A stretch of DNA of 64,000 nt, taken from Algicola sp. GTDB lineage: Bacteria; Bacteroidota; Bacteroidia; Flavobacteriales; Flavobacteriaceae. The notes beneath the pieces are model-generated. The model worked only from the letters and a program-made list of their open reading frames with translations. It was not told where the DNA came from and did not search any database. The translations under genes were made by a program, and so were the position numbers. Positions 1 through 64,000 of the stretch are shown here, one piece after another. The DNA lies in assembly GCA_018222915.1 (NCBI GenBank), contig JAAEZI010000003.1, positions 69,754-133,753 on the forward strand, given 5' to 3'. Within the stretch, counting starts at the first letter, position 1. The number at the start of each line of letters is the position of its first letter.

Positions 1-2538
1 ACACGGATTGTCATTTTCAGGAGGACAAGCCAATAGTTGTATCGGACTACTATTAATCACACAATTCACATCTTGGTCATTGCTCACAGTCACTACAACA
101 TCTACTAAAAATGGGAATGGTCCTATTTGATAAACACCAACTGATGGCACGGCCACGGTATTAGCATCTATATTATTTGATATGGTTAATGATGTGGCAT
201 CACCCAATGAGGTCACATTCACATCAATCAAGAACTGATCGCCATTGTCACAGTCGTCTATCACCTGATAGGTCGCCGTTGGATTAATACATGTCGCACA
301 GGCAACCGTGTAATCTATACCATCTGAACAACAGAAACTGCCTGACTCACAACTCACAGAACCATCTGACTGAATCTGAAATGAAATCGTATCACCCGTT
401 GACTGGAATGTCAATCCTGTGATGTCGCCGTCGTTACCCTCACCATTGTATAGCTCGGTACCATCGGTATCGAACACGACAAGGAAATCAAACGGTGCTC
501 CCTCAATCTCACCCAAGTTAATCGTAAAGTTTAATGGCGAACCATCTGAACTCGTATAGGTAAATATCTCTGAATCATTGTTGCCGTAACATAACGAGCC
601 TGTTATTGGACCAGCTGCACAGTCAACATCAAAGTTCGTCTGAATCGTCGTAGTGAAATTAACAGGACCTGACCAAATACTAAACTCACTTCCGCAGTCC
701 GCTCGTACCCAAACCTCATAGGCCGTTTCAAAACTAAGACCCGTAATATCTGCCGATGGTACCCCTACTGTTGTCCCTGGACCTGTAGGCTCGCCTGTAC
801 CTGCTGGGACCACAACGTACTCCCATGAGGTCTCCCCACTGTTAGCTGTCCAACTGATATCTGCAGTCGTACCTGTGATATTCGCAACCGTGATTCCACT
901 AGGGGGAATACAGAACGAACCACAAGACTCAACACGTATAAAATCTATAGCCATATCTCCCTCAAAGCCTGTGCCAGCACCGCCGTAACTGAACTCTAAG
1001 TAAATCACTTGACCAAGGTAAGCGTCTATATTGATCCCTACTGGAACCCAAGCCTCACTATCTGCCGTCTGATAATCACCAGCCCATGTAAATACATTCG
1101 TGAAAGGACCTGCTGGATCCGTTCCTACACCTACATTGAGCGTCCCCATATCATCTCCAAAAGCATGGAAAAAGAATGAAAGCTCAGCTCCGTCTAGCGC
1201 AGAAGTCAAATCAATCCCTGGGCTTATCGCAGATGCAATATCTGAAGCATTACCTGAGGCCTCGTACTCAAGGTGTGTCCCTGAACCACCGTCATAAGCA
1301 TTCGCTGGTCCTGTACCAAAAGAGTTGCCACCTGCAGCTGTAATCTGCCAGTTACCGTTAGAACCATCAAAGTTCGTTCCGGTCCAACCCGATGGTGGAT
1401 CCTGATCAAAATTCTCTGTAAATATGAACGAGGAGTTCCCCGTAGCACAAGCCACTCCAACTGGTGGTGGTGGTGGTGTGTTTAATGTCATAAAGTTTAT
1501 TGGACCAATCCAGCTACTAAGCCCGTCAACACCACAGTCTCCTCGTACCCAAACCTCATAACCTGTAGTTGGCGTTAAAGACATCGCCGTATATGGATTG
1601 TCTGTCGTTGAAACACCAGATCCTGTTGGAATACCTGTCCCTTGTGGCTGTACAACAACCTCCCAAGAGGTATTTAAACTGCCTGGAGTCCAGCTAATAT
1701 CTGCAGACGTGTCTGTGATGCCATCAACTGTCAGACCCGTAGGCTCTGGACAAGATGGAATCGCTCGAACTCTAAAATTATCAACAAATACATCGTTATC
1801 AGCAGTATCGTCAACAGTACCCTCTGATCCTAAAATACCAAACTGTACCGTCTGGCCTGAATAAGCTGTAAGATCGAACACAACCTGTGTCCCTGTAGCA
1901 GGAACAACACTCGTGTTATCCCATGTTAATAGTACCGTCCATGTCGCGCCATTATCCGTAGATATCAAAAGCTCAACCGTGTCATCAGATCCTAACGTAC
2001 CTGCCGTAGTAGAACTACCAAACTGCATGATCCCAAAATCAAAGTCTACCTGAAAAGGACCTCCTGTTAAATCAAACTGTGGAGATAGAATCCAATCGCT
2101 CTTCGCTGCCTGCCATAAATTAATCTTGTAGGCGCCTGAAAATCCATTATTAAGAAAGCCATCAGCAACCCAGTCTCCCGCTCCTAATCCCGTAGGACCA
2201 TTCGCAGCATCACCATCACTAGCCTCGTCCCAACAGTTAGGAATAATCGTCGCAAAACCTTCTAAATAGTCCGGAACAAAAACATCACAAGCCGTCAAAA
2301 AGTTCACAGGTCCTGTCCAGTTACTAAAACCATCAGCACCACAATCACTTCGTACCCATACCTCATAATCCGTCACAGCCGTTAATCCTCCAACTGTATA
2401 CGGATTGTCTGTCGTTGAATCTCCCGATCCTACTGGCTCACCTGTACCAATCGGCTGTACCGCAACCTCCCATGTACCCTCTGAACCACCTGCTGTCCAG
2501 GATATCTCAGCTCCTGTGGAAGTAATGTTACTTACTGT
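1..2538. repeat. Left copy of a >=2.54-kb direct repeat (truncated by window edge)
   Basis: Bases 1-2538 equal bases 8346-10883, a constant offset of 8,345. I compared lines spread along the whole length and found no mismatch or indel. Identity falls off sharply at 2538/10883, with only patchy similarity over the next dozen bases. The repeat continues past the left edge, so its true length is unknown. It lies wholly within coding sequence and has the same orientation in both adhesin genes. Confidence 0.93.
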
Positions 2539-3096
2539 AAGACCCGTTGGAAAATTACAGGTAGAGTTATAGACTTGTACATTATCCACTAACCAATACC
2601 ATGCCCAATCATTCCCATCATTATAGACAAATCGCACTTGCATGTTTGCATTTGAGTATGCAGTAATATCAATATGTTGTTGATCTGGAGCATTGAAAGC
2701 ACCAATATCTGCAGTTTGATTTAGTACTTCAATCCAATTGGTACCATCAAATACTTCTACAACAGCAGAATCTGCTCCAATGTTATTATAAAATTGATCG
2801 AAATCTAAGAATAGTGCGATCGCTCCTGTTGTATCAAATACAGGAGATGTTAACGTTTCTATTAATTCAACCCCATTACCATTGGAATCACTGTCAACGA
2901 TAGCACAATTAGTTCCATCCAGGCTGTTTCCACCACCTTGTTGACCAGAAATCCATGAATCTCCTGTGGCTGCACCAGCATCAGTAATGGTCCAAGTAAC
3001 AGGAATTTCAGTATCAAAGTTTTCTTGTAAATACGTTTGCGCATTAACCATCGAACCGGTTATCAGGAGCGCAATAATTAAGATAATTTTTTTCAT
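1..3096 (-). CDS. Large secreted FN3-repeat adhesin, partial (C-terminal part lies outside the window)
   Basis: The reading frame is open from an ATG at 3094-3096 to the window edge (1032 codons) and lacks its 3' end. Residues 1-20 form a signal peptide (MKKIILIIALLITGSMVNAQ). Residues about 21-180 are a jelly-roll, MAM-like (choice-of-anchor J type) domain. From residue 187 on, the DNA matches bases 8346-10883 inside the 1803-aa adhesin with no difference seen, giving FN3 domains alternating with MAM-like domains and then a CUB-like region. By analogy with that copy it should end in a T9SS type B sorting domain, but this is not visible. It lies 128 bp downstream of the OmpA/PD40 gene on the same strand, with a weak hairpin between. 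Likely role (inference): surface-exposed or secreted adhesin. The frame is certain, the exact function is not. Confidence 0.88.
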   Translation of the reverse strand, partial: MKKIILIIALLITGSMVNAQTYLQENFDTEIPVTWTITDAGAATGDSWISGQQGGGNSLDGTNCAIVDSDSNGNGVELIETLTSPVFDTTGAIALFLDFDQFYNNIGADSAVVEVFDGTNWIEVLNQTADIGAFNAPDQQHIDITAYSNANMQVRFVYNDGNDWAWYWLVDNVQVYNSTCNFPTGLTVSNITSTGAEISWTAGGSEGTWEVAVQPIGTGEPVGSGDSTTDNPYTVGGLTAVTDYEVWVRSDCGADGFSNWTGPVNFLTACDVFVPDYLEGFATIIPNCWDEASDGDAANGPTGLGAGDWVADGFLNNGFSGAYKINLWQAAKSDWILSPQFDLTGGPFQVDFDFGIMQFGSSTTAGTLGSDDTVELLISTDNGATWTVLLTWDNTSVVPATGTQVVFDLTAYSGQTVQFGILGSEGTVDDTADNDVFVDNFRVRAIPSCPEPTGLTVDGITDTSADISWTPGSLNTSWEVVVQPQGTGIPTGSGVSTTDNPYTAMSLTPTTGYEVWVRGDCGVDGLSSWIGPINFMTLNTPPPPPVGVACATGNSSFIFTENFDQDPPSGWTGTNFDGSNGNWQITAAGGNSFGTGPANAYDGGSGTHLEYEASGNASDIASAISPGIDLTSALDGAELSFFFHAFGDDMGTLNVGVGTDPAGPFTNVFTWAGDYQTADSEAWVPVGINIDAYLGQVIYLEFSYGGAGTGFEGDMAIDFIRVESCGSFCIPPSGITVANITGTTADISWTANSGETSWEYVVVPAGTGEPTGPGTTVGVPSADITGLSFETAYEVWVRADCGSEFSIWSGPVNFTTTIQTNFDVDCAAGPITGSLCYGNNDSEIFTYTSSDGSPLNFTINLGEIEGAPFDFLVVFDTDGTELYNGEGNDGDITGLTFQSTGDTISFQIQSDGSVSCESGSFCCSDGIDYTVACATCINPTATYQVIDDCDNGDQFLIDVNVTSLGDATSLTISNNIDANTVAVPSVGVYQIGPFPFLVDVVVTVSNDQDVNCVINSSPIQLLACPPENDNPC

Positions 3097-3164
3097 TTGT
3101 ATCGGTTGTTTTTTAACTTTTCTTCTACATAATATATTGAGCAATCTTTGCTTAAAAACCATAA

Positions 3165-3191
3165 AAGCCCTGCTTGATTAGGTCAGGGCTA
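3165..3191 (-). terminator. Weak hairpin downstream of the OmpA/PD40 gene
   Basis: Arms AGCCCTG (3166-3172) and CAGGGCT (3184-3190) can form a 7-bp stem followed on the minus strand by a short U-rich stretch (UUUUAU). It sits between the OmpA-family gene and the downstream adhesin. It may be a leaky terminator that lowers transcription of the second adhesin. No long U tract, so confidence is modest. Confidence 0.45.
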
Positions 3192-3224
3192 TATTTAGGT
3201 TCGTTATCATATGTTTTTAATTAA

Positions 3225-5138
3225 TTATTGAGCTTGTGGACCTCCACTAACAATTTTGAACTCAGATCGTCTGTTCATTTGATGTTCTTCATCTGTACAA
3301 TTCGAACCACAATCAACTTTTGGTTCATTCTCACCTTTACCCATTCCAGATATTCTTGACTTATCAATGCCTTTTGAAATCACGTATTGAACAGTTGTTT
3401 TTGCTCTTCTATCTGAAAGTTTTTCGTTATATGAATTACTTCCTCTACTATCCGTATGCGAGGTAACATCTATGACTAAATCAGGATATTTTGTCATAAT
3501 TTGAACCAGTTTATCTAATTCGAAAGCAGCCTGTGCAGTGATGTTTGATTTATCAAAATCAAAATAAATTGGATCTAAATTAATCATTTCAGGTCCTACA
3601 ATTTCTTCAATTGGATCTAGCATGATACTAACCTCTTCTTCTTCCTCTTCAGAAGCACTTACAGTCATTTTTTGACTTTCATAGCCATCCATTACCACTT
3701 CCAGTTCCGATTCTTTACCACATTCAACAATAAACTCAACAGTACCATCTGAATCAGTGACTTTAGTCAACACCTTATTACCTTGATCATCATACATGGT
3801 TACAGAAGCCGCATTAATAGGCTCTCCTGTTTTTGAGTCAGTAACCGTACCTGTAATTAATACATCACAAAGTGGTTGTAATTTTTTAATCGCATAAATG
3901 TCATCACTCCCAAGACCACCTTCTCTATTGGAAGATACAAATCCTTCTTCGGTTTCCTCATCTAAATGAAATGCAAAATCATCTGCATTACTATTGATTG
4001 GAATACCTACATTTCGTATAGGCGCCATTTTCCCATCGATCTCTTTTGTGTAAAACACATCCAAGTTTCCAAGTCCTAAATGACCATTGGAAGAGAAGTA
4101 TAAGGTGTTATTACTACTGATATAAGGAAACATTTCTTGTCCTTGTGTGTTGACTTTTTGTCCTAAGTTAACAGGATCTCCTAAGGAACCATCGTCATTG
4201 ATGTCGACCTTGTAAATATCAAACAAACCGTATCCTCCTGGCATATCAGAAGCAAAATACAAGGTTTTACCATCAGGGCTTACAGACGGGTTTTTAACTG
4301 AATAGTTCTCACTGTTAAGGGAGAATCCTTCCACATTGCTCCATTCTGAACCTGATTTAGTGGCTTTAAACAAATGCAACAAACTGTATCTGATCTTTGT
4401 AATTGAATCCTTTTCAAATTCTTTCTCAAAAAAACTCTCTCTTGAAAAATACATCGTGTTCCCATCTGGGGAGAAGGATACTACACCTTCATGGAATTTC
4501 GTATTGACTTTATCTTCAACTAAATTAGCCGCTTGATAAGTACCGTCATCATTCTTCGTCAATTCATAAATATCCAAAAATGGCTCTTCATTCCAACCAT
4601 ATGTTCTTCTGGACGTGTTTCTCGCAGACGTAATATATAATTTACCATCTTGTAGTGTTCCTCCAAAATCTGAATATTTCGAATTAAAACCTAAGTTTTG
4701 AATATTGAATTTTTTACCTTTTTCTAATATTTTAGGCAAATAATCTGGATTTTTATTAAATGCAATGGCACGGTCATCACTCGGTCTCATGGATGCAAAT
4801 TTCGCCATTTGCGTGTTTGATTCTTCGTACTTCCCATTGGCCTTTAGCATTTGTGAGTATTTAAAAATCATTTCTGGATCATCAGAGCTTTCTAATGCCT
4901 TGGCATAATAGCGCTCTGCTTCTACTGTATTAAATACATTGTAATATGATTCAGCCAGTTGACTGTAAACATAAGTATTGGCTTTGCCATCTTCAACCAA
5001 CTCAGCATATTCTTCAGCAGCTTCAACAAACTCATATCTGTTAAAATGCTTATCTGCTTTTTTTGTATCGTTATTTTGAGCAATTAAGCTGAAACTACTT
5101 AATGCTGCTATTGTAAAAAGTGTCAATAATTTTTTCAT
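3225..5138 (-). CDS. OmpA-family outer-membrane protein with TPR, PD40 and CarboxypepD-like domains
   Basis: The 637-aa protein starts with a signal peptide (cleavage near residue 20). TPR-like helices follow (about 25-105), then PD40/WD40-like beta-propeller repeats (about 215-415, with FSPDGNTMYFS, VSPDGKTLYFAS and a third NNTLYFSS copy). A carboxypeptidase-regulatory-like fold covers about 424-475, then a Glu-rich linker (EEEEEE near 497-502) and a C-terminal OmpA peptidoglycan-binding domain (about 520-632, with YFDFDKSNI and the NxxLSxxRA-type segment NEKLSDRRA). This architecture is typical of T9SS-linked OmpA proteins encoded beside PorP/SprF. It lies 19 bp downstream of the PorP/SprF gene, so co-transcription is likely. 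Probable role: anchoring the adhesin export or attachment complex to peptidoglycan. Confidence 0.92.
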   Translation of the reverse strand: MKKLLTLFTIAALSSFSLIAQNNDTKKADKHFNRYEFVEAAEEYAELVEDGKANTYVYSQLAESYYNVFNTVEAERYYAKALESSDDPEMIFKYSQMLKANGKYEESNTQMAKFASMRPSDDRAIAFNKNPDYLPKILEKGKKFNIQNLGFNSKYSDFGGTLQDGKLYITSARNTSRRTYGWNEEPFLDIYELTKNDDGTYQAANLVEDKVNTKFHEGVVSFSPDGNTMYFSRESFFEKEFEKDSITKIRYSLLHLFKATKSGSEWSNVEGFSLNSENYSVKNPSVSPDGKTLYFASDMPGGYGLFDIYKVDINDDGSLGDPVNLGQKVNTQGQEMFPYISSNNTLYFSSNGHLGLGNLDVFYTKEIDGKMAPIRNVGIPINSNADDFAFHLDEETEEGFVSSNREGGLGSDDIYAIKKLQPLCDVLITGTVTDSKTGEPINAASVTMYDDQGNKVLTKVTDSDGTVEFIVECGKESELEVVMDGYESQKMTVSASEEEEEEVSIMLDPIEEIVGPEMINLDPIYFDFDKSNITAQAAFELDKLVQIMTKYPDLVIDVTSHTDSRGSNSYNEKLSDRRAKTTVQYVISKGIDKSRISGMGKGENEPKVDCGSNCTDEEHQMNRRSEFKIVSGGPQAQ

Positions 5139-5157
5139 AATGTTTTAGCTTAATTGT

Positions 5158-6060
5158 TTAGAAGTATCTAGGTGAACGTGAAACTTTCTTCGGAAAGTTT
5201 AAATCAAATAACAATAAAAATTCGTGAGACGCTGGAGCGTACTTTTTAATATCTGAAGTAACACTATCATAAGCATATCCAATTCTAACAGAAGGTGTGA
5301 TTGCAAAATTCACCAACCCAGAGAACGAATCATCCAATCGATAGGATGCGCCAATTTCGAATTTTTCATAGAACAGTGCATTTAAGTTAACGTCAAATGA
5401 TGTAGGTGCACTGAAAGCTGACTTCACCAAAAATGATGGTTTTAATTTTGCGTTATCTGAAAGTTCGAAAACGTAACCACCCGTTACAAAGTAATGAGAG
5501 TCTTCAGATCCTATCTTATTGCCGTTTGCATCTAAATGAACAGAATTCAATATGTTAGGAACAGAAGCTGCCAAATAGTAATTATCGGTATAGTAAAAGA
5601 AGCCTGCACCAATATTTGGTGTAGTGGTATTAATATTCTGAAAAAATGGATCATTTGGATCTATTAAATCGATGTCGGCTAATCCAATATCATGGAAAGT
5701 AGCTCCAGCTTTTACACCAAACGCAAGTCTATGTTCTCCACCTAATTTTAATGTATAGGAGAAATCCGCATACGCATTGGTTTCTTTTATAGGTCCTACT
5801 TCATCCGAAATTATGGAAAGTCCTAATCCTACTTTTTCACCAACAGGTAGATGTCCAAAAAAGGTTCCTGTTTTCGGAGCTCCTTCAATACCTGTCCATT
5901 GTGTACGATACAGCAATCCAAACGACAAGTTCTCTTTAGAGCCTGCATAAGCTGGATTGATGACATTCATATTATACATGTACTGTGTATACTGTGGATC
6001 TTGCTGTCCATACACCTGTGTTGCTATGAGCAATACAATAATGATATAAAATTTTTTCAT
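5158..6060 (-). CDS. PorP/SprF-family type IX secretion outer-membrane protein
   Basis: The 300-aa protein has a signal peptide ending near residue 18. The mature N-terminus carries the PorP/SprF signature DPQYTQYMYNMNVINPAYAG, followed by repeated amphipathic beta strands consistent with an outer-membrane barrel of the FadL-like class. In flavobacteria, PorP/SprF-like proteins encoded directly after type B-domain substrates are needed for secretion or surface attachment of the cognate protein (for example SprF for SprB). The position fits that role: 65 bp after the 1803-aa adhesin and 19 bp before the OmpA/PD40 gene. Assignment of this copy to that particular adhesin is an inference from adjacency. 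Confidence 0.93.
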   Translation of the reverse strand: MKKFYIIIVLLIATQVYGQQDPQYTQYMYNMNVINPAYAGSKENLSFGLLYRTQWTGIEGAPKTGTFFGHLPVGEKVGLGLSIISDEVGPIKETNAYADFSYTLKLGGEHRLAFGVKAGATFHDIGLADIDLIDPNDPFFQNINTTTPNIGAGFFYYTDNYYLAASVPNILNSVHLDANGNKIGSEDSHYFVTGGYVFELSDNAKLKPSFLVKSAFSAPTSFDVNLNALFYEKFEIGASYRLDDSFSGLVNFAITPSVRIGYAYDSVTSDIKKYAPASHEFLLLFDLNFPKKVSRSPRYF

Positions 6061-6125
6061 TTGTTAGTTATTTGATTTAGTTGTTTTTGGTCGAATTCAA
6101 TTAATTCTTATTGTTTTTACGTTGA

Positions 6126-9100
6126 TTATTTAAGTCTTTGAATGTATACCCAAGCGGCTCTTTGTTTTCCGTTGTCATAATTCATGGTGTAGAAATATGT
6201 TCCAACAGGGAGCTCTTCTCCGTCATTAGATTGCCCATGCCACTCATTCGTATAGTTCTCTTTAGAGTATACAAGAGTTCCATTTCTATTAAAAATTTCC
6301 AATTTACTTACATTATAGCTACTCAAATCGAAAATATCATTCATACCATCACCATTTGGTGATATACCTTGAGGTATGACACAGCTTTCCAATTCTATTA
6401 CTGTTTGTGCAGTAATGCTTGAACACTGTGAACCATCATTATAAGTCACTTCAATTTCATAAAGTCCTGCTTCTAAGACTGGTAATGTTAATCCATTTTC
6501 TCCTGCAATCACACCACCATCGCGATACCAAACAATGGTCACATCAGACAACGAATAATTGTTAGGTGTTGCTGTAATCTCAATTGGTACCGTTGCGTTA
6601 GGACAAACTTCGTAATCAAAGTCTGTAGAAAAAGTTGTACTAGGCAGTGGTGTAACAATTAAATCAAAGGCGACAGTTGAATAACAATCAAACGCAATAT
6701 TACTTTCTACTCTCGCGTAGATCGTTTGACTTGCACTACTATATAGTACAGACGTATCTATGGCTCCAACGCCAGCTTCTGCATCTGCTTCGGTTTCATA
6801 ATAACTCACTGAAAAATCTGTAGCACTTTGACCATCTAAGATATTGGCATCATGTCCAGCCAAATCGAATAGGGCAACACCATCGGTATCATCATCACAA
6901 ACTTCGAGAGGAACACTTGCTGCAGTTGGTGTTGGACCTGAAATAATTAAGTCAAAACTGGTTGTTGCGAAGCAAAACTCTGCGTTAGCATCTTCAATTC
7001 TCACATAGATCGTTTGTGGATTAGAGATATTCGTATAAGGTGAAGTCAATGCGCCAGTATCAGCCTGAGCATCTGCAAGGGTCAAATGATAGGTCACATT
7101 AAAATCTGCAGGTAATTGAGAGCCTAGAACACCATCCGTTTGCATTTCTAAATCAAAATCCTCTATATTATCTGCTGAAATATCATCACAAGTAATAATA
7201 TCTGGAACCGCATTAGCAACAGGCTCTTGTCCAAACACTAAGGTAATAGAATCTTGCGCTTGCGCATCACATTGTTCGTCATATGCAATTACGGTGTACG
7301 TACTAGAACCAGTCACCGTTAAGGTTGGACCAGTTTCACCATCAATAATAAAGCCATCATCATACCACTCATAAGTATCTGCAAATGGTGATACAGCATT
7401 TAATGTATAATCTGGGAATCCACAAAAGTTTTGGTCAGGACCTAAATCTACTTCAATTTCTGCCGTGATATTTCCATCATTTGGACCACCATCATTAGTT
7501 TGACTAATAGAAATTGTACCAGGATCATCAGAAAAGTTTGTTACCAATAGGATATAAATTTCTCCCGTAAGAGCATTATCTATTGTTAAGTTTTCTGTCG
7601 CTGACGCAGAATAACTACAGTCGGCAATATTTCCAAAAGGATAAAAATCAGGACTAGAAGTATTATTAGGACAATCACCTCCAGGGTTAGGACAACCTAA
7701 ATCTAGATTTCCACAAGCTGATTCTAAATCTGCGAATGGTCCCCAAAGTACAAAGTCAACGTCTAAGCCATTACCGGCATCATCTACCTGATTAATCTGA
7801 ATTTCAATCAACCCAGGATCTCCAATTTGAATAATGTTCCATGTAGGATTTGGAGCAGAAAATAGACAAGCAATATCTGTAGGATCCGGAATACCAACAA
7901 TGTTAGATGTTGTTAATGCGCCACCTGCTTCTGCACAGAAATTCTCTGCGTTCTCACAAATAATGTTAGTTGGTGCTTCCTTAATACATAGATCAAAAGT
8001 GGTTGTTTCTGGGTTATTTCCACCAGAAAACACTCTAATATAATAGGTGTTACCAATTACCAACGGCGGTGTCACACTAGCTGTACCGTCTGTACATTCT
8101 AATTCAACCAAACCGTCACATGTACCTTCATATAACGCATGGTCTGTATTAAATCCACCACCAGCAATATTCACTAATGAAATCAATTGCACTTCACTTA
8201 AAGCTGTAAATTCAAACCAAACATCATCGTCTGGGTTTCCACCACAGGATCCACTAGGAACACCAGAATCAGTAGCTTCAATTAGACTACCTGGTGTTGT
8301 TAAGTCACATGATTGATCATCGTTAACAACAGCAACCGTGGCATTACACGGATTGTCATTTTCAGGAGGACAAGCCAATAGTTGTATCGGACTACTATTA
8401 ATCACACAATTCACATCTTGGTCATTGCTCACAGTCACTACAACATCTACTAAAAATGGGAATGGTCCTATTTGATAAACACCAACTGATGGCACGGCCA
8501 CGGTATTAGCATCTATATTATTTGATATGGTTAATGATGTGGCATCACCCAATGAGGTCACATTCACATCAATCAAGAACTGATCGCCATTGTCACAGTC
8601 GTCTATCACCTGATAGGTCGCCGTTGGATTAATACATGTCGCACAGGCAACCGTGTAATCTATACCATCTGAACAACAGAAACTGCCTGACTCACAACTC
8701 ACAGAACCATCTGACTGAATCTGAAATGAAATCGTATCACCCGTTGACTGGAATGTCAATCCTGTGATGTCGCCGTCGTTACCCTCACCATTGTATAGCT
8801 CGGTACCATCGGTATCGAACACGACAAGGAAATCAAACGGTGCTCCCTCAATCTCACCCAAGTTAATCGTAAAGTTTAATGGCGAACCATCTGAACTCGT
8901 ATAGGTAAATATCTCTGAATCATTGTTGCCGTAACATAACGAGCCTGTTATTGGACCAGCTGCACAGTCAACATCAAAGTTCGTCTGAATCGTCGTAGTG
9001 AAATTAACAGGACCTGACCAAATACTAAACTCACTTCCGCAGTCCGCTCGTACCCAAACCTCATAGGCCGTTTCAAAACTAAGACCCGTAATATCTGCCG

Positions 9101-11537
9101 ATGGTACCCCTACTGTTGTCCCTGGACCTGTAGGCTCGCCTGTACCTGCTGGGACCACAACGTACTCCCATGAGGTCTCCCCACTGTTAGCTGTCCAACT
9201 GATATCTGCAGTCGTACCTGTGATATTCGCAACCGTGATTCCACTAGGGGGAATACAGAACGAACCACAAGACTCAACACGTATAAAATCTATAGCCATA
9301 TCTCCCTCAAAGCCTGTGCCAGCACCGCCGTAACTGAACTCTAAGTAAATCACTTGACCAAGGTAAGCGTCTATATTGATCCCTACTGGAACCCAAGCCT
9401 CACTATCTGCCGTCTGATAATCACCAGCCCATGTAAATACATTCGTGAAAGGACCTGCTGGATCCGTTCCTACACCTACATTGAGCGTCCCCATATCATC
9501 TCCAAAAGCATGGAAAAAGAATGAAAGCTCAGCTCCGTCTAGCGCAGAAGTCAAATCAATCCCTGGGCTTATCGCAGATGCAATATCTGAAGCATTACCT
9601 GAGGCCTCGTACTCAAGGTGTGTCCCTGAACCACCGTCATAAGCATTCGCTGGTCCTGTACCAAAAGAGTTGCCACCTGCAGCTGTAATCTGCCAGTTAC
9701 CGTTAGAACCATCAAAGTTCGTTCCGGTCCAACCCGATGGTGGATCCTGATCAAAATTCTCTGTAAATATGAACGAGGAGTTCCCCGTAGCACAAGCCAC
9801 TCCAACTGGTGGTGGTGGTGGTGTGTTTAATGTCATAAAGTTTATTGGACCAATCCAGCTACTAAGCCCGTCAACACCACAGTCTCCTCGTACCCAAACC
9901 TCATAACCTGTAGTTGGCGTTAAAGACATCGCCGTATATGGATTGTCTGTCGTTGAAACACCAGATCCTGTTGGAATACCTGTCCCTTGTGGCTGTACAA
10001 CAACCTCCCAAGAGGTATTTAAACTGCCTGGAGTCCAGCTAATATCTGCAGACGTGTCTGTGATGCCATCAACTGTCAGACCCGTAGGCTCTGGACAAGA
10101 TGGAATCGCTCGAACTCTAAAATTATCAACAAATACATCGTTATCAGCAGTATCGTCAACAGTACCCTCTGATCCTAAAATACCAAACTGTACCGTCTGG
10201 CCTGAATAAGCTGTAAGATCGAACACAACCTGTGTCCCTGTAGCAGGAACAACACTCGTGTTATCCCATGTTAATAGTACCGTCCATGTCGCGCCATTAT
10301 CCGTAGATATCAAAAGCTCAACCGTGTCATCAGATCCTAACGTACCTGCCGTAGTAGAACTACCAAACTGCATGATCCCAAAATCAAAGTCTACCTGAAA
10401 AGGACCTCCTGTTAAATCAAACTGTGGAGATAGAATCCAATCGCTCTTCGCTGCCTGCCATAAATTAATCTTGTAGGCGCCTGAAAATCCATTATTAAGA
10501 AAGCCATCAGCAACCCAGTCTCCCGCTCCTAATCCCGTAGGACCATTCGCAGCATCACCATCACTAGCCTCGTCCCAACAGTTAGGAATAATCGTCGCAA
10601 AACCTTCTAAATAGTCCGGAACAAAAACATCACAAGCCGTCAAAAAGTTCACAGGTCCTGTCCAGTTACTAAAACCATCAGCACCACAATCACTTCGTAC
10701 CCATACCTCATAATCCGTCACAGCCGTTAATCCTCCAACTGTATACGGATTGTCTGTCGTTGAATCTCCCGATCCTACTGGCTCACCTGTACCAATCGGC
10801 TGTACCGCAACCTCCCATGTACCCTCTGAACCACCTGCTGTCCAGGATATCTCAGCTCCTGTGGAAGTAATGTTACTTACTGTTATGCCCGTTGGTTCAG
10901 GGCAACTTACTTCAAATATTGTTACTGTGTCAAATGCGACACCTTCGTCTTCAACAGATGTGTCGGATCCAAATGCGACTCTCAAAATCACATTAGCTTC
11001 ACCAGCCAATCCGGTAAGTGCATGTCGGGCAATCACCCAACCACCAGAGCCAGAAGCACCTCTACCTGTCCAACCTACTTGTTGGCCACCAGGGTTTCCT
11101 GCGATTGTTCCATCATTGTACCAGTTATTCGGATCACCTAGAGCTCCTACATTTTGCCATGAAGCTCCTCCATCTATAGAGGATTGTAAAACCATACCAT
11201 CCCAGCTGAATTCAGAATTCCACCAAATACTCATTTCAATAGCGGGAGCACTTAACGCTGTTAAATCAAAAACAGGACTCACCACAAAAGAATCTTCACT
11301 CGTATTGTAGTTTCCTGTCAAATTTGTTACCCAAGCATTAGCGCCAGAGTCTGCACTGTTTATCACAGCATTAGTTGGCGCTCCAAGAGCCCAGGTTCCT
11401 GCGTTGGTGTTGTCTGCAACCCAGCCTCCATCTCCAGATTCAAAATCTTCTACATAAGGGTACGACGCAATCTGCGCATCGACACACCAAATAGAAAAAA
11501 CAAGGAGGAATGATAACGAGAGTATAATTTTTTTCAT
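6126..11537 (-). CDS. Large multidomain adhesin with FN3 repeats and T9SS type B (gliding-motility) sorting domain
   Basis: The 1803-aa protein starts with a signal peptide (about 1-21). A MAM-like/choice-of-anchor J head follows (about 25-210), then FN3 (about 213-300), a jelly-roll domain (about 305-478), FN3 (about 482-570), a Pro-rich linker (TPPPPP), a third jelly-roll domain (about 585-760) and FN3 (about 765-850). Next come a Cys-containing CUB-like domain (about 860-970), Ig-like and pre-peptidase-C-like segments (about 970-1340), two related repeats ending TIYVRIE/TIYARVE and SFDLI/AFDLI (about 1415-1610), and an Ig-like domain. The C-terminus is a type B sorting domain (from about 1725: QGISPNGDGMNDIFDL to the end). 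Residues 219-1064 are encoded by the DNA repeated in the partial adhesin at the left edge. It is first in a likely operon with PorP/SprF and OmpA partners. Ligand unknown. Confidence 0.93.
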   Translation of the reverse strand: MKKIILSLSFLLVFSIWCVDAQIASYPYVEDFESGDGGWVADNTNAGTWALGAPTNAVINSADSGANAWVTNLTGNYNTSEDSFVVSPVFDLTALSAPAIEMSIWWNSEFSWDGMVLQSSIDGGASWQNVGALGDPNNWYNDGTIAGNPGGQQVGWTGRGASGSGGWVIARHALTGLAGEANVILRVAFGSDTSVEDEGVAFDTVTIFEVSCPEPTGITVSNITSTGAEISWTAGGSEGTWEVAVQPIGTGEPVGSGDSTTDNPYTVGGLTAVTDYEVWVRSDCGADGFSNWTGPVNFLTACDVFVPDYLEGFATIIPNCWDEASDGDAANGPTGLGAGDWVADGFLNNGFSGAYKINLWQAAKSDWILSPQFDLTGGPFQVDFDFGIMQFGSSTTAGTLGSDDTVELLISTDNGATWTVLLTWDNTSVVPATGTQVVFDLTAYSGQTVQFGILGSEGTVDDTADNDVFVDNFRVRAIPSCPEPTGLTVDGITDTSADISWTPGSLNTSWEVVVQPQGTGIPTGSGVSTTDNPYTAMSLTPTTGYEVWVRGDCGVDGLSSWIGPINFMTLNTPPPPPVGVACATGNSSFIFTENFDQDPPSGWTGTNFDGSNGNWQITAAGGNSFGTGPANAYDGGSGTHLEYEASGNASDIASAISPGIDLTSALDGAELSFFFHAFGDDMGTLNVGVGTDPAGPFTNVFTWAGDYQTADSEAWVPVGINIDAYLGQVIYLEFSYGGAGTGFEGDMAIDFIRVESCGSFCIPPSGITVANITGTTADISWTANSGETSWEYVVVPAGTGEPTGPGTTVGVPSADITGLSFETAYEVWVRADCGSEFSIWSGPVNFTTTIQTNFDVDCAAGPITGSLCYGNNDSEIFTYTSSDGSPLNFTINLGEIEGAPFDFLVVFDTDGTELYNGEGNDGDITGLTFQSTGDTISFQIQSDGSVSCESGSFCCSDGIDYTVACATCINPTATYQVIDDCDNGDQFLIDVNVTSLGDATSLTISNNIDANTVAVPSVGVYQIGPFPFLVDVVVTVSNDQDVNCVINSSPIQLLACPPENDNPCNATVAVVNDDQSCDLTTPGSLIEATDSGVPSGSCGGNPDDDVWFEFTALSEVQLISLVNIAGGGFNTDHALYEGTCDGLVELECTDGTASVTPPLVIGNTYYIRVFSGGNNPETTTFDLCIKEAPTNIICENAENFCAEAGGALTTSNIVGIPDPTDIACLFSAPNPTWNIIQIGDPGLIEIQINQVDDAGNGLDVDFVLWGPFADLESACGNLDLGCPNPGGDCPNNTSSPDFYPFGNIADCSYSASATENLTIDNALTGEIYILLVTNFSDDPGTISISQTNDGGPNDGNITAEIEVDLGPDQNFCGFPDYTLNAVSPFADTYEWYDDGFIIDGETGPTLTVTGSSTYTVIAYDEQCDAQAQDSITLVFGQEPVANAVPDIITCDDISADNIEDFDLEMQTDGVLGSQLPADFNVTYHLTLADAQADTGALTSPYTNISNPQTIYVRIEDANAEFCFATTSFDLIISGPTPTAASVPLEVCDDDTDGVALFDLAGHDANILDGQSATDFSVSYYETEADAEAGVGAIDTSVLYSSASQTIYARVESNIAFDCYSTVAFDLIVTPLPSTTFSTDFDYEVCPNATVPIEITATPNNYSLSDVTIVWYRDGGVIAGENGLTLPVLEAGLYEIEVTYNDGSQCSSITAQTVIELESCVIPQGISPNGDGMNDIFDLSSYNVSKLEIFNRNGTLVYSKENYTNEWHGQSNDGEELPVGTYFYTMNYDNGKQRAAWVYIQRLK
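8346..10883. repeat. Right copy of the >=2.54-kb direct repeat inside the 1803-aa adhesin gene
   Basis: Matches bases 1-2538 throughout the lines compared. It encodes residues about 219-1064. The upstream boundary falls at the first strand of the first FN3 domain (ITVSN here, LTVSN in the other copy), so the two genes differ in head domain but share the FN3/jelly-roll stalk. Hand counts of a few 60-base lines suggest the repeat is richer in G+C (about 42-55%) than flanking adhesin sequence (about 33-43%). Confidence 0.93.
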
Positions 11538-11591
11538 ATTAATGAATGCTATTAAATTATTTTAATTAATTGACAGTTAGCGCCTTAAGTT

Positions 11592-11621
11592 TAGTCCTTT
11601 AGGGGAGTACGGACTATTCCC
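11592..11621 (-). promoter_or_regulatory. Candidate H-type pseudoknot in the leader of the 1803-aa adhesin mRNA
   Basis: On the minus-strand RNA the order is GGGA - A - UAGUCC - GUAC - UCCC - CUAAA - GGACUA. GGGA can pair with UCCC, and UAGUCC with GGACUA. The two stems interlock in H-type pseudoknot order. A near-consensus -7 box (TTATTTTG, minus strand, 11624-11631) lies just upstream, so the mRNA could start at or next to the first G. Function unknown; could also be chance. Confidence 0.4.
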
Positions 11622-11756
11622 GACAAAATAAGTCATTGCTATAAGACTTAAATAAGTAACCGAAGATAAAAAAAATGCCAGTTAACATACTGTTAACAAT
11701 GTTATAATAGATAAAAAGCAATTATTATCGACAAAAAGAAAAGGAGTTCTAAAATC

Positions 11757-12722
11757 TTATAATTCAGTTACATTTAATCGCAGGTAAACTGGAAAATGAT
11801 CACTATAACCTCCTTTGTATTTTCTTCCAACATAAGTTCTGAATGGTTGCCCTTTAAACTTTCCTTTGTACTGGGTCAAAAAAGCTTCATCAAATATATC
11901 AGCTTCATCAAATTTCAGACAATTTAAACCTGTTTCAAAAAAGTTCGTAGAACAAAGTATCTGATCAAACAAGTTCCATCTAAAATTGTGGTTTAAACTG
12001 CCTCTATTATATGATAGCAATGTTTCCATTGGATTAAATAGGTTACTGGCTTTAGTCAAATGCTTTATACTATCATTTGCTGGGTTATCATTAAAATCTC
12101 CCATCACTAAAATTTTAGCATCGGCATCCTCCGCTTTAATCTTACCAATGATTTCAACGACTTTTTGCGCAGCTGTCATTCGTTTCGGTGATGATTCTAT
12201 TACGCCTTCTCTTCGCGAAGGCCAGTGATTCACAATGCAGTGTATCTTTTCAGCATGTAATTCTCCCGTGACAACCAAAATATCTCGGGTATAATCTTGA
12301 GCGCCAATGTCATCCTCAAGATAAATGCCAAAGGTTTGAGAATGCTCTACCGTAAAAACAGTTTTATCATATATCAATGCCACATCGATTCCTCGCTCAT
12401 CCTGTGAATTATAATGAACAAACCCATAATTATGACTCGCAAGTTCTTTGCTTTGAATTAAATCCCGAACAACGTTTTTGTTTTCAACTTCAGCTAATCC
12501 AACTATTGCTGGCGGCTTCACAGACTCCTTTGGACCAATTTTAGAAATTACCTGACCTAGTTTGTAGAGTTTTCTTTCGTAACGATTTTTTGTCCAGCGT
12601 TTCTCTGAACCTGGCAAAAAATCGTCATCAAATTTTGAAGCATCAGTATGTATATCAAAAAGATTTTCGAGATTATAAAATGCTATGGTATACGATGTTG
12701 TTTTCAAGTCTTTGGAATCCAC
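11757..12722 (-). CDS. Endonuclease/exonuclease/phosphatase (EEP) family protein
   Basis: The 321-aa protein carries EEP-fold motifs in order: YNLENLFD near the N-terminus, VGLAEVEN (metal-binding Glu), a VNHWPSRR segment with the catalytic His, MGDFNDNP (Asp/Asn pair) and a C-terminal YSDHFPV with the catalytic Asp-His. The fold hydrolyses phosphodiester bonds in nucleic acids or phospholipids, and the substrate here cannot be told. No signal peptide is evident. The start is GTG at 12720-12722: no ATG lies between the upstream in-frame stop and the first motif, and an exact -7 box (TAAATTTG, minus strand, 12727-12734) ends four bases before it, suggesting a leaderless mRNA. The gene is divergent from hflX, with 72 bp between start codons. 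Confidence 0.85.
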   Translation of the reverse strand: MDSKDLKTTSYTIAFYNLENLFDIHTDASKFDDDFLPGSEKRWTKNRYERKLYKLGQVISKIGPKESVKPPAIVGLAEVENKNVVRDLIQSKELASHNYGFVHYNSQDERGIDVALIYDKTVFTVEHSQTFGIYLEDDIGAQDYTRDILVVTGELHAEKIHCIVNHWPSRREGVIESSPKRMTAAQKVVEIIGKIKAEDADAKILVMGDFNDNPANDSIKHLTKASNLFNPMETLLSYNRGSLNHNFRWNLFDQILCSTNFFETGLNCLKFDEADIFDEAFLTQYKGKFKGQPFRTYVGRKYKGGYSDHFPVYLRLNVTEL

Positions 12723-12726
12723 AACA

Positions 12727-12734
12727 CAAATTTA
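12727..12734 (-). promoter_or_regulatory. -7 promoter box of the EEP gene, 4 nt before its GTG start
   Basis: TAAATTTG on the minus strand matches the Bacteroidota -7 consensus TAnnTTTG exactly and ends four bases before the GTG codon. No convincing -33 TTG at the usual 17-23 bp distance was found. Confidence 0.55.
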
Positions 12735-12769
12735 AGTTTTAAAAAGCAATGGGCGAAGATTCAATTATG

Positions 12770-12777
12770 TAACTTTG
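12770..12777 (+). promoter_or_regulatory. -7 promoter box of hflX
   Basis: TAACTTTG matches TAnnTTTG and lies 17 nt upstream of the ATG at 12795. This supports a start there rather than at upstream in-frame codons, which would precede the transcription start. Confidence 0.55.
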
Positions 12778-12794
12778 TTTTTTTATTTGAATAT

Positions 12795-14009
12795 ATGATT
12801 GAAAAGAAAGATATAGAATTAGAGAGAGCTGTTCTTATTGGTGTCGTTACCAGAGAACAAAATGAAGAACAGTCTAAAGAGTATTTAGATGAATTGGAAT
12901 TTTTAACTTATACTGCAGGTGGTGAGGTCTTGAAACGCTTTACCCAAAAAATGGACATGCCGAACCCTAAAACGTTTATTGGTTCTGGGAAAATGAAAGA
13001 AGTGCAACAGTTCATTGAAGACCATGATGTGGGTACCGCTATTTTTGATGATGAATTATCGGCAGCACAAGAGAGAAATATCAGTAAAATTTTAGGCTGT
13101 AAAGTATTAGACAGAACCAATCTTATTCTTGACATCTTTGCACAGCGTGCCACAACTAGTTACGCCAGAACCCAAGTAGAATTAGCCCAATGCGAGTACT
13201 TACTTCCGAGGTTAAAAGGAATGTGGACGCATCTCGAACGTCAAAAAGGTGGTATTGGAATGCGAGGTCCTGGAGAAACGGAGATAGAAACCGATAGACG
13301 TATCGTTCGTGATAAAATCGCTTTACTTAAAGCGAAAATCAAAACGATCGACAAACAAATGGCTGTACAGCGAGGTAATCGTGGCAAGATGGTGAGAGTG
13401 GCTTTGGTTGGTTATACCAATGTTGGGAAATCCACACTCATGAACGTGATTAGTAAAAGTGATGTATTTGCCGAGAATAAGTTATTTGCCACTTTAGACA
13501 CGACCGTGAGAAAAGTGGTGATTCAGAACCTACCATTTTTATTAACTGATACCGTTGGATTTATTAGAAAATTACCAACACAACTTGTTGAATCGTTCAA
13601 GAGTACACTAGATGAAGTTCGAGAGGCTGATTTGTTGCTTCACGTGGTTGATATTTCACATCCTAATTTTGAGGAACATATCGATTCAGTAAATAAAATC
13701 TTAGGAGAAATTGATAGTGCTGATAAGCCTACTATTATGGTATTCAATAAAATTGATGCTTATCAACCTGAACCTTTTGATGATGATGACCTGGTTACGG
13801 AACGAACCTCATCACATTACACTTTAGAGGAATGGAAAAACACATGGATGAACCGAATTGGGAATAATGCCCTATTTATTTCAGCATTAAATAAAAAGAA
13901 TTTAGACACTTTTAAAAAACGTGTTTATGATGAAGTCAGAGAAATTCATGTAACCCGTTTCCCTTATAATCATTTCTTATATCCTGATTATACGGAAGAG
14001 GAAGAATAA
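12795..14009 (+). CDS. hflX: Ribosome-associated GTPase HflX
   Basis: The 404-aa protein has an N-terminal HflX subdomain 1 (about 10-110, including TAGGE, KTFIGSGK and FDDELSAAQERN), then the conserved RGPGETEIETDRR segment, a coiled helix, and the GTPase domain. GTPase motifs are G1 GYTNVGKST (about 205), G3 DTVGF (about 251) and G4 NKID (about 317). HflX binds the 50S subunit and splits stalled or hibernating ribosomes in a GTP-dependent way. The frame is open further upstream, but the ATG at 12795 matches the family N-terminus and follows the -7 box at 12770-12777. A strong bidirectional terminator follows. Confidence 0.97.
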   Translation: MIEKKDIELERAVLIGVVTREQNEEQSKEYLDELEFLTYTAGGEVLKRFTQKMDMPNPKTFIGSGKMKEVQQFIEDHDVGTAIFDDELSAAQERNISKILGCKVLDRTNLILDIFAQRATTSYARTQVELAQCEYLLPRLKGMWTHLERQKGGIGMRGPGETEIETDRRIVRDKIALLKAKIKTIDKQMAVQRGNRGKMVRVALVGYTNVGKSTLMNVISKSDVFAENKLFATLDTTVRKVVIQNLPFLLTDTVGFIRKLPTQLVESFKSTLDEVREADLLLHVVDISHPNFEEHIDSVNKILGEIDSADKPTIMVFNKIDAYQPEPFDDDDLVTERTSSHYTLEEWKNTWMNRIGNNALFISALNKKNLDTFKKRVYDEVREIHVTRFPYNHFLYPDYTEEEE

Positions 14010-14022
14010 TGTATTTTATTAC

Positions 14023-14055
14023 AAAAAAAGCACCTTGGTAAAAGGTGCTTTTTTT
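14023..14055. terminator. Bidirectional terminator between hflX and the DUF3078 gene
   Basis: Perfect 14-bp inverted repeat: left arm 14023-14036 (A7 then GCACCTT) and right arm 14042-14055 (AAGGTGC then T7), with a 5-nt loop. A- and T-tracts flank the GC core on both sides, so it can serve both convergent genes. Confidence 0.9.
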
Positions 14056-14071
14056 AATATGAATACTGACT

Positions 14072-15013
14072 TTAGAATTTATAAGTCAATCCTAAGGTGT
14101 AGTAAGTTTGCAAATCGTTATCAACACTTTCGAAAGTTGGAATATCGGCTGGATTACCATCAAATTGTGCTAATGCATAATTTAAGGCCTCTTGTTTGTT
14201 ACTTCTTAAAGCAAAGTCAAAACCGACACCAATTTTCTTCCATAAGGTATAGCTAAATGAGTTCGTCCATGTAAAGTTTGATAAGTCACCACTCTCATAG
14301 CTCTGGAAAGTTGAAAAGTTGGTTTTAAAGTTAATCTTGCCAATTTTACGTGTATAGTCGGCTACGATTTTGGCACCTAAAGACGATTCAAATACGGCAT
14401 CGTTATCTGCAAATACGAAGTTGTAGTTTAGGGGATGAATCACCACAATTAAATTATCGATTGGCGTCCAAGTAGCACCAATACCAACATCCAAATATCC
14501 TGGATCATTAAAGTTATCGAGGATGGTTGTTCTGTATTCCATTAATGCAGAAGCTGCTAGAGTTTCACTTAAGTTTCTACCATAAAGTGATGAAATATTA
14601 AAAACATCCGTTGTGGGATTAAAGCCATCATCCTCATCAGTGCCGTTATCTTTATTATCCAATTTCACCCAACTGAGATTTGTTGTTAGTGAATTTCTCC
14701 AGAAAAACTTATCCTCAATTAAGTTAGCGTAAGCATTCACCGTAAATCCGATATTTCCAGAGGAGTTATTCGGTACGCCTTGAGCATACCAGTTATTGAA
14801 ATTAGACAAGCTACCACCAATAACTCCAAAAGCTCCAACGCGCCATCCAGGAAGCGCATCAATTTGAGCTTGTAAGGCATCCGCTTCTGCTTGTGCAGCA
14901 TCTGCTATGGCTTGTTTTTCTGCCTTTTGTGCTTCTAATTCTTCTTTGGTTTGTGAATAACCAAAAACTACAGTCAATAAAAATATTGTAGATAAAAGTA
15001 ACTTTTTAGTCAT
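14072..15013 (-). CDS. DUF3078 domain-containing outer-membrane-like protein
   Basis: The 313-aa protein has a signal peptide (MTKKLLLSTIFLLTVVFGYSQ). A short Glu/Ala/Gln-rich helical, coiled-coil-like stretch (about 22-55) follows, then a beta-rich domain typical of DUF3078, with repeated aromatic strands and a terminal Phe (LGLTYKF) as in outer-membrane barrels. Function is not established. The start is set at 15013, not at the upstream in-frame ATG 15046, because an exact -7 box (TATATTTG, minus strand, 15049-15056) would place transcription start at about 15045. The gene sits downstream of the SUF/DUF2480 block, a neighbourhood I associate with this family in flavobacteria (recall, not checked). 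Confidence 0.85.
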   Translation of the reverse strand: MTKKLLLSTIFLLTVVFGYSQTKEELEAQKAEKQAIADAAQAEADALQAQIDALPGWRVGAFGVIGGSLSNFNNWYAQGVPNNSSGNIGFTVNAYANLIEDKFFWRNSLTTNLSWVKLDNKDNGTDEDDGFNPTTDVFNISSLYGRNLSETLAASALMEYRTTILDNFNDPGYLDVGIGATWTPIDNLIVVIHPLNYNFVFADNDAVFESSLGAKIVADYTRKIGKINFKTNFSTFQSYESGDLSNFTWTNSFSYTLWKKIGVGFDFALRSNKQEALNYALAQFDGNPADIPTFESVDNDLQTYYTLGLTYKF

Positions 15014-15048
15014 AATATTAGTTTTAAAGTTTTTTAATAATTCCATTG

Positions 15049-15080
15049 CAAATATAATTCATAACGTATTTGACTACCAA
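15049..15080 (-). promoter_or_regulatory. Promoter of the DUF3078 gene
   Basis: Minus strand TTG (15078-15080), a 21-bp gap, then TATATTTG (15049-15056), an exact match to the Bacteroidota -33/-7 pattern. It decides the start codon of the gene. Confidence 0.65.
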
Positions 15081-15168
15081 TAAGTTTGAATTAATTTTAC
15101 TTCTAAAAAATACTAATTTTTGTGTTTTAGACACTCGTTTTAGTAAGAGGTCACAAGATTTATAATTA

Positions 15169-15675
15169 TTATTTTCTTTTGTAAAGTGGTACAGAAGAGC
15201 AGGCTTCACCAAACATGATAGACTTTGCCACTGGTTTTAGTCGTTTTGCCAACATTAAATAAGCATTTGTTGGGACCGGCTTATGAGAACACCCTTTTAT
15301 AATAAGTGGTTTGTCTGAATAAGGTTGCACATCCAGTTTGCCAATAATGTCTTGATAAATAGCTGTTTCTAAAGCTTCCAAATTGCCAAGCACCACTTTC
15401 TTAACGTATGGTTCCAATGCAATGGTCATCAGCATGTAAGCCCAAGCCGGAACAATAGCTTCTGACGAACATGTCAAGGCCACAAATTGGTTTTGGTGTT
15501 GCGACCAGTCATAATCCTTGACGCGTTGTCTAAATTCTTTTTCTCTTAAAACAAACCCTTCATAAAGCCATTCCTTAATATCAAATACAAAGCGTTCTCC
15601 TTCTGGATAATAATCCTCAAGATCTACGACCATTAATTTACTCAAGGCGACTCTATTTACAATCTCTTCTGCCAT
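15169..15675 (-). CDS. DUF2480 family protein
   Basis: The 168-aa protein is soluble-looking and has no signal peptide. It fits the DUF2480 family, with an N-terminal MAEEIVNRVA-like start and the conserved sequence KGCSHKPVPTNAYL. Several Cys residues (ALTCSSEA, IIKGCSH, GEACSS) are compatible with a role near Fe-S biogenesis. That role is only suggested by its place after the suf genes. The biochemical function is unknown. It lies 21 bp after the ABC transporter gene, yet has its own exact -7 box TAAATTTG (minus strand, 15680-15687) ending four bases before the ATG. Confidence 0.85.
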   Translation of the reverse strand: MAEEIVNRVALSKLMVVDLEDYYPEGERFVFDIKEWLYEGFVLREKEFRQRVKDYDWSQHQNQFVALTCSSEAIVPAWAYMLMTIALEPYVKKVVLGNLEALETAIYQDIIGKLDVQPYSDKPLIIKGCSHKPVPTNAYLMLAKRLKPVAKSIMFGEACSSVPLYKRK

Positions 15676-15679
15676 AGTT

Positions 15680-15687
15680 CAAATTTA
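15680..15687 (-). promoter_or_regulatory. -7 box of the DUF2480 gene, 4 nt before the ATG
   Basis: TAAATTTG on the minus strand, in the short gap between the ABC transporter stop codon and the DUF2480 start. It would give a leaderless mRNA. Confidence 0.5.
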
Positions 15688-15696
15688 ATCAATTAT

Positions 15697-17532
15697 TTAT
15701 TGGTAACCTTCCGCTTGCAATGCAAATAACTGTGCATATAGCTTTTGGTTACTCATGAGCTGATCATGGGTTCCTATCTCCAGAACCAATCCATTCTCTA
15801 GTACCAGTATTCTATCGGCTTGTCGAACAGTACTAAACCTATGAGAAATAATGATACTCGTTTTATTTTCAGTAAGACCAATAAATCGCTCAAAAACCTG
15901 ACTCTCTGCCTTGGCATCTAAAGCTGAAGTCGGTTCATCTAAGATCATCACTTTGGCATCTTTCATATAGGCTCTTGCTAAAGCTACTTTTTGCCATTGA
16001 CCACCAGATAATTCTTGACCTTTATAAAAACGCTTACCTAATTGCTGGTCATAACCAAACTTCAACTCTGAAATAACCTCATCTGCCAAACTTAATGCAG
16101 CCGCATTTTCTATTTTATCTTGATTGTCTATTTCATCAATGTCTCCAATAGCGATATTTTCCTTCACAGTAAATTCATACTTATAAAAATCCTGAAATAT
16201 CACGCCAAAAAATTCCTGGTATTCTGCCTTTTTAAAGCGATTGATATTAATGCCATCTAAATAAATTGCACCAGAAGTAGGTTCATAAAATCGCAATAAC
16301 AGCTTGGTAAGGGTGGTTTTTCCAGCGCCATTTTGACCAACAAAAGCCATCTTTTCTCCGGCCCTTATTTTAAAACTAACACCTTTCAATATGTCCGCTG
16401 TTGAATCAGGATAGGAAAAAGTCACATCTCGAAATTCAAAGCCAGACTTTATGGATTCTGGAAGCGGCATGTCTTCGTAATGTTTAGGTACTATGGAAAT
16501 ATCTAAAAATTCGAAATAATCCTTTAAGTACAAAGCACTCTCAGTAATTCTCGTGAATCTAGAAAAGAAATCCTGAAGGTTTCTTGTTAATCGATTGAAG
16601 GAACCTGACAAAAATGTCAACTCGCCTAAGGTAATCACACCAGAAATAACCCTATAAATAATAAATACATAGGCGCCATAATAGCTTAATGTTCCCAATA
16701 CATTAAACAAAAACCCTAAAGCTGATCGTTTTACAGCGAGCTTTTTATTAAGTTCAAAATAGTCATCAGATAGCCCTTTAAAACGACTCACTACAAAATC
16801 GGTTAAACCAAATAATTTGATCTCTTTAGCTGTTTGGCTATTCGCTCCAATAAATCGTAAATAATCGAGCTCACGCCTTTCTGCAGTCCATCCTCTAGCT
16901 AAGGAATATTGTTTTTGACTAAACCATATCTCATTGATAAACGATGGAATGATACTCAGAATCAATAATATAATAAGATAGGGTTCGAAGTAAATAAGTC
17001 CAGCAATTAAGGTGGTTATCGAAATAAGACTTTGCACCTCGCTCAAGGTATTAGACATCAAACCAACACGACCTGTTGTTTGCGTTCTAGCGCGTTCTAA
17101 CTTATCGTAGAACTCTGAGTCTTCCAACAAACTCATATCAATTTGATTCGTCTTTTTAATGATACTCACAGACGAACTGATGGCATAGGCATCACCTAAC
17201 AATCCATCGGTTAAAGCAATAGCTCTACTCACTAAATCTGAAAGAATAATGAGACCAAACTCAATTCCAACGTATAGCCATAGTCTGGACAAATCACTAG
17301 TCTCGGTATTCGCCTGTAAAATAATTTCATCGATAATGAGTTTCCCAACCCATAGCACTATAACAGGTAAAAGAGCACCAATTAAACGACAAAATGCTGA
17401 TACAACAAACCGCTTTTTATTGGTTTGCCATATGTCTTTAAAAAATCTTGGGATAAAAATTAAGGCATTGAATGAATGCCTCAAATTCGTGGTTTGTTTG
17501 TCTTTTAAGGATTTAGGAGTATGTCTTGGCAT
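15697..17532 (-). CDS. ABC transporter, fused permease and ATPase (exporter type)
   Basis: The 611-aa half-transporter has an N-terminal six-helix ABC membrane domain (about 25-330) and a C-terminal nucleotide-binding domain (about 345-600). The ATPase motifs are complete: Walker A GQNGAGKTT, Q-loop VIFQDF, signature LSGGQWQKVALARA, Walker B VMILDEPTSALDA and H-loop ISHRF. It is probably a homodimeric exporter in the inner membrane. The substrate cannot be inferred, and placement between the DUF59 and DUF2480 genes does not settle it. It starts 14 bp after the DUF59 gene, so read-through from the suf genes is likely. Confidence 0.92.
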   Translation of the reverse strand: MPRHTPKSLKDKQTTNLRHSFNALIFIPRFFKDIWQTNKKRFVVSAFCRLIGALLPVIVLWVGKLIIDEIILQANTETSDLSRLWLYVGIEFGLIILSDLVSRAIALTDGLLGDAYAISSSVSIIKKTNQIDMSLLEDSEFYDKLERARTQTTGRVGLMSNTLSEVQSLISITTLIAGLIYFEPYLIILLILSIIPSFINEIWFSQKQYSLARGWTAERRELDYLRFIGANSQTAKEIKLFGLTDFVVSRFKGLSDDYFELNKKLAVKRSALGFLFNVLGTLSYYGAYVFIIYRVISGVITLGELTFLSGSFNRLTRNLQDFFSRFTRITESALYLKDYFEFLDISIVPKHYEDMPLPESIKSGFEFRDVTFSYPDSTADILKGVSFKIRAGEKMAFVGQNGAGKTTLTKLLLRFYEPTSGAIYLDGININRFKKAEYQEFFGVIFQDFYKYEFTVKENIAIGDIDEIDNQDKIENAAALSLADEVISELKFGYDQQLGKRFYKGQELSGGQWQKVALARAYMKDAKVMILDEPTSALDAKAESQVFERFIGLTENKTSIIISHRFSTVRQADRILVLENGLVLEIGTHDQLMSNQKLYAQLFALQAEGYQ

Positions 17533-17546
17533 TTAGGAGTTCAAGA

Positions 17547-17873
17547 TTAAAGCATCCCGAGTTCCAACTTTGCCTCTTCACTCATCAAATCTTGGCTCCA
17601 AGGTGGATCAAAGGTGATTTCTACCTCTGCTGATTTGACGTCATTCAAAGACTTGACTTTTTCTTCAACTTCTAAAGGCAACGTCTCAGCAACAGGACAG
17701 TTAGGCGTTGTTAAGGTCATTAAAATCTTAACATCATAATCTTCATTCACCAAGACATCATAAATAAGTCCTAGCTCATAAATATCAACTGGAATTTCTG
17801 GATCAAAAATGGTTTTTAAAACGCGTACTATTTTTTCTCCTAATAGACTCGTATCTATAGTTGTATCACTCAT
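17547..17873 (-). CDS. SUF-associated DUF59/MIP18-family Fe-S assembly protein
   Basis: The 108-aa protein is a single DUF59 (MIP18/PaaD-like) domain with the conserved DPEIPVDIYELGLIYD segment near residue 23, the TTPNCPVAETLP loop carrying the reactive Cys, and the C-terminal DPPWSQDLMSEEA. Proteins of this class (SufT-like) help maturation of Fe-S proteins. Clustering next to sufE on the same strand supports that role. Confidence 0.92.
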   Translation of the reverse strand: MSDTTIDTSLLGEKIVRVLKTIFDPEIPVDIYELGLIYDVLVNEDYDVKILMTLTTPNCPVAETLPLEVEEKVKSLNDVKSAEVEITFDPPWSQDLMSEEAKLELGML

Positions 17874-17913
17874 AATTTTATCTATTTCGTTTCCATATCA
17901 AATGGTAACGTTT

Positions 17914-18336
17914 TTAATTTAATTGTGTTTGGTATGCAATGGCATACATCTTAATTTGTTTAATCATACTCACCAATCCGTTCGCTCGTGTTGGCGACAA
18001 ATGTTCCTTGAGACCTATTTGGTCGATAAAATCGGTATTACTTTCAATGATCGCCTGTGGTTTTTGATCTGAAAATACCCGAATTAAAATCGCAATAATC
18101 CCTTTTGTTATGATGGCATCACTATCTGCAGTAAACTGTACTTTATCGTCTTTCATTTCAGCATGAACCCAAACCTTACTTTGACAACCTTTAATAATAT
18201 GATCATCATTCTTGTATTGTTCATCGATAAGTGGTAAGGTTTTACCTAAATCTATCATATACTGATAGCGCTCTTCCCAATCATCAAACATTGAAAACTC
18301 ATCAATGATTTCTTCTTGTATCTCTTCAATCGTCAT
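17914..18336 (-). CDS. sufE: SufE-family sulfur acceptor
   Basis: The 140-aa protein has the SufE fold, with the sulfur-accepting Cys in the motif IKGCQSKVWV (about residue 51) and the C-terminal RANGLVSMI helix. SufE takes persulfide from SufS and passes it to the SufBCD scaffold. The start is taken at the ATG 18336 (MTIEEIQEEI) because an eight-codon extension to 18360 (MWQKTKSF) looks unlike the family. The alternative is not excluded, as the -7 box at 18383-18390 lies upstream of both. The gene follows a small secreted-protein gene. Confidence 0.93.
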   Translation of the reverse strand: MTIEEIQEEIIDEFSMFDDWEERYQYMIDLGKTLPLIDEQYKNDDHIIKGCQSKVWVHAEMKDDKVQFTADSDAIITKGIIAILIRVFSDQKPQAIIESNTDFIDQIGLKEHLSPTRANGLVSMIKQIKMYAIAYQTQLN

Positions 18337-18382
18337 AAAACTCTTAGTTTTTTGCCACACAACAAGGTGTGATATTCACTTT

Positions 18383-18390
18383 GCAAAGAT
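18383..18390 (-). promoter_or_regulatory. -7 promoter box of sufE
   Basis: TATCTTTG on the minus strand, exact TAnnTTTG match, just downstream of the stop of the 159-aa gene. It indicates an independent promoter for sufE-DUF59. Confidence 0.5.
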
Positions 18391-18399
18391 ACGACATCT

Positions 18400-18879
18400 C
18401 TATTGTTTTTCCATCATAGCTTTCATGGATAACAGCTTCTCAACAAGGGCTTTAATTTCCTTAGGAGGATTTTGATGATCAAAGGCATTCGTTTTGTAGG
18501 TCTCATCCCCCTTGGTCACTTCAAAAGTTGCGATTGCGGCACCATCAAATTGATGCGATTCTGAAGGTGACTTCAACTCTGAAAGCTTTGTCATATCAAA
18601 TTGACTTGTTTTTTCATTTAATGCCGTACGTTGTTCTTCTGAAATTTTATGAGTTTTGACATCTTGCAGATTATAGTCATTAGTGTAAGATAAAGTATCT
18701 CCCTCAACCCATATTTTTAGAAAAAACCCTCGTGTGGCGGCTTGATATGTCATCTTTTCAATCTCTTGACTTTGTCTGTCCATCATTTCCTGGGATGCAT
18801 TATTTACCATATCTTTTTGAGTTTTGTCACATTCTTTAGTTGTTATCAACATTAAAATGACACATATAATTAATTTCAT
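18400..18879 (-). CDS. Hypothetical exported protein
   Basis: I do not recognise this 159-aa protein. Residues 2-14 are hydrophobic (LIICVILMLITT) and are followed by KECDKTQ, so it is probably exported. The Cys context (KEC) is a poor lipobox, so lipidation is uncertain. The rest is a hydrophilic helical segment (about 18-45, MVNNASQEMMDRQSQE) and a mixed region ending in a helix (LVEKLLSMKAMMEKQ). It lies between the M43 protease and sufE genes on the same strand, with an exact -7 box TAACTTTG (minus strand, 18925-18932). Confidence 0.7.
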   Translation of the reverse strand: MKLIICVILMLITTKECDKTQKDMVNNASQEMMDRQSQEIEKMTYQAATRGFFLKIWVEGDTLSYTNDYNLQDVKTHKISEEQRTALNEKTSQFDMTKLSELKSPSESHQFDGAAIATFEVTKGDETYKTNAFDHQNPPKEIKALVEKLLSMKAMMEKQ

Positions 18880-18955
18880 AATGTTAGTTTTTTGAGTCTG
18901 ATAGTAATATTACAAAAAAGAAGCCAAAGTTATTTAGTGCGCTTACTAAATAAAA

Positions 18956-18981
18956 AAAGGATGTCCGTTTGGACATCCTTT
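18956..18981 (-). terminator. Terminator of the M43 protease gene
   Basis: An 11-bp stem, AAAGGATGTCC (18956-18966) with GGACATCCTTT (18971-18981), 4-nt loop, followed on the minus strand by further Us. Confidence 0.85.
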
Positions 18982-19001
18982 CATACAATATTGTTGCAAT
19001 A

Positions 19002-20072
19002 TTAATTCGCCATAGCAGCTCTTGGTCCACCACTTTGAAATATTGATCTCATACGTGTTTTTTGCCCTTCAGAGAACATGTACATACAAGCATCATCTAC
19101 ATAATCCATGTAATTCATCGTCATATCATTTGAACGACAGTTAACCGTTGGGTAAGAAGGACATCCATAGTTAGGTCCGTCAGAGGTAGGCGTATCAGCC
19201 ACATAGTCATCTCTATTACATCTTCCATCACCCCAAATATGGCGTAAGTTTAAGTAATGTCCTACTTCATGTGTTGTAGTTCTACCTTCGTCAAACGGCG
19301 CAGCAACATAACCTGTATTTCCAAAATACTGTGGTGATACAACAACACCATCTGTTGCTGAAGGTCCACCTGGGAACTGTGCATATCCAAGGATACCACC
19401 GCCTATGTTACATACCCAAATATTAAGATGTGTATCTGGAGTGATTGGAGGATAGGCTGCCTTCATAGCATCATTAGTTCCCCAAGAACTTCTAGAATCT
19501 GGATAACGGAATGTTCCAGCTAATGAAAATTGAATTTCACTATCTGCTACTAAACCAGCAAATTCATTAGGTACTTGATTGGCATCATTGTTAGTACCTC
19601 TAAAATCTTGATTTAAGACAGAGATTTGTGAATTGATTTGAGTACTTGAAATGTTCTGCTGTGAATTACTGTATATCACGTGTACATAAACAGGAATGGT
19701 AATCACACCGAGGTTATCAGTGGTACCACCGCCTCCGCCACCACCAGTGTTTCCACCGCCGTTGCCGTTGCCGTTGCCGTTCCCATTTCCAGGGCCACCT
19801 TTAGCATTAGCTGCAAAAGCTCTTGATTGGTACTCTATATCATACATTTTTTGATACAACTTCGGGTCCTCTTCTAACAATCTATTTAAATTCGTCATGG
19901 TATGACAAGCGACAATACCATTCCTTTCATTCTCTCCATTATCAGAATCTGTATGCACGAAGAAATCGCTCATATCTATTTGATTTTGTTCTTGTGAAGT
20001 TCCATTTGGTTCAGATTCACAAGACGTGAAGATCAGGGCCAGAGCTGCAAAGCTCAACATCATTTTTTTCAT
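19002..20072 (-). CDS. Secreted zinc metalloprotease, pappalysin-like (M43) lipoprotein
   Basis: The 356-aa protein has a lipoprotein signal peptide with lipobox FTSC (Cys 18). A propeptide-like region follows, then a Gly/Asn linker (about 93-122) encoded partly by a hexanucleotide repeat. The metzincin catalytic domain has the extended zinc motif HEVGHYLNLRH (about residue 265) and a Met-turn (MNYMDY). M43 enzymes cleave extracellular proteins, and the lipobox places this one on the cell envelope. The gene lies between sufS and sufE but has its own terminator and no evident link to Fe-S metabolism. Confidence 0.9.
   Translation of the reverse strand: MKKMMLSFAALALIFTSCESEPNGTSQEQNQIDMSDFFVHTDSDNGENERNGIVACHTMTNLNRLLEEDPKLYQKMYDIEYQSRAFAANAKGGPGNGNGNGNGNGGGNTGGGGGGGTTDNLGVITIPVYVHVIYSNSQQNISSTQINSQISVLNQDFRGTNNDANQVPNEFAGLVADSEIQFSLAGTFRYPDSRSSWGTNDAMKAAYPPITPDTHLNIWVCNIGGGILGYAQFPGGPSATDGVVVSPQYFGNTGYVAAPFDEGRTTTHEVGHYLNLRHIWGDGRCNRDDYVADTPTSDGPNYGCPSYPTVNCRSNDMTMNYMDYVDDACMYMFSEGQKTRMRSIFQSGGPRAAMAN
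19758..19784. repeat. Hexanucleotide repeat (GTTGCC)n in the M43 protease gene
   Basis: Three perfect GTTGCC units at 19761-19778, followed by two degenerate units, encode alternating Gly-Asn in the protein linker. Gain or loss of units would keep the frame and change linker length. Confidence 0.7.
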
Positions 20073-20193
20073 ATTTAATATGTTTTAATTAAAAATTCTG
20101 CTGAATATATAAATATTTAGGAAAATTTTAACTACATGCTGAAGTTTTTCGATAAAAAACAGCAGTTTTGTAAATGGCGAAAAACAAAAAAAA

Positions 20194-20209
20194 ACACCTA
20201 AAAAGGTGT
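20194..20209 (-). terminator. Terminator of sufS
   Basis: A short stem ACACCT (20194-20199) / AGGTGT (20204-20209), 4-nt loop, preceded on the plus strand by a long A-tract, which gives a U-tract after the hairpin in the minus-strand RNA. Confidence 0.7.
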
Positions 20210-20235
20210 CATTCAGAACTTTATAAAATCATCAC

Positions 20236-21450
20236 TTAAGAGAGCATCATTTTGGCCTTTTTAACACCTGCCACTAAGGCATCTATTTCGGCATGCGTAT
20301 TGTAAAATGCGAAAGAAGCTCTTACTGTTCCTGGAATTTTATAGAAATCCATTATTGGTTGCGCACAGTGATGTCCAGTTCTAACAGCAATACCCATTTT
20401 ATCTAGTATCGTTCCAATATCGTATGGGTGTATCCCTTCTATATTAAAAGAAATAACCGAGGTTTTTTCTTGAGCAACTCCATAAATTTTCAAGCCTTCA
20501 ATCGCTGCTAACTTTTCGGTAGCATAGACCAATAATTCATGTTCGTAAGCTGCAATATTGTCAAAACCGATATGGTTCATATAATCTATCGCAGCACCGA
20601 AAGCGACACCACCAGAAATATTTGGCGTACCAGCTTCAAATTTATGCGGCAATCCAGCATAAGTTGTATGCTCGAAAGTCACTTGATCTATCATTTCTCC
20701 ACCTCCTTGATACGGTGGTAATTTTTTGAGCCAAGCCTCTTTTCCGTAGAGCATGCCTACACCAGTTGGCCCACACATTTTGTGCGCAGAAACCACATAA
20801 AAGTCGACATCCAAAGCCTGAACATCTGGTTTTATGTGCGGACAAGATTGTGCACCATCCACTAAAACAGCAGCGCCAAACTCATGCGCCTTATCAATGA
20901 TATATTTAATGGGATTGATAGTACCTAAGGCATTGGAAATATGGTTGACGAAGACCAACTTCGTTTTATCGGAAAGTAATTCATCATAAGCACTCATCAC
21001 TAATTCCCCATTGGCATTCATCGGAATCACTTTTAGTTTTGCGCCTGTGCGCTCACAGAGCATTTGCCAGGGTACAATATTACTATGATGCTCTAATGCC
21101 GACACAAGCACCTCATCATCTTTTTGTAGTAAGGATGAAAACCCGTTAGCGACAAGGTTAATGCCATGAGTCGTTCCAGAAGTCATGATAATTTCATGAC
21201 TGTGCAACGCATTAAAATGCTGTTGTATTTTGCGTCGTGCGTCTTCATATAAATCAGTTGCCTCCTGACTTAAGGCATGTACACCTCTATGAATATTCGC
21301 ATTGTGATTAGTATAATAATCTACAATAACATCAATCACCTGCTGTGGCGTCTGTGATGTTGCAGCATTATCAAAATAGACCAAAGGTTTTCCGTTGATT
21401 TCACGATTTAAGATGGGGAAATCTTTCCTGATTTTATCGACGTTTATCAT
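20236..21450 (-). CDS. sufS: Cysteine desulfurase SufS
   Basis: The 404-aa PLP-dependent class V aminotransferase-fold enzyme has the PLP lysine in VSAHKMCGPTG (about residue 224) and the active-site Cys in RTGHHCAQP (about 362). The short SufS/group II active-site loop is present. It removes sulfur from cysteine as persulfide for SufE and the SufBCD scaffold. Here it is separated from sufD by an opposite-strand PadR module. An exact -7 box TAACTTTG (minus strand, 21456-21463) ends five bases before the ATG, so it has its own promoter and probably a leaderless mRNA. Confidence 0.97.
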   Translation of the reverse strand: MINVDKIRKDFPILNREINGKPLVYFDNAATSQTPQQVIDVIVDYYTNHNANIHRGVHALSQEATDLYEDARRKIQQHFNALHSHEIIMTSGTTHGINLVANGFSSLLQKDDEVLVSALEHHSNIVPWQMLCERTGAKLKVIPMNANGELVMSAYDELLSDKTKLVFVNHISNALGTINPIKYIIDKAHEFGAAVLVDGAQSCPHIKPDVQALDVDFYVVSAHKMCGPTGVGMLYGKEAWLKKLPPYQGGGEMIDQVTFEHTTYAGLPHKFEAGTPNISGGVAFGAAIDYMNHIGFDNIAAYEHELLVYATEKLAAIEGLKIYGVAQEKTSVISFNIEGIHPYDIGTILDKMGIAVRTGHHCAQPIMDFYKIPGTVRASFAFYNTHAEIDALVAGVKKAKMMLS

Positions 21451-21455
21451 AGATG

Positions 21456-21463
21456 CAAAGTTA
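21456..21463 (-). promoter_or_regulatory. -7 promoter box of sufS, 5 nt before the ATG
   Basis: TAACTTTG on the minus strand matches TAnnTTTG exactly. Transcription would start at or beside the ATG. Confidence 0.55.
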
Positions 21464-21526
21464 CGAGATGTTTGTCTAAAATGACATTTAGAAAAGAAAA
21501 CTTATAATTTTTTTAGCATTTTATAT

Positions 21527-21554
21527 ATATACATTTAAATAAAATGTATATTTG
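21527..21554 (+). promoter_or_regulatory. padR promoter and overlapping inverted-repeat operator candidate
   Basis: A perfect inverted repeat, ATATACATTT (21527-21536) and AAATGTATAT (21542-21551) with a 5-bp spacer, overlaps an exact -7 box TATATTTG (21547-21554). Its ATG follows four bases later. PadR proteins bind ATGT/ACAT-type dyads and usually repress their own operon, so this is the natural candidate operator. Confidence 0.6.
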
Positions 21555-21558
21555 AAAT

Positions 21559-21897
21559 ATGTATAGCAAAGAACTCACAAAAGGAACCTTACAGCCCATC
21601 ATTTTAAAACTCATCAATAGTAGCGATAAGATGTATGGCTATGAGATAACACAGGAAGTCAGAAAAATGACTTTAGGTAAAATTGATATTTCTGAAGGTG
21701 CCTTGTATCCCATTCTTCACAAACTTGAAGCCAAAGGTATTTTAGAAACTGAAAAAGTATATATAGGAAAACGTGTTAGAAAGTACTATATGGTCACCAA
21801 GGAAGGAAAGCAAGTCGTTACTGATACCACAAAAGAACTGCAAGATTTTATAGACACACTTAGCATTATTTTTAATACTCAAACAACTACATCATGA
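21559..21897 (+). CDS. PadR-family transcriptional regulator
   Basis: The 112-aa protein is a winged-helix PadR domain with the signature helices and wing (YGYEITQEV, SEGALYPILHKLEAKGIL, KRVRKYYMVTKEG). It is of the short PadR-s2 type without a long effector domain. These regulators repress neighbouring membrane or transport genes until a ligand or stress signal relieves binding. It is the first gene of a three-gene unit and overlaps the next gene by four bases (ATGA), so translation is coupled. Insertion of this unit between sufD and sufS on the opposite strand looks like an acquisition or rearrangement. Confidence 0.92.
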   Translation: MYSKELTKGTLQPIILKLINSSDKMYGYEITQEVRKMTLGKIDISEGALYPILHKLEAKGILETEKVYIGKRVRKYYMVTKEGKQVVTDTTKELQDFIDTLSIIFNTQTTTS

Positions 21898-22322
21898 CAC
21901 TATCTAATGAACAAGTTGAATTTATAGAAAACAACCTCAAACTTTATGGTATAGAATCTAAAGATCTAAGAGATGATCTCACCGACCACATTTGCTCTTA
22001 TTTAGAAACCAGCGAATCTGAGGATTTTGATAGTCTCTATCAAGAAGCACTTCAAAAGTTTGGTGGTTATACAAGTTTTCAAAATTTACAACGAGAGACC
22101 AACATTCAGAAGTTTAGCAAGGAACTTACTGGTCTTAACAAGGTCAAGTTTATTATGAGCTGTTTAGCTACTTTAATAGCTGCTTCCAGCCTTGTGTTTA
22201 AAATGATGCATTGGCCCTATGCGAATGCTTTACTAATTGGTGCTATCGGATTTTTCGTTGTAGTCGTATTACCCGTTCATTTTTATTATAGATATAGAAA
22301 AGCTAATTATCAATACTCTTAA
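21894..22322 (+). CDS. Small two-helix membrane protein of the PadR operon
   Basis: The 142-aa protein has an acidic helical cytoplasmic domain (about 1-80; DLRDDLTDHICSYLE resembles the N-terminal part of the permease-prefix/DUF1700-type proteins often found after PadR genes). Two transmembrane helices follow (about 85-105 and 110-132) around the sequence MMHWPYANALL, with a basic tail (YRYRKANYQYS). Function unknown. Co-translation with padR suggests a membrane response controlled by that regulator. Confidence 0.85.
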   Translation: MTLSNEQVEFIENNLKLYGIESKDLRDDLTDHICSYLETSESEDFDSLYQEALQKFGGYTSFQNLQRETNIQKFSKELTGLNKVKFIMSCLATLIAASSLVFKMMHWPYANALLIGAIGFFVVVVLPVHFYYRYRKANYQYS

Positions 22323-22334
22323 AATAGACAAGCA

Positions 22335-22520
22335 ATGAAAAAATCATTTTATGTTTTAGGTTTTTTAACCTTTTTTACTTTAGGAATAGGAGCTATGTTT
22401 GAATTTTTAATCTGGCCTTATAGAGGAGTCATCGTTTTTATTGGATTCCTACTCTTAAATTTCGGATTGATTCCAACCTATTTTTATCAAAAATATCACA
22501 GCCTAAAAACTAAAGGTTAA
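22335..22520 (+). CDS. 61-aa two-helix membrane protein, third gene of the PadR operon
   Basis: The 61-aa protein is almost entirely two transmembrane helices around FLIWPYRGVIV, with a basic C-terminus (FYQKYHSLKTKG). Spacing of the WPY motif, the Gly, the Pro and FYxxY matches the C-terminal hairpin of the preceding 142-aa protein, so the two look paralogous. It starts 12 bp after that gene. Its last 11 bases overlap the 3' end of sufD on the other strand. Function unknown. Confidence 0.75.
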   Translation: MKKSFYVLGFLTFFTLGIGAMFEFLIWPYRGVIVFIGFLLLNFGLIPTYFYQKYHSLKTKG

Positions 22521-23823
22521 ATCCAAGATTTACGCCCAATTTATTTGCAATAATTTTCGTAATACGTTGTTTAATTTCTGGTATTTTCACAGAATCTAAC
22601 ACATTATTACTGAAGGCAAACATCAGTAAAGCCTTAGCTTCTTTCTCTGGAATACCTCGTGAACGCATATAAAACATGGCACTTTCATCCAACTGACCAA
22701 TCGTACAGCCATGAGAACATTTGACGTCATCTGCAAAAATTTCCAACTGTGGTTTTGTGTTGATAGAAGCTTTGTCGCTTAGCAAAATATTGTTATTGGC
22801 TTGAAAAGCATTTGTTTTCTGAGCAATTTTATCGACAATCACTTTTCCGTTGAAAACACCAGTGGCTTTATCAGAAAAAATTCCTTTATAATCTTGGTGA
22901 CTTTCACAATTAGGTTCCATGTGATGCACCAACGTGTTATGATCTACATGTTGTTTATCGCCAACAATTGTTACACCCTTGAGCGTTGAATCTATCCGCT
23001 CACCTTCCTGATAAAAATTCAAATTATTACGTGTTAATTGCCCACCAAAAGAAAAGGTATGCACAGACGTAAAACTTTCGCGCTTCTGTTTGATAAAGGT
23101 ATTGTCAATTAAAGAGGCGCTTTGCTTATCGTTTTGGAGTTTGTAGTAGTCTACGATCGCTCTTTTGTTAGCAAATATTTCGGTCACGCTATTTGTCAAT
23201 ACTGGATGGTCTGTCAAACTTTGGTGACGCTCGATGATTTGTACATGTGAGTTTTCATCCACGACTATAAGACTTCGTGGTTGTAGCATCAGTGCCGATT
23301 CGTTTCCGGTAGCAAAATGAACTATCTGAATAGGTTTTTCAACTACTTTATTCTTTGGAATATGGATATACGCACCCTCTTGTGAAAAGGCTGTATTCAA
23401 TGAGGATAAACTATCTTTAGTCGTCGCCTTATTAAAATAGTTTTCAATGATTAAACGATATTTTGGTTTGGTTAAAGCAGCAGACATCAAGCATACGTCA
23501 ATACCATCATGGGTTGTTTGCGATAAATGCGAAGAATATTTTCCATCAATAAAAACGATTTTATACGAATCAATATCATGGATAAAATACTTTTTAACAT
23601 CGCGATACTCCAAAGCATTCTCTTGCTTAGGAAATACGCTGTAATCATGCTTCAACACCGAATTCAGCGAGGTATATTTCCAGGCTTCATCACGCTTTGA
23701 TGGAAAACCTCTATCCTCAAACGTCTTTATAGCTTCACTTCGTAAATCATGAACTGGTGTCTCAACGTCTACCGAGTTCTCGAATGCCATAAATGACGAT
23801 ACTAATTTATCTTTTAAATCCAT
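22510..23823 (-). CDS. sufD: Fe-S cluster assembly protein SufD
   Basis: The 437-aa protein has the SufD right-handed beta-helix core and the conserved C-terminal part: the NNILLSDKASINTKPQLEI segment, then DDVKCSHGCTIGQLDE and YMRSRGIPEKEA. SufD pairs with SufB and SufC in the scaffold complex and is needed for iron entry. It lies 74 bp downstream of sufC. Its 3' end overlaps the end of the opposite-strand 61-aa gene by 11 bp, so the suf operon runs into a convergent neighbour without a clear terminator. Confidence 0.96.
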   Translation of the reverse strand: MDLKDKLVSSFMAFENSVDVETPVHDLRSEAIKTFEDRGFPSKRDEAWKYTSLNSVLKHDYSVFPKQENALEYRDVKKYFIHDIDSYKIVFIDGKYSSHLSQTTHDGIDVCLMSAALTKPKYRLIIENYFNKATTKDSLSSLNTAFSQEGAYIHIPKNKVVEKPIQIVHFATGNESALMLQPRSLIVVDENSHVQIIERHQSLTDHPVLTNSVTEIFANKRAIVDYYKLQNDKQSASLIDNTFIKQKRESFTSVHTFSFGGQLTRNNLNFYQEGERIDSTLKGVTIVGDKQHVDHNTLVHHMEPNCESHQDYKGIFSDKATGVFNGKVIVDKIAQKTNAFQANNNILLSDKASINTKPQLEIFADDVKCSHGCTIGQLDESAMFYMRSRGIPEKEAKALLMFAFSNNVLDSVKIPEIKQRITKIIANKLGVNLGFNL

Positions 23824-23897
23824 TATTTCAAATCTTCCTTTTTAACTGCTTCCTTCAAACATTTTCTATGTGAAAAAGTTACTCGCAATTACTCATT

Positions 23898-24650
23898 TTA
23901 GGCGTTCACCTCTTCTTTTATCCAGTCATAGCCTTTTTCCTCAAGCTCATGTGCCAACTCCTTAGATCCGGATTTAACAATACGTCCATTGTGTAGCACA
24001 TGAACAAAATCAGGAACGATATAATCTAATAAGCGTTGGTAATGGGTAATTACTACAACCGCATTATCTTTGCTTTTAAGTTTATTGACACCATTAGCCA
24101 CAATACGCAAGGCATCGATATCCAATCCAGATTCAGTTTCATCCAGAATAGCTAATTTCGGTTCCAACATCGCCATTTGAAAAATTTCATTACGCTTCTT
24201 TTCTCCACCTGAAAATCCTTCATTAAGCGAGCGTGACAAGAATTTTCTGTCGATTTCTAATAACTCAGATTTCTCTCGGATCATTTTCAGCATTTCATTA
24301 GCTGGCATATCTTCAAGGCCTTTCGCCTTACGTGTTTCATTGATGGCGGTTTTCATGAAGTTGGTCACACTTACGCCAGGGATTTCTACTGGATATTGAA
24401 ACGATAAAAACACGCCTTTGTGGGCACGTTCTTCTGCTGCCAATTCACCTATATCTTCACCTTCAAAAAGGATCTCTCCCTGATCGACCTCGTATTCTTC
24501 TTTTCCAGCAACCACATTGGCCAAGGTACTTTTTCCAGAACCATTAGGACCCATGATAGCGTGAACTTCACCAGGTTTTACTTCTAGGTTGATACCTCTT
24601 AAAATCGCTTTACCTTCAACACTTGCGTGTAAATTTTTTATTTTTAACAT
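23898..24650 (-). CDS. sufC: Fe-S cluster assembly ATPase SufC
   Basis: The 250-aa ABC-type ATPase has Walker A GPNGSGKST, a SufC-type signature segment (NEGFSGGEKKRNEI), Walker B LAILDETESGLD and an H-loop ITHYQR. The ETESGLD sequence is characteristic of SufC. It drives conformational change in the SufB-SufD scaffold. The gene is six bases downstream of a lipoprotein gene inserted between sufB and sufC. Confidence 0.97.
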   Translation of the reverse strand: MLKIKNLHASVEGKAILRGINLEVKPGEVHAIMGPNGSGKSTLANVVAGKEEYEVDQGEILFEGEDIGELAAEERAHKGVFLSFQYPVEIPGVSVTNFMKTAINETRKAKGLEDMPANEMLKMIREKSELLEIDRKFLSRSLNEGFSGGEKKRNEIFQMAMLEPKLAILDETESGLDIDALRIVANGVNKLKSKDNAVVVITHYQRLLDYIVPDFVHVLHNGRIVKSGSKELAHELEEKGYDWIKEEVNA

Positions 24651-24655
24651 ATGTA

Positions 24656-25087
24656 TTAACTTCCTAATTTTACGATGTCGCTATCTTCTTTTGTGGGTTC
24701 TGATACCTTTAGAATTTCTTTGATTTCAACTTTATTTTCCCACTCGTTCGTAGCGCCTTCCTTTTTAAATATTCGAGCTCTTATGGTCACAGGAACCATT
24801 TGATAAGGCTCTGTTTTATAAACTTCTACTTGTTTGTTTAATTCTTTCATCATGTCATCAACGATAACGCCATACATTTGTGTTGGTGTTTGCAACACTG
24901 CGGCATTATCTTTTTCTACATAAAGAAAATTACCTTGAATAGCGATAAAACCATCACTCTGTTTGGCTGTTTTACCATCTTCAGATATACTAGTTTGTTC
25001 TTCTACTGTAGCATCAGTAGTTGCTTTGTCATTTTTGCATCCGAAAGTTATCAATGCGATAACCACTACTAAAAACGTTTGTTTCAT
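24656..25087 (-). CDS. Lipoprotein encoded inside the suf operon
   Basis: The 143-aa protein has a lipoprotein signal peptide (MKQTFLVVVIALITFGC, lipobox FGC). A Thr/Glu-rich linker follows (about 18-45), then a compact beta-rich domain (about 47-125, from FIAIQGNFLYVEKDNAAVLQ to VPVTIRARIFKK) that could be an OB-like fold similar to the NlpE C-terminal domain. That comparison is tentative. It sits 29 bp after sufB and 5 bp before sufC, so it is surely co-transcribed. Its role is unknown; an envelope link to metal or redox stress would be a guess. Confidence 0.82.
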   Translation of the reverse strand: MKQTFLVVVIALITFGCKNDKATTDATVEEQTSISEDGKTAKQSDGFIAIQGNFLYVEKDNAAVLQTPTQMYGVIVDDMMKELNKQVEVYKTEPYQMVPVTIRARIFKKEGATNEWENKVEIKEILKVSEPTKEDSDIVKLGS

Positions 25088-25116
25088 CTGTTTAATTTTG
25101 AAATGATTAATAGAAC

Positions 25117-26565
25117 TTATCCAACAGAGCCTTCCAAGCTAATCTCCAATAATTTTTGTGCTTCAACGGCAAACTCCATTGGCAGTTTATTTAAGACCTC
25201 TTTACTAAAACCATTAACTATCAAAGCGATCGCCTTTTCGGTATCTATCCCTCTTTGATTGCAATAGAAAATTTGGTCTTCACCAATCTTACTGGTCGTT
25301 GCTTCGTGCTCTATTTGAGCGGATTTATTTTTAGCTTCTATATACGGAAAGGTATGTGCGCCACATTCATTTCCCATAAGCAAACTGTCACACTGTGAAA
25401 AATTTCTGGCATTATCTGCTCTAGAACTAATCTGTACCAATCCTCTGTAAGAATTTTGAGATTTCCCAGCCGATATACCTTTGGAAATTATTGTTGACTT
25501 GGTGTTCTTTCCTAGATGAATCATTTTCGTACCAGTATCGGCTTGCTGATAATTATTCGTGACTGCAATGGAATAAAATTCTCCAACAGAATTATCTCCT
25601 TTTAAAATACATGATGGATACTTCCACGTCACAGCAGACCCAGTTTCAACCTGTGTCCAAGAAATTTTAGCATTGGTCTCGCACAAGCCTCTTTTGGTTA
25701 CAAAATTGTAGACACCACCTTTTCCTTCTGCATTTCCAGGATACCAATTTTGAACCGTAGAATATTTGATTTCGGCATCATCTAAGGCAATCAATTCAAC
25801 AACGGCTGCGTGCAATTGGTTCTCATCACGACTTGGTGCTGTGCAACCCTCAAGGTAACTCACATAACTACCTTCATCTGCAATGACTAAGGTACGTTCA
25901 AATTGGCCAGTACCTGCTTGGTTTATTCTGAAGTATGTTGACAACTCCATAGGACATTTCACGCCTTTCGGAATGTAACAAAAGCTGCCATCACTAAACA
26001 CGGCACTATTAAGTGCTGCATAAAAATTGTCTTTCTGTGGTACGACCGTACCTATGTACTTTCTTACAAGTTCTGGATGTTCTTTAATAGCCTCGGAAAT
26101 ACTCATAAAAATGATTCCCTTTTCTGCCAAGGTCTTTTTAAACGTTGTAGCAACCGACACCGAATCTACGACAACATCCATGGCAACACCTGCTAACTTT
26201 TTTTGCTCATCTAAGGAAATACCTAGTTTTTCAAAAGTGGCCAACAGTTCAGGGTCTACCTCATCTAAACTATCGTATTTCGGCTTGCTGTTAGGCGCAG
26301 AGTAATATGAAATGGCTTGGAAATCTGGTTTTTGATAGTGCACATTTGCCCAATCAGGTTCCACCATTTCCTTCCAAATTCGAAAGGCTTCCAAACGCCA
26401 TTCAGTCATCCACTCCGGTTCTTCTTTTTTCTTTGAAATGGCGATAACGATTTCCTCGTTTAAACCCACCGGAAAGGTATCGGATTGAATATCTGTATAA
26501 AAACCGTATTCGTACTCCTTGGTTTTTAATTCTTCTCTTAAGTCATCTTCAGTATACTTACTCAT
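25117..26565 (-). CDS. sufB: Fe-S cluster assembly protein SufB
   Basis: The 482-aa protein is full length for SufB. It has the N-terminal region followed by the beta-helix core, with conserved segments [36 protein letters not shown], and near the C-terminus [20 protein letters not shown] and [21 protein letters not shown]. SufB is the scaffold subunit on which clusters are built. It is the second gene of the operon, nine bases after sufA. Confidence 0.97.
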
Positions 26566-26574
26566 ACATCGTTT

Positions 26575-26904
26575 TTAAAGTGAAAATGATTCTCCACAAC
26601 CACATGTTCTATTCGCATTGGGATTATTGAATACAAATCCAGCGCCATTTAACCCTCCGGAATATTCCAAAGTGGTACCGATTAAGTATAAAAAGCTCTT
26701 TTTATCTACAATAATCTTGACACCATTGTCTTCAAATACTTTATCGTCTTCTTTCTGCTCTTTATCAAACTTTAGGTCATAGGATAAACCAGAACAACCA
26801 CCACTTTTTACGCCAACGCGAACAAAGTCGGTAGTGCTGCTAAAGCCATCTTCATGCATCAATTCAATGACTTTCTTTTTAGCTGATTCTGATACTTTAA
26901 TCAT
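26575..26904 (-). CDS. sufA: HesB/IscA-family A-type Fe-S carrier (SufA)
   Basis: The 109-aa protein has the three conserved cysteines of A-type carriers: SGGCSG (about residue 38) and CGCG near the C-terminus (NANRTCGCGESF). It receives clusters from SufBCD and transfers them to apoproteins. It is the first gene of the suf operon, behind a good promoter at 26935-26964. Confidence 0.95.
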   Translation of the reverse strand: MIKVSESAKKKVIELMHEDGFSSTTDFVRVGVKSGGCSGLSYDLKFDKEQKEDDKVFEDNGVKIIVDKKSFLYLIGTTLEYSGGLNGAGFVFNNPNANRTCGCGESFSL

Positions 26905-26934
26905 GGGTTATATAGATTTTATCTAAATAGAGTG

Positions 26935-26964
26935 CAAATATACGATATAAGTAGGTTTTTTCAA
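26935..26964 (-). promoter_or_regulatory. suf operon promoter
   Basis: Minus strand TTG (26962-26964), a 19-bp spacer, and TATATTTG (26935-26942). This is a full match to the flavobacterial -33/-7 pattern, about 30 nt upstream of the sufA start codon. Confidence 0.75.
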
Positions 26965-27051
26965 TGAAACCTAACATTATATTAGCAAATGATGATATAA
27001 GTATTTCTAATGTTTAGCGCTCAAGCGCAATCAAGCTATTCTATAGCATTA

Positions 27052-27285
27052 TTAAAAGGAAATTTGCTTCCGCCAATACTGATGACTCAAAACAAATAAT
27101 TGCTTAATCGCCGTTTTGATATCATGATTGTGAATTGGAAAACTGTCAAAATTACCATGATCGTCTACATGAACAATGGCTTGACAGGTTTTACATGTGA
27201 ATCGTTTTTGATGACTCATGGTTGAACATTCGAGATTATGTCCAAAAACTGAGCATGACAGCTCGTTGGTTGTGTAGGTTTGCAT
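27052..27285 (-). CDS. Small Cys/His (zinc-ribbon-like) protein, paralogue 1
   Basis: Taken from the ATG at 27285 (MQTYTTNELSC), the protein has 77 aa. It carries CSVFGH near residue 11, then CKTC (about 33-36), a short loop with DDHGNF, and a basic helical tail (LFVLSHQYWRKQ). The frame is open upstream to 27402, but that extension lacks resemblance to the two paralogues at 28480-28752 and 28832-29095, so the shorter form is preferred. The Cys/His pattern suggests zinc binding. Function unknown. Confidence 0.72.
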   Translation of the reverse strand: MQTYTTNELSCSVFGHNLECSTMSHQKRFTCKTCQAIVHVDDHGNFDSFPIHNHDIKTAIKQLFVLSHQYWRKQISF

Positions 27286-27434
27286 AGGGATGTAAAAATT
27301 TGGGATGACTAATTTAATGTATGTTTTGTAATTTATCGCTAAAACACTTATTTTTTCGATGAAATGCATTGTGTTAGCCTTTTTATCATCTGAAAAATTC
27401 ATAGGATCAACAAGGCTCTTCAGAAAAAAGCTTC

Positions 27435-27442
27435 TATTTTTG
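27435..27442 (+). promoter_or_regulatory. -7 promoter box of thiL, 4 nt before the ATG
   Basis: TATTTTTG is an exact TAnnTTTG match and ends four bases before the thiL start codon. No convincing -33 element was seen. Confidence 0.5.
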
Positions 27443-27446
27443 CATT

Positions 27447-28499
27447 ATGATAGAAGATAAAAACCCACAACGCACACCTTTAGAAGAACTGGGAGAGTTT
27501 GGTCTCATCGAACATCTCACCAAAAATTTCGATATCAAACATACTACGACAGTGAAAGGAATTGGTGATGATGCAGCTGTATTGGATTTGACTGCCAAAC
27601 AAACAGTTATTACCACAGACTTATTAGTTGAAAATGTGCATTTTGATTTGAGTTATGCTCCATTGAAACATTTAGGCTACAAAGCAGTGATTGTCAACTT
27701 AAGTGACGTCTATGCCATGAACGCAACAGCAAGTCAAATTACGGTATCTATTGCGGTTTCCAATCGGTTTCCATTAGAGGCATTGGAAGCATTGTATGCT
27801 GGGATAGAAACAGCTGCCAAAATTTACAATGTGGATGTCGTTGGTGGTGATACCACATCTTCTACTACCGGACTCATCATTTCTGTCACGGCATTAGGTG
27901 AAGTGGACAAAAAAGACGTGGTGTATCGCGATGGCGCAAAACCTAATGATTTATTAGTTGTTTCTGGAGACATTGGTGCGGCTTACATGGGTTTACAGGT
28001 ATTAGAACGCGAGAAAGAAGTCTTCAAAGTAAACCCTAAAAATCAACCAGATTTAGAGGCTTACACTTATATCATCGAACGTCAATTAAAGCCTGAAGCG
28101 AGAAAAGATATTATTGAACTTTTAAAAGCTCTAGAAGTGAAACCCACAGCTATGATAGATATTAGTGACGGTTTGTCTTCTGAAATTCTTCATATCTGTA
28201 AGCAAAGTGATGTTGGTGTTGAAATCTACGAGAATAAAATTCCATTAGATCCACAAGTGATTTCCACTTGTGAAGAATTCAATATTGACAGTACAACCAT
28301 TGCATTAAATGGTGGTGAAGATTATGAATTACTCATGACCATTTCGCAAAAGGATTTTCCAAAAATCAAAGGAAATCCAAATTTGACAGTGATAGGATTT
28401 ATGACCGAAAAGAATCGCGGTATGCATCTAATAACTCGAGGAGAGCAAGCCATACCAATTATTGCAAAAGGTTGGAATGCTATGAATAATGCGGGCTAA
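27447..28499 (+). CDS. thiL: Thiamine-monophosphate kinase
   Basis: The 350-aa protein has the AIR-synthase-like fold and motifs of ThiL: GIGDDAAVLD near the N-terminus, LSDVYAMNA, VVGGDTTSS, MIDISDGLSSE and LNGGEDYELL. It phosphorylates thiamine monophosphate to the cofactor thiamine pyrophosphate in the cytoplasm. No thiamine riboswitch is present upstream: the -7 box abuts the start codon, leaving no leader. Its 3' end overlaps by 20 bp the end of the convergent small Cys/His gene. Confidence 0.96.
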   Translation: MIEDKNPQRTPLEELGEFGLIEHLTKNFDIKHTTTVKGIGDDAAVLDLTAKQTVITTDLLVENVHFDLSYAPLKHLGYKAVIVNLSDVYAMNATASQITVSIAVSNRFPLEALEALYAGIETAAKIYNVDVVGGDTTSSTTGLIISVTALGEVDKKDVVYRDGAKPNDLLVVSGDIGAAYMGLQVLEREKEVFKVNPKNQPDLEAYTYIIERQLKPEARKDIIELLKALEVKPTAMIDISDGLSSEILHICKQSDVGVEIYENKIPLDPQVISTCEEFNIDSTTIALNGGEDYELLMTISQKDFPKIKGNPNLTVIGFMTEKNRGMHLITRGEQAIPIIAKGWNAMNNAG

Positions 28500-28752
28500 A
28501 ATCTAACAATGTCTCATTAGAGATATGCTCCTTAGCATCTTGCTTGGTAATTCTAGAAATTCTTTTATTGTAAATACGCTCCAATACCGAATTGATTTCT
28601 TTGTATTTGGGCGTTAATGGTGTCAATCCACCGTTACCACTTGTCGTGACTTGGGATTGACAATGTGTGCATTTGTATTCTTTAACGTGGTAAGTGATAT
28701 TTTTTGAAACTTCATATTGATGTCCAAAAAAAGAGCAGTAGAGTCCTTTCAC
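28480..28752 (-). CDS. Small Cys/His (zinc-ribbon-like) protein, paralogue 2
   Basis: The 90-aa protein begins at a GTG (28750-28752). It contains CSFFGHQYEVSK, then HVKEYKCTHC, a TSGNGGLTPLTPKY loop and a basic helix (INSVLERIYNKRISR). It aligns along its length with paralogue 3 (CDIFGH, HVKEYTCKCC, TPKYQEINAILADIY) and more weakly with paralogue 1. C-x3-H and CxxC pairs imply a zinc knuckle. The layout of a short Cys-phenylalanine-Gly-His head and later CxxC resembles small phage-type proteins, but I cannot confirm a family. Confidence 0.75.
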   Translation of the reverse strand: MKGLYCSFFGHQYEVSKNITYHVKEYKCTHCQSQVTTSGNGGLTPLTPKYKEINSVLERIYNKRISRITKQDAKEHISNETLLDFSPHYS

Positions 28753-28831
28753 AGTATTAAAGTATTTTTTAGTTATTAAAATAGAGGATGTCTAAATATA
28801 AAAAAACACTTTTACAATGTGGGATTTTACG

Positions 28832-29095
28832 CTAATATATCGATGAACTGAGCGTTTTGTTCTTTAAACGAGACATTCGTCGCATGTAGATGTCTGCCAA
28901 AATCGCGTTAATTTCTTGGTACTTAGGTGTTAATTCAGTCAATTTACCGTTGCTACTTGTGGTTAATTGTCGCTTGCAGCATTTACAAGTGTATTCTTTT
29001 ACATGGGATGTGACCTTTTTGGTCATCTCATAATTGTGTCCAAAAATATCGCAGTAAATCTTTAAAGGACCTGAAGTTTTAGTTGGTTTTCTCAT
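28832..29095 (-). CDS. Small Cys/His (zinc-ribbon-like) protein, paralogue 3
   Basis: The 87-aa basic protein starts MRKPTKTSGPLKIY and has CDIFGHNYEMTK, HVKEYTCKCCKRQL, TPKYQEINAIL and a basic C-terminal helix (RRMSRLKNK). About half of the aligned positions are identical to paralogue 2, 79 bp away in the same orientation, so this is a local duplication. Likely cytoplasmic and zinc binding. Function unknown. Confidence 0.77.
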   Translation of the reverse strand: MRKPTKTSGPLKIYCDIFGHNYEMTKKVTSHVKEYTCKCCKRQLTTSSNGKLTELTPKYQEINAILADIYMRRMSRLKNKTLSSSIY

Positions 29096-29146
29096 GACAT
29101 TTAAATTTGGGACTATAAACGTATTAAAAAAATATTAATAACACGT

Positions 29147-29932
29147 CTAAGAGTATTTAAATTCGATAAAACGCATTATAATGTAGGATAATTCTGATGT
29201 ATTCTCAATATGGCTCATGTGACCAAAGCCAATTTCTTCACATCTAATAGTCGTTTCCCTTGTGTCATTCAAAATCCGTTGAGGATCTATAACTGGATCA
29301 TCAGAGGCTATTATGATTAATTTCTCAGCATCTAAGTCCTTTAAAAACGCTAATTTATCACTGCGCTTTATCATACCTTCCTGAGCTGCAATATAACCTT
29401 GAACTGGTGTTTTTAGCGCTTCTAATAATGCTTCATCCAACGCTTTTTTATGGCTTATTCTACTTACCTCAGAAAATAAATTAGTAAAAGACATACGCAC
29501 CATACTCTCAAAATTAGTTTGAACCATTTTATTAGCTCTTTTACGCAGTGCTTTACGCGCTTTATCATCGGCATAATAAGTTGAATTCATCAAGCAAAGT
29601 CCCTTCACTGAATCAGGTTGTTTTTCAGCAAGTGCTAGAGCTACATAACCTCCCATGGAATGTCCAATCAATACATAGGCATTCATCGCAAGATGATCTA
29701 AAACCGCCAAAACTGCATCAGCCATGTCTTCCATGGTATGAATATACCCTAAGCAACCTGTTTGCCCATGACCTAACAAATCGATACAAACCACTCTGTG
29801 ACTTTCTAAAATTTGAGGTTTTAACGTTTTCCACATCGATGAATTTTCTAGAAATCCATGTAGCAAAACCACCACATGACCTTGGCCTTCATCCTCATAA
29901 TACACCGGAACATTTTTATAGTCTAAAATCAT
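29147..29932 (-). CDS. Alpha/beta-fold hydrolase
   Basis: The 261-aa protein has the oxyanion-loop HGFLENS near residue 25, the nucleophile elbow GHSMGG (Ser about residue 92), an acid in ASDDPVIDP and a late catalytic His (GFGHMSHIEN). No signal peptide, so probably cytoplasmic. The family includes esterases, lipases and C-C hydrolases, and the substrate cannot be inferred. An exact -7 box TATCTTTG (minus strand, 29938-29945), with a TTG 23 bp further upstream, ends five bases before the ATG. The gene is divergent from the serine hydrolase gene. Confidence 0.9.
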   Translation of the reverse strand: MILDYKNVPVYYEDEGQGHVVVLLHGFLENSSMWKTLKPQILESHRVVCIDLLGHGQTGCLGYIHTMEDMADAVLAVLDHLAMNAYVLIGHSMGGYVALALAEKQPDSVKGLCLMNSTYYADDKARKALRKRANKMVQTNFESMVRMSFTNLFSEVSRISHKKALDEALLEALKTPVQGYIAAQEGMIKRSDKLAFLKDLDAEKLIIIASDDPVIDPQRILNDTRETTIRCEEIGFGHMSHIENTSELSYIIMRFIEFKYS

Positions 29933-29937
29933 TCCTA

Positions 29938-29996
29938 CAAAGATATCATTTGCTAACTTTTCTCATCGCAACATGCATAAGTATTTACTATATTTG
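29938..29996. promoter_or_regulatory. Divergent promoters of the alpha/beta hydrolase and serine hydrolase genes
   Basis: Minus strand: TATCTTTG at 29938-29945, with TTG at 29969-29971. Plus strand: TATATTTG at 29989-29996, 26 nt upstream of the ATG at 30023. Both -7 boxes match TAnnTTTG exactly. Confidence 0.55.
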
Positions 29997-30022
29997 GATA
30001 CAATCATAAACACATTCCTCCC

Positions 30023-31573
30023 ATGTTTTTAAAACGTTTCCTTTTTATAGCGCTGATTATATCTACCCTTCAGAATCATGCTCAAATTTCAGAACAGCAG
30101 CTTGACTCCTTGATTCAAAATACCCTGAGTACTTTTGAAGTCCCAGGCATCTCTGTCGGTATTTTAAAAGATAGTGATATCGTTTATGCTAAAGGCCATG
30201 GAATTCGTTCGTTAACAAATAAAAAAAGCATGAATGCCAACACGCTCGTTGGCGTAGCTTCCAACAGTAAAGGCTTTACCTGTTTTGCATTAGCCATGAT
30301 GGTAGATGAGGGAAAATTGCAGTGGGATGACAAGGTGCGACAACACATTCCTGAATTCCGATTGCACGATCCATGGGTTACCGAAGAATTTACCGTTCGC
30401 GATTTAGTAACACATCGAAGTGGACTCGGATTAGGAGCCGGTGATTTGATGTTTTTTCCTGAAGGCAATAATTTCACCACTGAAGCTATCATTGCTAACC
30501 TAAAATATCTGAAACCCGAAAGTTCCTTCCGCAGTGAATTTGAGTATAACAATAATATGTTTATTGTTGCTGGCGAAGTTTTGGAACGCGTGAGCGGACT
30601 TACATGGGAAGCGTTTATTGAAACCAAAATCATGGCGCCTGTTGGAATGACTAGTAGTAAAGCTTCTTATAATCGCATCACAGACAAGTCCAATATCATA
30701 GATGCCCACACCATGGCAGATGGTGAGGTGATTCAAATTCCACATGATTGGAGTGAAACAGCCAATCCAGCTGGCGGTATTGTGAGTAACGTTCCTGACA
30801 TGTTGACTTGGGCACAATTTTTAATGAATGACGCCGTGACTTCCGACGGTAAACGTTTATTGAGCGAGGCTCAAATGCACGAACTTTGGCAATTACAAAC
30901 ACCATTACGTGTGCGAAAAGGTGATTGGTATGATTCCAATTTCAGGGGTTATGGTCTTGGCTGGTTTTTAACTGATGTCAAGGGTGGACACAAACAAGTG
31001 TATCATACTGGAGGCCTTATTGGTACAGTAACCCAATTCACCATGATTCCAGATATGAATTTAGCCATTGTCGTACTCACCAACCAAATGAATGGCTCGG
31101 CTTTTAATACGATCACGAATACCATTAAGGACAGTTACTTAGGTTACGACAATCGTAATTGGCTACAATATTATGGTGAACGTAATGCCGATTATATCAA
31201 ATACAATGACAGTATCAAAACTCGGGTTTATAATCAGGTAAAGCGCGCCAAAACAGATCTTTCTTTACCTCAACCTTCTCAAATTGTGGGTACCTATTCT
31301 GACGATTGGTTCGGTGATGTTACCATTGCTTACGACGGAAAGACCTATAGTATTACTTGCGAGCGTTCTTCCAATTTATATGGTGAATTATTGCCTTATA
31401 ACGCCACGACCTTTGTAGCCAAATGGGATAATCGCAGTTATGATGCAGATGTCTTTGTGAATTTCAGTTTTGATGAAACTGGAATGGCGACAGGCGCAAC
31501 GATGAAATATATTGCTCCGATTACAGATTTCAGTTTTGATTTTCACGATCTCCAACTTAAAAAAACGAACTAA
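30023..31573 (+). CDS. Exported serine hydrolase, class C beta-lactamase family
   Basis: The 516-aa protein has a signal peptide (cleavage near residue 21, NHAQ). The beta-lactamase/penicillin-binding fold follows, with the SxxK motif in ASNSKGF (about residue 80), a Tyr motif in EYNNNMF, and YHTGGLIGT near 335 as the third motif. A C-terminal beta domain (about 415-510) resembles DUF3471. Members are mostly peptidases or esterases acting in the periplasm, and antibiotic resistance should not be assumed. The stop codon directly abuts the TTG start of brnQ. Confidence 0.9.
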   Translation: MFLKRFLFIALIISTLQNHAQISEQQLDSLIQNTLSTFEVPGISVGILKDSDIVYAKGHGIRSLTNKKSMNANTLVGVASNSKGFTCFALAMMVDEGKLQWDDKVRQHIPEFRLHDPWVTEEFTVRDLVTHRSGLGLGAGDLMFFPEGNNFTTEAIIANLKYLKPESSFRSEFEYNNNMFIVAGEVLERVSGLTWEAFIETKIMAPVGMTSSKASYNRITDKSNIIDAHTMADGEVIQIPHDWSETANPAGGIVSNVPDMLTWAQFLMNDAVTSDGKRLLSEAQMHELWQLQTPLRVRKGDWYDSNFRGYGLGWFLTDVKGGHKQVYHTGGLIGTVTQFTMIPDMNLAIVVLTNQMNGSAFNTITNTIKDSYLGYDNRNWLQYYGERNADYIKYNDSIKTRVYNQVKRAKTDLSLPQPSQIVGTYSDDWFGDVTIAYDGKTYSITCERSSNLYGELLPYNATTFVAKWDNRSYDADVFVNFSFDETGMATGATMKYIAPITDFSFDFHDLQLKKTN

Positions 31574-32866
31574 TTGAATAGCCGAAAAGAACTTTTTATC
31601 ACCAGCTTTGCGCTCTTCTCCTTATTTTTTGGAGCGGGTAATCTATTACTTCCTCCCTTGTTGGGTTACAACGCGGGCGACCAATGGTTTTGGGTAGCCT
31701 TCGGTTTTATGTTAACCGCTGTTGTGATTCCTATCATAGGAATTTTGGCACATGCCAAACTGCAAGGCACGTTGTATGACTTCGGAAAAAAAGTGTCGCC
31801 ACAATTTAGTCTCATCTACTGCATTATCATTTATGTGATTGCTGTGGCCATTCCATCACCACGAACAGCTGCTGCTACACACGAAATAGCGATACATCCT
31901 ATTTTTGGGAGTTCACCAATTATGACAAGTACCATTTATTTTGCTTTGGTTTTTGTCTTTGTCATGAACCGTTCGAAAATATTGAGTTTTATCGGCAAGT
32001 TCTTGACACCTTTAATTGTGATCATGCTTTTACTAGTCGTTGGTATCGGACTCTTTTCTTCGGAACTTATCACTGGAACCTCTGAGTTTAAAGCCCCTTT
32101 AGTGAGTGGTATTTTGGAAGGCTACCAAACCTTTGATGCCATTGGTGCGGTTGTAGTGGGTGCCGTGATTATCATTTCCATTAATTTAAGACATTCGGGA
32201 AGTTTTGAAGACAAAAAAGCCCTCATCGCCAAATCGGGTTGGATTGCCGGATTAGGCTTGTTTATCATTTATGCTGGATTGATATCGGTGGGTGCTTATT
32301 TTAGTGCGGAAATCAATATCAATGACCAGTTAAGTAACGATATGCAACGTGCCAATCTCTTACGTGGCATTAGCATTGCCTCGTTAGGTGGTTTTGGGAA
32401 TACCGTATTAAGCATTTTAATTTCCTTGGCGTGCTTTACCACTGCTGTAGGAATCATCACAGGAACTGCTGATTATTTTAAAGGCCTCATGGGAAATTCT
32501 AGACTCGTCTACATCGTGACAGCTATTTTGGGTTGTGTCTTGGGTGTTGTGGTTGGACAATTAGACTTTAACTCTATAATCATTGTGGCAGTACCCGTGT
32601 TATTGTTTATATACCCAATTACAATAGTACTGATTATTCTGAATGTGTTACCACCGCGTTTTTCAACACCTTTGGTTTTTCGTGCCGTGGTCTTAGTGAC
32701 CTTCCTCTTCAGTATTCCTGATGTTGTGGGATTTGTGAATCCGTCCGATAACTTATCAAAGCTTACCAGCTATATCCCTTTGGCCAACTACAACTTGGGT
32801 TGGGTGTTACCTGCGGCACTAACGTGTTTGGGAGTTGGGTTATTGAAAAAAATAAATAGAAATTAA
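31574..32866 (+). CDS. brnQ: Branched-chain amino acid transporter (BrnQ/LIVCS family)
   Basis: The 430-aa protein has about 12 transmembrane helices and the LIVCS-family N-terminal segment (FALFSLFFGAGNLLLPPLLG). It takes up leucine, isoleucine and valine with a cation. The start is TTG at 31574-31576, immediately after the TAA of the serine hydrolase gene. No ATG occurs before the first transmembrane helix, so TTG start and coupled translation are inferred. Its last four bases overlap the convergent peptidase gene. Confidence 0.92.
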   Translation: MNSRKELFITSFALFSLFFGAGNLLLPPLLGYNAGDQWFWVAFGFMLTAVVIPIIGILAHAKLQGTLYDFGKKVSPQFSLIYCIIIYVIAVAIPSPRTAAATHEIAIHPIFGSSPIMTSTIYFALVFVFVMNRSKILSFIGKFLTPLIVIMLLLVVGIGLFSSELITGTSEFKAPLVSGILEGYQTFDAIGAVVVGAVIIISINLRHSGSFEDKKALIAKSGWIAGLGLFIIYAGLISVGAYFSAEININDQLSNDMQRANLLRGISIASLGGFGNTVLSILISLACFTTAVGIITGTADYFKGLMGNSRLVYIVTAILGCVLGVVVGQLDFNSIIIVAVPVLLFIYPITIVLIILNVLPPRFSTPLVFRAVVLVTFLFSIPDVVGFVNPSDNLSKLTSYIPLANYNLGWVLPAALTCLGVGLLKKINRN

Positions 32867-34152
32867 TTCATCAACGCCTCAATCTCCTCTGCTTCAATAG
32901 GAATATCACGCATTAAATTAAACGGTTCGCCTTGCTCCTGAATCACAACGTCGTCTTCCAATCGAATGCCAAAGCCTTCATCTGGAATGTAAATGCCTGG
33001 TTCTACTGTAAAGACCATATTGGCTTGCATCGGTTCTGTTAAAATACCATAATCGTGAGTATCCAACCCAATGTGATGCGAGGTTCCGTGCATAAAATAT
33101 TTCTTGTAGGCAGGCCAGTCTGGGTTTTCGTTCTGCACATCGGCTTTATCTAATAAACCAAGACCTATCAATTCAGAAGTCATTAACTTACCAACCTCCA
33201 CATGATACTGTTCCCATAGCGTTCCCGGCACTAGTAGTTTGGTCGCTTCATTCTTGACGCGATTTACGGCATTATAAACGGCTTTTTGGCGATCAGTAAA
33301 CTTTCCAGATACAGGGATGGTTCTGCTCAAATCACTAGCATAATTAGCGTACTCAGCACCTGCATCAATTAAAATCAAATCACCTGCTTTACATTCTTGG
33401 TTGTTCTCTATATAATGTAAGACGTTGGCATTATTACCAGAAGCAATAATTGGTGTGTAAGCAAATCCTTTGGAGCGATTACGCAAAAACTCATGCATGA
33501 ACTCAGCTTCGATCTCATACTCCCAAACGCCTGGCTTTACAAAATCCAAGACACGTCGGAAGCCTTTATTGGTAATATCGCAGGCTTGCTGCATCAATTC
33601 CAATTCAATGGGATCCTTGACCGAACGTAAACGCTGTAAAATAGGATTGCTTTTTGCTACCGAATGCGCAGGATATTTGTCCTTCAACCATTTCGTAAAA
33701 CGGTCTTCACGCGTTTCCGTCTCCACGTTGGCACGATAATGCTCGTTGGTATTAATATACACGGTATCGCATTGTGTCATCAGTTCAAACATGATTTTCT
33801 CCATGTCCTTTAACCAATACACCGTTTTAATCCCACTAGTTTCAAGTGCAGCTTCCTTGGTGAGTTTTTCACCTTCCCAAACCGCAATATGATCATTGGT
33901 TTCCTTCAGAAACAAGATTTCACGATGCTTTTCTTTTGGGCAATCTGGGAATAAGACCAAGATACTTTCCTCTTGATCCACACCACTTAAATAAAAAATG
34001 TCTCTATGCTGTTGAAACGGCATCGTACTATCTGCACTAATTGGGTATATATCATTGGAATTGAAAACCGCTAAACTGTTCGGTATCATTTTCGACATGA
34101 AGTTTTTTCGGTTTTTTATAAAGAGTTGACGGTCTATTCTATCGTATTTCAT
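32863..34152 (-). CDS. Aminopeptidase P family protein (M24B, Xaa-Pro)
   Basis: The 429-aa protein has an N-terminal creatinase/aminopeptidase-P domain (about 5-135) and a C-terminal pita-bread M24 domain. Metal ligands are visible: Asp in LIDAGAEY, Asp in YASDLSRT, His in GTSHHIGLD, Glu in TVEPGIYIP and Glu in RLEDDVVI. It removes N-terminal residues next to proline. No signal peptide. A -7 box TATTTTTG (minus strand, 34175-34182) lies 22 nt before the ATG. No terminator is seen before the convergent brnQ end. Confidence 0.94.
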   Translation of the reverse strand: MKYDRIDRQLFIKNRKNFMSKMIPNSLAVFNSNDIYPISADSTMPFQQHRDIFYLSGVDQEESILVLFPDCPKEKHREILFLKETNDHIAVWEGEKLTKEAALETSGIKTVYWLKDMEKIMFELMTQCDTVYINTNEHYRANVETETREDRFTKWLKDKYPAHSVAKSNPILQRLRSVKDPIELELMQQACDITNKGFRRVLDFVKPGVWEYEIEAEFMHEFLRNRSKGFAYTPIIASGNNANVLHYIENNQECKAGDLILIDAGAEYANYASDLSRTIPVSGKFTDRQKAVYNAVNRVKNEATKLLVPGTLWEQYHVEVGKLMTSELIGLGLLDKADVQNENPDWPAYKKYFMHGTSHHIGLDTHDYGILTEPMQANMVFTVEPGIYIPDEGFGIRLEDDVVIQEQGEPFNLMRDIPIEAEEIEALMN

Positions 34153-34331
34153 GATGTGTTGTAATTTATAGCTTCAAAAATAATTAAAGAAAAACGCAAT
34201 TCAGAACTCAAATGTGGTTTATTTATGAATTTCGTTCATTTCAAAAATTAAATCATCTCATAAAACCGGCTCTTAAACTCTATCGTATGTGTTAATGACC
34301 AACTTTAATAGCGCTGTTTCCGACAAATTGT

Positions 34332-34339
34332 TATATTTG
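34332..34339 (+). promoter_or_regulatory. -7 promoter box of the T9SS metalloprotease gene
   Basis: TATATTTG, exact TAnnTTTG match, 44 nt upstream of the ATG at 34384, within the 231-bp divergent gap to the aminopeptidase P gene. Confidence 0.5.
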
Positions 34340-34383
34340 TCCGTTGAAATACATAATTTCAACCCTAACTCTAAACTATACAC

Positions 34384-36204
34384 ATGAAAAAAACTACGCA
34401 ATTACACCTGTTATTAGCTATCTTGCTAATAGTATCATCTCAAACGTTTATTTCTGCACAAGAATTGATGTTTGAAGTACCTTTACAAACACAAGTACAA
34501 GCGTCTTCACAAATTATTGAAGGCCAAGTTATTTCTAAAACTTCGTTTTGGGACGACAACCAACAAAATATTTATACCATTAATACGGTAGAAGTCTACA
34601 AAGTCTTTAAAGGGCAAACAACAAGCACACTCGTGGAAATAGTGACACCTGGAGGAACTGTAGGTTTAGAATCTGAAGTCGTAACACCAAGTTTAACATT
34701 AAATATTGGTGATACTGGTGTATTTATGCTTCATGCAAACAACGTGGCTTTGAGCCAAGGAACAACGTCAAACAAGTTAATGCCTTTCGCCTCATCTCAA
34801 GGTTTTTATCAATACGACTTAAAAAATAACATCGTTCGTAATCCTTTTCAAACGCAACAAGGAATTACTACGGAGTTTTACAGTGCCATTCAATCACTAA
34901 CCAATAACGCTGCCATAACGGAAATATCAGATTTTGATGTTGACACTGTTTATGAAAACCTAAGCGCTAACAGAGACAGTAATGGTGCAGTTTTTATTTC
35001 TAGTTTTTCTCCAACAACTGTGAATGGTGGTGTCAAGGATTTATTAGTTGTTGATGGTGGTGGTTTTGGAACAAGTGGTACAATTGCCTTTAGAGATGCT
35101 AATTTTGGTGGTGTCGATAATATGTTTAATCCTGTGTATTATGATGCTTTAGATAGTCAAATCGTTAGTTGGACTGATTCCCAGATTGTGGTAGAAGTGC
35201 CTTCGAGAGCTGGAACAGGAGACATTAGAGTCACGCCTGATATTGGAGGTGAAGTTATTTCTGCTCAAACACTGACCGTATTTTACTCACAGATTAATCC
35301 TAGTTCGGGTACTGTAGACTTTCCTTCACAGCACTTTGATACGAACGGAAATGGCGGTTATACTTGGCAAATGAACACCGAATTTAATGGCAATGCCGCT
35401 GCAAATGCGTCTTTTTTAAGAGCTTTTGATACTTGGGTTTGTACCACAGGTATCAATTGGGAAATTGGTAGTGTGACGCCTATAGATGTGATTGCTGCAG
35501 ATGGTGTTAATATCATACGTTTTGATAATGGTACCGAATTACCTCAAGGTGTTTTGGGTCGTTGTACGTCTCGATTTGGATCCTGTGCCTCTGGTTCTCC
35601 GGGAGGAATTGATGTTGTCGTGACAGAACTTGACATTGTTTTTAATGACGTGTTTACTGGCGACTTTGCAGTTCTATCATGGGAGTTTGGTCCAGACACG
35701 GCTACGGGATTTGAAGTGGATTTTGAAAGCGTTGCCGTACACGAATTAGGTCATGGACACCAATTGGCACATATTATTAATGTTGGAGAAGTGATGCATT
35801 ATTCAATCGCTAATTCTCAAAACAGTAGAGATTTGGGTGCCAGTGATATTGCTGGTGGTACAGATGTCATGAATAGAAATGTGGCAAATCAGGTTTGTGC
35901 ACAAGACTTAATGACCTATTCTGCATGTTCAGGTCTAACATTGAGCCTTGACGAAGCAACAATTGAAACTCATATTTCAATATATCCAAACCCGACGAAA
36001 GGCACTTTACATATTTCCAACGCAACCAATATGATTATTGATAATGTCTCAATTTACGACATGAGAGGTCGATTGGTCTTATCGAATAAGCCATCATCTA
36101 ATTCTTTGAATAGCCTAGACGTTAGTCAATTAAATGCTGGTATGTATTTTATTGAATTCCAAATGGAAAATATCGCCATTAGCAAGAAATTTATAAAAGA
36201 GTAA
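34384..36204 (+). CDS. Secreted metzincin metalloprotease with T9SS type A sorting domain
   Basis: The 606-aa protein has a signal peptide (cleavage near residue 25, FISAQ) and a beta-rich N-terminal region (about 30-190). An IPT/TIG-like domain follows (about 205-300, with SFSPTTVNGG and GGGFGTSGTI). The matrixin-like catalytic domain (about 310-515) has the zinc motif HELGHGHQLAH and the Met-turn VMHYS. The C-terminal type A sorting domain (about 530-606) starts ISIYPNPTKGTLHIS and ends SKKFIKE. It is exported by T9SS, so it acts outside the cell or on its surface, probably on proteins. Single-gene unit with its own terminator. Confidence 0.92.
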   Translation: MKKTTQLHLLLAILLIVSSQTFISAQELMFEVPLQTQVQASSQIIEGQVISKTSFWDDNQQNIYTINTVEVYKVFKGQTTSTLVEIVTPGGTVGLESEVVTPSLTLNIGDTGVFMLHANNVALSQGTTSNKLMPFASSQGFYQYDLKNNIVRNPFQTQQGITTEFYSAIQSLTNNAAITEISDFDVDTVYENLSANRDSNGAVFISSFSPTTVNGGVKDLLVVDGGGFGTSGTIAFRDANFGGVDNMFNPVYYDALDSQIVSWTDSQIVVEVPSRAGTGDIRVTPDIGGEVISAQTLTVFYSQINPSSGTVDFPSQHFDTNGNGGYTWQMNTEFNGNAAANASFLRAFDTWVCTTGINWEIGSVTPIDVIAADGVNIIRFDNGTELPQGVLGRCTSRFGSCASGSPGGIDVVVTELDIVFNDVFTGDFAVLSWEFGPDTATGFEVDFESVAVHELGHGHQLAHIINVGEVMHYSIANSQNSRDLGASDIAGGTDVMNRNVANQVCAQDLMTYSACSGLTLSLDEATIETHISIYPNPTKGTLHISNATNMIIDNVSIYDMRGRLVLSNKPSSNSLNSLDVSQLNAGMYFIEFQMENIAISKKFIKE

Positions 36205-36227
36205 CTTTTTACTCCTATGGTTCCTTT

Positions 36228-36251
36228 AGACGCTCATTCATTTGAGCGTCT
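36228..36251 (+). terminator. Terminator of the T9SS metalloprotease gene
   Basis: A 9-bp stem AGACGCTCA (36228-36236) / TGAGCGTCT (36243-36251), 6-nt loop, followed by a T-tract. Confidence 0.88.
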
Positions 36252-36310
36252 TTTTTTATTTGCAAACTCAATATTTATTACCTTTAGTGCAGATCAAAAA
36301 CCAACAAACC

Positions 36311-39148
36311 ATGTTCAAACCATTTTGTTTTCTCATTTGCCTCGGAACTTTCATTTCTTTTGCACAGCAGCCAGCGACAAATCCACAAACTATTGAATCA
36401 GCCTTAACCAAAAAGCAACAACTCTCAGAATCGTCATTGGTGAAAAATGTCGCTTTTGAAAATATTGGTCCGACTGTCATGAGCGGACGTGTAACAGATT
36501 TGGCCGTCAATCCTGACAATCCCACAGAGTTTTATGTCGGTTATGCTTCTGGAGGTGTTTGGTATACCAACAATAATGGAACAACCTTTGAACCTATTTT
36601 GGATAATTCCAACACTCAAAATGTTGGTGACATCGCAGTCGATTGGAAAAACGGAACCATTTGGGTGGGTACTGGTGAAAACAACAGTTCGCGTTCTAGC
36701 TACGCAGGAATTGGCATCTTGAAATCGACAGATCAAGGAAAAACATGGGAAAACATGGGACTCAAGGATTCTCATCATATTGGTCGTATTTTGATCAACC
36801 CAAACAATCCTGACGAAGTCGTTGTAGGTGTTACGGGGCACTTGTATTCTCCAAATCAAGAGCGTGGCATTTATAAGACGATAGATGGTGGGAAAACATG
36901 GTCTCAAAAACTCTTTGTAGATAACATGAGTGGTATCATTGATTTACAGACCAATCCCAAAAATTTCAATCTGATGTTTGCTTCGTCATGGACGAAAGAC
37001 AGAAAAGCTTGGAACTTCGATGGCAGTGGCAATAATTCAGCCATATATAAAAGTACCGATGCTGGTAACACATGGACAAAAATGTCTACCGAAAAAAGTG
37101 GCTTTCCAACGGGTCAAGGTGTTGGTAGAATTGGATTGGCTATTTACGATGACAATATTGTCTATGCCGTGCATGATAGTCAGTTTCGCAGACCTTCCGA
37201 AGGAAAAAAAGAAAGCTCCAATGCTTTAACCAAAGAAGACTTCAAGTCCATGTCTACAGAAACTTTTCTCTCATTGGATAACAAAAAACTCAATGCCTAC
37301 CTCAAAATGAATGGCTTTCAGGAAAAATATAGAGCAGACAATGTCAAGCAAATGGTTAGAAGCGGCAACGTGAAACCCATTGATTTAGCGAAGTATTTGG
37401 AAGATGCGAACTCCATGCTTTTTGACACACCTGTGATAGGAACTGAAGTATATAAAAGTACCGATAGTGGTATCACTTGGGAAAAAACCCATGCGGATTA
37501 CCTCGACGACATCTATTACAGTTATGGGTATTATTTCGGACATATCTATGTCGCACCAAATAATGCTGATCATATTTACATTTATGGTGTTCCAATTGTG
37601 AAATCAAAAGATGGAGGAAAGTCGTTTACGTCTATTAGTGCAGAGAATGTGCATGCCGACCATCACGCACTGTGGATTAACCCTAAGAATCCAGATCACC
37701 TCATCAATGGTAATGATGGCGGTGTCAATATCACCTATGACGATGGCGAGAATTGGATAAAGAACAATTCGCCATCTGTGGGTCAATTCTATGCTATAAA
37801 TGTTGATAATGAGAAGCCATATAATGTCTATGGTGGCTTACAAGACAATGGTGTTTGGGTAGGTGCTCATAACGCTCGTGAAGATAAGAGCTGGCATCAA
37901 AGTGGACAATACCCTTGGAAAAGTATCATGGGTGGAGATGGCATGCAAATACAAATCGATAATAGAAATCACCATATTGTCTATACTGGCTTTCAATTTG
38001 GAAACTATTTCCGACTCAATCTTGAAACTGAAGAACAAATATACATTCAGCCAAAACACGAATTAGGAGACACACCTTACCGATTCAATTGGCAAACCCC
38101 TATATTATTATCGCCTCACAATCAAGATATTTTGTATTTGGGCGGCAATAAGTTAATGCGTTCCATGAATCAAGGTAATGATTGGACGGCTATTAGTGAT
38201 GATCTCACCAAAGGTGGAAAAAAAGGAAACGTAGCCTACGGAACATTGACCTCAATTAGTGAATCGCCATTTCAATTTGGATTAATTTATACGGGAAGTG
38301 ACGATGGCTTAGTACATATTACCAAAAATTCTGGTGGTAGTTGGACAAACATTTCTGACTCCTTTCCAAAAGATCTTTGGGTGAGTCGCGTGGTGGCATC
38401 ACAACATAAAAAAGAACGTGTCTATGTGACACTAAATGGCTATCGATGGGATGATTTTAAAGTCTATGCGTATATGAGTGATGATTATGGAAAGACATGG
38501 AAAGACATTAGTAGCAATATCCCGTCCTCACCAGTTAATGTCATCAGAGAAGACCCAGAAAATGAGCACATCCTATATTTGGGAACAGATAATGGTGCCT
38601 ATGTAACCTTTAATCAAGGAGAACGTTGGGAAGCTTTTAGTAACGGACTCCCGAATGTTGCTGTTCATGATATCGTCCTTCAAGAAGATTCAAAAGATTT
38701 ACTTTTAGGTACCCACGGACGAAGTATCTACAAAACGGATATTGCACCACTTCAGCAAATGACTTCCGAACTGCTATCAAAAGATATCACCTTATTTAAG
38801 GTAAAAGATGTCAGACATTCTTCCAGATGGGGAAGTTCATGGAGCAAGTGGTTTGAAGCCTTTGAACCTGAGGTAGCAATTACCTTTTATGCCAATGCGA
38901 GCAATGAGCAATCTATTAAAGTCTTCTCTGAAAAAGGAGCTTTACTCAATCAAATGACGGTCTCTGCAGATAAAGGATTTAATTATACCAGCTATGATCT
39001 TACGCTAACGGACAACGGTAGAAAAGTATTGATGAAAGAGAATACAAGCATGGATATTAATAAAGCTACAAACGACGCTTACTACCTTCCAAAAGGCACA
39101 TACACTATTCAAATTGGTGATGAAAAAACAACTTTTGAGATAAAATAA
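36311..39148 (+). CDS. Secreted Asp-box/VPS10-like beta-propeller protein
   Basis: The 945-aa protein starts at the ATG 36311 (MFKPFCFLICLGTFISFAQQ is a signal peptide, whereas the upstream in-frame extension is not). The body is a long series of BNR/Asp-box repeats typical of sortilin/VPS10 and sialidase-like propellers, for example STDQGKTWENM, TIDGGKTWSQK, STDAGNTWTKM, STDSGITWEKT, SKDGGKSFTSI, SDDYGKTWKDI and NQGERWEAF. About ten can be counted, in line with a 10-bladed or double propeller. The last 80 residues look like a FlgD-type Ig domain (YYLPKGTYTIQIG). Often annotated as a glycosyl hydrolase, but catalysis is unproven and binding is as likely. Confidence 0.88.
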   Translation: MFKPFCFLICLGTFISFAQQPATNPQTIESALTKKQQLSESSLVKNVAFENIGPTVMSGRVTDLAVNPDNPTEFYVGYASGGVWYTNNNGTTFEPILDNSNTQNVGDIAVDWKNGTIWVGTGENNSSRSSYAGIGILKSTDQGKTWENMGLKDSHHIGRILINPNNPDEVVVGVTGHLYSPNQERGIYKTIDGGKTWSQKLFVDNMSGIIDLQTNPKNFNLMFASSWTKDRKAWNFDGSGNNSAIYKSTDAGNTWTKMSTEKSGFPTGQGVGRIGLAIYDDNIVYAVHDSQFRRPSEGKKESSNALTKEDFKSMSTETFLSLDNKKLNAYLKMNGFQEKYRADNVKQMVRSGNVKPIDLAKYLEDANSMLFDTPVIGTEVYKSTDSGITWEKTHADYLDDIYYSYGYYFGHIYVAPNNADHIYIYGVPIVKSKDGGKSFTSISAENVHADHHALWINPKNPDHLINGNDGGVNITYDDGENWIKNNSPSVGQFYAINVDNEKPYNVYGGLQDNGVWVGAHNAREDKSWHQSGQYPWKSIMGGDGMQIQIDNRNHHIVYTGFQFGNYFRLNLETEEQIYIQPKHELGDTPYRFNWQTPILLSPHNQDILYLGGNKLMRSMNQGNDWTAISDDLTKGGKKGNVAYGTLTSISESPFQFGLIYTGSDDGLVHITKNSGGSWTNISDSFPKDLWVSRVVASQHKKERVYVTLNGYRWDDFKVYAYMSDDYGKTWKDISSNIPSSPVNVIREDPENEHILYLGTDNGAYVTFNQGERWEAFSNGLPNVAVHDIVLQEDSKDLLLGTHGRSIYKTDIAPLQQMTSELLSKDITLFKVKDVRHSSRWGSSWSKWFEAFEPEVAITFYANASNEQSIKVFSEKGALLNQMTVSADKGFNYTSYDLTLTDNGRKVLMKENTSMDINKATNDAYYLPKGTYTIQIGDEKTTFEIK

Positions 39149-39186
39149 GTCACTAAATATGAAGTTATATTATAAACTCCCAAGTC

Positions 39187-40056
39187 ATGAAAACTTTACG
39201 AATATTCGCTCTTTTGGCGTCAGTCCTAACAATCGCTTGCAGTAGCGATCAAGTTGATAATGTGCAACCAGCCAGTCCTAAGCTTGTCATCAAGCTAAAA
39301 TTTGATCCGAATCAGGAACGTCTCAACAATTTAGGGCAACCTGCAGCCATACCAACAGGGAATGCTGCCCAATCTCCTGATATTAATAGAATGAGTGCCA
39401 ATTATATAGAATTTGCACCAACAGCAACCACAGCATTGGGTACCGGAGAAATTATTTATGAAGGTCCTGAAACCACTATGGGAGGTGAACAAGCCATTGA
39501 TTTTCAAAATGCTATTTTTGCTGGCGACAATGAAACGTTCTTAAGTATCCCTTTGAGTGACATTTCGGTAGGGAATTATCAATGGGTAAGAGTATCTCTT
39601 GCCTATCAAGAGGGTGACATTAATCTTCTTGTCAATAATCAAGACATTACTGGTACTTTGGCCAGCTTCGTAGGCTACAACTCTTATATTACAAACTTTG
39701 ACTTAAACGGTACTACCATTGAAGTCAATGAAAACAAAGCACAAGGATTTTGGGCATTTGAAACCCTAGGGTTCACCACACAAGGACAGGCTCCAGAAGG
39801 TGCCACCACAGTGCCCAACCCGTTATTTAATTCGTCGCCTATACCGCAAGGTTCTTGTGTTGTCACAGGCGAATTTGAGAATGGTCTGACGATAACTGGT
39901 AGTGAAACACAAGACGTAATTGTAACATTATCCTTTTGCATCAACAACAGTTTCGAGTGGACCGAAGTTAACGCTGATGGAAAGTATGAACCTGAAGCTG
40001 GCGAACAAGTCGTCGATATGGGACTTAGAGGGTTGATTCCCGTCGTATCTAATTAA
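39187..40056 (+). CDS. Hypothetical lipoprotein
   Basis: The 289-aa protein has a clear lipoprotein signal peptide (lipobox TIAC, Cys 18). It opens with a beta strand segment KLVIKLKFDPNQ and has a beta-rich body with a Cys pair (QGSCVVTGEF, LSFCINNSF) that could form a disulfide. The size and the LKF-type start recall MbnP-like periplasmic proteins, but the similarity is too slight for assignment. It follows the propeller protein by 38 bp and may be co-transcribed. Envelope protein of unknown function. Confidence 0.8.
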   Translation: MKTLRIFALLASVLTIACSSDQVDNVQPASPKLVIKLKFDPNQERLNNLGQPAAIPTGNAAQSPDINRMSANYIEFAPTATTALGTGEIIYEGPETTMGGEQAIDFQNAIFAGDNETFLSIPLSDISVGNYQWVRVSLAYQEGDINLLVNNQDITGTLASFVGYNSYITNFDLNGTTIEVNENKAQGFWAFETLGFTTQGQAPEGATTVPNPLFNSSPIPQGSCVVTGEFENGLTITGSETQDVIVTLSFCINNSFEWTEVNADGKYEPEAGEQVVDMGLRGLIPVVSN

Positions 40057-40090
40057 ACCCATTCTAAATAACTAAAATAAAGTCTAAAAT

Positions 40091-40121
40091 TTGTTGCTCA
40101 TCCCTTTGAGCCTTATCTTTG
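40091..40121 (+). promoter_or_regulatory. sdhCAB promoter
   Basis: TTGTTG (40091-40096), then TATCTTTG (40114-40121): -33 and -7 elements with 17-20 bp spacing, depending on which TTG is used. The -7 box ends 28 nt before the sdhC ATG. Confidence 0.7.
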
Positions 40122-40149
40122 TAGTACTTAATAATTAACTACAATTATA

Positions 40150-40824
40150 ATGAGCGGAATTCTAAATTCGTCGATTGGAAGAAAGTTTGCCATGGCACTT
40201 TCGGCATTCTTCCTGATGGTTTTCATTTTACAACACTTTTCAATCAACATTCTATCAGTCTTTAGTCCAGACACATTTAACGAGGTCTCCCACTTTATGG
40301 GAACGTTCTGGGTCATCCAATACGTATTGCAGCCCGTATTAATTCTTGGAGTGATATTTCATTTTGTCATGGGATTTGTATTGGAAATCAAAAATAATAG
40401 AGCAAGACAAATCAGTTATGCTAAAAATAATGGTGCAGCCAATTCCACATGGATGAGTAGAAACATGATTTGGAGTGGTGGGTTTATTTTAGTATTTCTC
40501 GTGATCCACTTTATTGATTTTTGGATTCCAGAAATCAATACGAAATACATCGTTGGTGATATGTCAGGCACCTTACCAAATGGTGAATTTAGATACTACG
40601 AAGAACTGGTTCATAAATTTGAGCCTATATGGCGTGTCGCCTTATATTGTATTGGTTTTGTATTCTTATCATTGCACTTATTGCACGGATTTGATTCAGC
40701 TTTTCAATCGGTAGGCGCCAATAACAAATACACCAAAGGATTACACAGTTTTGGAAAGTTTTATGCAATTGTTATCCCGCTTGGGTTTATATTCATTGCA
40801 CTTTTCCATCATTTTAATCACTAA
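40150..40824 (+). CDS. sdhC: Succinate dehydrogenase/fumarate reductase cytochrome b subunit
   Basis: The 224-aa protein has five transmembrane helices and histidines spaced for a di-heme type B quinone-reactive subunit (QHFSIN, VIFHFVMG, VIHFIDFW, LHLLHGFDSA, FHHFNH). This is the single-anchor arrangement usual in Bacteroidota. It anchors SdhAB in the inner membrane and passes electrons to menaquinone. First gene of sdhCAB, 15 bp before sdhA. Confidence 0.95.
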   Translation: MSGILNSSIGRKFAMALSAFFLMVFILQHFSINILSVFSPDTFNEVSHFMGTFWVIQYVLQPVLILGVIFHFVMGFVLEIKNNRARQISYAKNNGAANSTWMSRNMIWSGGFILVFLVIHFIDFWIPEINTKYIVGDMSGTLPNGEFRYYEELVHKFEPIWRVALYCIGFVFLSLHLLHGFDSAFQSVGANNKYTKGLHSFGKFYAIVIPLGFIFIALFHHFNH

Positions 40825-40839
40825 AAAACACATCTAAAT

Positions 40840-42837
40840 ATGGCTTTAGATTCTAAAATACCAAAAGGACCACTTGCTGATAAGTGGACCAATCATAAAA
40901 ACAATATTAATCTGGTTAATCCTGCCAATAAACGAAACATCGACGTGATTGTTGTTGGCACCGGACTTGCTGGTGGCTCTGCCGCTGCAACTTTAGCTGA
41001 GTTAGGGTATAACGTAAAAGCGTTCTGTTTTCAAGATTCTCCGAGACGTGCACACTCGATTGCTGCTCAAGGAGGTATCAACGCTGCGAAAAATTACCAA
41101 GGAGATGGCGACTCAACCTATCGCTTGTTTTATGATACCGTTAAAGGTGGAGATTACCGTTCAAGAGAAGCTAATGTTTACCGACTGGCTGAAGTTTCTG
41201 CAAATATCATAGACCAATGTGTCGCACAAGGGGTTCCTTTTGCTCGTGAATATGGAGGACTCTTAGACAACCGTTCATTTGGTGGCGTTTTAGTGTCTAG
41301 AACATTTTATGCTGCTGGACAAACGGGTCAACAATTATTATTAGGTGCTTACTCTGCTATGAACCGTCAAATTGGTCGTGGTAAGATAAAAATGTACAAC
41401 CGTCATGAGATGTTGGATGTCGTTATTGTGGATGGAAAAGCACGAGGAATCATTGCTCGTAATTTGGTGACTGGTGAAATTGAACGCCATTCAGCACATG
41501 CCGTGGTTTTAGGAACTGGTGGCTACGGTAATGTATTTTTCTTGTCTACCAATGCTATGGGAAGTAATGTCACAGCTGCTTGGAAAGCACATAAACGTGG
41601 CGCTTATTTTGCTAACCCTTGTTATACACAAATTCACCCTACTTGTATTCCTGTTTCTGGAGATCACCAATCCAAGTTAACACTTATGTCTGAATCTCTC
41701 AGAAATGATGGACGTATATGGGTGCCTAAGAAAAAAGAAGATGTTGAAGCGATTCGTGCTGGTAAATTAAAACCTACTGAAATTGCTGAAGAAGACAGAG
41801 ATTACTATCTGGAACGTCGCTATCCTGCTTTCGGAAATTTAGTACCACGTGATGTGGCCTCAAGAGCGGCTAAGGAACGTTGTGATGCTGGGTATGGTGT
41901 GAATGCAACAGGCGAAGCTGTTTACTTAGATTTTGCGTCAGCCTTTATGCGCTACGGAAAAGAACAAGCCCATGTCAAAGGTTTAGATGAAAACGATGAT
42001 GCCTTGGTTAAGAAACTAGGTCAAGAGATCGTCAAACAGAAATACGGAAACCTTTTCCAGATGTACGAAAAAATTGTCGATCAAAACCCCTATGAAACAC
42101 CAATGATGATTTATCCTGCGGTGCATTATACCATGGGAGGTATTTGGGTCGATTACAATCTCCAAACAACCGTTCCTGGACTGTACTGTATTGGAGAAGC
42201 CAACTTCTCAGATCATGGTGCCAACAGATTAGGAGCGTCGGCCTTGATGCAAGGACTGGCTGATGGCTATTTTGTATTGCCATATACCATTGGTGACTAT
42301 TTATCTCATGATATTCGAACAGGTCCAATTTCAACGGATACGAAGGAATTTGAAGAAGCTGAAAAGAATGTTGTAGACAATATTAACCACTTGATAAATA
42401 ATAACGGTACACATCCTGTGGATTATTTCCATAAGAAACTTGGAAAAATCATGTGGAACAAATGTGGTATGGCACGAAATGCTGAAGATTTAAAGTCAGC
42501 AATTACTGAAATCGCCGAGTTACGAAAGGAGTTCTGGAAAGATGTACGTGTGCCTGGATCTGCTGATGAGTTCAATGAAGAATTGGCTAAAGCTGGACGT
42601 GTCGCTGATTTCTTAGAACTTGGCGAGTTATTTGCCAAAGACGCCTTGGAACGTGAGGAATCTGCAGGTGGACATTTCAGAGAAGAATACCAAACACCAG
42701 AAGGCGAAGCCATGAGGCGTAAGGAATTCCAATATGTCTCTGCTTGGGAATACAAAGGTGAACCAAAAGATGCTGTATTGCATAAAGAAGATTTGGTCTA
42801 CGAAAATATTGAAGTGAAAGAAAGAAGTTATAAATAA
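40840..42837 (+). CDS. sdhA: Succinate dehydrogenase/fumarate reductase flavoprotein subunit
   Basis: The 665-aa protein has the N-terminal FAD-binding [17 protein letters not shown], the covalent-FAD His region [12 protein letters not shown], the substrate-site segment HPTCIP, a [14 protein letters not shown] motif near residue 460 and the C-terminal helical domain. It oxidises succinate to fumarate, passing electrons to SdhB. Length and sequence fit the long Bacteroidota B-type form rather than the shorter proteobacterial SdhA. Confidence 0.97.
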
Positions 42838-42846
42838 GAGAAAGCT

Positions 42847-43593
42847 ATGAATTTAACATTAAAAATATGGCGTCAAAAAAACGCCAACGATAAAGGGAAA
42901 ATGGTAGACTATCAAATTAGTGATGTCTCACCAGATATGTCTTTTTTAGAAATGTTAGACGTTTTAAATAGCGAACTCATTTCTAAAGGAGACGAGCCTG
43001 TAGCATTTGATCATGATTGCCGAGAAGGTATCTGTGGTATGTGTTCACTCTACATTAATGGCGAAGCACACGGTCCAGACAGAGGTGTCACGACCTGCCA
43101 GCTTCATATGAGAAAATTTAAGGATGGTGATACCATTTACATTGAACCTTTTCGTGCAAAGGCATTTCCAGTTATAAAAGATTTGGTGGTAGATCGTAGT
43201 GCTTTCGATCGTATTCAACACGCTGGCGGATTTATTTCTGTAAACACATCAGGTAACACCATTGATGCTAATGCCATTCCTGTCAATAAACACGATGCCG
43301 ATGATGCGTTTAGTGCAGCCACTTGTATTGGTTGTGGTGCTTGCGTAGCGTCTTGTAAAAATTCTAGTGCCATGTTGTTTGTTGGAGCGAAAGTATCTCA
43401 ATTTGCGTTATTACCGCAAGGTCAAGTAGAAGCAACAGATCGCGTTTTAAATATGGTGAAGCAAATGGATGAAGAAGGTTTTGGTAACTGTACTAATACT
43501 GGTGCCTGTGAAGTGGAATGTCCTAAAGGTATTTCCTTAGAAAATATCGCCAGAATGAATCAGGAATACTTAAAGGCTAGTTTAAAAGGCTAA
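42847..43593 (+). CDS. sdhB: Succinate dehydrogenase/fumarate reductase iron-sulfur subunit
   Basis: The 248-aa protein has a plant-type [2Fe-2S] ferredoxin domain ([12 protein letters not shown] and a later Cys in TTCQ). A C-terminal two-cluster domain follows, with [13 protein letters not shown] and [14 protein letters not shown] for the [4Fe-4S] and [3Fe-4S] clusters. It carries electrons from SdhA to SdhC and is a client of the SUF machinery encoded upstream in this window. Last gene of sdhCAB, nine bases after sdhA, followed by a strong terminator. Confidence 0.97.
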
Positions 43594-43620
43594 TAAGCTC
43601 ATATCTCAATAATAATAATA

Positions 43621-43647
43621 AAAACCCAAGATCGTCTCTTGGGTTTT
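43621..43647. terminator. Terminator after sdhB (first of two tandem bidirectional hairpins)
   Basis: An 11-bp stem AAAACCCAAGA (43621-43631) / TCTTGGGTTTT (43637-43647), 5-nt loop, then further Ts. The A- and T-flanks allow use in both directions. Confidence 0.9.
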
Positions 43648-43670
43648 TTGTTTTATGGTAGGTATCTACA

Positions 43671-43702
43671 AAAAAACCCATTCCGATTGGAATGGGTTTT
43701 TT
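43671..43702. terminator. Terminator after rpmA (second bidirectional hairpin)
   Basis: Perfect 14-bp stem: left arm 43671-43684 (A6 CCCATTCC), right arm 43689-43702 (GGAATGGG T6), GATT loop. It lies 29 bp from the rpmA stop codon and only 23 bp from the sdhB terminator. Confidence 0.92.
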
Positions 43703-43731
43703 AATAGAATAATTCTTAAGAATTTGTACAA

Positions 43732-43992
43732 TTAAGCTTCAAACGGCTCAATTGATACAAACGACTTTCCGTCTTTTTTCTTAGTAAATTTCACAACACC
43801 ATCAACCTTAGCATGTAATGTGTGGTCTTTTCCACCATATACATTTTCACCTGGGTGATGCGTGTTTCCTCTTTGTCTTACGATAATGTTTCCTGCTACG
43901 GCAGCTTGTCCACCAAATATCTTAACACCTAAGCGTTTCGATTCTGATTCTCTACCGTTTTTAGAACTACCTACTCCTTTTTTATGAGCCAT
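43732..43992 (-). CDS. rpmA: 50S ribosomal protein L27
   Basis: The 86-aa protein starts [20 protein letters not shown] and contains the conserved [17 protein letters not shown] and [11 protein letters not shown] segments. There is no N-terminal cleavable extension as in Firmicutes. It sits near the peptidyl-transferase centre. It follows rplU by 36 bp in the usual L21-L27 order. Confidence 0.98.
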
Positions 43993-44028
43993 TGTCTTAA
44001 GGTTTTATATTGTTAAACTTAAATGGAA

Positions 44029-44703
44029 TTATTTTTCAATTCCACCATCTAATTTGTCTTGTAATGCTTTAAGCTCGTCCCATTTACCATCAGCAGCCAA
44101 TTTAGCTTGTTTTGGCCATGTATCTGTAACGATATGTGCCAATCTTGAACTTGCTTCAGAAAGCACATTGCTTAATTCTTCTGGTGTGGCCTTTGCTACT
44201 TTAGCAAATGTCTCATAACCAGCATTTACCAACGCTTCAGCTGCTTTTGGTCCAGCACCTTCGATTTTCTTCAAATCGTCAGCTTTTCCTGTAGCCTTCT
44301 TAGTTGCTGCTTTTTTAGCTTCTGGCTTAGCTTCTGCCTTTTTCGGCTCAGCTTTTTTAGTTGCTTTCTTCGGCTCTGATTTCTTAGCTCCAGAAGAAAC
44401 GATAGATTCAATAACGATTTCAGATAAGGCTTGTCTATGACCATTTTTTACACGGTAACCTTTTCTTCTTTTCTTTTTGAAAACTATTACTTTGTCACCT
44501 TTAAGGTGCTTTAAGACTTTAGCACTTACTTGTGCTCCGTCTATAGCTGGGGCGCCTAAAGTTACATTGTCACCATCGCCAATTAAAAGAACGTTATCGA
44601 AAGAAACTTTCTTACCTTCTTCTGTTGCTAAACGGTTAACAAAAACTTTCTGGTCTTTTTCAACTTTAAATTGATGCCCTGCTATCTCTACAATTGCGTA
44701 CAT
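44029..44703 (-). CDS. rplU: 50S ribosomal protein L21 with C-terminal helix-hairpin-helix extension
   Basis: The 224-aa protein is about twice the normal L21 length. Residues 1-103 are L21 itself (MYAIVEIAGHQFKVE at the start, KKKRRKGYRVKNGHRQ near 80-95). A Lys/Ala/Pro-rich linker follows (about 108-143, KKAEPKKAEAKPEAKKA). A helix-hairpin-helix domain begins at LKKIEGAGPKAAEALVNAGY (about 145) and runs through the C-terminal helices (ASSRLAHIVTDTWPKQA). The tail resembles HhH DNA- or RNA-binding modules. A function on the ribosome or in nucleic-acid binding is unproven. Such long L21 forms are, to my knowledge, a feature of flavobacteria and relatives. Confidence 0.96.
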   Translation of the reverse strand: MYAIVEIAGHQFKVEKDQKVFVNRLATEEGKKVSFDNVLLIGDGDNVTLGAPAIDGAQVSAKVLKHLKGDKVIVFKKKRRKGYRVKNGHRQALSEIVIESIVSSGAKKSEPKKATKKAEPKKAEAKPEAKKAATKKATGKADDLKKIEGAGPKAAEALVNAGYETFAKVAKATPEELSNVLSEASSRLAHIVTDTWPKQAKLAADGKWDELKALQDKLDGGIEK

Positions 44704-45050
44704 AGCGTAACGTTTTTATTAATGATATTTTGTTAATAATAGTGCTAACTCTTGGGAAAGCGGGTGCAAATATACATTCTAATTAATTAATCTACAAACG
44801 ATTTATACGTTTTTAGCGAAGTTAAGCTGGCTTCTGGCAAAACAAGTTTAATCAATGAATAACGTCTTACACTGAGAAATATACATTGGAAGACGGAATT
44901 TAAGATTATTTTTACATCCAAATGCGGGAAAAACGCCATGCGATTGCTATTTTTGTAACAACCGTGTAACATAATTATGTAAATTCATACTAATTGACAC
45001 AGTTCAAAAACAATAATACAACTCACAAATTAATTTAAAACAAACTCACA
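44704..45050. other. 347-bp divergent intergenic region between rplU and the M16 peptidase genes
   Basis: It holds the rplU promoter (44767-44798, minus) and a possible -7 box for the peptidase operon (TATTTTTG, 44948-44955). A short open frame at 44787-44972 (minus) has no protein-like features. No RNA gene or repeat was recognised. Confidence 0.7.
44767..44798 (-). promoter_or_regulatory. rplU-rpmA promoter
   Basis: Minus strand TTTG (44795-44798), a 20-bp spacer and TATATTTG (44767-44774). Transcription would start about 60 nt before the rplU ATG. Confidence 0.7.
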
Positions 45051-46373
45051 ATGAAAAAATGCTTATTTACTTTAGCTTCTTTGGTGTTGATTTGCAATGT
45101 TGCAATCGCCCAAAAAGTTGAATTTGAAGAGTATGATCTTGATAATGGCATGCATGTTATTTTACATCAAGATAACTCTGCTCCTGTTGTTACCACTTCA
45201 GTCATGTATCACGTAGGTGCAAAAGACGAAAATCCAGATCGTACTGGTTTTGCACACTTTTTTGAGCACCTTTTATTTGAAGGAACCAAAAACATAGAAA
45301 GAGGTGAATGGTTTACAATTGTATCCTCTAATGGCGGTTCAAACAATGCCAACACAACTGATGATCGTACCTACTACTACGAAGTTTTTCCATCAAACAA
45401 TGTCGAGTTAGGTCTATGGATGGAATCAGAACGATTACTACATCCCATCATCAATCAAATAGGTGTAGATACTCAAAATGAAGTTGTAAAGGAAGAAAAA
45501 AGATTACGTGTCGATAATCAACCTTATGGTAGATTTATAGAAAACGTAAAGCTGCACATGTTTAAGAAGCATCCTTACAAAGGCACCACGATTGGAAAAA
45601 TGGCGCATTTAGATGCTGCAACGCTTGAAGAATTTCAAGCCTTCAATAAAAAATTCTACGTACCAAACAACGCTGTTTTGGTAGTAGCTGGTGATATCGA
45701 TAAAAAAGAGGTCAAAAGAATGATTCAAGATTATTTTGGTCCTATTCCTCGTGGCGAGGATATCGTTCGAGATTTTCCTAAAGAAGATCCTATTACAGAA
45801 ACGATCAGAGCTAAAGCCTACGATCCGAACATTCAAATTCCTGCAGTTGTTGCTGCGTATAGAACGCCTTCTTTTAAAGAAAGAGATGCTTATGTTTTAG
45901 ATATGATTTCTAGTTATTTAAGCAGTGGAAAAAGCTCTAAGCTTTACAAGAAAATGGTTGACGAAAAAAAGATGGCATTCCAAGTGGGCGCATTTAATCA
46001 AAGTCAAGAAGATTACGGCACATACATATTGTATGCCTTGCCATTGGGAGACGTTAAATTAGATGATCTCATCGCTGAAATAGATGAAGAAATTGTAAAA
46101 GTTCAAAATGAACTAATTTCTGAAAGAGATTACCAAAAACTTCAAAATGAATTTGAGAACAATTTCGTGAATTCTAATTCAAGTATTTCAGGAATTGCGA
46201 ATTCTTTGGCTAGATACTATATGCTGTATGACGATGTTAATCTGATCAACAATGAAATTGATATTTACAGATCCATCACAAGAGAAGAAATTATGGAAGT
46301 GGCTAATAAATATCTCAAACCGAATCAACGTTTGATTTTAGAGTACTTACCAGAAGAGAAAAGTGAAAACTAA
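45051..46373 (+). CDS. Exported M16 zinc peptidase (catalytic member of a tandem pair)
   Basis: The 440-aa protein has a signal peptide (cleavage near residue 20, VAIAQ). It carries the inverted zinc motif HFFEH (about residue 69, in GFAHFFEHLLFEGT) and the third ligand Glu in the NEVVKEEKR helix. Two M16 half-domains follow. M16 enzymes degrade peptides inside a closed chamber, and bacterial two-gene forms act as a heterodimer in the periplasm. The partner is the next gene, 14 bp downstream. Catalytic role is inferred from the intact motif. Confidence 0.94.
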   Translation: MKKCLFTLASLVLICNVAIAQKVEFEEYDLDNGMHVILHQDNSAPVVTTSVMYHVGAKDENPDRTGFAHFFEHLLFEGTKNIERGEWFTIVSSNGGSNNANTTDDRTYYYEVFPSNNVELGLWMESERLLHPIINQIGVDTQNEVVKEEKRLRVDNQPYGRFIENVKLHMFKKHPYKGTTIGKMAHLDAATLEEFQAFNKKFYVPNNAVLVVAGDIDKKEVKRMIQDYFGPIPRGEDIVRDFPKEDPITETIRAKAYDPNIQIPAVVAAYRTPSFKERDAYVLDMISSYLSSGKSSKLYKKMVDEKKMAFQVGAFNQSQEDYGTYILYALPLGDVKLDDLIAEIDEEIVKVQNELISERDYQKLQNEFENNFVNSNSSISGIANSLARYYMLYDDVNLINNEIDIYRSITREEIMEVANKYLKPNQRLILEYLPEEKSEN

Positions 46374-46387
46374 AAATTAGGACAACA

Positions 46388-48433
46388 ATGAAATTAAAAT
46401 TATCAATATATATCGTAGCATTTTTAATGTCGGTAAGTGCATTTGCACAAATTGACCGATCTAAAATGCCTGAACCAGGACCATCTCCAAAAATATCTTT
46501 GGAAAAGCCTAAAGAGTTCAAATTAAAGAACGGCTTGACGGTCTTAATCGTAGAAAATCACAAATTACCAAGAGTGTCTTATTCACTTACCATTGACAAT
46601 AAGCCTATGACAGTAGGTGACAAAGCAGGCGTAGAAAGTCTCATTGGAGCGATGATGGGTAATGGTACAACCAATATTTCTAAAGATGAATTTAATGAAG
46701 AAGTAGATTTCTTGGGTGCCAGCATAAATTTTGGTTTTAGTGGTGCTTTTGCGAGATCCCTTTCTAAATATTCTGATCGTATTTTAGAACTTATGGCAGA
46801 CGCTGCCATCAATCCTTTATTAACAAAGGAGGAGTTCGAAAAAGAAAAAGATAAACTTTTGGAAGGTTTAAAATCTCAAGAAAAAAGTGTGGAAGCTGTG
46901 GCTGGTCGTGTTGGATCTGCTCTGGCTTATGGAAAAAAACATCCTTATGGAGAATTTACGACGGAAGAAACTGTAAATAACGTGTCTTTCGGAGATGTCG
47001 TATCTTTTTATGAGCAGTATTTCAACCCTAACAATGCCTATTTGGTGGTCGTTGGAGATGTGGATCAAAAGGATATCAAGAAGAAAATTGAAAAGTATTT
47101 TGGACCTTGGGAAAAATCTGTAGGTGTTGACTATACCGTTCCTGAAGAAGCTCCAAATGCACAATACACACAAATCAATTTTGTTGATATGCCTAACGCC
47201 GTACAGTCTAATATTTCCTTGACAAACAATGTAGATTTGGAAATGAAAGATCCTGATTATCATTCTGTTTTAATCGCGAATAAAATTTTAGGTGGTGGTT
47301 TCAACAGTTATTTAAATATGAATCTTCGTGAAGAACATGGTTACACCTATGGCGCACGTTCGAGCATAGGGACTGATAAATACGCCTCTCGTTTCACAGC
47401 GGGTGCCGCTGTAAGAAATATGGTGACCGATAGCGCTGTGGTTCAAACTTTGAAAGAAATTAATCGTATCAAGACAGAACCTGTTGAACAGGACATGTTG
47501 AAAAATGCCAAGGCAAAATATGTTGGTGATTTTGTTCTGGCTTTAGAAAACCCACAAACTATTGCGCGCTATGCCTTAAACATCAAGTTGAATGACCTTC
47601 CTGATGATTTTTACACGACTTACTTACAAAAGATTAATGCTGTAACTGCAGATGATGTTAATCGTGTGGCTAATAAATATTTCAAAACACAAAATGCACG
47701 TTTTATTGTTGTAGGAAAAGGAAGTGAAATTTTGGAAAATCTTGAGAAAACTGGAATTCCGATTAAGTACTTTGATAAGTATGCCAACAGCACATCAAAA
47801 CCAAGCTATGAGATTGAAATGCCAGCAGATATGAATGCTACCAAAGTGATGGAAGCCTATATCGAGGCTATTGGTGGTAAAGATGCCTTAGACAAGGTGA
47901 ATTCTGTATATATCACTGCTGAAGCTGAATTACAACCAGGAATGATGATGAATCTTGAATTAAAGAAAACGAAGAGTAATCAATATTTACAAATCATCAA
48001 TACACCTATGGGTTCACAAAAATCTGTGCTTGATGGTTCTACAGGTTATACATCTTCAGCTGGTGTAAAAACTGATTTGAATGATGATCAAGTTAAAAGA
48101 TTACAAAGCGAATCTTCACCATTTCCAGAAGTTAATTACTTAAATGGTGGTGTGACTCTTGAAAAAATCGAAATGATTGATGGTGAAAAAGCCTACAAAA
48201 TTAATGTAGATGAAAACACAGCGATCTATTACAGTGTCGATACTGGATTAAAAATAAAAGAGGTTACTTCTAGTGAAGCTGGATCGTCAACAACGTTCTA
48301 TAACGACTACCAAGAAGTTGCTGGTATTAAATTTCCATTCACTGTTGGACAAACTTTCGGTCCTCGTCGCATTGATTTTAAAGTGAAAGAACTTAAAGTC
48401 AATGAAAACGTCACCGATGCCGATTTTGATTAA
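46388..48433 (+). CDS. M16 family protein lacking the zinc motif (partner subunit)
   Basis: The 681-aa protein has a signal peptide (cleavage near residue 21, AFAQ) and two M16 half-domains (about 35-440). The position equivalent to HxxEH reads GVESLIGAMMGNGT, so zinc ligands are missing. The R/Y substrate-binding segment (NLREEHGYTYGARS) is kept, as in non-catalytic partner subunits. A further C-terminal domain (about 465-681; VMEAYIEAIGGKDAL onward) resembles the LolA-like beta fold that M16 proteins of this phylum often carry. Co-transcribed with the catalytic gene and ended by a strong terminator. Confidence 0.92.
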   Translation: MKLKLSIYIVAFLMSVSAFAQIDRSKMPEPGPSPKISLEKPKEFKLKNGLTVLIVENHKLPRVSYSLTIDNKPMTVGDKAGVESLIGAMMGNGTTNISKDEFNEEVDFLGASINFGFSGAFARSLSKYSDRILELMADAAINPLLTKEEFEKEKDKLLEGLKSQEKSVEAVAGRVGSALAYGKKHPYGEFTTEETVNNVSFGDVVSFYEQYFNPNNAYLVVVGDVDQKDIKKKIEKYFGPWEKSVGVDYTVPEEAPNAQYTQINFVDMPNAVQSNISLTNNVDLEMKDPDYHSVLIANKILGGGFNSYLNMNLREEHGYTYGARSSIGTDKYASRFTAGAAVRNMVTDSAVVQTLKEINRIKTEPVEQDMLKNAKAKYVGDFVLALENPQTIARYALNIKLNDLPDDFYTTYLQKINAVTADDVNRVANKYFKTQNARFIVVGKGSEILENLEKTGIPIKYFDKYANSTSKPSYEIEMPADMNATKVMEAYIEAIGGKDALDKVNSVYITAEAELQPGMMMNLELKKTKSNQYLQIINTPMGSQKSVLDGSTGYTSSAGVKTDLNDDQVKRLQSESSPFPEVNYLNGGVTLEKIEMIDGEKAYKINVDENTAIYYSVDTGLKIKEVTSSEAGSSTTFYNDYQEVAGIKFPFTVGQTFGPRRIDFKVKELKVNENVTDADFD

Positions 48434-48452
48434 TCTAAAGCACATAACTTAG

Positions 48453-48486
48453 AAAAAAACCGAAGCATGCAAGCTTCGGTTTTTTT
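48453..48486. terminator. Bidirectional terminator between the M16 pair and the EamA gene
   Basis: A 14-bp stem: A7 CCGAAGC (48453-48466) / GCTTCGG T7 (48473-48486), 6-nt loop. The right arm overlaps the last base of the EamA stop codon. Confidence 0.9.
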
Positions 48487-49364
48487 TATGATCGTTTTTT
48501 ATTCGCAAGATAGACGCCTAATAATATGATAGCACTGGCCGTCAGTTGTAAGAGACCAAAAGTTTCACCATCTAAAACGCCCCATCCGAATGCAACAATA
48601 GGCATGATATAGGTAACCGAAGAGGCAAAAACAGGCGTTGATATTTGTACTAGTGTATTAAATAATACTTTAGCTAAGGCTGTACCAAAAAGAGACAACA
48701 CAGCTACATATACCATTGCCATCTTAAACTCAGGATGTTCAAAAGTACGTTCAGAAAAAAAATCGGTGGCTATTAAAATGATGATGGCTGGAATAATAAT
48801 GATGACATAATTACCTGTAGCAATACCCAAGGGTTTTACATGCTGTAAATGCGCTTTAATGATGTTGACATTCAAGGCGTACATAACCGTCGATAAGATC
48901 ACAAATCCGGCATATAAATAATTTTGTTCAGGGTTGAGATTGGCGCCTGATAATATCAAAATACAAGTGCCAATAAATCCAATAATAACGCCTACAAGTT
49001 GTTGTTTTGTAAATCCGATTTTAAAGATAGCAAGACCCAATAATATGGCATTTAATGGGACTAAAGAATTCAAAACGGAAGTGATAGCACTATCAATTTC
49101 GGTCTCAGCAATAGCAAACAAAAAGGCTGGTATAAAAGATCCTAAAAACCCAGAAGCAGCAATCCACTTCCAAGCACTTGCTTCGATGCCTTTTAAGCTC
49201 TTATAACCTACTGTAAATAGTAAGAGTCCAGTGATGATCGTCCGAAGCGCACCTAATTGAAAAGGGCTTAATCCAAGTAAGGATTTCTTTATTAAAATGA
49301 ATGAGCTTCCCCAGATAACCGATAATATCAGTAGATAAAGCCATTTTTTGTTAATTTTCCCCAT
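48486..49364 (-). CDS. EamA-family (DMT superfamily) transporter
   Basis: The 292-aa protein has ten predicted transmembrane helices in two EamA repeats (first ends about residue 135, second starts about 150). The conserved start is LILSVIWGSSFILIKKSL. Members are inner-membrane metabolite exporters or permeases, and the substrate cannot be inferred. Single gene between terminators. Confidence 0.92.
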   Translation of the reverse strand: MGKINKKWLYLLILSVIWGSSFILIKKSLLGLSPFQLGALRTIITGLLLFTVGYKSLKGIEASAWKWIAASGFLGSFIPAFLFAIAETEIDSAITSVLNSLVPLNAILLGLAIFKIGFTKQQLVGVIIGFIGTCILILSGANLNPEQNYLYAGFVILSTVMYALNVNIIKAHLQHVKPLGIATGNYVIIIIPAIIILIATDFFSERTFEHPEFKMAMVYVAVLSLFGTALAKVLFNTLVQISTPVFASSVTYIMPIVAFGWGVLDGETFGLLQLTASAIILLGVYLANKKRS

Positions 49365-49425
49365 ATAGTATCCTAACTAATTCACAAAAATCGTTAATTT
49401 TAATACACAACACCTCAATATTTAT

Positions 49426-49433
49426 TAAGTTTG
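49426..49433 (+). promoter_or_regulatory. -7 promoter box of the HMA lipoprotein gene
   Basis: TAAGTTTG is an exact TAnnTTTG match. It rules out a start at the TTG 49431 and supports the ATG at 49458. Confidence 0.55.
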
Positions 49434-49457
49434 TTCGAAATAATATCCTTATTAACT

Positions 49458-49967
49458 ATGAGAACTTTTAAACATATTTTAGCCATTGTATTCATATCTA
49501 CAGCGATTGTTTCATGTAAAAATGACCAAAGTCCTGAAGTAAAAACGGTTGAAACTAAAGCCGAAATCAATACAAATGCCGCTAAAAAATTAGATCCAAA
49601 TGCTACTTACGCAAAAGCCGAATTTGGTATTGAAGGAATGACTTGTGCGATGGGTTGTGCAAAAACCATCGAAAAGAAAATTGCTAAAATGGATGGCGTG
49701 AAATCTGCCAAAGTAGATTTTGAAAAAGAGCTAGCCATGGTAGAGTATGACGAAGCAATGGTGACACCAACTTCATTGGAAGAAGCAGTTGCCAAAGCTG
49801 GTGAGACTTACAAGGTAAAGGACATGAAAACAGTCACATCGTTTTCTTCAGAAATACATGAGTGTTCTGCTAATTGTGATCAAACAACTTGTGCCAATAA
49901 ATCGGAAGCTGAAAAAAAGGCTTGCGCTGAAAATTGTACAAAAGCTTGTTGTGCTAAAAAAGACTAA
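49458..49967 (+). CDS. Heavy-metal-associated (HMA) domain lipoprotein with Cys-rich tail
   Basis: The 169-aa protein starts MRTFKHILAIVFISTAIVSC, a lipoprotein signal with lipobox VSC. A Lys/Thr-rich linker follows, then an HMA/ferredoxin-like fold (about 50-120) with the metal site GMTCAMGC. That spacing is CxxxC, one residue longer than the canonical CxxC. The C-terminal tail (about 130-169) contains eight cysteines (ECSANC, TTC, KAC, ENC, KACC). Probable role (inference): capture of copper or another soft metal in the periplasm or at the outer membrane. Flanked by a terminator, single-gene unit. Confidence 0.88.
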   Translation: MRTFKHILAIVFISTAIVSCKNDQSPEVKTVETKAEINTNAAKKLDPNATYAKAEFGIEGMTCAMGCAKTIEKKIAKMDGVKSAKVDFEKELAMVEYDEAMVTPTSLEEAVAKAGETYKVKDMKTVTSFSSEIHECSANCDQTTCANKSEAEKKACAENCTKACCAKKD

Positions 49968-49987
49968 TTAGAATAGCATCAAAATTT

Positions 49988-50009
49988 AAACCACTCTACG
50001 GAGTGGTTT
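49988..50009. terminator. Bidirectional terminator between the HMA lipoprotein and CYTH genes
   Basis: A 9-bp stem AAACCACTC (49988-49996) / GAGTGGTTT (50001-50009) with TACG loop and T-tract. Confidence 0.88.
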
Positions 50010-50011
50010 TT

Positions 50012-50494
50012 TTATGACCAGGTTTTAAATGGCTGAAGACTTAACTGCGAGTTATAATAACGTGGATCTCCTGTAACTTCTTCTCCCAACCAATCCGGTT
50101 TTTCAAATGGGTCGTCTGGATGCTTCAATTCTACTTCAGCAATAACCAATCCCAGATTATCTCTTTCAAAAACGTCCACTTCAAAAAGATGCTGTCCAAC
50201 AGCAATTTCATAACGCGTTTTATCAATAACTCCTTTTTGACATAACGACAATAAATCTCTGGCATCTGTGCGAGAAATTTCCTTTTCCCACTCAAAACGG
50301 GATAAACCATCAACAGAAGATTTTCCTTTAACCGTGAGAAAACCAGTGTCTCCTTTTAATCGCACTCTCACCGTCCTTTCTGGATCTGTATTTAAAAACC
50401 CTTGTGTAATTCTCGTTTTTTTCTGCGCTTGGGCTTTAAAATCTTCGGAAACCACTAAAAATTTACGCTCTATTTCTATCATTGAAAAAGACAT
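50012..50494 (-). CDS. CYTH-domain phosphatase-like protein
   Basis: The 160-aa protein is a single CYTH (triphosphate tunnel metalloenzyme) domain with the defining N-terminal EIERKFLV motif, RITQGFL, RVRLKGDTGFLTVK, and Glu/Asp strands (YEIAVGQHLFEVDVFE, VIAEVEL). It probably hydrolyses tripolyphosphate or a related triphosphate. The start may be the ATG at 50494 or the internal ATG at 50482 (MIEIERKF), the latter closer to family norm. Divergent from dinB, with only 20 bp between. Confidence 0.9.
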   Translation of the reverse strand: MSFSMIEIERKFLVVSEDFKAQAQKKTRITQGFLNTDPERTVRVRLKGDTGFLTVKGKSSVDGLSRFEWEKEISRTDARDLLSLCQKGVIDKTRYEIAVGQHLFEVDVFERDNLGLVIAEVELKHPDDPFEKPDWLGEEVTGDPRYYNSQLSLQPFKTWS

Positions 50495-50502
50495 TTAATG
50501 TC

Positions 50503-50510
50503 TAAATTTA
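50503..50510. promoter_or_regulatory. Palindromic -7-like box shared by the CYTH and dinB genes
   Basis: TAAATTTA is its own reverse complement and matches TAnnTTTG at seven of eight positions on either strand. It ends four bases before the dinB ATG and eight bases before the longer CYTH start, so it could serve both. Confidence 0.35.
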
Positions 50511-50514
50511 CACT

Positions 50515-51624
50515 ATGCTAGACGATTTACCAATTAGAAAGATTATTCATGTGGATATGGATGCCTTTTATGCTTCCGTGGCACAAATGGACAATCCAGA
50601 ACTTAAAGGTAAAGCTATTGCAGTAGGTGGTGGAGGCACACGTGGTGTCATAAGTGCGGCAAGTTATGAAGCTCGAAAATTTGGTGTAAAAAGTGCTATG
50701 TCTGGTAGGCTCGCCAAAAAATTATGTCCAGATCTTATTTTTGTTAAAACTGACTTTGCACGTTATACCGAAATTTCTAAGCGTATTAGAGCAATTTTCT
50801 ATGAATATACCGATTTGGTAGAGCCATTGTCTTTAGATGAAGCCTATTTGGATGTTACTGAAAACAAAAAAGGGAATCCGAGTGCTTCTTTGATCGCTCA
50901 AGAAATTAGACAACGCATCTTTAATGACATAGGGTTGACCGCCTCGGCTGGAATTTCCATCAATAAGTTTATTGCTAAAGTTGCTAGTGATTATAATAAA
51001 CCAAATGGACAAAAAACGGTGAATCCAGAAGAGGTTATTCAGTTTTTAGAAGACTTAGATATTCGAAAATTTTATGGTGTTGGTAAAGTCACCGCAGAAA
51101 AAATGTACCAAAAAGGCATCTTTACTGGAAAGGATCTAAAATCAAAATCTTTAGAATATCTTGAGGAGCACTTCGGAAAATCGGGTCGTTATTACTATCA
51201 AGTTGTAAGAGGGATTCATAAAAGTGAAGTGAAACCGAACCGTATCCGAAAGTCATTAGCCGCAGAACGTACCTTTAGTGAAAATTTATCATCTGAAATT
51301 TTTATGCTCGATAAGCTTGAGCATATTGCTGAAGAAGTTGCGAAACGTCTAGTCAAAAGTAAGGTGTCTGGAAAAACTGTGACCTTAAAAATTAAGTACA
51401 GCGATTTCACATTGCAAACACGAAGCAAGACCTTAGCCTATTACATAAGTGATAAAAGTATGATTCTTGAAACCGCGAAGGATTTACTGTATCAAGAGTC
51501 TTTAAATAACTCTGTACGTTTATTAGGAATTTCGATGTCTAACCTCAACACGGAAACCTCGAAAAACAGCGCAACAAGAGTTGATGAAAAACCTGTGAGC
51601 GTACAATTGAAATTTGAGTTTTAA
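50515..51624 (+). CDS. dinB: DNA polymerase IV (Y-family, translesion)
   Basis: The 369-aa protein has the Y-family palm motifs HVDMDAFYASVAQ (catalytic Asp pair) and PLSLDEAYLDVTE (Asp-Glu). It also has the HhH/thumb segment (IRKFYGVGKVTAEKMYQKG) and a little-finger domain. It copies past damaged bases with low fidelity. No LexA-type operator was recognised. The 3' end overlaps by four bases the 3' end of the convergent regulator gene. Confidence 0.96.
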   Translation: MLDDLPIRKIIHVDMDAFYASVAQMDNPELKGKAIAVGGGGTRGVISAASYEARKFGVKSAMSGRLAKKLCPDLIFVKTDFARYTEISKRIRAIFYEYTDLVEPLSLDEAYLDVTENKKGNPSASLIAQEIRQRIFNDIGLTASAGISINKFIAKVASDYNKPNGQKTVNPEEVIQFLEDLDIRKFYGVGKVTAEKMYQKGIFTGKDLKSKSLEYLEEHFGKSGRYYYQVVRGIHKSEVKPNRIRKSLAAERTFSENLSSEIFMLDKLEHIAEEVAKRLVKSKVSGKTVTLKIKYSDFTLQTRSKTLAYYISDKSMILETAKDLLYQESLNNSVRLLGISMSNLNTETSKNSATRVDEKPVSVQLKFEF

Positions 51625-53099
51625 CAAACAGATTTTTGGTTCAGTTCCTCAACAATCTGTTCTATTTTTTTATTTTTAGCCGCCCTCTCTAAAACCAATG
51701 CTGGTGCTTGTCTTACCTCACAATTTTGTATAGGACATCGTTCACATGTAACTCCAACTTCTTCCGTTTTTATACTCTTATCCTCTAAAAATTTTAGCTT
51801 ACGTTCTAATTGTTTATTGATTAATAAACCAATTGAAATACTTCTATATTGATGCTCTCTAAAAGGATCTTTTGTTGCAGATGATAAAACTAAATACCTC
51901 GCATTATCGCCTGCATAATTAGACATTTGAATATCAAACTCATGCGCTTTTTCACTTGTACTTATATCTTTTAAAACATTTAAAGATACCCAACGTCTAC
52001 AGTAATGTTCATTAGTTTCATTAGCACGAGGAGAATGTTGATGTGATAAATGAAGTTCTTTTTTTAAATGAAATTTTTCAGTACCAAGCTTATGTGTAAA
52101 TCTTAAAAAGAATAAATTTTGAATATTAAATGCTTTTGGCAAAATATTAGTCAGTCGTTGGTAAAATGACTCAGGAGATGCATTAAATGTATTCATTGTT
52201 TTAATAAACAAAGCCTCATCAAATGATGATTGTTCAAAAATAGCTTCCAATTGTAATGTTAAAGCATCTTTCGGAATCACAAGGGCGCCTGCAAAATAAG
52301 AGGCATAAAAGTTATTAAGAACCTGATCAAAACTTTCAAATTTTATCCATGGAAACGTATATAAACGATCTGTAATTCCTAAAAAATTATAGGCAATTTC
52401 TTTAGCATAAATAAACGTACGTTGCGCTTCATCAATACCATCAGCAAGTAATAATGTTTTAGTCTTGGGTACAAAAACAGAACGCAAATTTTCTAAAGCC
52501 TCATAGGTACTCAATTCGGCTTCATTAATAATGTAACCATATTCTTCAATTAAAATTTCTTCTATATCCTTAGATGTAAAAGGCGTAGATAAGTCTACTT
52601 GATAGGCCTTTGAAAATTTTAAAACCTGCTGTTCTAAATCATCAAAATAATTATTATTTGCTTCTTGAAATGAACGTACAGAAGCCAGAAAAAAACTTTC
52701 TCTACTAAAGTTATAATGCTGAGCAATTTCAATAATGGTGCTAATAAATGCATTAACTTTTGCTGGAGCATTAGACACAATATCTATTAAGTTGCTCTCT
52801 TTAATACCAAAAAGCTCTAACGGAATCTCTTTTAAAATTTTAGACTGAAGTAACTCGCCTATTGGCGCTAAGTTTTTATCCAGTTTTAAAGACACCATTT
52901 GATCATAAGGCACATCGAGCTTTTCAGATAAAATGGCAATTTTATCAGGTTTAGGGTATTTTTTCCCTTTTTCAATTTCGTTTAAATAGGATTTCGATAA
53001 CCCTGAAATTTTTGATAATCCAAATAAAGATAAATTCTTATCAGTGCGTATTTGCTTAAGTTTTAAGCCAAATATGAGTTTTATATATTCTTGTTCCAT
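51621..53099 (-). CDS. RamB/ScfR-type XRE regulator, likely controls aceBA
   Basis: The 492-aa protein (ATG at 53099; the upstream in-frame extension would precede its own promoter) has an N-terminal XRE helix-turn-helix (about 8-65, LSLFGLSKISGLSKSYLNEI). A middle domain follows, with an IrrE/ImmA-like segment in which the peptidase HExxH is degenerate (AKEIAYNF). The C-terminal short-chain acyl regulator domain carries CERCPIQNCEVRQAPALV (about 455). The same architecture is found in RamB, which regulates glyoxylate-shunt genes in actinobacteria. Divergence from aceBA makes them the obvious target. It likely senses an acyl-CoA or acetate-derived metabolite. Confidence 0.88.
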   Translation of the reverse strand: MEQEYIKLIFGLKLKQIRTDKNLSLFGLSKISGLSKSYLNEIEKGKKYPKPDKIAILSEKLDVPYDQMVSLKLDKNLAPIGELLQSKILKEIPLELFGIKESNLIDIVSNAPAKVNAFISTIIEIAQHYNFSRESFFLASVRSFQEANNNYFDDLEQQVLKFSKAYQVDLSTPFTSKDIEEILIEEYGYIINEAELSTYEALENLRSVFVPKTKTLLLADGIDEAQRTFIYAKEIAYNFLGITDRLYTFPWIKFESFDQVLNNFYASYFAGALVIPKDALTLQLEAIFEQSSFDEALFIKTMNTFNASPESFYQRLTNILPKAFNIQNLFFLRFTHKLGTEKFHLKKELHLSHQHSPRANETNEHYCRRWVSLNVLKDISTSEKAHEFDIQMSNYAGDNARYLVLSSATKDPFREHQYRSISIGLLINKQLERKLKFLEDKSIKTEEVGVTCERCPIQNCEVRQAPALVLERAAKNKKIEQIVEELNQKSVC

Positions 53100-53109
53100 A
53101 GTAACAAAA

Positions 53110-53139
53110 CAAAGGTAATCATTTTTGCGAATCATCAAA
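53110..53139 (-). promoter_or_regulatory. Promoter of the RamB/ScfR-type regulator
   Basis: Minus strand TTTG (53136-53139), an 18-bp spacer and TACCTTTG (53110-53117), a full -33/-7 match. One GCGAA element (53127-53131) lies between the two boxes, consistent with autoregulation. Confidence 0.7.
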
Positions 53140-53175
53140 TAAAAGCGAAAAATATATTTTTAGCGAACGTTCGCT
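53127..53175. promoter_or_regulatory. Phased GCGAA operator array between the regulator and aceBA
   Basis: GCGAA occurs at 53127, 53145 and 53163, exactly 18 bp apart. The third is half of a perfect 14-bp palindrome AGCGAACGTTCGCT (53162-53175). A second palindrome, AAAAATATATTTTT (53148-53161), lies between. The array covers the regulator promoter, and its palindrome touches the -33 element proposed for aceB. It is the natural binding site for the adjacent regulator. Confidence 0.65.
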
Positions 53176-53205
53176 TGTTTTTTTAAAAACTTTGTTTTAA
53201 TATTG
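53175..53205 (+). promoter_or_regulatory. Probable aceBA promoter
   Basis: TTG (53175-53177), a 20-bp spacer and TAATATTG (53198-53205, seven of eight to TAnnTTTG). The upstream TTG overlaps the last base of the palindrome at 53162-53175. Start site would lie about 16 nt before the aceB ATG. Confidence 0.5.
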
Positions 53206-53226
53206 TCGTATAAAATATTTAAGACT

Positions 53227-54825
53227 ATGGAAAACACACTTTTAAAACCGTCAAAAGTTCAGTTCGCAAACAATGTAAAACATTACTTTCCAGAAATTTT
53301 AACAGATGATGCTCTAGAATTTATTACAGCACTTCACGAGTATTTTAATTCCCAACGTCTAACCTTACTTAAAAACCGAGAAGCACAGCAGAAGGTTTTT
53401 GACAGTGGAAAATTTCCTCACTTCCCTCAAGAAACTAAAACGATAAGAGAAAGCGACTGGGTTGCAGCTGATATTCCGAATGATCTTAAAGACAGACGTG
53501 TAGAAATTACCGGACCTGTAGATCGAAAAATGATAATCAATGCTCTAAATTCTGGTGCCAAAACGTTTATGGCCGACTTAGAAGATAGTAATTCTCCAAC
53601 TTGGAAAAATAGTATTCAGGGACAACAAAACTTAATTGATGCCAATAAAAAAACAATCTCTTTGGTCGATACAAAGCGAGGAAAAACTTACCAATTAAAT
53701 GATGAAACAGCCGTTCTTTTAGTAAGACCAAGAGGCTTACACTTAAACGAAAGACACCTCCTTATTAATAATGAAGAAACTTCTGGAAGCCTGGTAGACT
53801 TTGGTCTATATGTATTCCACAACACAAAAACCATGTTAAAAAACGGAACAGCTCCTTATTTTTATCTTCCCAAATTAGAACATTATACTGAAGCTGGCTG
53901 GTGGAATGACGTATTTAACTTTGCTCAAGCGTATTTAAACCTTCCGAAAGGCACATTTAAAGCCACTGTTTTAGTAGAGACAATTACTGCAAGTTTCCAG
54001 TTAGACGAAATCATTTTTGAGCTTAAAGATCATATTGTAGGCTTAAATTGTGGTCGTTGGGATTACATCTTTTCATACATCAAAAAATTCAGAAATCATC
54101 CAAATTTTGTGGTACCAAACCGTGATCAGGTAACGATGACCACTCCTTTTATGGATGCTTATTCAAAATTGGTTATTCAACGTTGCCACAAACGTGGCAT
54201 CCTGGCTATTGGTGGTATGGCAGCACAAATTCCCATTAAAAATAATGATAAAGCCAATAGAGCTGCTTTAGAAAAAGTACGACTAGACAAAGAGCGTGAA
54301 GTTAAAAATGGTCATGACGGAACCTGGGTAGCGCATCCCGCTTTAGTTCAAGTTGCAATGAACGAATTTAATAAGCATATGCCAACACCAAATCAGTTAC
54401 ATGTGACGCGTGATGATATTAATATCACTAAAAGTGATTTAGTCGAGCTCCCTAAAGGCACCGTTACAGAAGCTGGAATTAGAAAAAATATTAATGTGGG
54501 TATTTTATATACTGAAGCTTGGCTACGAGGTCATGGTGCTGTGGCACTCTATAATTTAATGGAAGACGCAGCAACTGCCGAAATATCAAGAACACAAGTA
54601 TGGCAGTGGTTAAAAAATGAAGTGAAACTTGAGGATGGCAGAACATTTAATCTTGAACTCTACATCGAACTATTTGATAACGAAGTTGAAAAAATTATTA
54701 CCGAAATTGGTGAGGAGAATATTGCTAATAGCAAGTTTAAATTGGCTTTTGAGCTTTTTGACAAATTGGTTTTATCCGAAAAGTTTGAAGAATTTTTAAC
54801 ACTTCCTGCCTATCAATATTTATAA
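53227..54825 (+). CDS. aceB: Malate synthase A
   Basis: The 532-aa protein has conserved malate synthase A segments: KTFMADLEDSNSPTW, LLVRPRGLHLNERH, FYLPKLEHYTEA, VETITASFQLDEI, GLNCGRWDYIFSYIKK, MAAQIPIKN and the late HGAVALYNLMEDAATAEISR. It condenses glyoxylate with acetyl-CoA to malate. The ATG at 53227 is chosen because the upstream TTG (53203) lies within the proposed -7 box. First gene of the glyoxylate operon. The size fits the short A-type enzyme. Confidence 0.97.
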   Translation: MENTLLKPSKVQFANNVKHYFPEILTDDALEFITALHEYFNSQRLTLLKNREAQQKVFDSGKFPHFPQETKTIRESDWVAADIPNDLKDRRVEITGPVDRKMIINALNSGAKTFMADLEDSNSPTWKNSIQGQQNLIDANKKTISLVDTKRGKTYQLNDETAVLLVRPRGLHLNERHLLINNEETSGSLVDFGLYVFHNTKTMLKNGTAPYFYLPKLEHYTEAGWWNDVFNFAQAYLNLPKGTFKATVLVETITASFQLDEIIFELKDHIVGLNCGRWDYIFSYIKKFRNHPNFVVPNRDQVTMTTPFMDAYSKLVIQRCHKRGILAIGGMAAQIPIKNNDKANRAALEKVRLDKEREVKNGHDGTWVAHPALVQVAMNEFNKHMPTPNQLHVTRDDINITKSDLVELPKGTVTEAGIRKNINVGILYTEAWLRGHGAVALYNLMEDAATAEISRTQVWQWLKNEVKLEDGRTFNLELYIELFDNEVEKIITEIGEENIANSKFKLAFELFDKLVLSEKFEEFLTLPAYQYL

Positions 54826-54833
54826 AAAAAACA

Positions 54834-54864
54834 ATCCTGCGATTGCGGCAACAATCAACAGGAT
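54834..54864 (+). promoter_or_regulatory. Intergenic stem-loop between aceB and aceA
   Basis: ATCCTG (54834-54839) pairs with CAGGAT (54859-54864), and inside it GATTG (54841-54845) pairs with CAATC (54852-54856) around the loop CGGCAA. No U-tract follows, so it is more likely an mRNA-processing or stability element that sets different aceB/aceA levels than a terminator. Confidence 0.5.
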
Positions 54865-54899
54865 CTAATTATTAATAATAAATAACGTATCCCAAAATT

Positions 54900-56531
54900 A
54901 TGAAAAATTTATCAAAATCAAATTATAGTTCTGCATTACAGACTGTAAAAACGCTTAAAGAAAAGTATGGCAATACCTGGAATGCCATAAGCCCAGAAAG
55001 TGCCGCGAGAATGCTTACTCAAAACCGTTTTAAAACAGGATTAGATATCGCAAAATATACCGCTGCGATTATGAGAAATGATATGGCCGAATATGACGCA
55101 GATTCTTCTAAATATACACAGTCTCTCGGTTGCTGGCATGGTTTTGTGGCACAACAAAAAATGATTGCTGTAAAAAAACACCATAAAACTACGAACAAAA
55201 AATATCTGTATCTGTCTGGTTGGATGGTAGCTGCTCTGCGTTCAGAATTTGGTCCATTACCAGATCAATCTATGCACGAAAAAAATGCTGTTCCAGATCT
55301 GATAAAAGAAATTTATGATTTCTTACGCCAAGCTGATGCCATTGAACTGAATCATTTATTCAGAAGATTAGAAAACGGAGAAGATGTTCAAGATCAAATA
55401 GATAATTTTGAAACACATGTGGTTCCTATTATAGCAGATATTGATGCAGGGTTTGGAAATGAAGAGGCAACTTATTTACTGTCGAAAAAAATGATTGAGG
55501 CTGGAGCTTGTGCTATTCAAATTGAAAATCAAGTGTCAGATGCAAAACAATGTGGCCATCAAGATGGGAAAGTAACAGTTCCTCACGAAGATTTTATTGC
55601 TAAGCTAAATGCAATTAGATATGCCTTTTTAGAATTGGGAGTAGATGACGGAATTATTGTTGCTAGAACAGATTCTGAAGGTGCTGGCTTAACACAAAAA
55701 TTACCTGTTAGTCAAAAACCTGGAGATTTAGCGTCCCAATATTTAGCCTTTGTTGAAGCTGAAGAAATTAATATTATTGATGCTAAAGAAGATGATGTGC
55801 TTCTTAAAAGAGATGGTAAACTCGTACGCCCTGTAAGACTAGCAAATGGTTTGTATAAGTTTAAAGAGGGCTCAAATATAGATCGTGTTGTATTAGATTG
55901 TATTACGAGCCTTCAGCACGGAGCCGATTTACTTTGGATTGAAACTCCAACACCAAATGTTAAACAAATTGCACATATGGTAAACCGAGTTAAAACTGTG
56001 GTGCCTAATGCTAAATTGGTTTATAATAATTCGCCTTCGTTTAACTGGACTTTAAATTTCCGTCATCAAGCCTACGATGAGATGCTTGCAGAAGGTGAAA
56101 ATATGACTGCTTATGATAGAAATAACTTAATGGACGCTCAGTATGATTATTCTGAATTATGTCATCGCGCTGATGAAAAGATTAAAACATTCCAAGTTGA
56201 TGGCGCTAAAGAAGCTGGGATTTTTCATCATTTGATCACATTACCAACATATCATACAACTGCACTTCATATGAACAATTTAACCCAAGGATATTTTGGA
56301 GAAGAAGGCATGCTCTCTTATGTTAAAGATGTACAGAGGCAAGAAATTAGAAAAGGCGTTTCATGTGTAAAGCATCAACGTATGGCTGGTTCAGATCTGG
56401 GAGATGATCACAAAACATTCTTTGCAGGTGAAAAGGCTTTAAAAGCTGGAGGTGAAAAAAACACCTCAAATCAATTTAGCACATCTCCAAAAAACAACAC
56501 TGTTGAAAAGCAATTAAGTGTGCTTGTATAG
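54900..56531 (+). CDS. aceA: Isocitrate lyase
   Basis: The 543-aa protein has the catalytic loop KQCGH (about residues 215-219, KKCGH in E. coli), the metal-site segment PIIADIDAGFGNEEATYLL, VARTDSEGA, and NNSPSFNW near 380. At 543 aa it is the long form, longer than the 430-aa E. coli type. It cleaves isocitrate to glyoxylate and succinate, and the succinate can enter SdhCAB encoded earlier in this window. It follows aceB by 74 bp with a stem-loop in between. Confidence 0.97.
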   Translation: MKNLSKSNYSSALQTVKTLKEKYGNTWNAISPESAARMLTQNRFKTGLDIAKYTAAIMRNDMAEYDADSSKYTQSLGCWHGFVAQQKMIAVKKHHKTTNKKYLYLSGWMVAALRSEFGPLPDQSMHEKNAVPDLIKEIYDFLRQADAIELNHLFRRLENGEDVQDQIDNFETHVVPIIADIDAGFGNEEATYLLSKKMIEAGACAIQIENQVSDAKQCGHQDGKVTVPHEDFIAKLNAIRYAFLELGVDDGIIVARTDSEGAGLTQKLPVSQKPGDLASQYLAFVEAEEINIIDAKEDDVLLKRDGKLVRPVRLANGLYKFKEGSNIDRVVLDCITSLQHGADLLWIETPTPNVKQIAHMVNRVKTVVPNAKLVYNNSPSFNWTLNFRHQAYDEMLAEGENMTAYDRNNLMDAQYDYSELCHRADEKIKTFQVDGAKEAGIFHHLITLPTYHTTALHMNNLTQGYFGEEGMLSYVKDVQRQEIRKGVSCVKHQRMAGSDLGDDHKTFFAGEKALKAGGEKNTSNQFSTSPKNNTVEKQLSVLV

Positions 56532-56560
56532 ACCTATCAATACCACATTTAAATTTATAT

Positions 56561-56593
56561 AAAATGCGTTCACTATTGTAGTAAACGCATTTT
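56561..56593 (+). terminator. Hairpin terminator after aceA
   Basis: A 15-bp stem with one mismatch (56561-56575 with 56579-56593; core AAAATGCGTT / AACGCATTTT), 3-nt loop, followed by T-rich sequence. Confidence 0.75.
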
Positions 56594-56618
56594 CTTTATA
56601 ACTGTAGAGTTTAAACGA

Positions 56619-58061
56619 TTAAAAACTACAACTCGTAATTTCAGTGACTCTTAAGGTATTCACCATTCCTTTCTCTTGAATAGGCATTGCTGCTAAGCTG
56701 ATAAGCATATCACCAACATCGAGATAGCCTTTTTTACACGCTATGGCATTAACATCTTCTATGGTTTCATCTGTACTCACAAACTTGTCATAGTAAAACG
56801 CTTCAACGCCCCAAAGCATACTTAATTGTGTTAAAATACGTTTATTAGACGTAAACACTAAAATATGTGCGCTTGGTCGCCATGCCGAAATTTGAAATGC
56901 AGTATAACCCGAATTGGTTAGTGTTGAAATCGCTTTGGCACTAATTTCATTCGCCATGTTAGCTGCATGGTAACAGATGGATTTTGTAATATATCGCTTG
57001 GTCTTAATATGTGGAGGCGATTGTGGTACTTGAATTAAATTTGAATCTTCTACACTCTTGATAATGTTAGACATTTGTCTGATGACCTGAATTGGAAAAT
57101 TTCCAACGGAGGTTTCTCCAGATAACATCACAGCATCTGCACCATCCATCACTGAATTGGCTACATCATTAACCTCTGCACGTGTTGGTGTTAAGCTGGT
57201 GATCATAGTCTCCATCATTTGAGTTGCTATAATCACGGGAATTCTAGCACGCTTGGCACGTAACACCAATTGTTTTTGAATAAGCGGTACTTCTTCGGCT
57301 GGAATCTCTACACCTAAATCACCACGAGCCACCATTAAACCATCACAGTATGCTACAATTTTATCAATATTCTCAACAGCTTCTGGCTTTTCAATTTTAG
57401 CTATAATTGGAATTTTATGGTCACTGTGTTCTTTAATCAATTCTTCCAGTTGCATAAGGTCTTCGGCGTGACGTACAAAAGACAAGGCTATCCAATCTAC
57501 TTGCAAGCTACAAGCAAAAATAGCATCTTCGATATCCTTTTCAGTTAAAGCTGGTTGAGATATATTGGTATTTGGAAGGTTCACACCTTTTTTAGATTTT
57601 AAAGGTCCACCTTGCAGTACGCGGGCTTTCACTTCAGATTTTTTATCTGTAGATACCACCTCAAAGATCAATTTTCCATCATCAAGAAGAATGCGTTCAC
57701 CAGGTTTAGCATCCTGCGGAAAATTATCGTAGGTCATGTAAACACGATCTTTCGTACCTTCAAATCGCTCACCTGTTGCAAAAACAATTTCATCACCTTC
57801 ATTGACAACAACTTCTCCTTTCATCACACCCACACGTAATTTCGGACCTTGCAAATCGGCAAGAATAGAGGCATTAAATCCAAATTCCTCATTGAGATCC
57901 CGAATCATTTTTACGCGTTCTTCTACATCTTTATAATCGGCATGTGAGAAGTTAATTCTAAATACATTGGCACCTTCTTCCAGCATGCCTTTTAGGACAT
58001 CCTTACTGCTTGTAGCTGGGCCTAATGTGGCTACTATTTTAGTTTTTTTAGTTCTTAGCAT
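56619..58061 (-). CDS. pyk: Pyruvate kinase
   Basis: The 480-aa protein starts MLRTKKTKIVATLGPATSS. It has the TIM-barrel motifs IIAKIEKPEAVENIDKI (catalytic Lys), MVARGDLGVEIP and ATQMMETM, plus DGADAVMLSGETSVG and the small C-terminal domain. It converts phosphoenolpyruvate and ADP to pyruvate and ATP. The ATG at 58061 overlaps the TGA of the preceding IPExxxVDY gene by one base (TGATG), indicating translational coupling. Confidence 0.97.
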   Translation of the reverse strand: MLRTKKTKIVATLGPATSSKDVLKGMLEEGANVFRINFSHADYKDVEERVKMIRDLNEEFGFNASILADLQGPKLRVGVMKGEVVVNEGDEIVFATGERFEGTKDRVYMTYDNFPQDAKPGERILLDDGKLIFEVVSTDKKSEVKARVLQGGPLKSKKGVNLPNTNISQPALTEKDIEDAIFACSLQVDWIALSFVRHAEDLMQLEELIKEHSDHKIPIIAKIEKPEAVENIDKIVAYCDGLMVARGDLGVEIPAEEVPLIQKQLVLRAKRARIPVIIATQMMETMITSLTPTRAEVNDVANSVMDGADAVMLSGETSVGNFPIQVIRQMSNIIKSVEDSNLIQVPQSPPHIKTKRYITKSICYHAANMANEISAKAISTLTNSGYTAFQISAWRPSAHILVFTSNKRILTQLSMLWGVEAFYYDKFVSTDETIEDVNAIACKKGYLDVGDMLISLAAMPIQEKGMVNTLRVTEITSCSF

Positions 58062-58543
58062 CAATCAAAAATTAAGTGGTCTTTAGCTTTTATTTGGTCA
58101 ATGTCAACACTATAAGTGGTTATCACCTGAGGTATTGACTGAATTTTATTTAATATTAATTTCTCATTAAAATTTCGATATTCATTGGAAATTTTAAGGA
58201 GATAATCAACAGATTTTAATTCTGTGATTAAGTTGTAGGTTCGTGTAACATTAGATGGATTTTCGAAAAGTGATCCTGAGCTTTGGAGCGCCAACTCTTC
58301 TTTTTTACAAATGTTGGACACTAAGTTCCAAACGGTATCCAATTTTGTATTTTCCCATTCGTAAATTGAATAGGAAGCTGCAAAATAATTGTAGTCCAAA
58401 TCTTTGGGCTTACGAGCTAAATGAAGTCCGAGATGTTTATTAAGCAAATAGGCCAAACGATAATCTTCTAGCCTACAATGAATAGCCAAAAGCGTGAAAG
58501 AAGCATCATAAAAATCGTCAACAAGTAGCTTGTGTAATGCCAT
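58061..58543 (-). CDS. IPExxxVDY family protein
   Basis: The 160-aa soluble protein belongs to the Bacteroidota-specific family named for its IPExxxVDY motif, seen here as a variant IPQVITTYSVD near residue 138. Function is unknown. The position directly upstream of, and overlapping, pyk is typical for the family and suggests a link to glycolysis or to pyruvate kinase itself. A near-consensus -7 box lies upstream (TATATTTA, minus strand, 58564-58571). Confidence 0.9.
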   Translation of the reverse strand: MALHKLLVDDFYDASFTLLAIHCRLEDYRLAYLLNKHLGLHLARKPKDLDYNYFAASYSIYEWENTKLDTVWNLVSNICKKEELALQSSGSLFENPSNVTRTYNLITELKSVDYLLKISNEYRNFNEKLILNKIQSIPQVITTYSVDIDQIKAKDHLIFD

Positions 58544-58675
58544 AATTAATCAACTACAAGTTGTAAATATAACACATAAATGCTATAATACTGTGAAGTT
58601 TTGGTTAATCTTAAGCCTTAGCTAAAACGAAAACGTTGTAGTTCATAACTTAAATTAATTGGAATTTGGTCCAAC

Positions 58676-59419
58676 TTACAATGCTTTACTTATTTCTTTC
58701 TGAAAGGCAAAAAACGCACGCTTGGAAGCCTTTTCTTCGGCCTTCTTTTTGGAAGTAGCTCTAGCCTTAGCAATCACCTTATCATCTATGGAAAGTTTCA
58801 CTGAAAAATGTTTAAGATCGTCATTGCCAGTATCTTCATACACATGATAATCAAAGGTCTTCTTTTCTTTTTGGCACCATTCTATTAGTAAGCTTTTGTA
58901 GCTTATCACGCGACCTTCTAATTTTTCTATGTCTACATGAGGTTTGATCACACGTTTGTGTATGAATTTTTCGCAATACTTATACCCTTTATCAAGGTAA
59001 ATAGCACCAACTAAGGCCTCAAATAAGTTGCCATGAATATTATTTCCAAAATTGGACTTCGGGATTTTACTTTCTACTAAGTCTATGAGTTTCAATTCTT
59101 TACCTAATTCGTTCAGGTGTTCCCTACTCACAACTTTTGAGCGCATTTTTGTAAGATAGCCTTCATCTCCATGAGGCACCTCTTCAAATAAATAGGCTGC
59201 AATGACAGCGCCTAGCATGGCATCACCAACAAATTCTAGCCGTTCATAATTGATCGCGTTACCATCCTTATCCTTAATATTCATGGAGCGATGGGTAAAC
59301 GCTTTGATGTATAAAGCATCATTTTTGGCTTTGTACCCAATAATTTCGTTGAGTATTAAAAAAAAATTCCCGTCTTTATCAGAACGGGAATTTTTTAGTA
59401 TGTTACGAATGAAGCTCAT
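58676..59419 (-). CDS. rnc: Ribonuclease III
   Basis: The 247-aa protein has an RNase III domain with the signature NYERLEFVGDAMLGAV (about residues 58-73) and the second acidic site in GNLFEALVGAIYLDKGY. A C-terminal dsRNA-binding domain follows (about 170-243, ending ATSKKKAEEKASKRAF). It processes rRNA precursors and double-stranded RNA. It starts seven bases after fabF, completing the acpP-fabF-rnc operon. Confidence 0.96.
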   Translation of the reverse strand: MSFIRNILKNSRSDKDGNFFLILNEIIGYKAKNDALYIKAFTHRSMNIKDKDGNAINYERLEFVGDAMLGAVIAAYLFEEVPHGDEGYLTKMRSKVVSREHLNELGKELKLIDLVESKIPKSNFGNNIHGNLFEALVGAIYLDKGYKYCEKFIHKRVIKPHVDIEKLEGRVISYKSLLIEWCQKEKKTFDYHVYEDTGNDDLKHFSVKLSIDDKVIAKARATSKKKAEEKASKRAFFAFQKEISKAL

Positions 59420-59426
59420 TCGGGAT

Positions 59427-60677
59427 TTAATCTATTTTTTTAAATAATACACAGGCGTTATGTCCGCCAAATCCAAAGGTATTACTCATAGCAACTTTAA
59501 CGTCTCTCTTTTGAGCCTTGTTTAATGTTAAATTAAGTTTTGGATCAATATTCTCATCAACAACCTCGTGATTTATGGTTGGAGGCACCATGCCATGTTC
59601 TATCGACAGTATCGAGGCGATAGACTCAATAGCTCCGGCAGCTCCTAATAAATGTCCAGTCATGGACTTGGTTGAATTGATATTGATATGTTCTGCATGG
59701 CTACCAAACACTTCAGAAATCGCTTTAAGTTCGGCCACATCTCCTAACGGAGTTGACGTCCCGTGCGTGTTGATATGATCAACTTCTTCAGGTTTCATTC
59801 CTGCATTTTCCAAACAATTTCTCATCACAGCCATCACACCGATGCCTTCAGGATGTGGAGCCGTCATATGGTGAGCATCAGAAGACAAACCGCCTCCTAC
59901 TAACTCCGCATAAATCTTAGCACCTCTAGCTTTCGCATGTTCGTAATCTTCAAGAATAATTGCTCCTGCTCCTTCACCTAAGACAAAACCATCTCTGGTG
60001 GCGTCAAAAGGTCTTGAAGCCGTTTCTGGGCTTTCGTTTCTTGTAGATAAGGCATGCATCGCATTAAAACCACCCATTCCTGCAATGGTGACCGCTGCTT
60101 CACTTCCGCCAGTTACAATAACATCACAATGTCCCAAACGAATATAGTTCAAGGCATCGATCATGGCATTGGCTGAAGAGGCACACGCAGATACTGTGGT
60201 ATAATTTGGACCCATAAAACCATTTTTGATGGAAATATTTCCAGGGGCAATATCTGCAATCATTTTAGGGATAAAAAACGGATTGAATCTTGGAGTTCCA
60301 TCACCTTCAGCATAATTTAATACTTCATTCTGAAAGGTTTCCAAACCACCAATACCTGCTCCCCAAATAACACCGACACGTAATTTATTTACTTTATCAA
60401 GATCTAACTTAGCATCTATGATGGCCTCATCTGAAGCCACCATAGCGTACTGTGTAAATCTATCCATCTTACGAGCCTCTTTTCTGTCAAGAAAATCTGT
60501 GGCGTTAAAGTCTTTTAATTCGCAAGCGAATTTCGTTTTGAACTTTTCAGTATCAAAATACGTTATAGGTGCGGCACCACTTTTTCCACTAACAAGCGCA
60601 TTCCAATATTCATCTTTGGTATTGCCTATAGGTGTAAGAGCGCCTAAACCAGTAACTACAACTCGCCTTAATTCCAT
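59427..60677 (-). CDS. fabF: Beta-ketoacyl-ACP synthase II
   Basis: The 416-aa thiolase-fold enzyme has the active-site Cys in TVSACASSANA (about 163), the catalytic His in NTHGTSTPLGD (about 303) and SMTGHLLGAAGA (about 340). It elongates fatty acids by condensing malonyl-ACP with acyl-ACP. It follows acpP by 14 bp. Confidence 0.97.
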   Translation of the reverse strand: MELRRVVVTGLGALTPIGNTKDEYWNALVSGKSGAAPITYFDTEKFKTKFACELKDFNATDFLDRKEARKMDRFTQYAMVASDEAIIDAKLDLDKVNKLRVGVIWGAGIGGLETFQNEVLNYAEGDGTPRFNPFFIPKMIADIAPGNISIKNGFMGPNYTTVSACASSANAMIDALNYIRLGHCDVIVTGGSEAAVTIAGMGGFNAMHALSTRNESPETASRPFDATRDGFVLGEGAGAIILEDYEHAKARGAKIYAELVGGGLSSDAHHMTAPHPEGIGVMAVMRNCLENAGMKPEEVDHINTHGTSTPLGDVAELKAISEVFGSHAEHININSTKSMTGHLLGAAGAIESIASILSIEHGMVPPTINHEVVDENIDPKLNLTLNKAQKRDVKVAMSNTFGFGGHNACVLFKKID

Positions 60678-60691
60678 AAAAGTTTATTGAA

Positions 60692-60925
60692 TTATTTTGC
60701 TTCTTCTATATAAGAGATCGCTTGACCAACTGTTGCAATGTTCTCAGCTTGATCGTCTGGAATTTGGATATCGAATTCTTTTTCAAATTCCATGATTAAC
60801 TCGACAGTGTCTAATGAATCTGCTCCTAAATCGTTAGTGAAGCTAGCTTCAGTTACAACTTCGTTTTCATCAACACCCAATTTGTCTACGATAATCGCTT
60901 TTACTCTTGATGCAATGTCTGACAT
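60692..60925 (-). CDS. acpP: Acyl carrier protein
   Basis: The 77-aa acidic four-helix protein carries the phosphopantetheine-bearing Ser in [10 protein letters not shown] (about residue 37). It carries the growing acyl chain for FabF and other synthases. First gene of the operon; an exact -7 box TATTTTTG (minus strand, 60959-60966) lies about 33 nt upstream of its ATG. Confidence 0.98.
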
Positions 60926-60958
60926 AATTTTTTAATTTTAAGTTTTAATTAGGTCGCA

Positions 60959-60966
60959 AAAATAAA
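60959..60966 (-). promoter_or_regulatory. -7 promoter box of acpP-fabF-rnc
   Basis: TATTTTTG on the minus strand, exact TAnnTTTG match. A -33 element at the usual distance was not obvious. Confidence 0.5.
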
Positions 60967-61109
60967 AAACTTTATTTTAATACACACCTTTACGTTAAAA
61001 ATGTGTCTGTAATTTACTAAATTACTTTGAAGAATTTATCTTTTACTTACTAATTGTTATTTATTATTCTTTTTTTTGTTTTTGAATAACACTAACTCTT
61101 TGTCTGTAA

Positions 61110-61676
61110 ATGAAACGTATTGTAATCTTTGCGTCCGGAAGTGGCACTAATGCTGAAAATTTAATTAAGTTTTTTCACAACAGAGAAAATGCTTCTGTCA
61201 TTCAAGTGCTTACTAACAATCCTCATGCCAAAGTTTTGGAACGAGCAAAAAAACTGAAAGTTAGTGCCTTGTCTTTCAATAAAATAGCCTTTACTGAAAC
61301 AGATGATGTTCTGAATATTCTAAAAGCCGCTCATCCCGATATCATTGTATTAGCTGGATTTCTTTGGAAATTTCCAGAGCGCATATTAAATGTGTTTCCT
61401 AACAAAGTGATCAATATTCATCCTGCATTGCTTCCTAAATATGGAGGCAAAGGCATGTATGGTAAGCATGTTCATCAGGCTGTCGTTGATAATCATGAAA
61501 AAGAAACAGGTATCACCATTCACTACGTCAATGAGCACTACGATGAAGGCGCCATTATTTTTCAAGCAAGATGTGCTGTAGACGCTGCGGATTCCGCAGA
61601 AACTGTTGCCAGTAAAATTCATACATTAGAAATGGAACACTTTCCTAAGATTGTAGCACAACTGTTAGATGAGTAA
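61110..61676 (+). CDS. purN: Phosphoribosylglycinamide formyltransferase
   Basis: The 188-aa protein has the glycine-rich phosphate loop FASGSGTNAENL at the N-terminus and the catalytic stretch NIHPALLPKYGGKGMYG, with His and the later Asp in HYDEGAII. It formylates GAR with 10-formyl-tetrahydrofolate in purine synthesis. Divergent from acpP. It overlaps the RNase H gene by eight bases and is grouped with the purF-type gene three genes on. Confidence 0.96.
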   Translation: MKRIVIFASGSGTNAENLIKFFHNRENASVIQVLTNNPHAKVLERAKKLKVSALSFNKIAFTETDDVLNILKAAHPDIIVLAGFLWKFPERILNVFPNKVINIHPALLPKYGGKGMYGKHVHQAVVDNHEKETGITIHYVNEHYDEGAIIFQARCAVDAADSAETVASKIHTLEMEHFPKIVAQLLDE

Positions 61677-62310
61677 AAAGAAGAAAAAGTTTTATACGGT
61701 TTGGAAAGGTCATCATACGGGTGTATTTGAATCTTGGGATGACTGCAAAGCACAAATTAAAGATTTTCAAGGTGCCCAGTATAAGTCATTTGCCACTTTT
61801 GACGCTGCCAAAAAAGCACTGAAAGGCAAGTACAAAGATTACATTGGTAAAAGCAAAATTTTCAAAAGTGAGCTTTCCGAAGCGCAACTCAAAAAAATCG
61901 GAATGCCAAATTACCATTCTATTGCAGTAGATGCTGCGTCATCTGGTAATCCTGGAAAAATGGAATATCGCGGTGTTGATACCAAAAGCAAAAAACAATT
62001 GTTTATCCAAGGTCCATTTGAAGAAGGCACTAATAACATTGGAGAGTTTTTGGCAATTGTACATGGCCTGGCGTTTTTGAAAAAAAACAACAGTGATCGT
62101 ATCATCTATACCGACTCCAAAACTGCCATGAGTTGGGTACGCAAGAAAACGTGTAATACAAAACTAGAGCGAAATACTAAAAACAAGTCTTTATTTGAGT
62201 TGGTTGATCGTGCGGTTGATTGGCTCAAAAACAATACGTACAAGACCACTATTGTGAAATGGGAAACCAAAGCTTGGGGAGAAATTCCTGCAGATTTTGG
62301 TCGAAAATAA
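61669..62310 (+). CDS. rnhA: Ribonuclease HI with N-terminal viroplasmin domain
   Basis: The 213-aa protein has a basic N-terminus (MSKKKKKF) and a viroplasmin/caulimovirus-type hybrid-binding domain (about 7-50, FYTVWKGHHTGVFESWDDC). The RNase H fold follows, with catalytic acids in AVDAASSGNPG, NNIGEFLAIVHG and IIYTDSKTAMSWV, and a last Asp near the C-terminus (PADFGRK). It removes RNA from RNA-DNA hybrids. Translation is probably coupled to purN through the 8-bp overlap. Confidence 0.95.
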   Translation: MSKKKKKFYTVWKGHHTGVFESWDDCKAQIKDFQGAQYKSFATFDAAKKALKGKYKDYIGKSKIFKSELSEAQLKKIGMPNYHSIAVDAASSGNPGKMEYRGVDTKSKKQLFIQGPFEEGTNNIGEFLAIVHGLAFLKKNNSDRIIYTDSKTAMSWVRKKTCNTKLERNTKNKSLFELVDRAVDWLKNNTYKTTIVKWETKAWGEIPADFGRK

Positions 62311-62336
62311 ATTCGTTTAATAGTCTGTAAAAATCG

Positions 62337-62344
62337 TATATTTG
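62337..62344 (+). promoter_or_regulatory. -7 promoter box of the PfkB kinase gene
   Basis: TATATTTG, exact TAnnTTTG match, 22 nt before the ATG at 62367, so the gene can be transcribed apart from purN-rnhA. Confidence 0.55.
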
Positions 62345-62366
62345 CCGCTTAAAATAAATCGCTTAC

Positions 62367-63293
62367 ATGAGTAAATTAGTAATCGTAGGAACCGTGGCTT
62401 TTGATGCCATTGAAACGCCTTTCGGCAAAACCGATAAAATTCTTGGTGGTGCTGCAACCTTTATAGGTTTAGCTGCCTCACATTTTGATGTTGACGCTGC
62501 CGCAGTTTCAGTTGTGGGAGGAGACTTCCCTCAAGACTATTTGGATTTGTTATCTAGCAGAAATATTAATATAGATGGTGTAGAAATTGTAAAAGAAGGA
62601 AAAACATTCTTCTGGAGCGGGAAATATCACAATGATATGAATTCTAGAGATACCTTAGCAACCGAACTCAATGTGTTAGCAGATTTCAATCCAGTAGTAC
62701 CAGAAAGCTACAAAGATTCGGACGTGGTGATGTTAGGAAATTTGCATCCGATTGTACAAATAGGTGTGTTAGAACAAATGACCAAAAAGCCGAAACTTGT
62801 CATACTGGATACCATGAATTTTTGGATGGATTGCGCTCTTGAGGATTTACACAAAGTCATCAAAAAAATAGATGTCATCACGATAAATGACGAAGAAGCC
62901 AGACAATTAACTGGTGAGTATTCGTTAGTGGTTGCTGCGCGTAAAATTCATGAAATGGGACCTAAGTATGTGGTCATCAAAAAAGGCGAACATGGTGCTT
63001 TGCTATTCCATGAAGATCATATGTTTTACGCACCTGCTTTACCACTAGAGGAAGTGTTTGATCCAACAGGCGCAGGCGATACATTTGCTGGAGGCTTTGC
63101 AGGCTATTTGGCGAAAACTGAAGATTATTCTTTTGAGAATATGAAAAACGCGGTCATCTATGGATCAACTTTAGCATCGTTCTGCGTGGAGAAATTTGGT
63201 ACAGAACGTATGGTGAACCTCACAAACGAAGAAGTTCACAAACGTATGGAACAATTCAAGCGATTAACACAGTTTAATATCGAATTAACATAA
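62367..63293 (+). CDS. PfkB-family sugar/nucleoside kinase
   Basis: The 308-aa ribokinase-fold protein has the N-terminal GG motif (KILGGAATFIGLAA) and the C-terminal signature DPTGAGDTFAGGFAGYL with the catalytic Asp (about residue 236). It phosphorylates a sugar or nucleoside. Adjacency to purine-synthesis genes hints at adenosine or a ribose derivative, but this is an inference. A terminator follows. Confidence 0.92.
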   Translation: MSKLVIVGTVAFDAIETPFGKTDKILGGAATFIGLAASHFDVDAAAVSVVGGDFPQDYLDLLSSRNINIDGVEIVKEGKTFFWSGKYHNDMNSRDTLATELNVLADFNPVVPESYKDSDVVMLGNLHPIVQIGVLEQMTKKPKLVILDTMNFWMDCALEDLHKVIKKIDVITINDEEARQLTGEYSLVVAARKIHEMGPKYVVIKKGEHGALLFHEDHMFYAPALPLEEVFDPTGAGDTFAGGFAGYLAKTEDYSFENMKNAVIYGSTLASFCVEKFGTERMVNLTNEEVHKRMEQFKRLTQFNIELT

Positions 63294-63296
63294 ATC

Positions 63297-63320
63297 AACG
63301 CGCTCCATTTTGAGCGCGTT
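63297..63320 (+). terminator. Terminator of the PfkB kinase gene
   Basis: A 9-bp GC-rich stem AACGCGCTC (63297-63305) / GAGCGCGTT (63312-63320), 6-nt loop, followed by a T-tract. Confidence 0.92.
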
Positions 63321-63350
63321 TTTTAATTATAAAAACACATCCAAAATAAT

Positions 63351-63358
63351 TAATTTTG
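63351..63358 (+). promoter_or_regulatory. -7 promoter box of the purF-like gene
   Basis: TAATTTTG, exact TAnnTTTG match, 26 nt upstream of the ATG at 63385. Confidence 0.5.
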
Positions 63359-63384
63359 GCTCACTCAAAAACAACACAACAACA

Positions 63385-64000
63385 ATGAGCGATGCTTTAA
63401 AACATGAATGCGGAATTGCACTCATCAGACTTAAAAAACCACTAGAGTATTACAAGGAAAAATATGGAAGTGCATTTTATGGTGTCAATAAAATGTACCT
63501 CATGATGGAGAAGCAGCATAATCGTGGTCAAGATGGTGCTGGATTTGCTAGCATCAAATTAGACACAAATCCTGGAGAGCGCTATATTAGTCGTGTGCGC
63601 TCCATTGCACAGCAGCCTATTCAAGATATTTTTGCACAAATCAACCAACGCATTAACGAAGAACTTATAGAACACCCTGAATATCAAAACGATGTTTCGC
63701 TTCAGAAAAAGCATATCCCGTATATTGGAGAATTATTATTGGGACATGTTCGTTATGGGACCTTTGGAAAGAATAGTGTTGAAAGTGTCCATCCTTTTTT
63801 AAGACAAAATAATTGGATGCATCGAAATCTGATTGTAGCAGGAAATTTTAATATGACTAATGTCAATCAACTTTTTGATGGACTCATTAAGCTTGGTCAG
63901 CATCCAAAAGAAAAAGCGGATACGATTACGATCATGGAAAAAATAGGTCATTTTCTTGATGACGCTGTTGCTAAAATATATAAGAAACTCAAAAAGGAAG
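63385..64000 (+). CDS. purF: Amidophosphoribosyltransferase-like class II amidotransferase, partial (3' end outside the window)
   Basis: The open frame of 205 codons runs to the right edge. It starts MSDALKHECGIALIRL, with the Cys (residue 9) that becomes the N-terminal nucleophile after processing, then NRGQDGAGF and GHVRYGTFG of the class II glutaminase domain, and a GNFNMTN loop. The glutaminase frees ammonia for the first step of purine synthesis. The phosphoribosyltransferase domain lies outside the window. An insertion-rich N-terminal region (about 70-115) matches the long Bacteroidota form, as far as I recall. Confidence 0.9.
   Translation, partial: MSDALKHECGIALIRLKKPLEYYKEKYGSAFYGVNKMYLMMEKQHNRGQDGAGFASIKLDTNPGERYISRVRSIAQQPIQDIFAQINQRINEELIEHPEYQNDVSLQKKHIPYIGELLLGHVRYGTFGKNSVESVHPFLRQNNWMHRNLIVAGNFNMTNVNQLFDGLIKLGQHPKEKADTITIMEKIGHFLDDAVAKIYKKLKKE

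Follow-up and report, generated by a model that had tools for sequence, protein, structure and literature searches.

The question raised by this locus is why two adhesin-like genes, separated by a PorP/SprF gene and an OmpA gene, should share a long stretch of identical DNA. The locus lies at the start of the window, by which is meant the whole 64-kb stretch of DNA that was analysed (G000:C73:69754-133753). Direct sequence comparison showed that positions 1-2538 equal positions 8346-10883 at a constant offset of 8,345 with 0 mismatches, as the initial annotation had claimed, and that identity collapses at 2539/10884. The length had been given there as at least 2.54 kb; this size held, and the lower bound turns into an exact length of 2,538 bp, since the flank to the left of the window and gene A differ directly past a 55-base overlap. 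A BLASTN self-comparison (word 20, E 1e-10) found no second repeat within the whole window. All four genes are on the minus strand and are transcribed in the order gene A, PorP/SprF, OmpA (PorE-like), gene B. The features of the locus are as follows:

1-2538, minus strand: repeat copy in gene B (gene 1), an exact match to 8346-10883
1-3162, minus strand: 5' part of gene B, 1,054 codons in the window, continuing left of a scaffold gap to C73:67433
2539-3162, minus strand: 5' end of gene B with head 1 (choice-of-anchor J), outside the repeat
3225-5138, minus strand: OmpA-family protein with PD40 repeats, PorE-like, 637 aa, below NCBIfam cut-offs
5158-6060, minus strand: PorP/SprF-family outer-membrane protein, 300 aa (TIGR03519, 287.3 bits, cut-off 90.55; PF11751)
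6126-11537, minus strand: gene A, an adhesin-like protein of 1,803 aa with a T9SS type B C-terminal domain, by profile matches
6141-6377, minus strand: CHU_C/Bac_Flav_CTERM type B sorting domain of gene A (residues 1721-1799), outside the shared tract
8346-10883, minus strand: repeat copy in gene A (gene 2), an exact match to 1-2538
10884-11537, minus strand: signal peptide of gene A (recognised by eye) with head 2 (InhA-like MAM), not part of the repeat

The initial annotation had called for extension to the left with long reads; in the assembled scaffold, gene 1 goes on beyond the gap as far as C73:67433, and its C-terminus there resembles the sorting end of gene 2. Counted from the ATG at 3162, and provided that the gap hides nothing, gene B encodes 1,775 aa, although its true start is likely the ATG at 3096, as judged by eye from sister species. 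The sorting domain of gene A scored 82.8 bits against PF13585 (cut-off 27) and 46.2 bits against TIGR04131 (cut-off 35); for gene B the evidence is from alignment rather than profile models, with 86 of the last 100 residues identical to those of gene A and the last 162 or so residues 80% identical. The two adhesins resemble substrates of type IX secretion, with C-termini of type B, and an adhesive function is predicted for both from their sequences. A linked PorP/SprF shuttle gene, as is looked for beside a type B substrate, is present at 5158-6060. The OmpA-family protein scored 387.6 of the 600 bits required for the PorE family and 457.7 of the 620 required for the CHU_0125 family; it is related to these OmpA families and is not filed as a member of them. 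A promoter pattern of the Bacteroidetes type had no strict match in any of four stretches searched, while its relaxed form matched once upstream of gene A and 18 times in the whole window. It should also be noted that similar-looking endonuclease/exonuclease/phosphatase-like proteins (by eye) flank the locus on both sides (window 11757-12722 and G000:C73:61406-62485).

Within gene B the repeat copy encodes, in order, fn3, a J-type domain, fn3, MAM, fn3 and a CUB-like stretch, the last named by eye. On the low-coordinate side this copy is bounded by the scaffold gap adjoining the window, and the tract starts at the head/fn3 boundary, where homology between A and B begins. The heads beyond this boundary had been described as unrelated. 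At the DNA level there is indeed little similarity (41-53% identity in the first five 50-codon windows), but at the family level the description proved too strong. Head 1 scored 31.9 bits against choice-of-anchor J (cut-off 30), a family matched by head 1 in 11/11 members, and head 2 scored 23.0 bits alone and 29 in the whole protein against InhA-like MAM (cut-off 26.9), matched in 17/17 members with E up to 0.1. A profile comparison of the two heads gave a 35% probability over 46 columns, and they may be distant kin, though little of their DNA is alike. In addition, head 2 has matches to myxosortase-dependent M36 metallopeptidases, in 17/17 members and far below the model cut-off. The predicted head structures were poor (mean pLDDT 51.0 and 50.0 for heads 1 and 2), and searches against solved structures returned weak matches: for head 1 the structure 3m1h, a chain of a lysine-specific cysteine protease (E=0.011), followed by globins, and for head 2 a PkwA kinase chain (0.001) and triosephosphate isomerase (0.77).

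To place the repeat in a wider context, PorP was sought in 97 genomes, among them the window's own and 22 relatives from the same genus (Psychroserpens in the broad GTDB sense, one genome per species). The order gene A, PorP/SprF, OmpA, gene B was found in 21 of the 22, with both adhesins complete in 18 and cut by contig ends in three (G009, G019 and G022); G013, in which the best PorP match is distant, stands outside both the layout count and the A/B set. The A/B set of 21 genomes is made up of the window, the 18 same-genus genomes with complete genes and the named loci L072 and L078, the three with genes cut by contig ends being left out. No gene B was present in the stretch examined of Ichthyenterobacterium (L076) or of a second cassette in G011 (L061, G011:C1:212500-232499), the latter an A-PorP-OmpA unit whose PorP is 90% identical to that of the window.

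Genes A and B were compared within each genome in 50-codon windows and by exact-match runs. A species-specific, near-identical A/B tract was detected in 6 of the 21 genomes with both genes complete, namely the window, G012, G002, G014, G008 and G020. The tract of G012, a single-contig genome, measures 2,956 bp with no mismatch, and that of G002, also a single contig, 2,947 bp with one mismatch between runs of 981 and 1,965 bp. G014 has an exact run of 1,574 bp and further windows at 96-99%, while G008 and G020 are mosaics with exact runs of up to 312 and 265 bp. The other 15 genomes lacked such a tract: 14 reached at most 91% in any 50-codon window, and the remaining one, G018, showed a weaker signal of 81-95% over five windows, with 95% in one. 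Near-perfect tracts were thus present in two of the four single-contig genomes of the genus (G002, G003, G006 and G012). Identity between the paralogues within genomes, set against divergence between species, gives strong support to gene conversion, one of the two origins that the initial annotation had proposed. The locus very probably holds an old gene pair under recurrent gene conversion of the exported passenger, with the signal peptide and type B sorting end staying private to each gene.

The stalk is not the only part that appears to travel. Head 2 in gene A together with head 1 in gene B was the arrangement in 13 of the 21 genomes. Head 2 was found in both genes of G012 and G017, and head 1 in both genes of G002 and G014; in G010, G016, G003 and G021 gene A has neither head and gene B has head 1. 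The draft genome G022 has the start of head 2 (its first ~20 residues only) in gene B. Head-swap and deletion alleles, which it had been suggested to look for in sister strains, were sought here across sister species. The predicted swapping of heads on a common stalk can now be seen between species (G012, G017, the draft G022, G002 and G014), while no deletion of PorP-OmpA by recombination was seen in the 21 same-genus genomes with the layout. The identical tract itself includes the head in G012 (head 2) and in G002 (head 1), starting in both at the end of the region coding for the signal peptide (signal peptides by eye); in G014 it starts ~14 codons later than that point. As for the direction of copying, the MAM segment is present in 17/21 A genes and in 6/21 B genes, and those six are exactly the genomes with a tract. 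Since MAM is otherwise confined to A genes, the stalk in the window was probably copied from A to B, and this is the direction that the distribution suggests for stalk copying generally. Under this direction G002 and G014 would need a later copying of the head from B to A.

From these arrangements a bolder reading can be drawn, in which the genus possesses a head-exchange device made up of two adhesin genes with fixed secretion addresses around a single shuttle and a single anchor, complete passengers being repeatedly copied between the two addresses within populations and switching tip specificity with secretion unchanged. It is put forward tentatively, and we think it has a minor chance of being right; if true, the passenger would begin just past the signal peptide and stop well short of the sorting domain. 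Somewhat less likely still is programmed antigenic or phase variation, that is, frequent conversion within populations driven by a dedicated mechanism or strong selection. The recurrence in several species, the exchange of heads and the near-zero divergence of several tracts are what such a system would leave behind. However, 15 of the 21 genomes have no tract of this kind, and ordinary homologous recombination suffices to account for those that do.

The identity seen in the window itself must be read with the quality of its assembly in mind. The source genome (G000) consists of 94 contigs totalling 3.35 Mb, at 94.98% completeness and 5.42% contamination. Directly left of window position 1 lie 100 N (G000:C73:69654-69753), and the 55 bases before the N run equal window positions 1-55 and 8346-8400, the next base differing. 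This arrangement points to de Bruijn assembly at k=55, in which case both window copies may stem from one graph node with small differences smoothed away. As the assembler possibly used one collapsed sequence twice, the perfect identity of the window is weak evidence when taken alone, and its 100% value may be partly an assembly effect. The extreme form of this concern is that a collapsed short-read repeat was written twice, making the perfect identity or even the second copy unreal; the gap with its overlap, the fragmentation and the contamination would all fit. So would the presence in the bin of a 7,104-bp contig (C24, locus L009, G000:C24:1-7104) which carries the same gene set, has both ends inside adhesin genes and appears to come from another Psychroserpens lineage.

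Contig C24 was considered as a third cassette of the same genome and rejected, because its PorP-OmpA DNA is 87% identical to that of G019/P. mesophilus. Among the ten best matches listed, the same DNA is 84% identical to G002 and G020 and at most 80% identical to other loci. The two long pieces of C24 are 73-74% identical to the window's scaffold, the PorP-OmpA tree groups C24 with G019, and among the matches listed none is an exact overlap between C24 and another contig of the bin. C24 is a probable contaminant from a second Psychroserpens lineage.

Several points nevertheless make a purely artefactual origin improbable. On one linear chromosome such a graph would still call for two copies of the repeat, and the only order allowed would be left flank, repeat, head 1, OmpA, PorP, tail of A, repeat, head 2, and the gene order of the window agrees with that of the sister genomes. 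With gene B joined across the gap, 59 residues separate its U segment from its GBD domain, just as in gene A, and the tree places its sorting end among those of B genes. The same phenomenon is also present in the single-contig genomes G012 and G002, although polishing could homogenise repeats in such genomes too.

The draft genomes with cut genes show breaks within A and B. In G009 each of the contig pairs C33/C10 and C33/C11 breaks off at a shared point within the adhesin genes, and in G019 contigs C16 and C1 start at a shared point; identity next to these breaks is 76-88%. No exact end overlap of at least 21 bases between the cut contigs was found in G009 or G019, which for this reason provide weaker support. 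In G022 a stretch of 77 bases at the end of C7 recurs exactly within C4. B-type ends are on the partner contigs C11, C1 and C4, and A-type ends on C33, C16 and C7. Near-identical A/B repeats would be expected to break draft assemblies at these places.

The initial annotation had also proposed recent duplication; in this view an adhesin gene of this strain was lately duplicated in tandem, and the ends diverged afterwards. The direct orientation, the spacing of 8.3 kb and the full identity suit a young duplication, and related loci of Winogradskyella do contain cassettes duplicated in tandem. Against it, the four-gene layout is already present in 21 of the 22 same-genus genomes (three with cut genes), and the C-termini tell of an older separation. 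Past the tract, the C-termini of window genes A and B are 60.0% identical at the nucleotide level; with genes at the same position in other genomes, identity is 61.7-78.8% for A-A and 65.9-77.0% for B-B, and exceeds the A-B value in all 20 of the other genomes. The C-termini are hence far from near-identical and the layout is shared with sister species, the reverse of what marks a recent tandem duplication, and this origin is held to be very improbable.

Phylogenetic trees were constructed from different parts of the locus. The tree of the sorting ends (42 genes) requires 2 changes of the A/B label; it is no clean split, with the B genes in two groups and G003_A isolated, and a single change occurs in 4% of bootstraps. 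The stalk tree, built from 38 of the 42 genes (four left out at <80% coverage), requires 9 changes. It pairs A and B of the same genome for the window, G012, G008, G014, G020 and G002, each with 100% bootstrap support or identical rows. On the PorP-OmpA tree the converted state needs 5 changes, a number as low being reached in 231-246 of 500 shuffles, and is scattered as shuffled labels are. The three trees, together with the C-terminal identities and the fourfold-degenerate sites, indicate that the pair is old and that the tracts represent separate later copying or repeated re-copying. As in concerted evolution, the paralogues are closer to each other within genomes than to genes at the same position elsewhere, in part of the gene only.

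Homogenisation of synonymous sites, as in gene-converted paralogue pairs, was also observed. All 449 of 449 fourfold-degenerate sites in the window tract are identical between the A and B copies, as are all of the 510 and 485 such sites in the tracts of G012 and G002 (1.000 in each); the fraction is 0.980 in G014, 0.936 in G020 and 0.864 in G008. Between gene A of the window and gene A of five other species, fourfold identity is 30-42%, with the protein of the same segment 81-85% identical. The notion that purifying selection alone keeps the shared stalk identical has nothing in its favour beyond the common domain order, and with fourfold sites all identical within the genome but at 30-42% between species for the same protein segment it has practically no chance of being correct, in line with the argument made when the repeat was first described.

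Under recurrent gene conversion, the locus would be an old four-gene operon-like unit of adhesin A, a PorP/SprF shuttle, an OmpA/PorE-like anchor and adhesin B, and the 2,538-bp identity would reflect a recent homologous gene conversion between A and B. RecA-type recombination is presumed to copy the passenger, that is, the stalk and sometimes the head, of one gene over the other. The tracts seem to stop about where homology weakens, so that each gene would keep its own signal peptide and sorting end. It is probably this weakened homology that keeps the signal peptide and the C-terminal region private, an alternative being selection for pairing with the shuttle. A crossover between A and B would delete PorP and OmpA, and this may be why conversions are the events that survive. 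The cell would then display two adhesins differing mainly in the tip through one shuttle and one anchor, and heads could move between two secretion addresses. The 86% identity of the last 100 residues of A and B means that one shuttle may serve both.

The components of such a unit have been described in other Bacteroidetes. T9SS substrates with type B ends depend on PorP/SprF shuttles, and a shuttle can be shared between type B ends of 68% identity (PMC12618676). The F. johnsoniae genes Fjoh_3952, Fjoh_3951 and Fjoh_3950 encode a type B adhesin, its shuttle and a PorE homologue, the same kind of gene trio as here, and the adhesin appears to be statically anchored through the PorE homologue; the available part of that paper concerns secretion and targeting, and a second adhesin or sequence exchange is not described in it (PMC12618676). 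A PorE-PorP-type B complex has been reported from P. gingivalis (PMC9143113). In close SprF homologues an invariant Cys-X-Cys is needed for linkage to the gliding track (PMC12635249). The Cys-X-Cys in the C-tail of the shuttle that would mark a gliding adhesin unit of the SprB/SprF type is absent here: the PorP of the window contains no cysteine, nor do 25 further PorP proteins from the genus group that were examined (one of them from C24). Set against the SprF homologues, this makes static rather than gliding adhesins likely.

The products of rgpA, kgp and hagA of Porphyromonas gingivalis are T9SS-linked surface proteins, and these genes are the closest known case. They contain identical adhesin repeats within and between genes, which automated assembly left unresolved, and gene conversion has been discussed as a source of antigenic variation (PMC5266723). 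The likeness lies in surface proteins whose identical adhesin repeats trouble assembly; the weak best structure match of head 1 is likewise to a lysine-specific cysteine protease chain. In P. gingivalis, diversity is attributed to domain rearrangement and allelic exchange, with stress on exchange between strains of one species (PMC5266723), whereas here the copying is within genomes and in several species. The arrangement also differs from gingipains plus hagA: a single PorP shuttle lies between two type B adhesins in a locus that resembles an operon.

A repeat unit comparable in content, with an adhesin, a PorP/SprF protein and an outer-membrane protein, is known from Flavobacterium psychrophilum, in which a 10-kb inverted repeat flanks a chromosomal inversion (PMC5808330). 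There the copies are inverted and the outcome is a large inversion, whereas the copies at the present locus are direct, lie 8.3 kb apart and exchange only part of the adhesin gene. A more distant parallel is that of Helicobacter pylori, whose BabA/BabB family is unrelated to the present adhesins. Intragenomic recombination between the paralogous adhesin genes babA and babB was described there with data from clinical strains of a stomach pathogen (PMC3444412), while the present comparison is between species. Among the open-licence full texts listed, no title or abstract opening dealing with this locus was found. The kind of phenomenon, conversion of adhesin repeats, is already known, and this locus is a further case of it, its strength being the recurrence across a genus and the boundaries at base level.

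What the locus would add is a set of naturally occurring passenger exchanges, resolved to the base and found in several species, between two type B T9SS substrates that seem to have a shuttle in common; the stalk and sometimes the head travel, while the signal peptide and the C-terminal region stay. The rule that the C-terminus fixes the destination and the passenger is interchangeable thereby becomes testable in marine bacteria. Assemblies can also break or collapse at adhesin genes of this sort, and head diversity and copy number are possibly under-counted.

Duplications of a different kind were observed in related loci. In Winogradskyella sp. SP247 (L101/L102, PBLD01000001.1) three adhesin-PorP-OmpA units lie in tandem, as judged by locus overlap; two stretches with a spacing of 8,659 bp agree at 99.98% over 4,791 bp, and the shuttle genes are duplicated too. 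The Winogradskyella MAG DT_120 contains a tandem duplication of an adhesin-PorP-OmpA unit (L099, 5945-12907 and 13113-20071), 6,965 bp at 99.24% identity. Within gene A itself, tandem domain duplications with a period of 618 bp were found in L057 (3838-5640, 84% identical) and L061 (4578-6410, 91% identical), with periods near 807 bp in other loci, which indicates that stalks also change by the gain or loss of modules.
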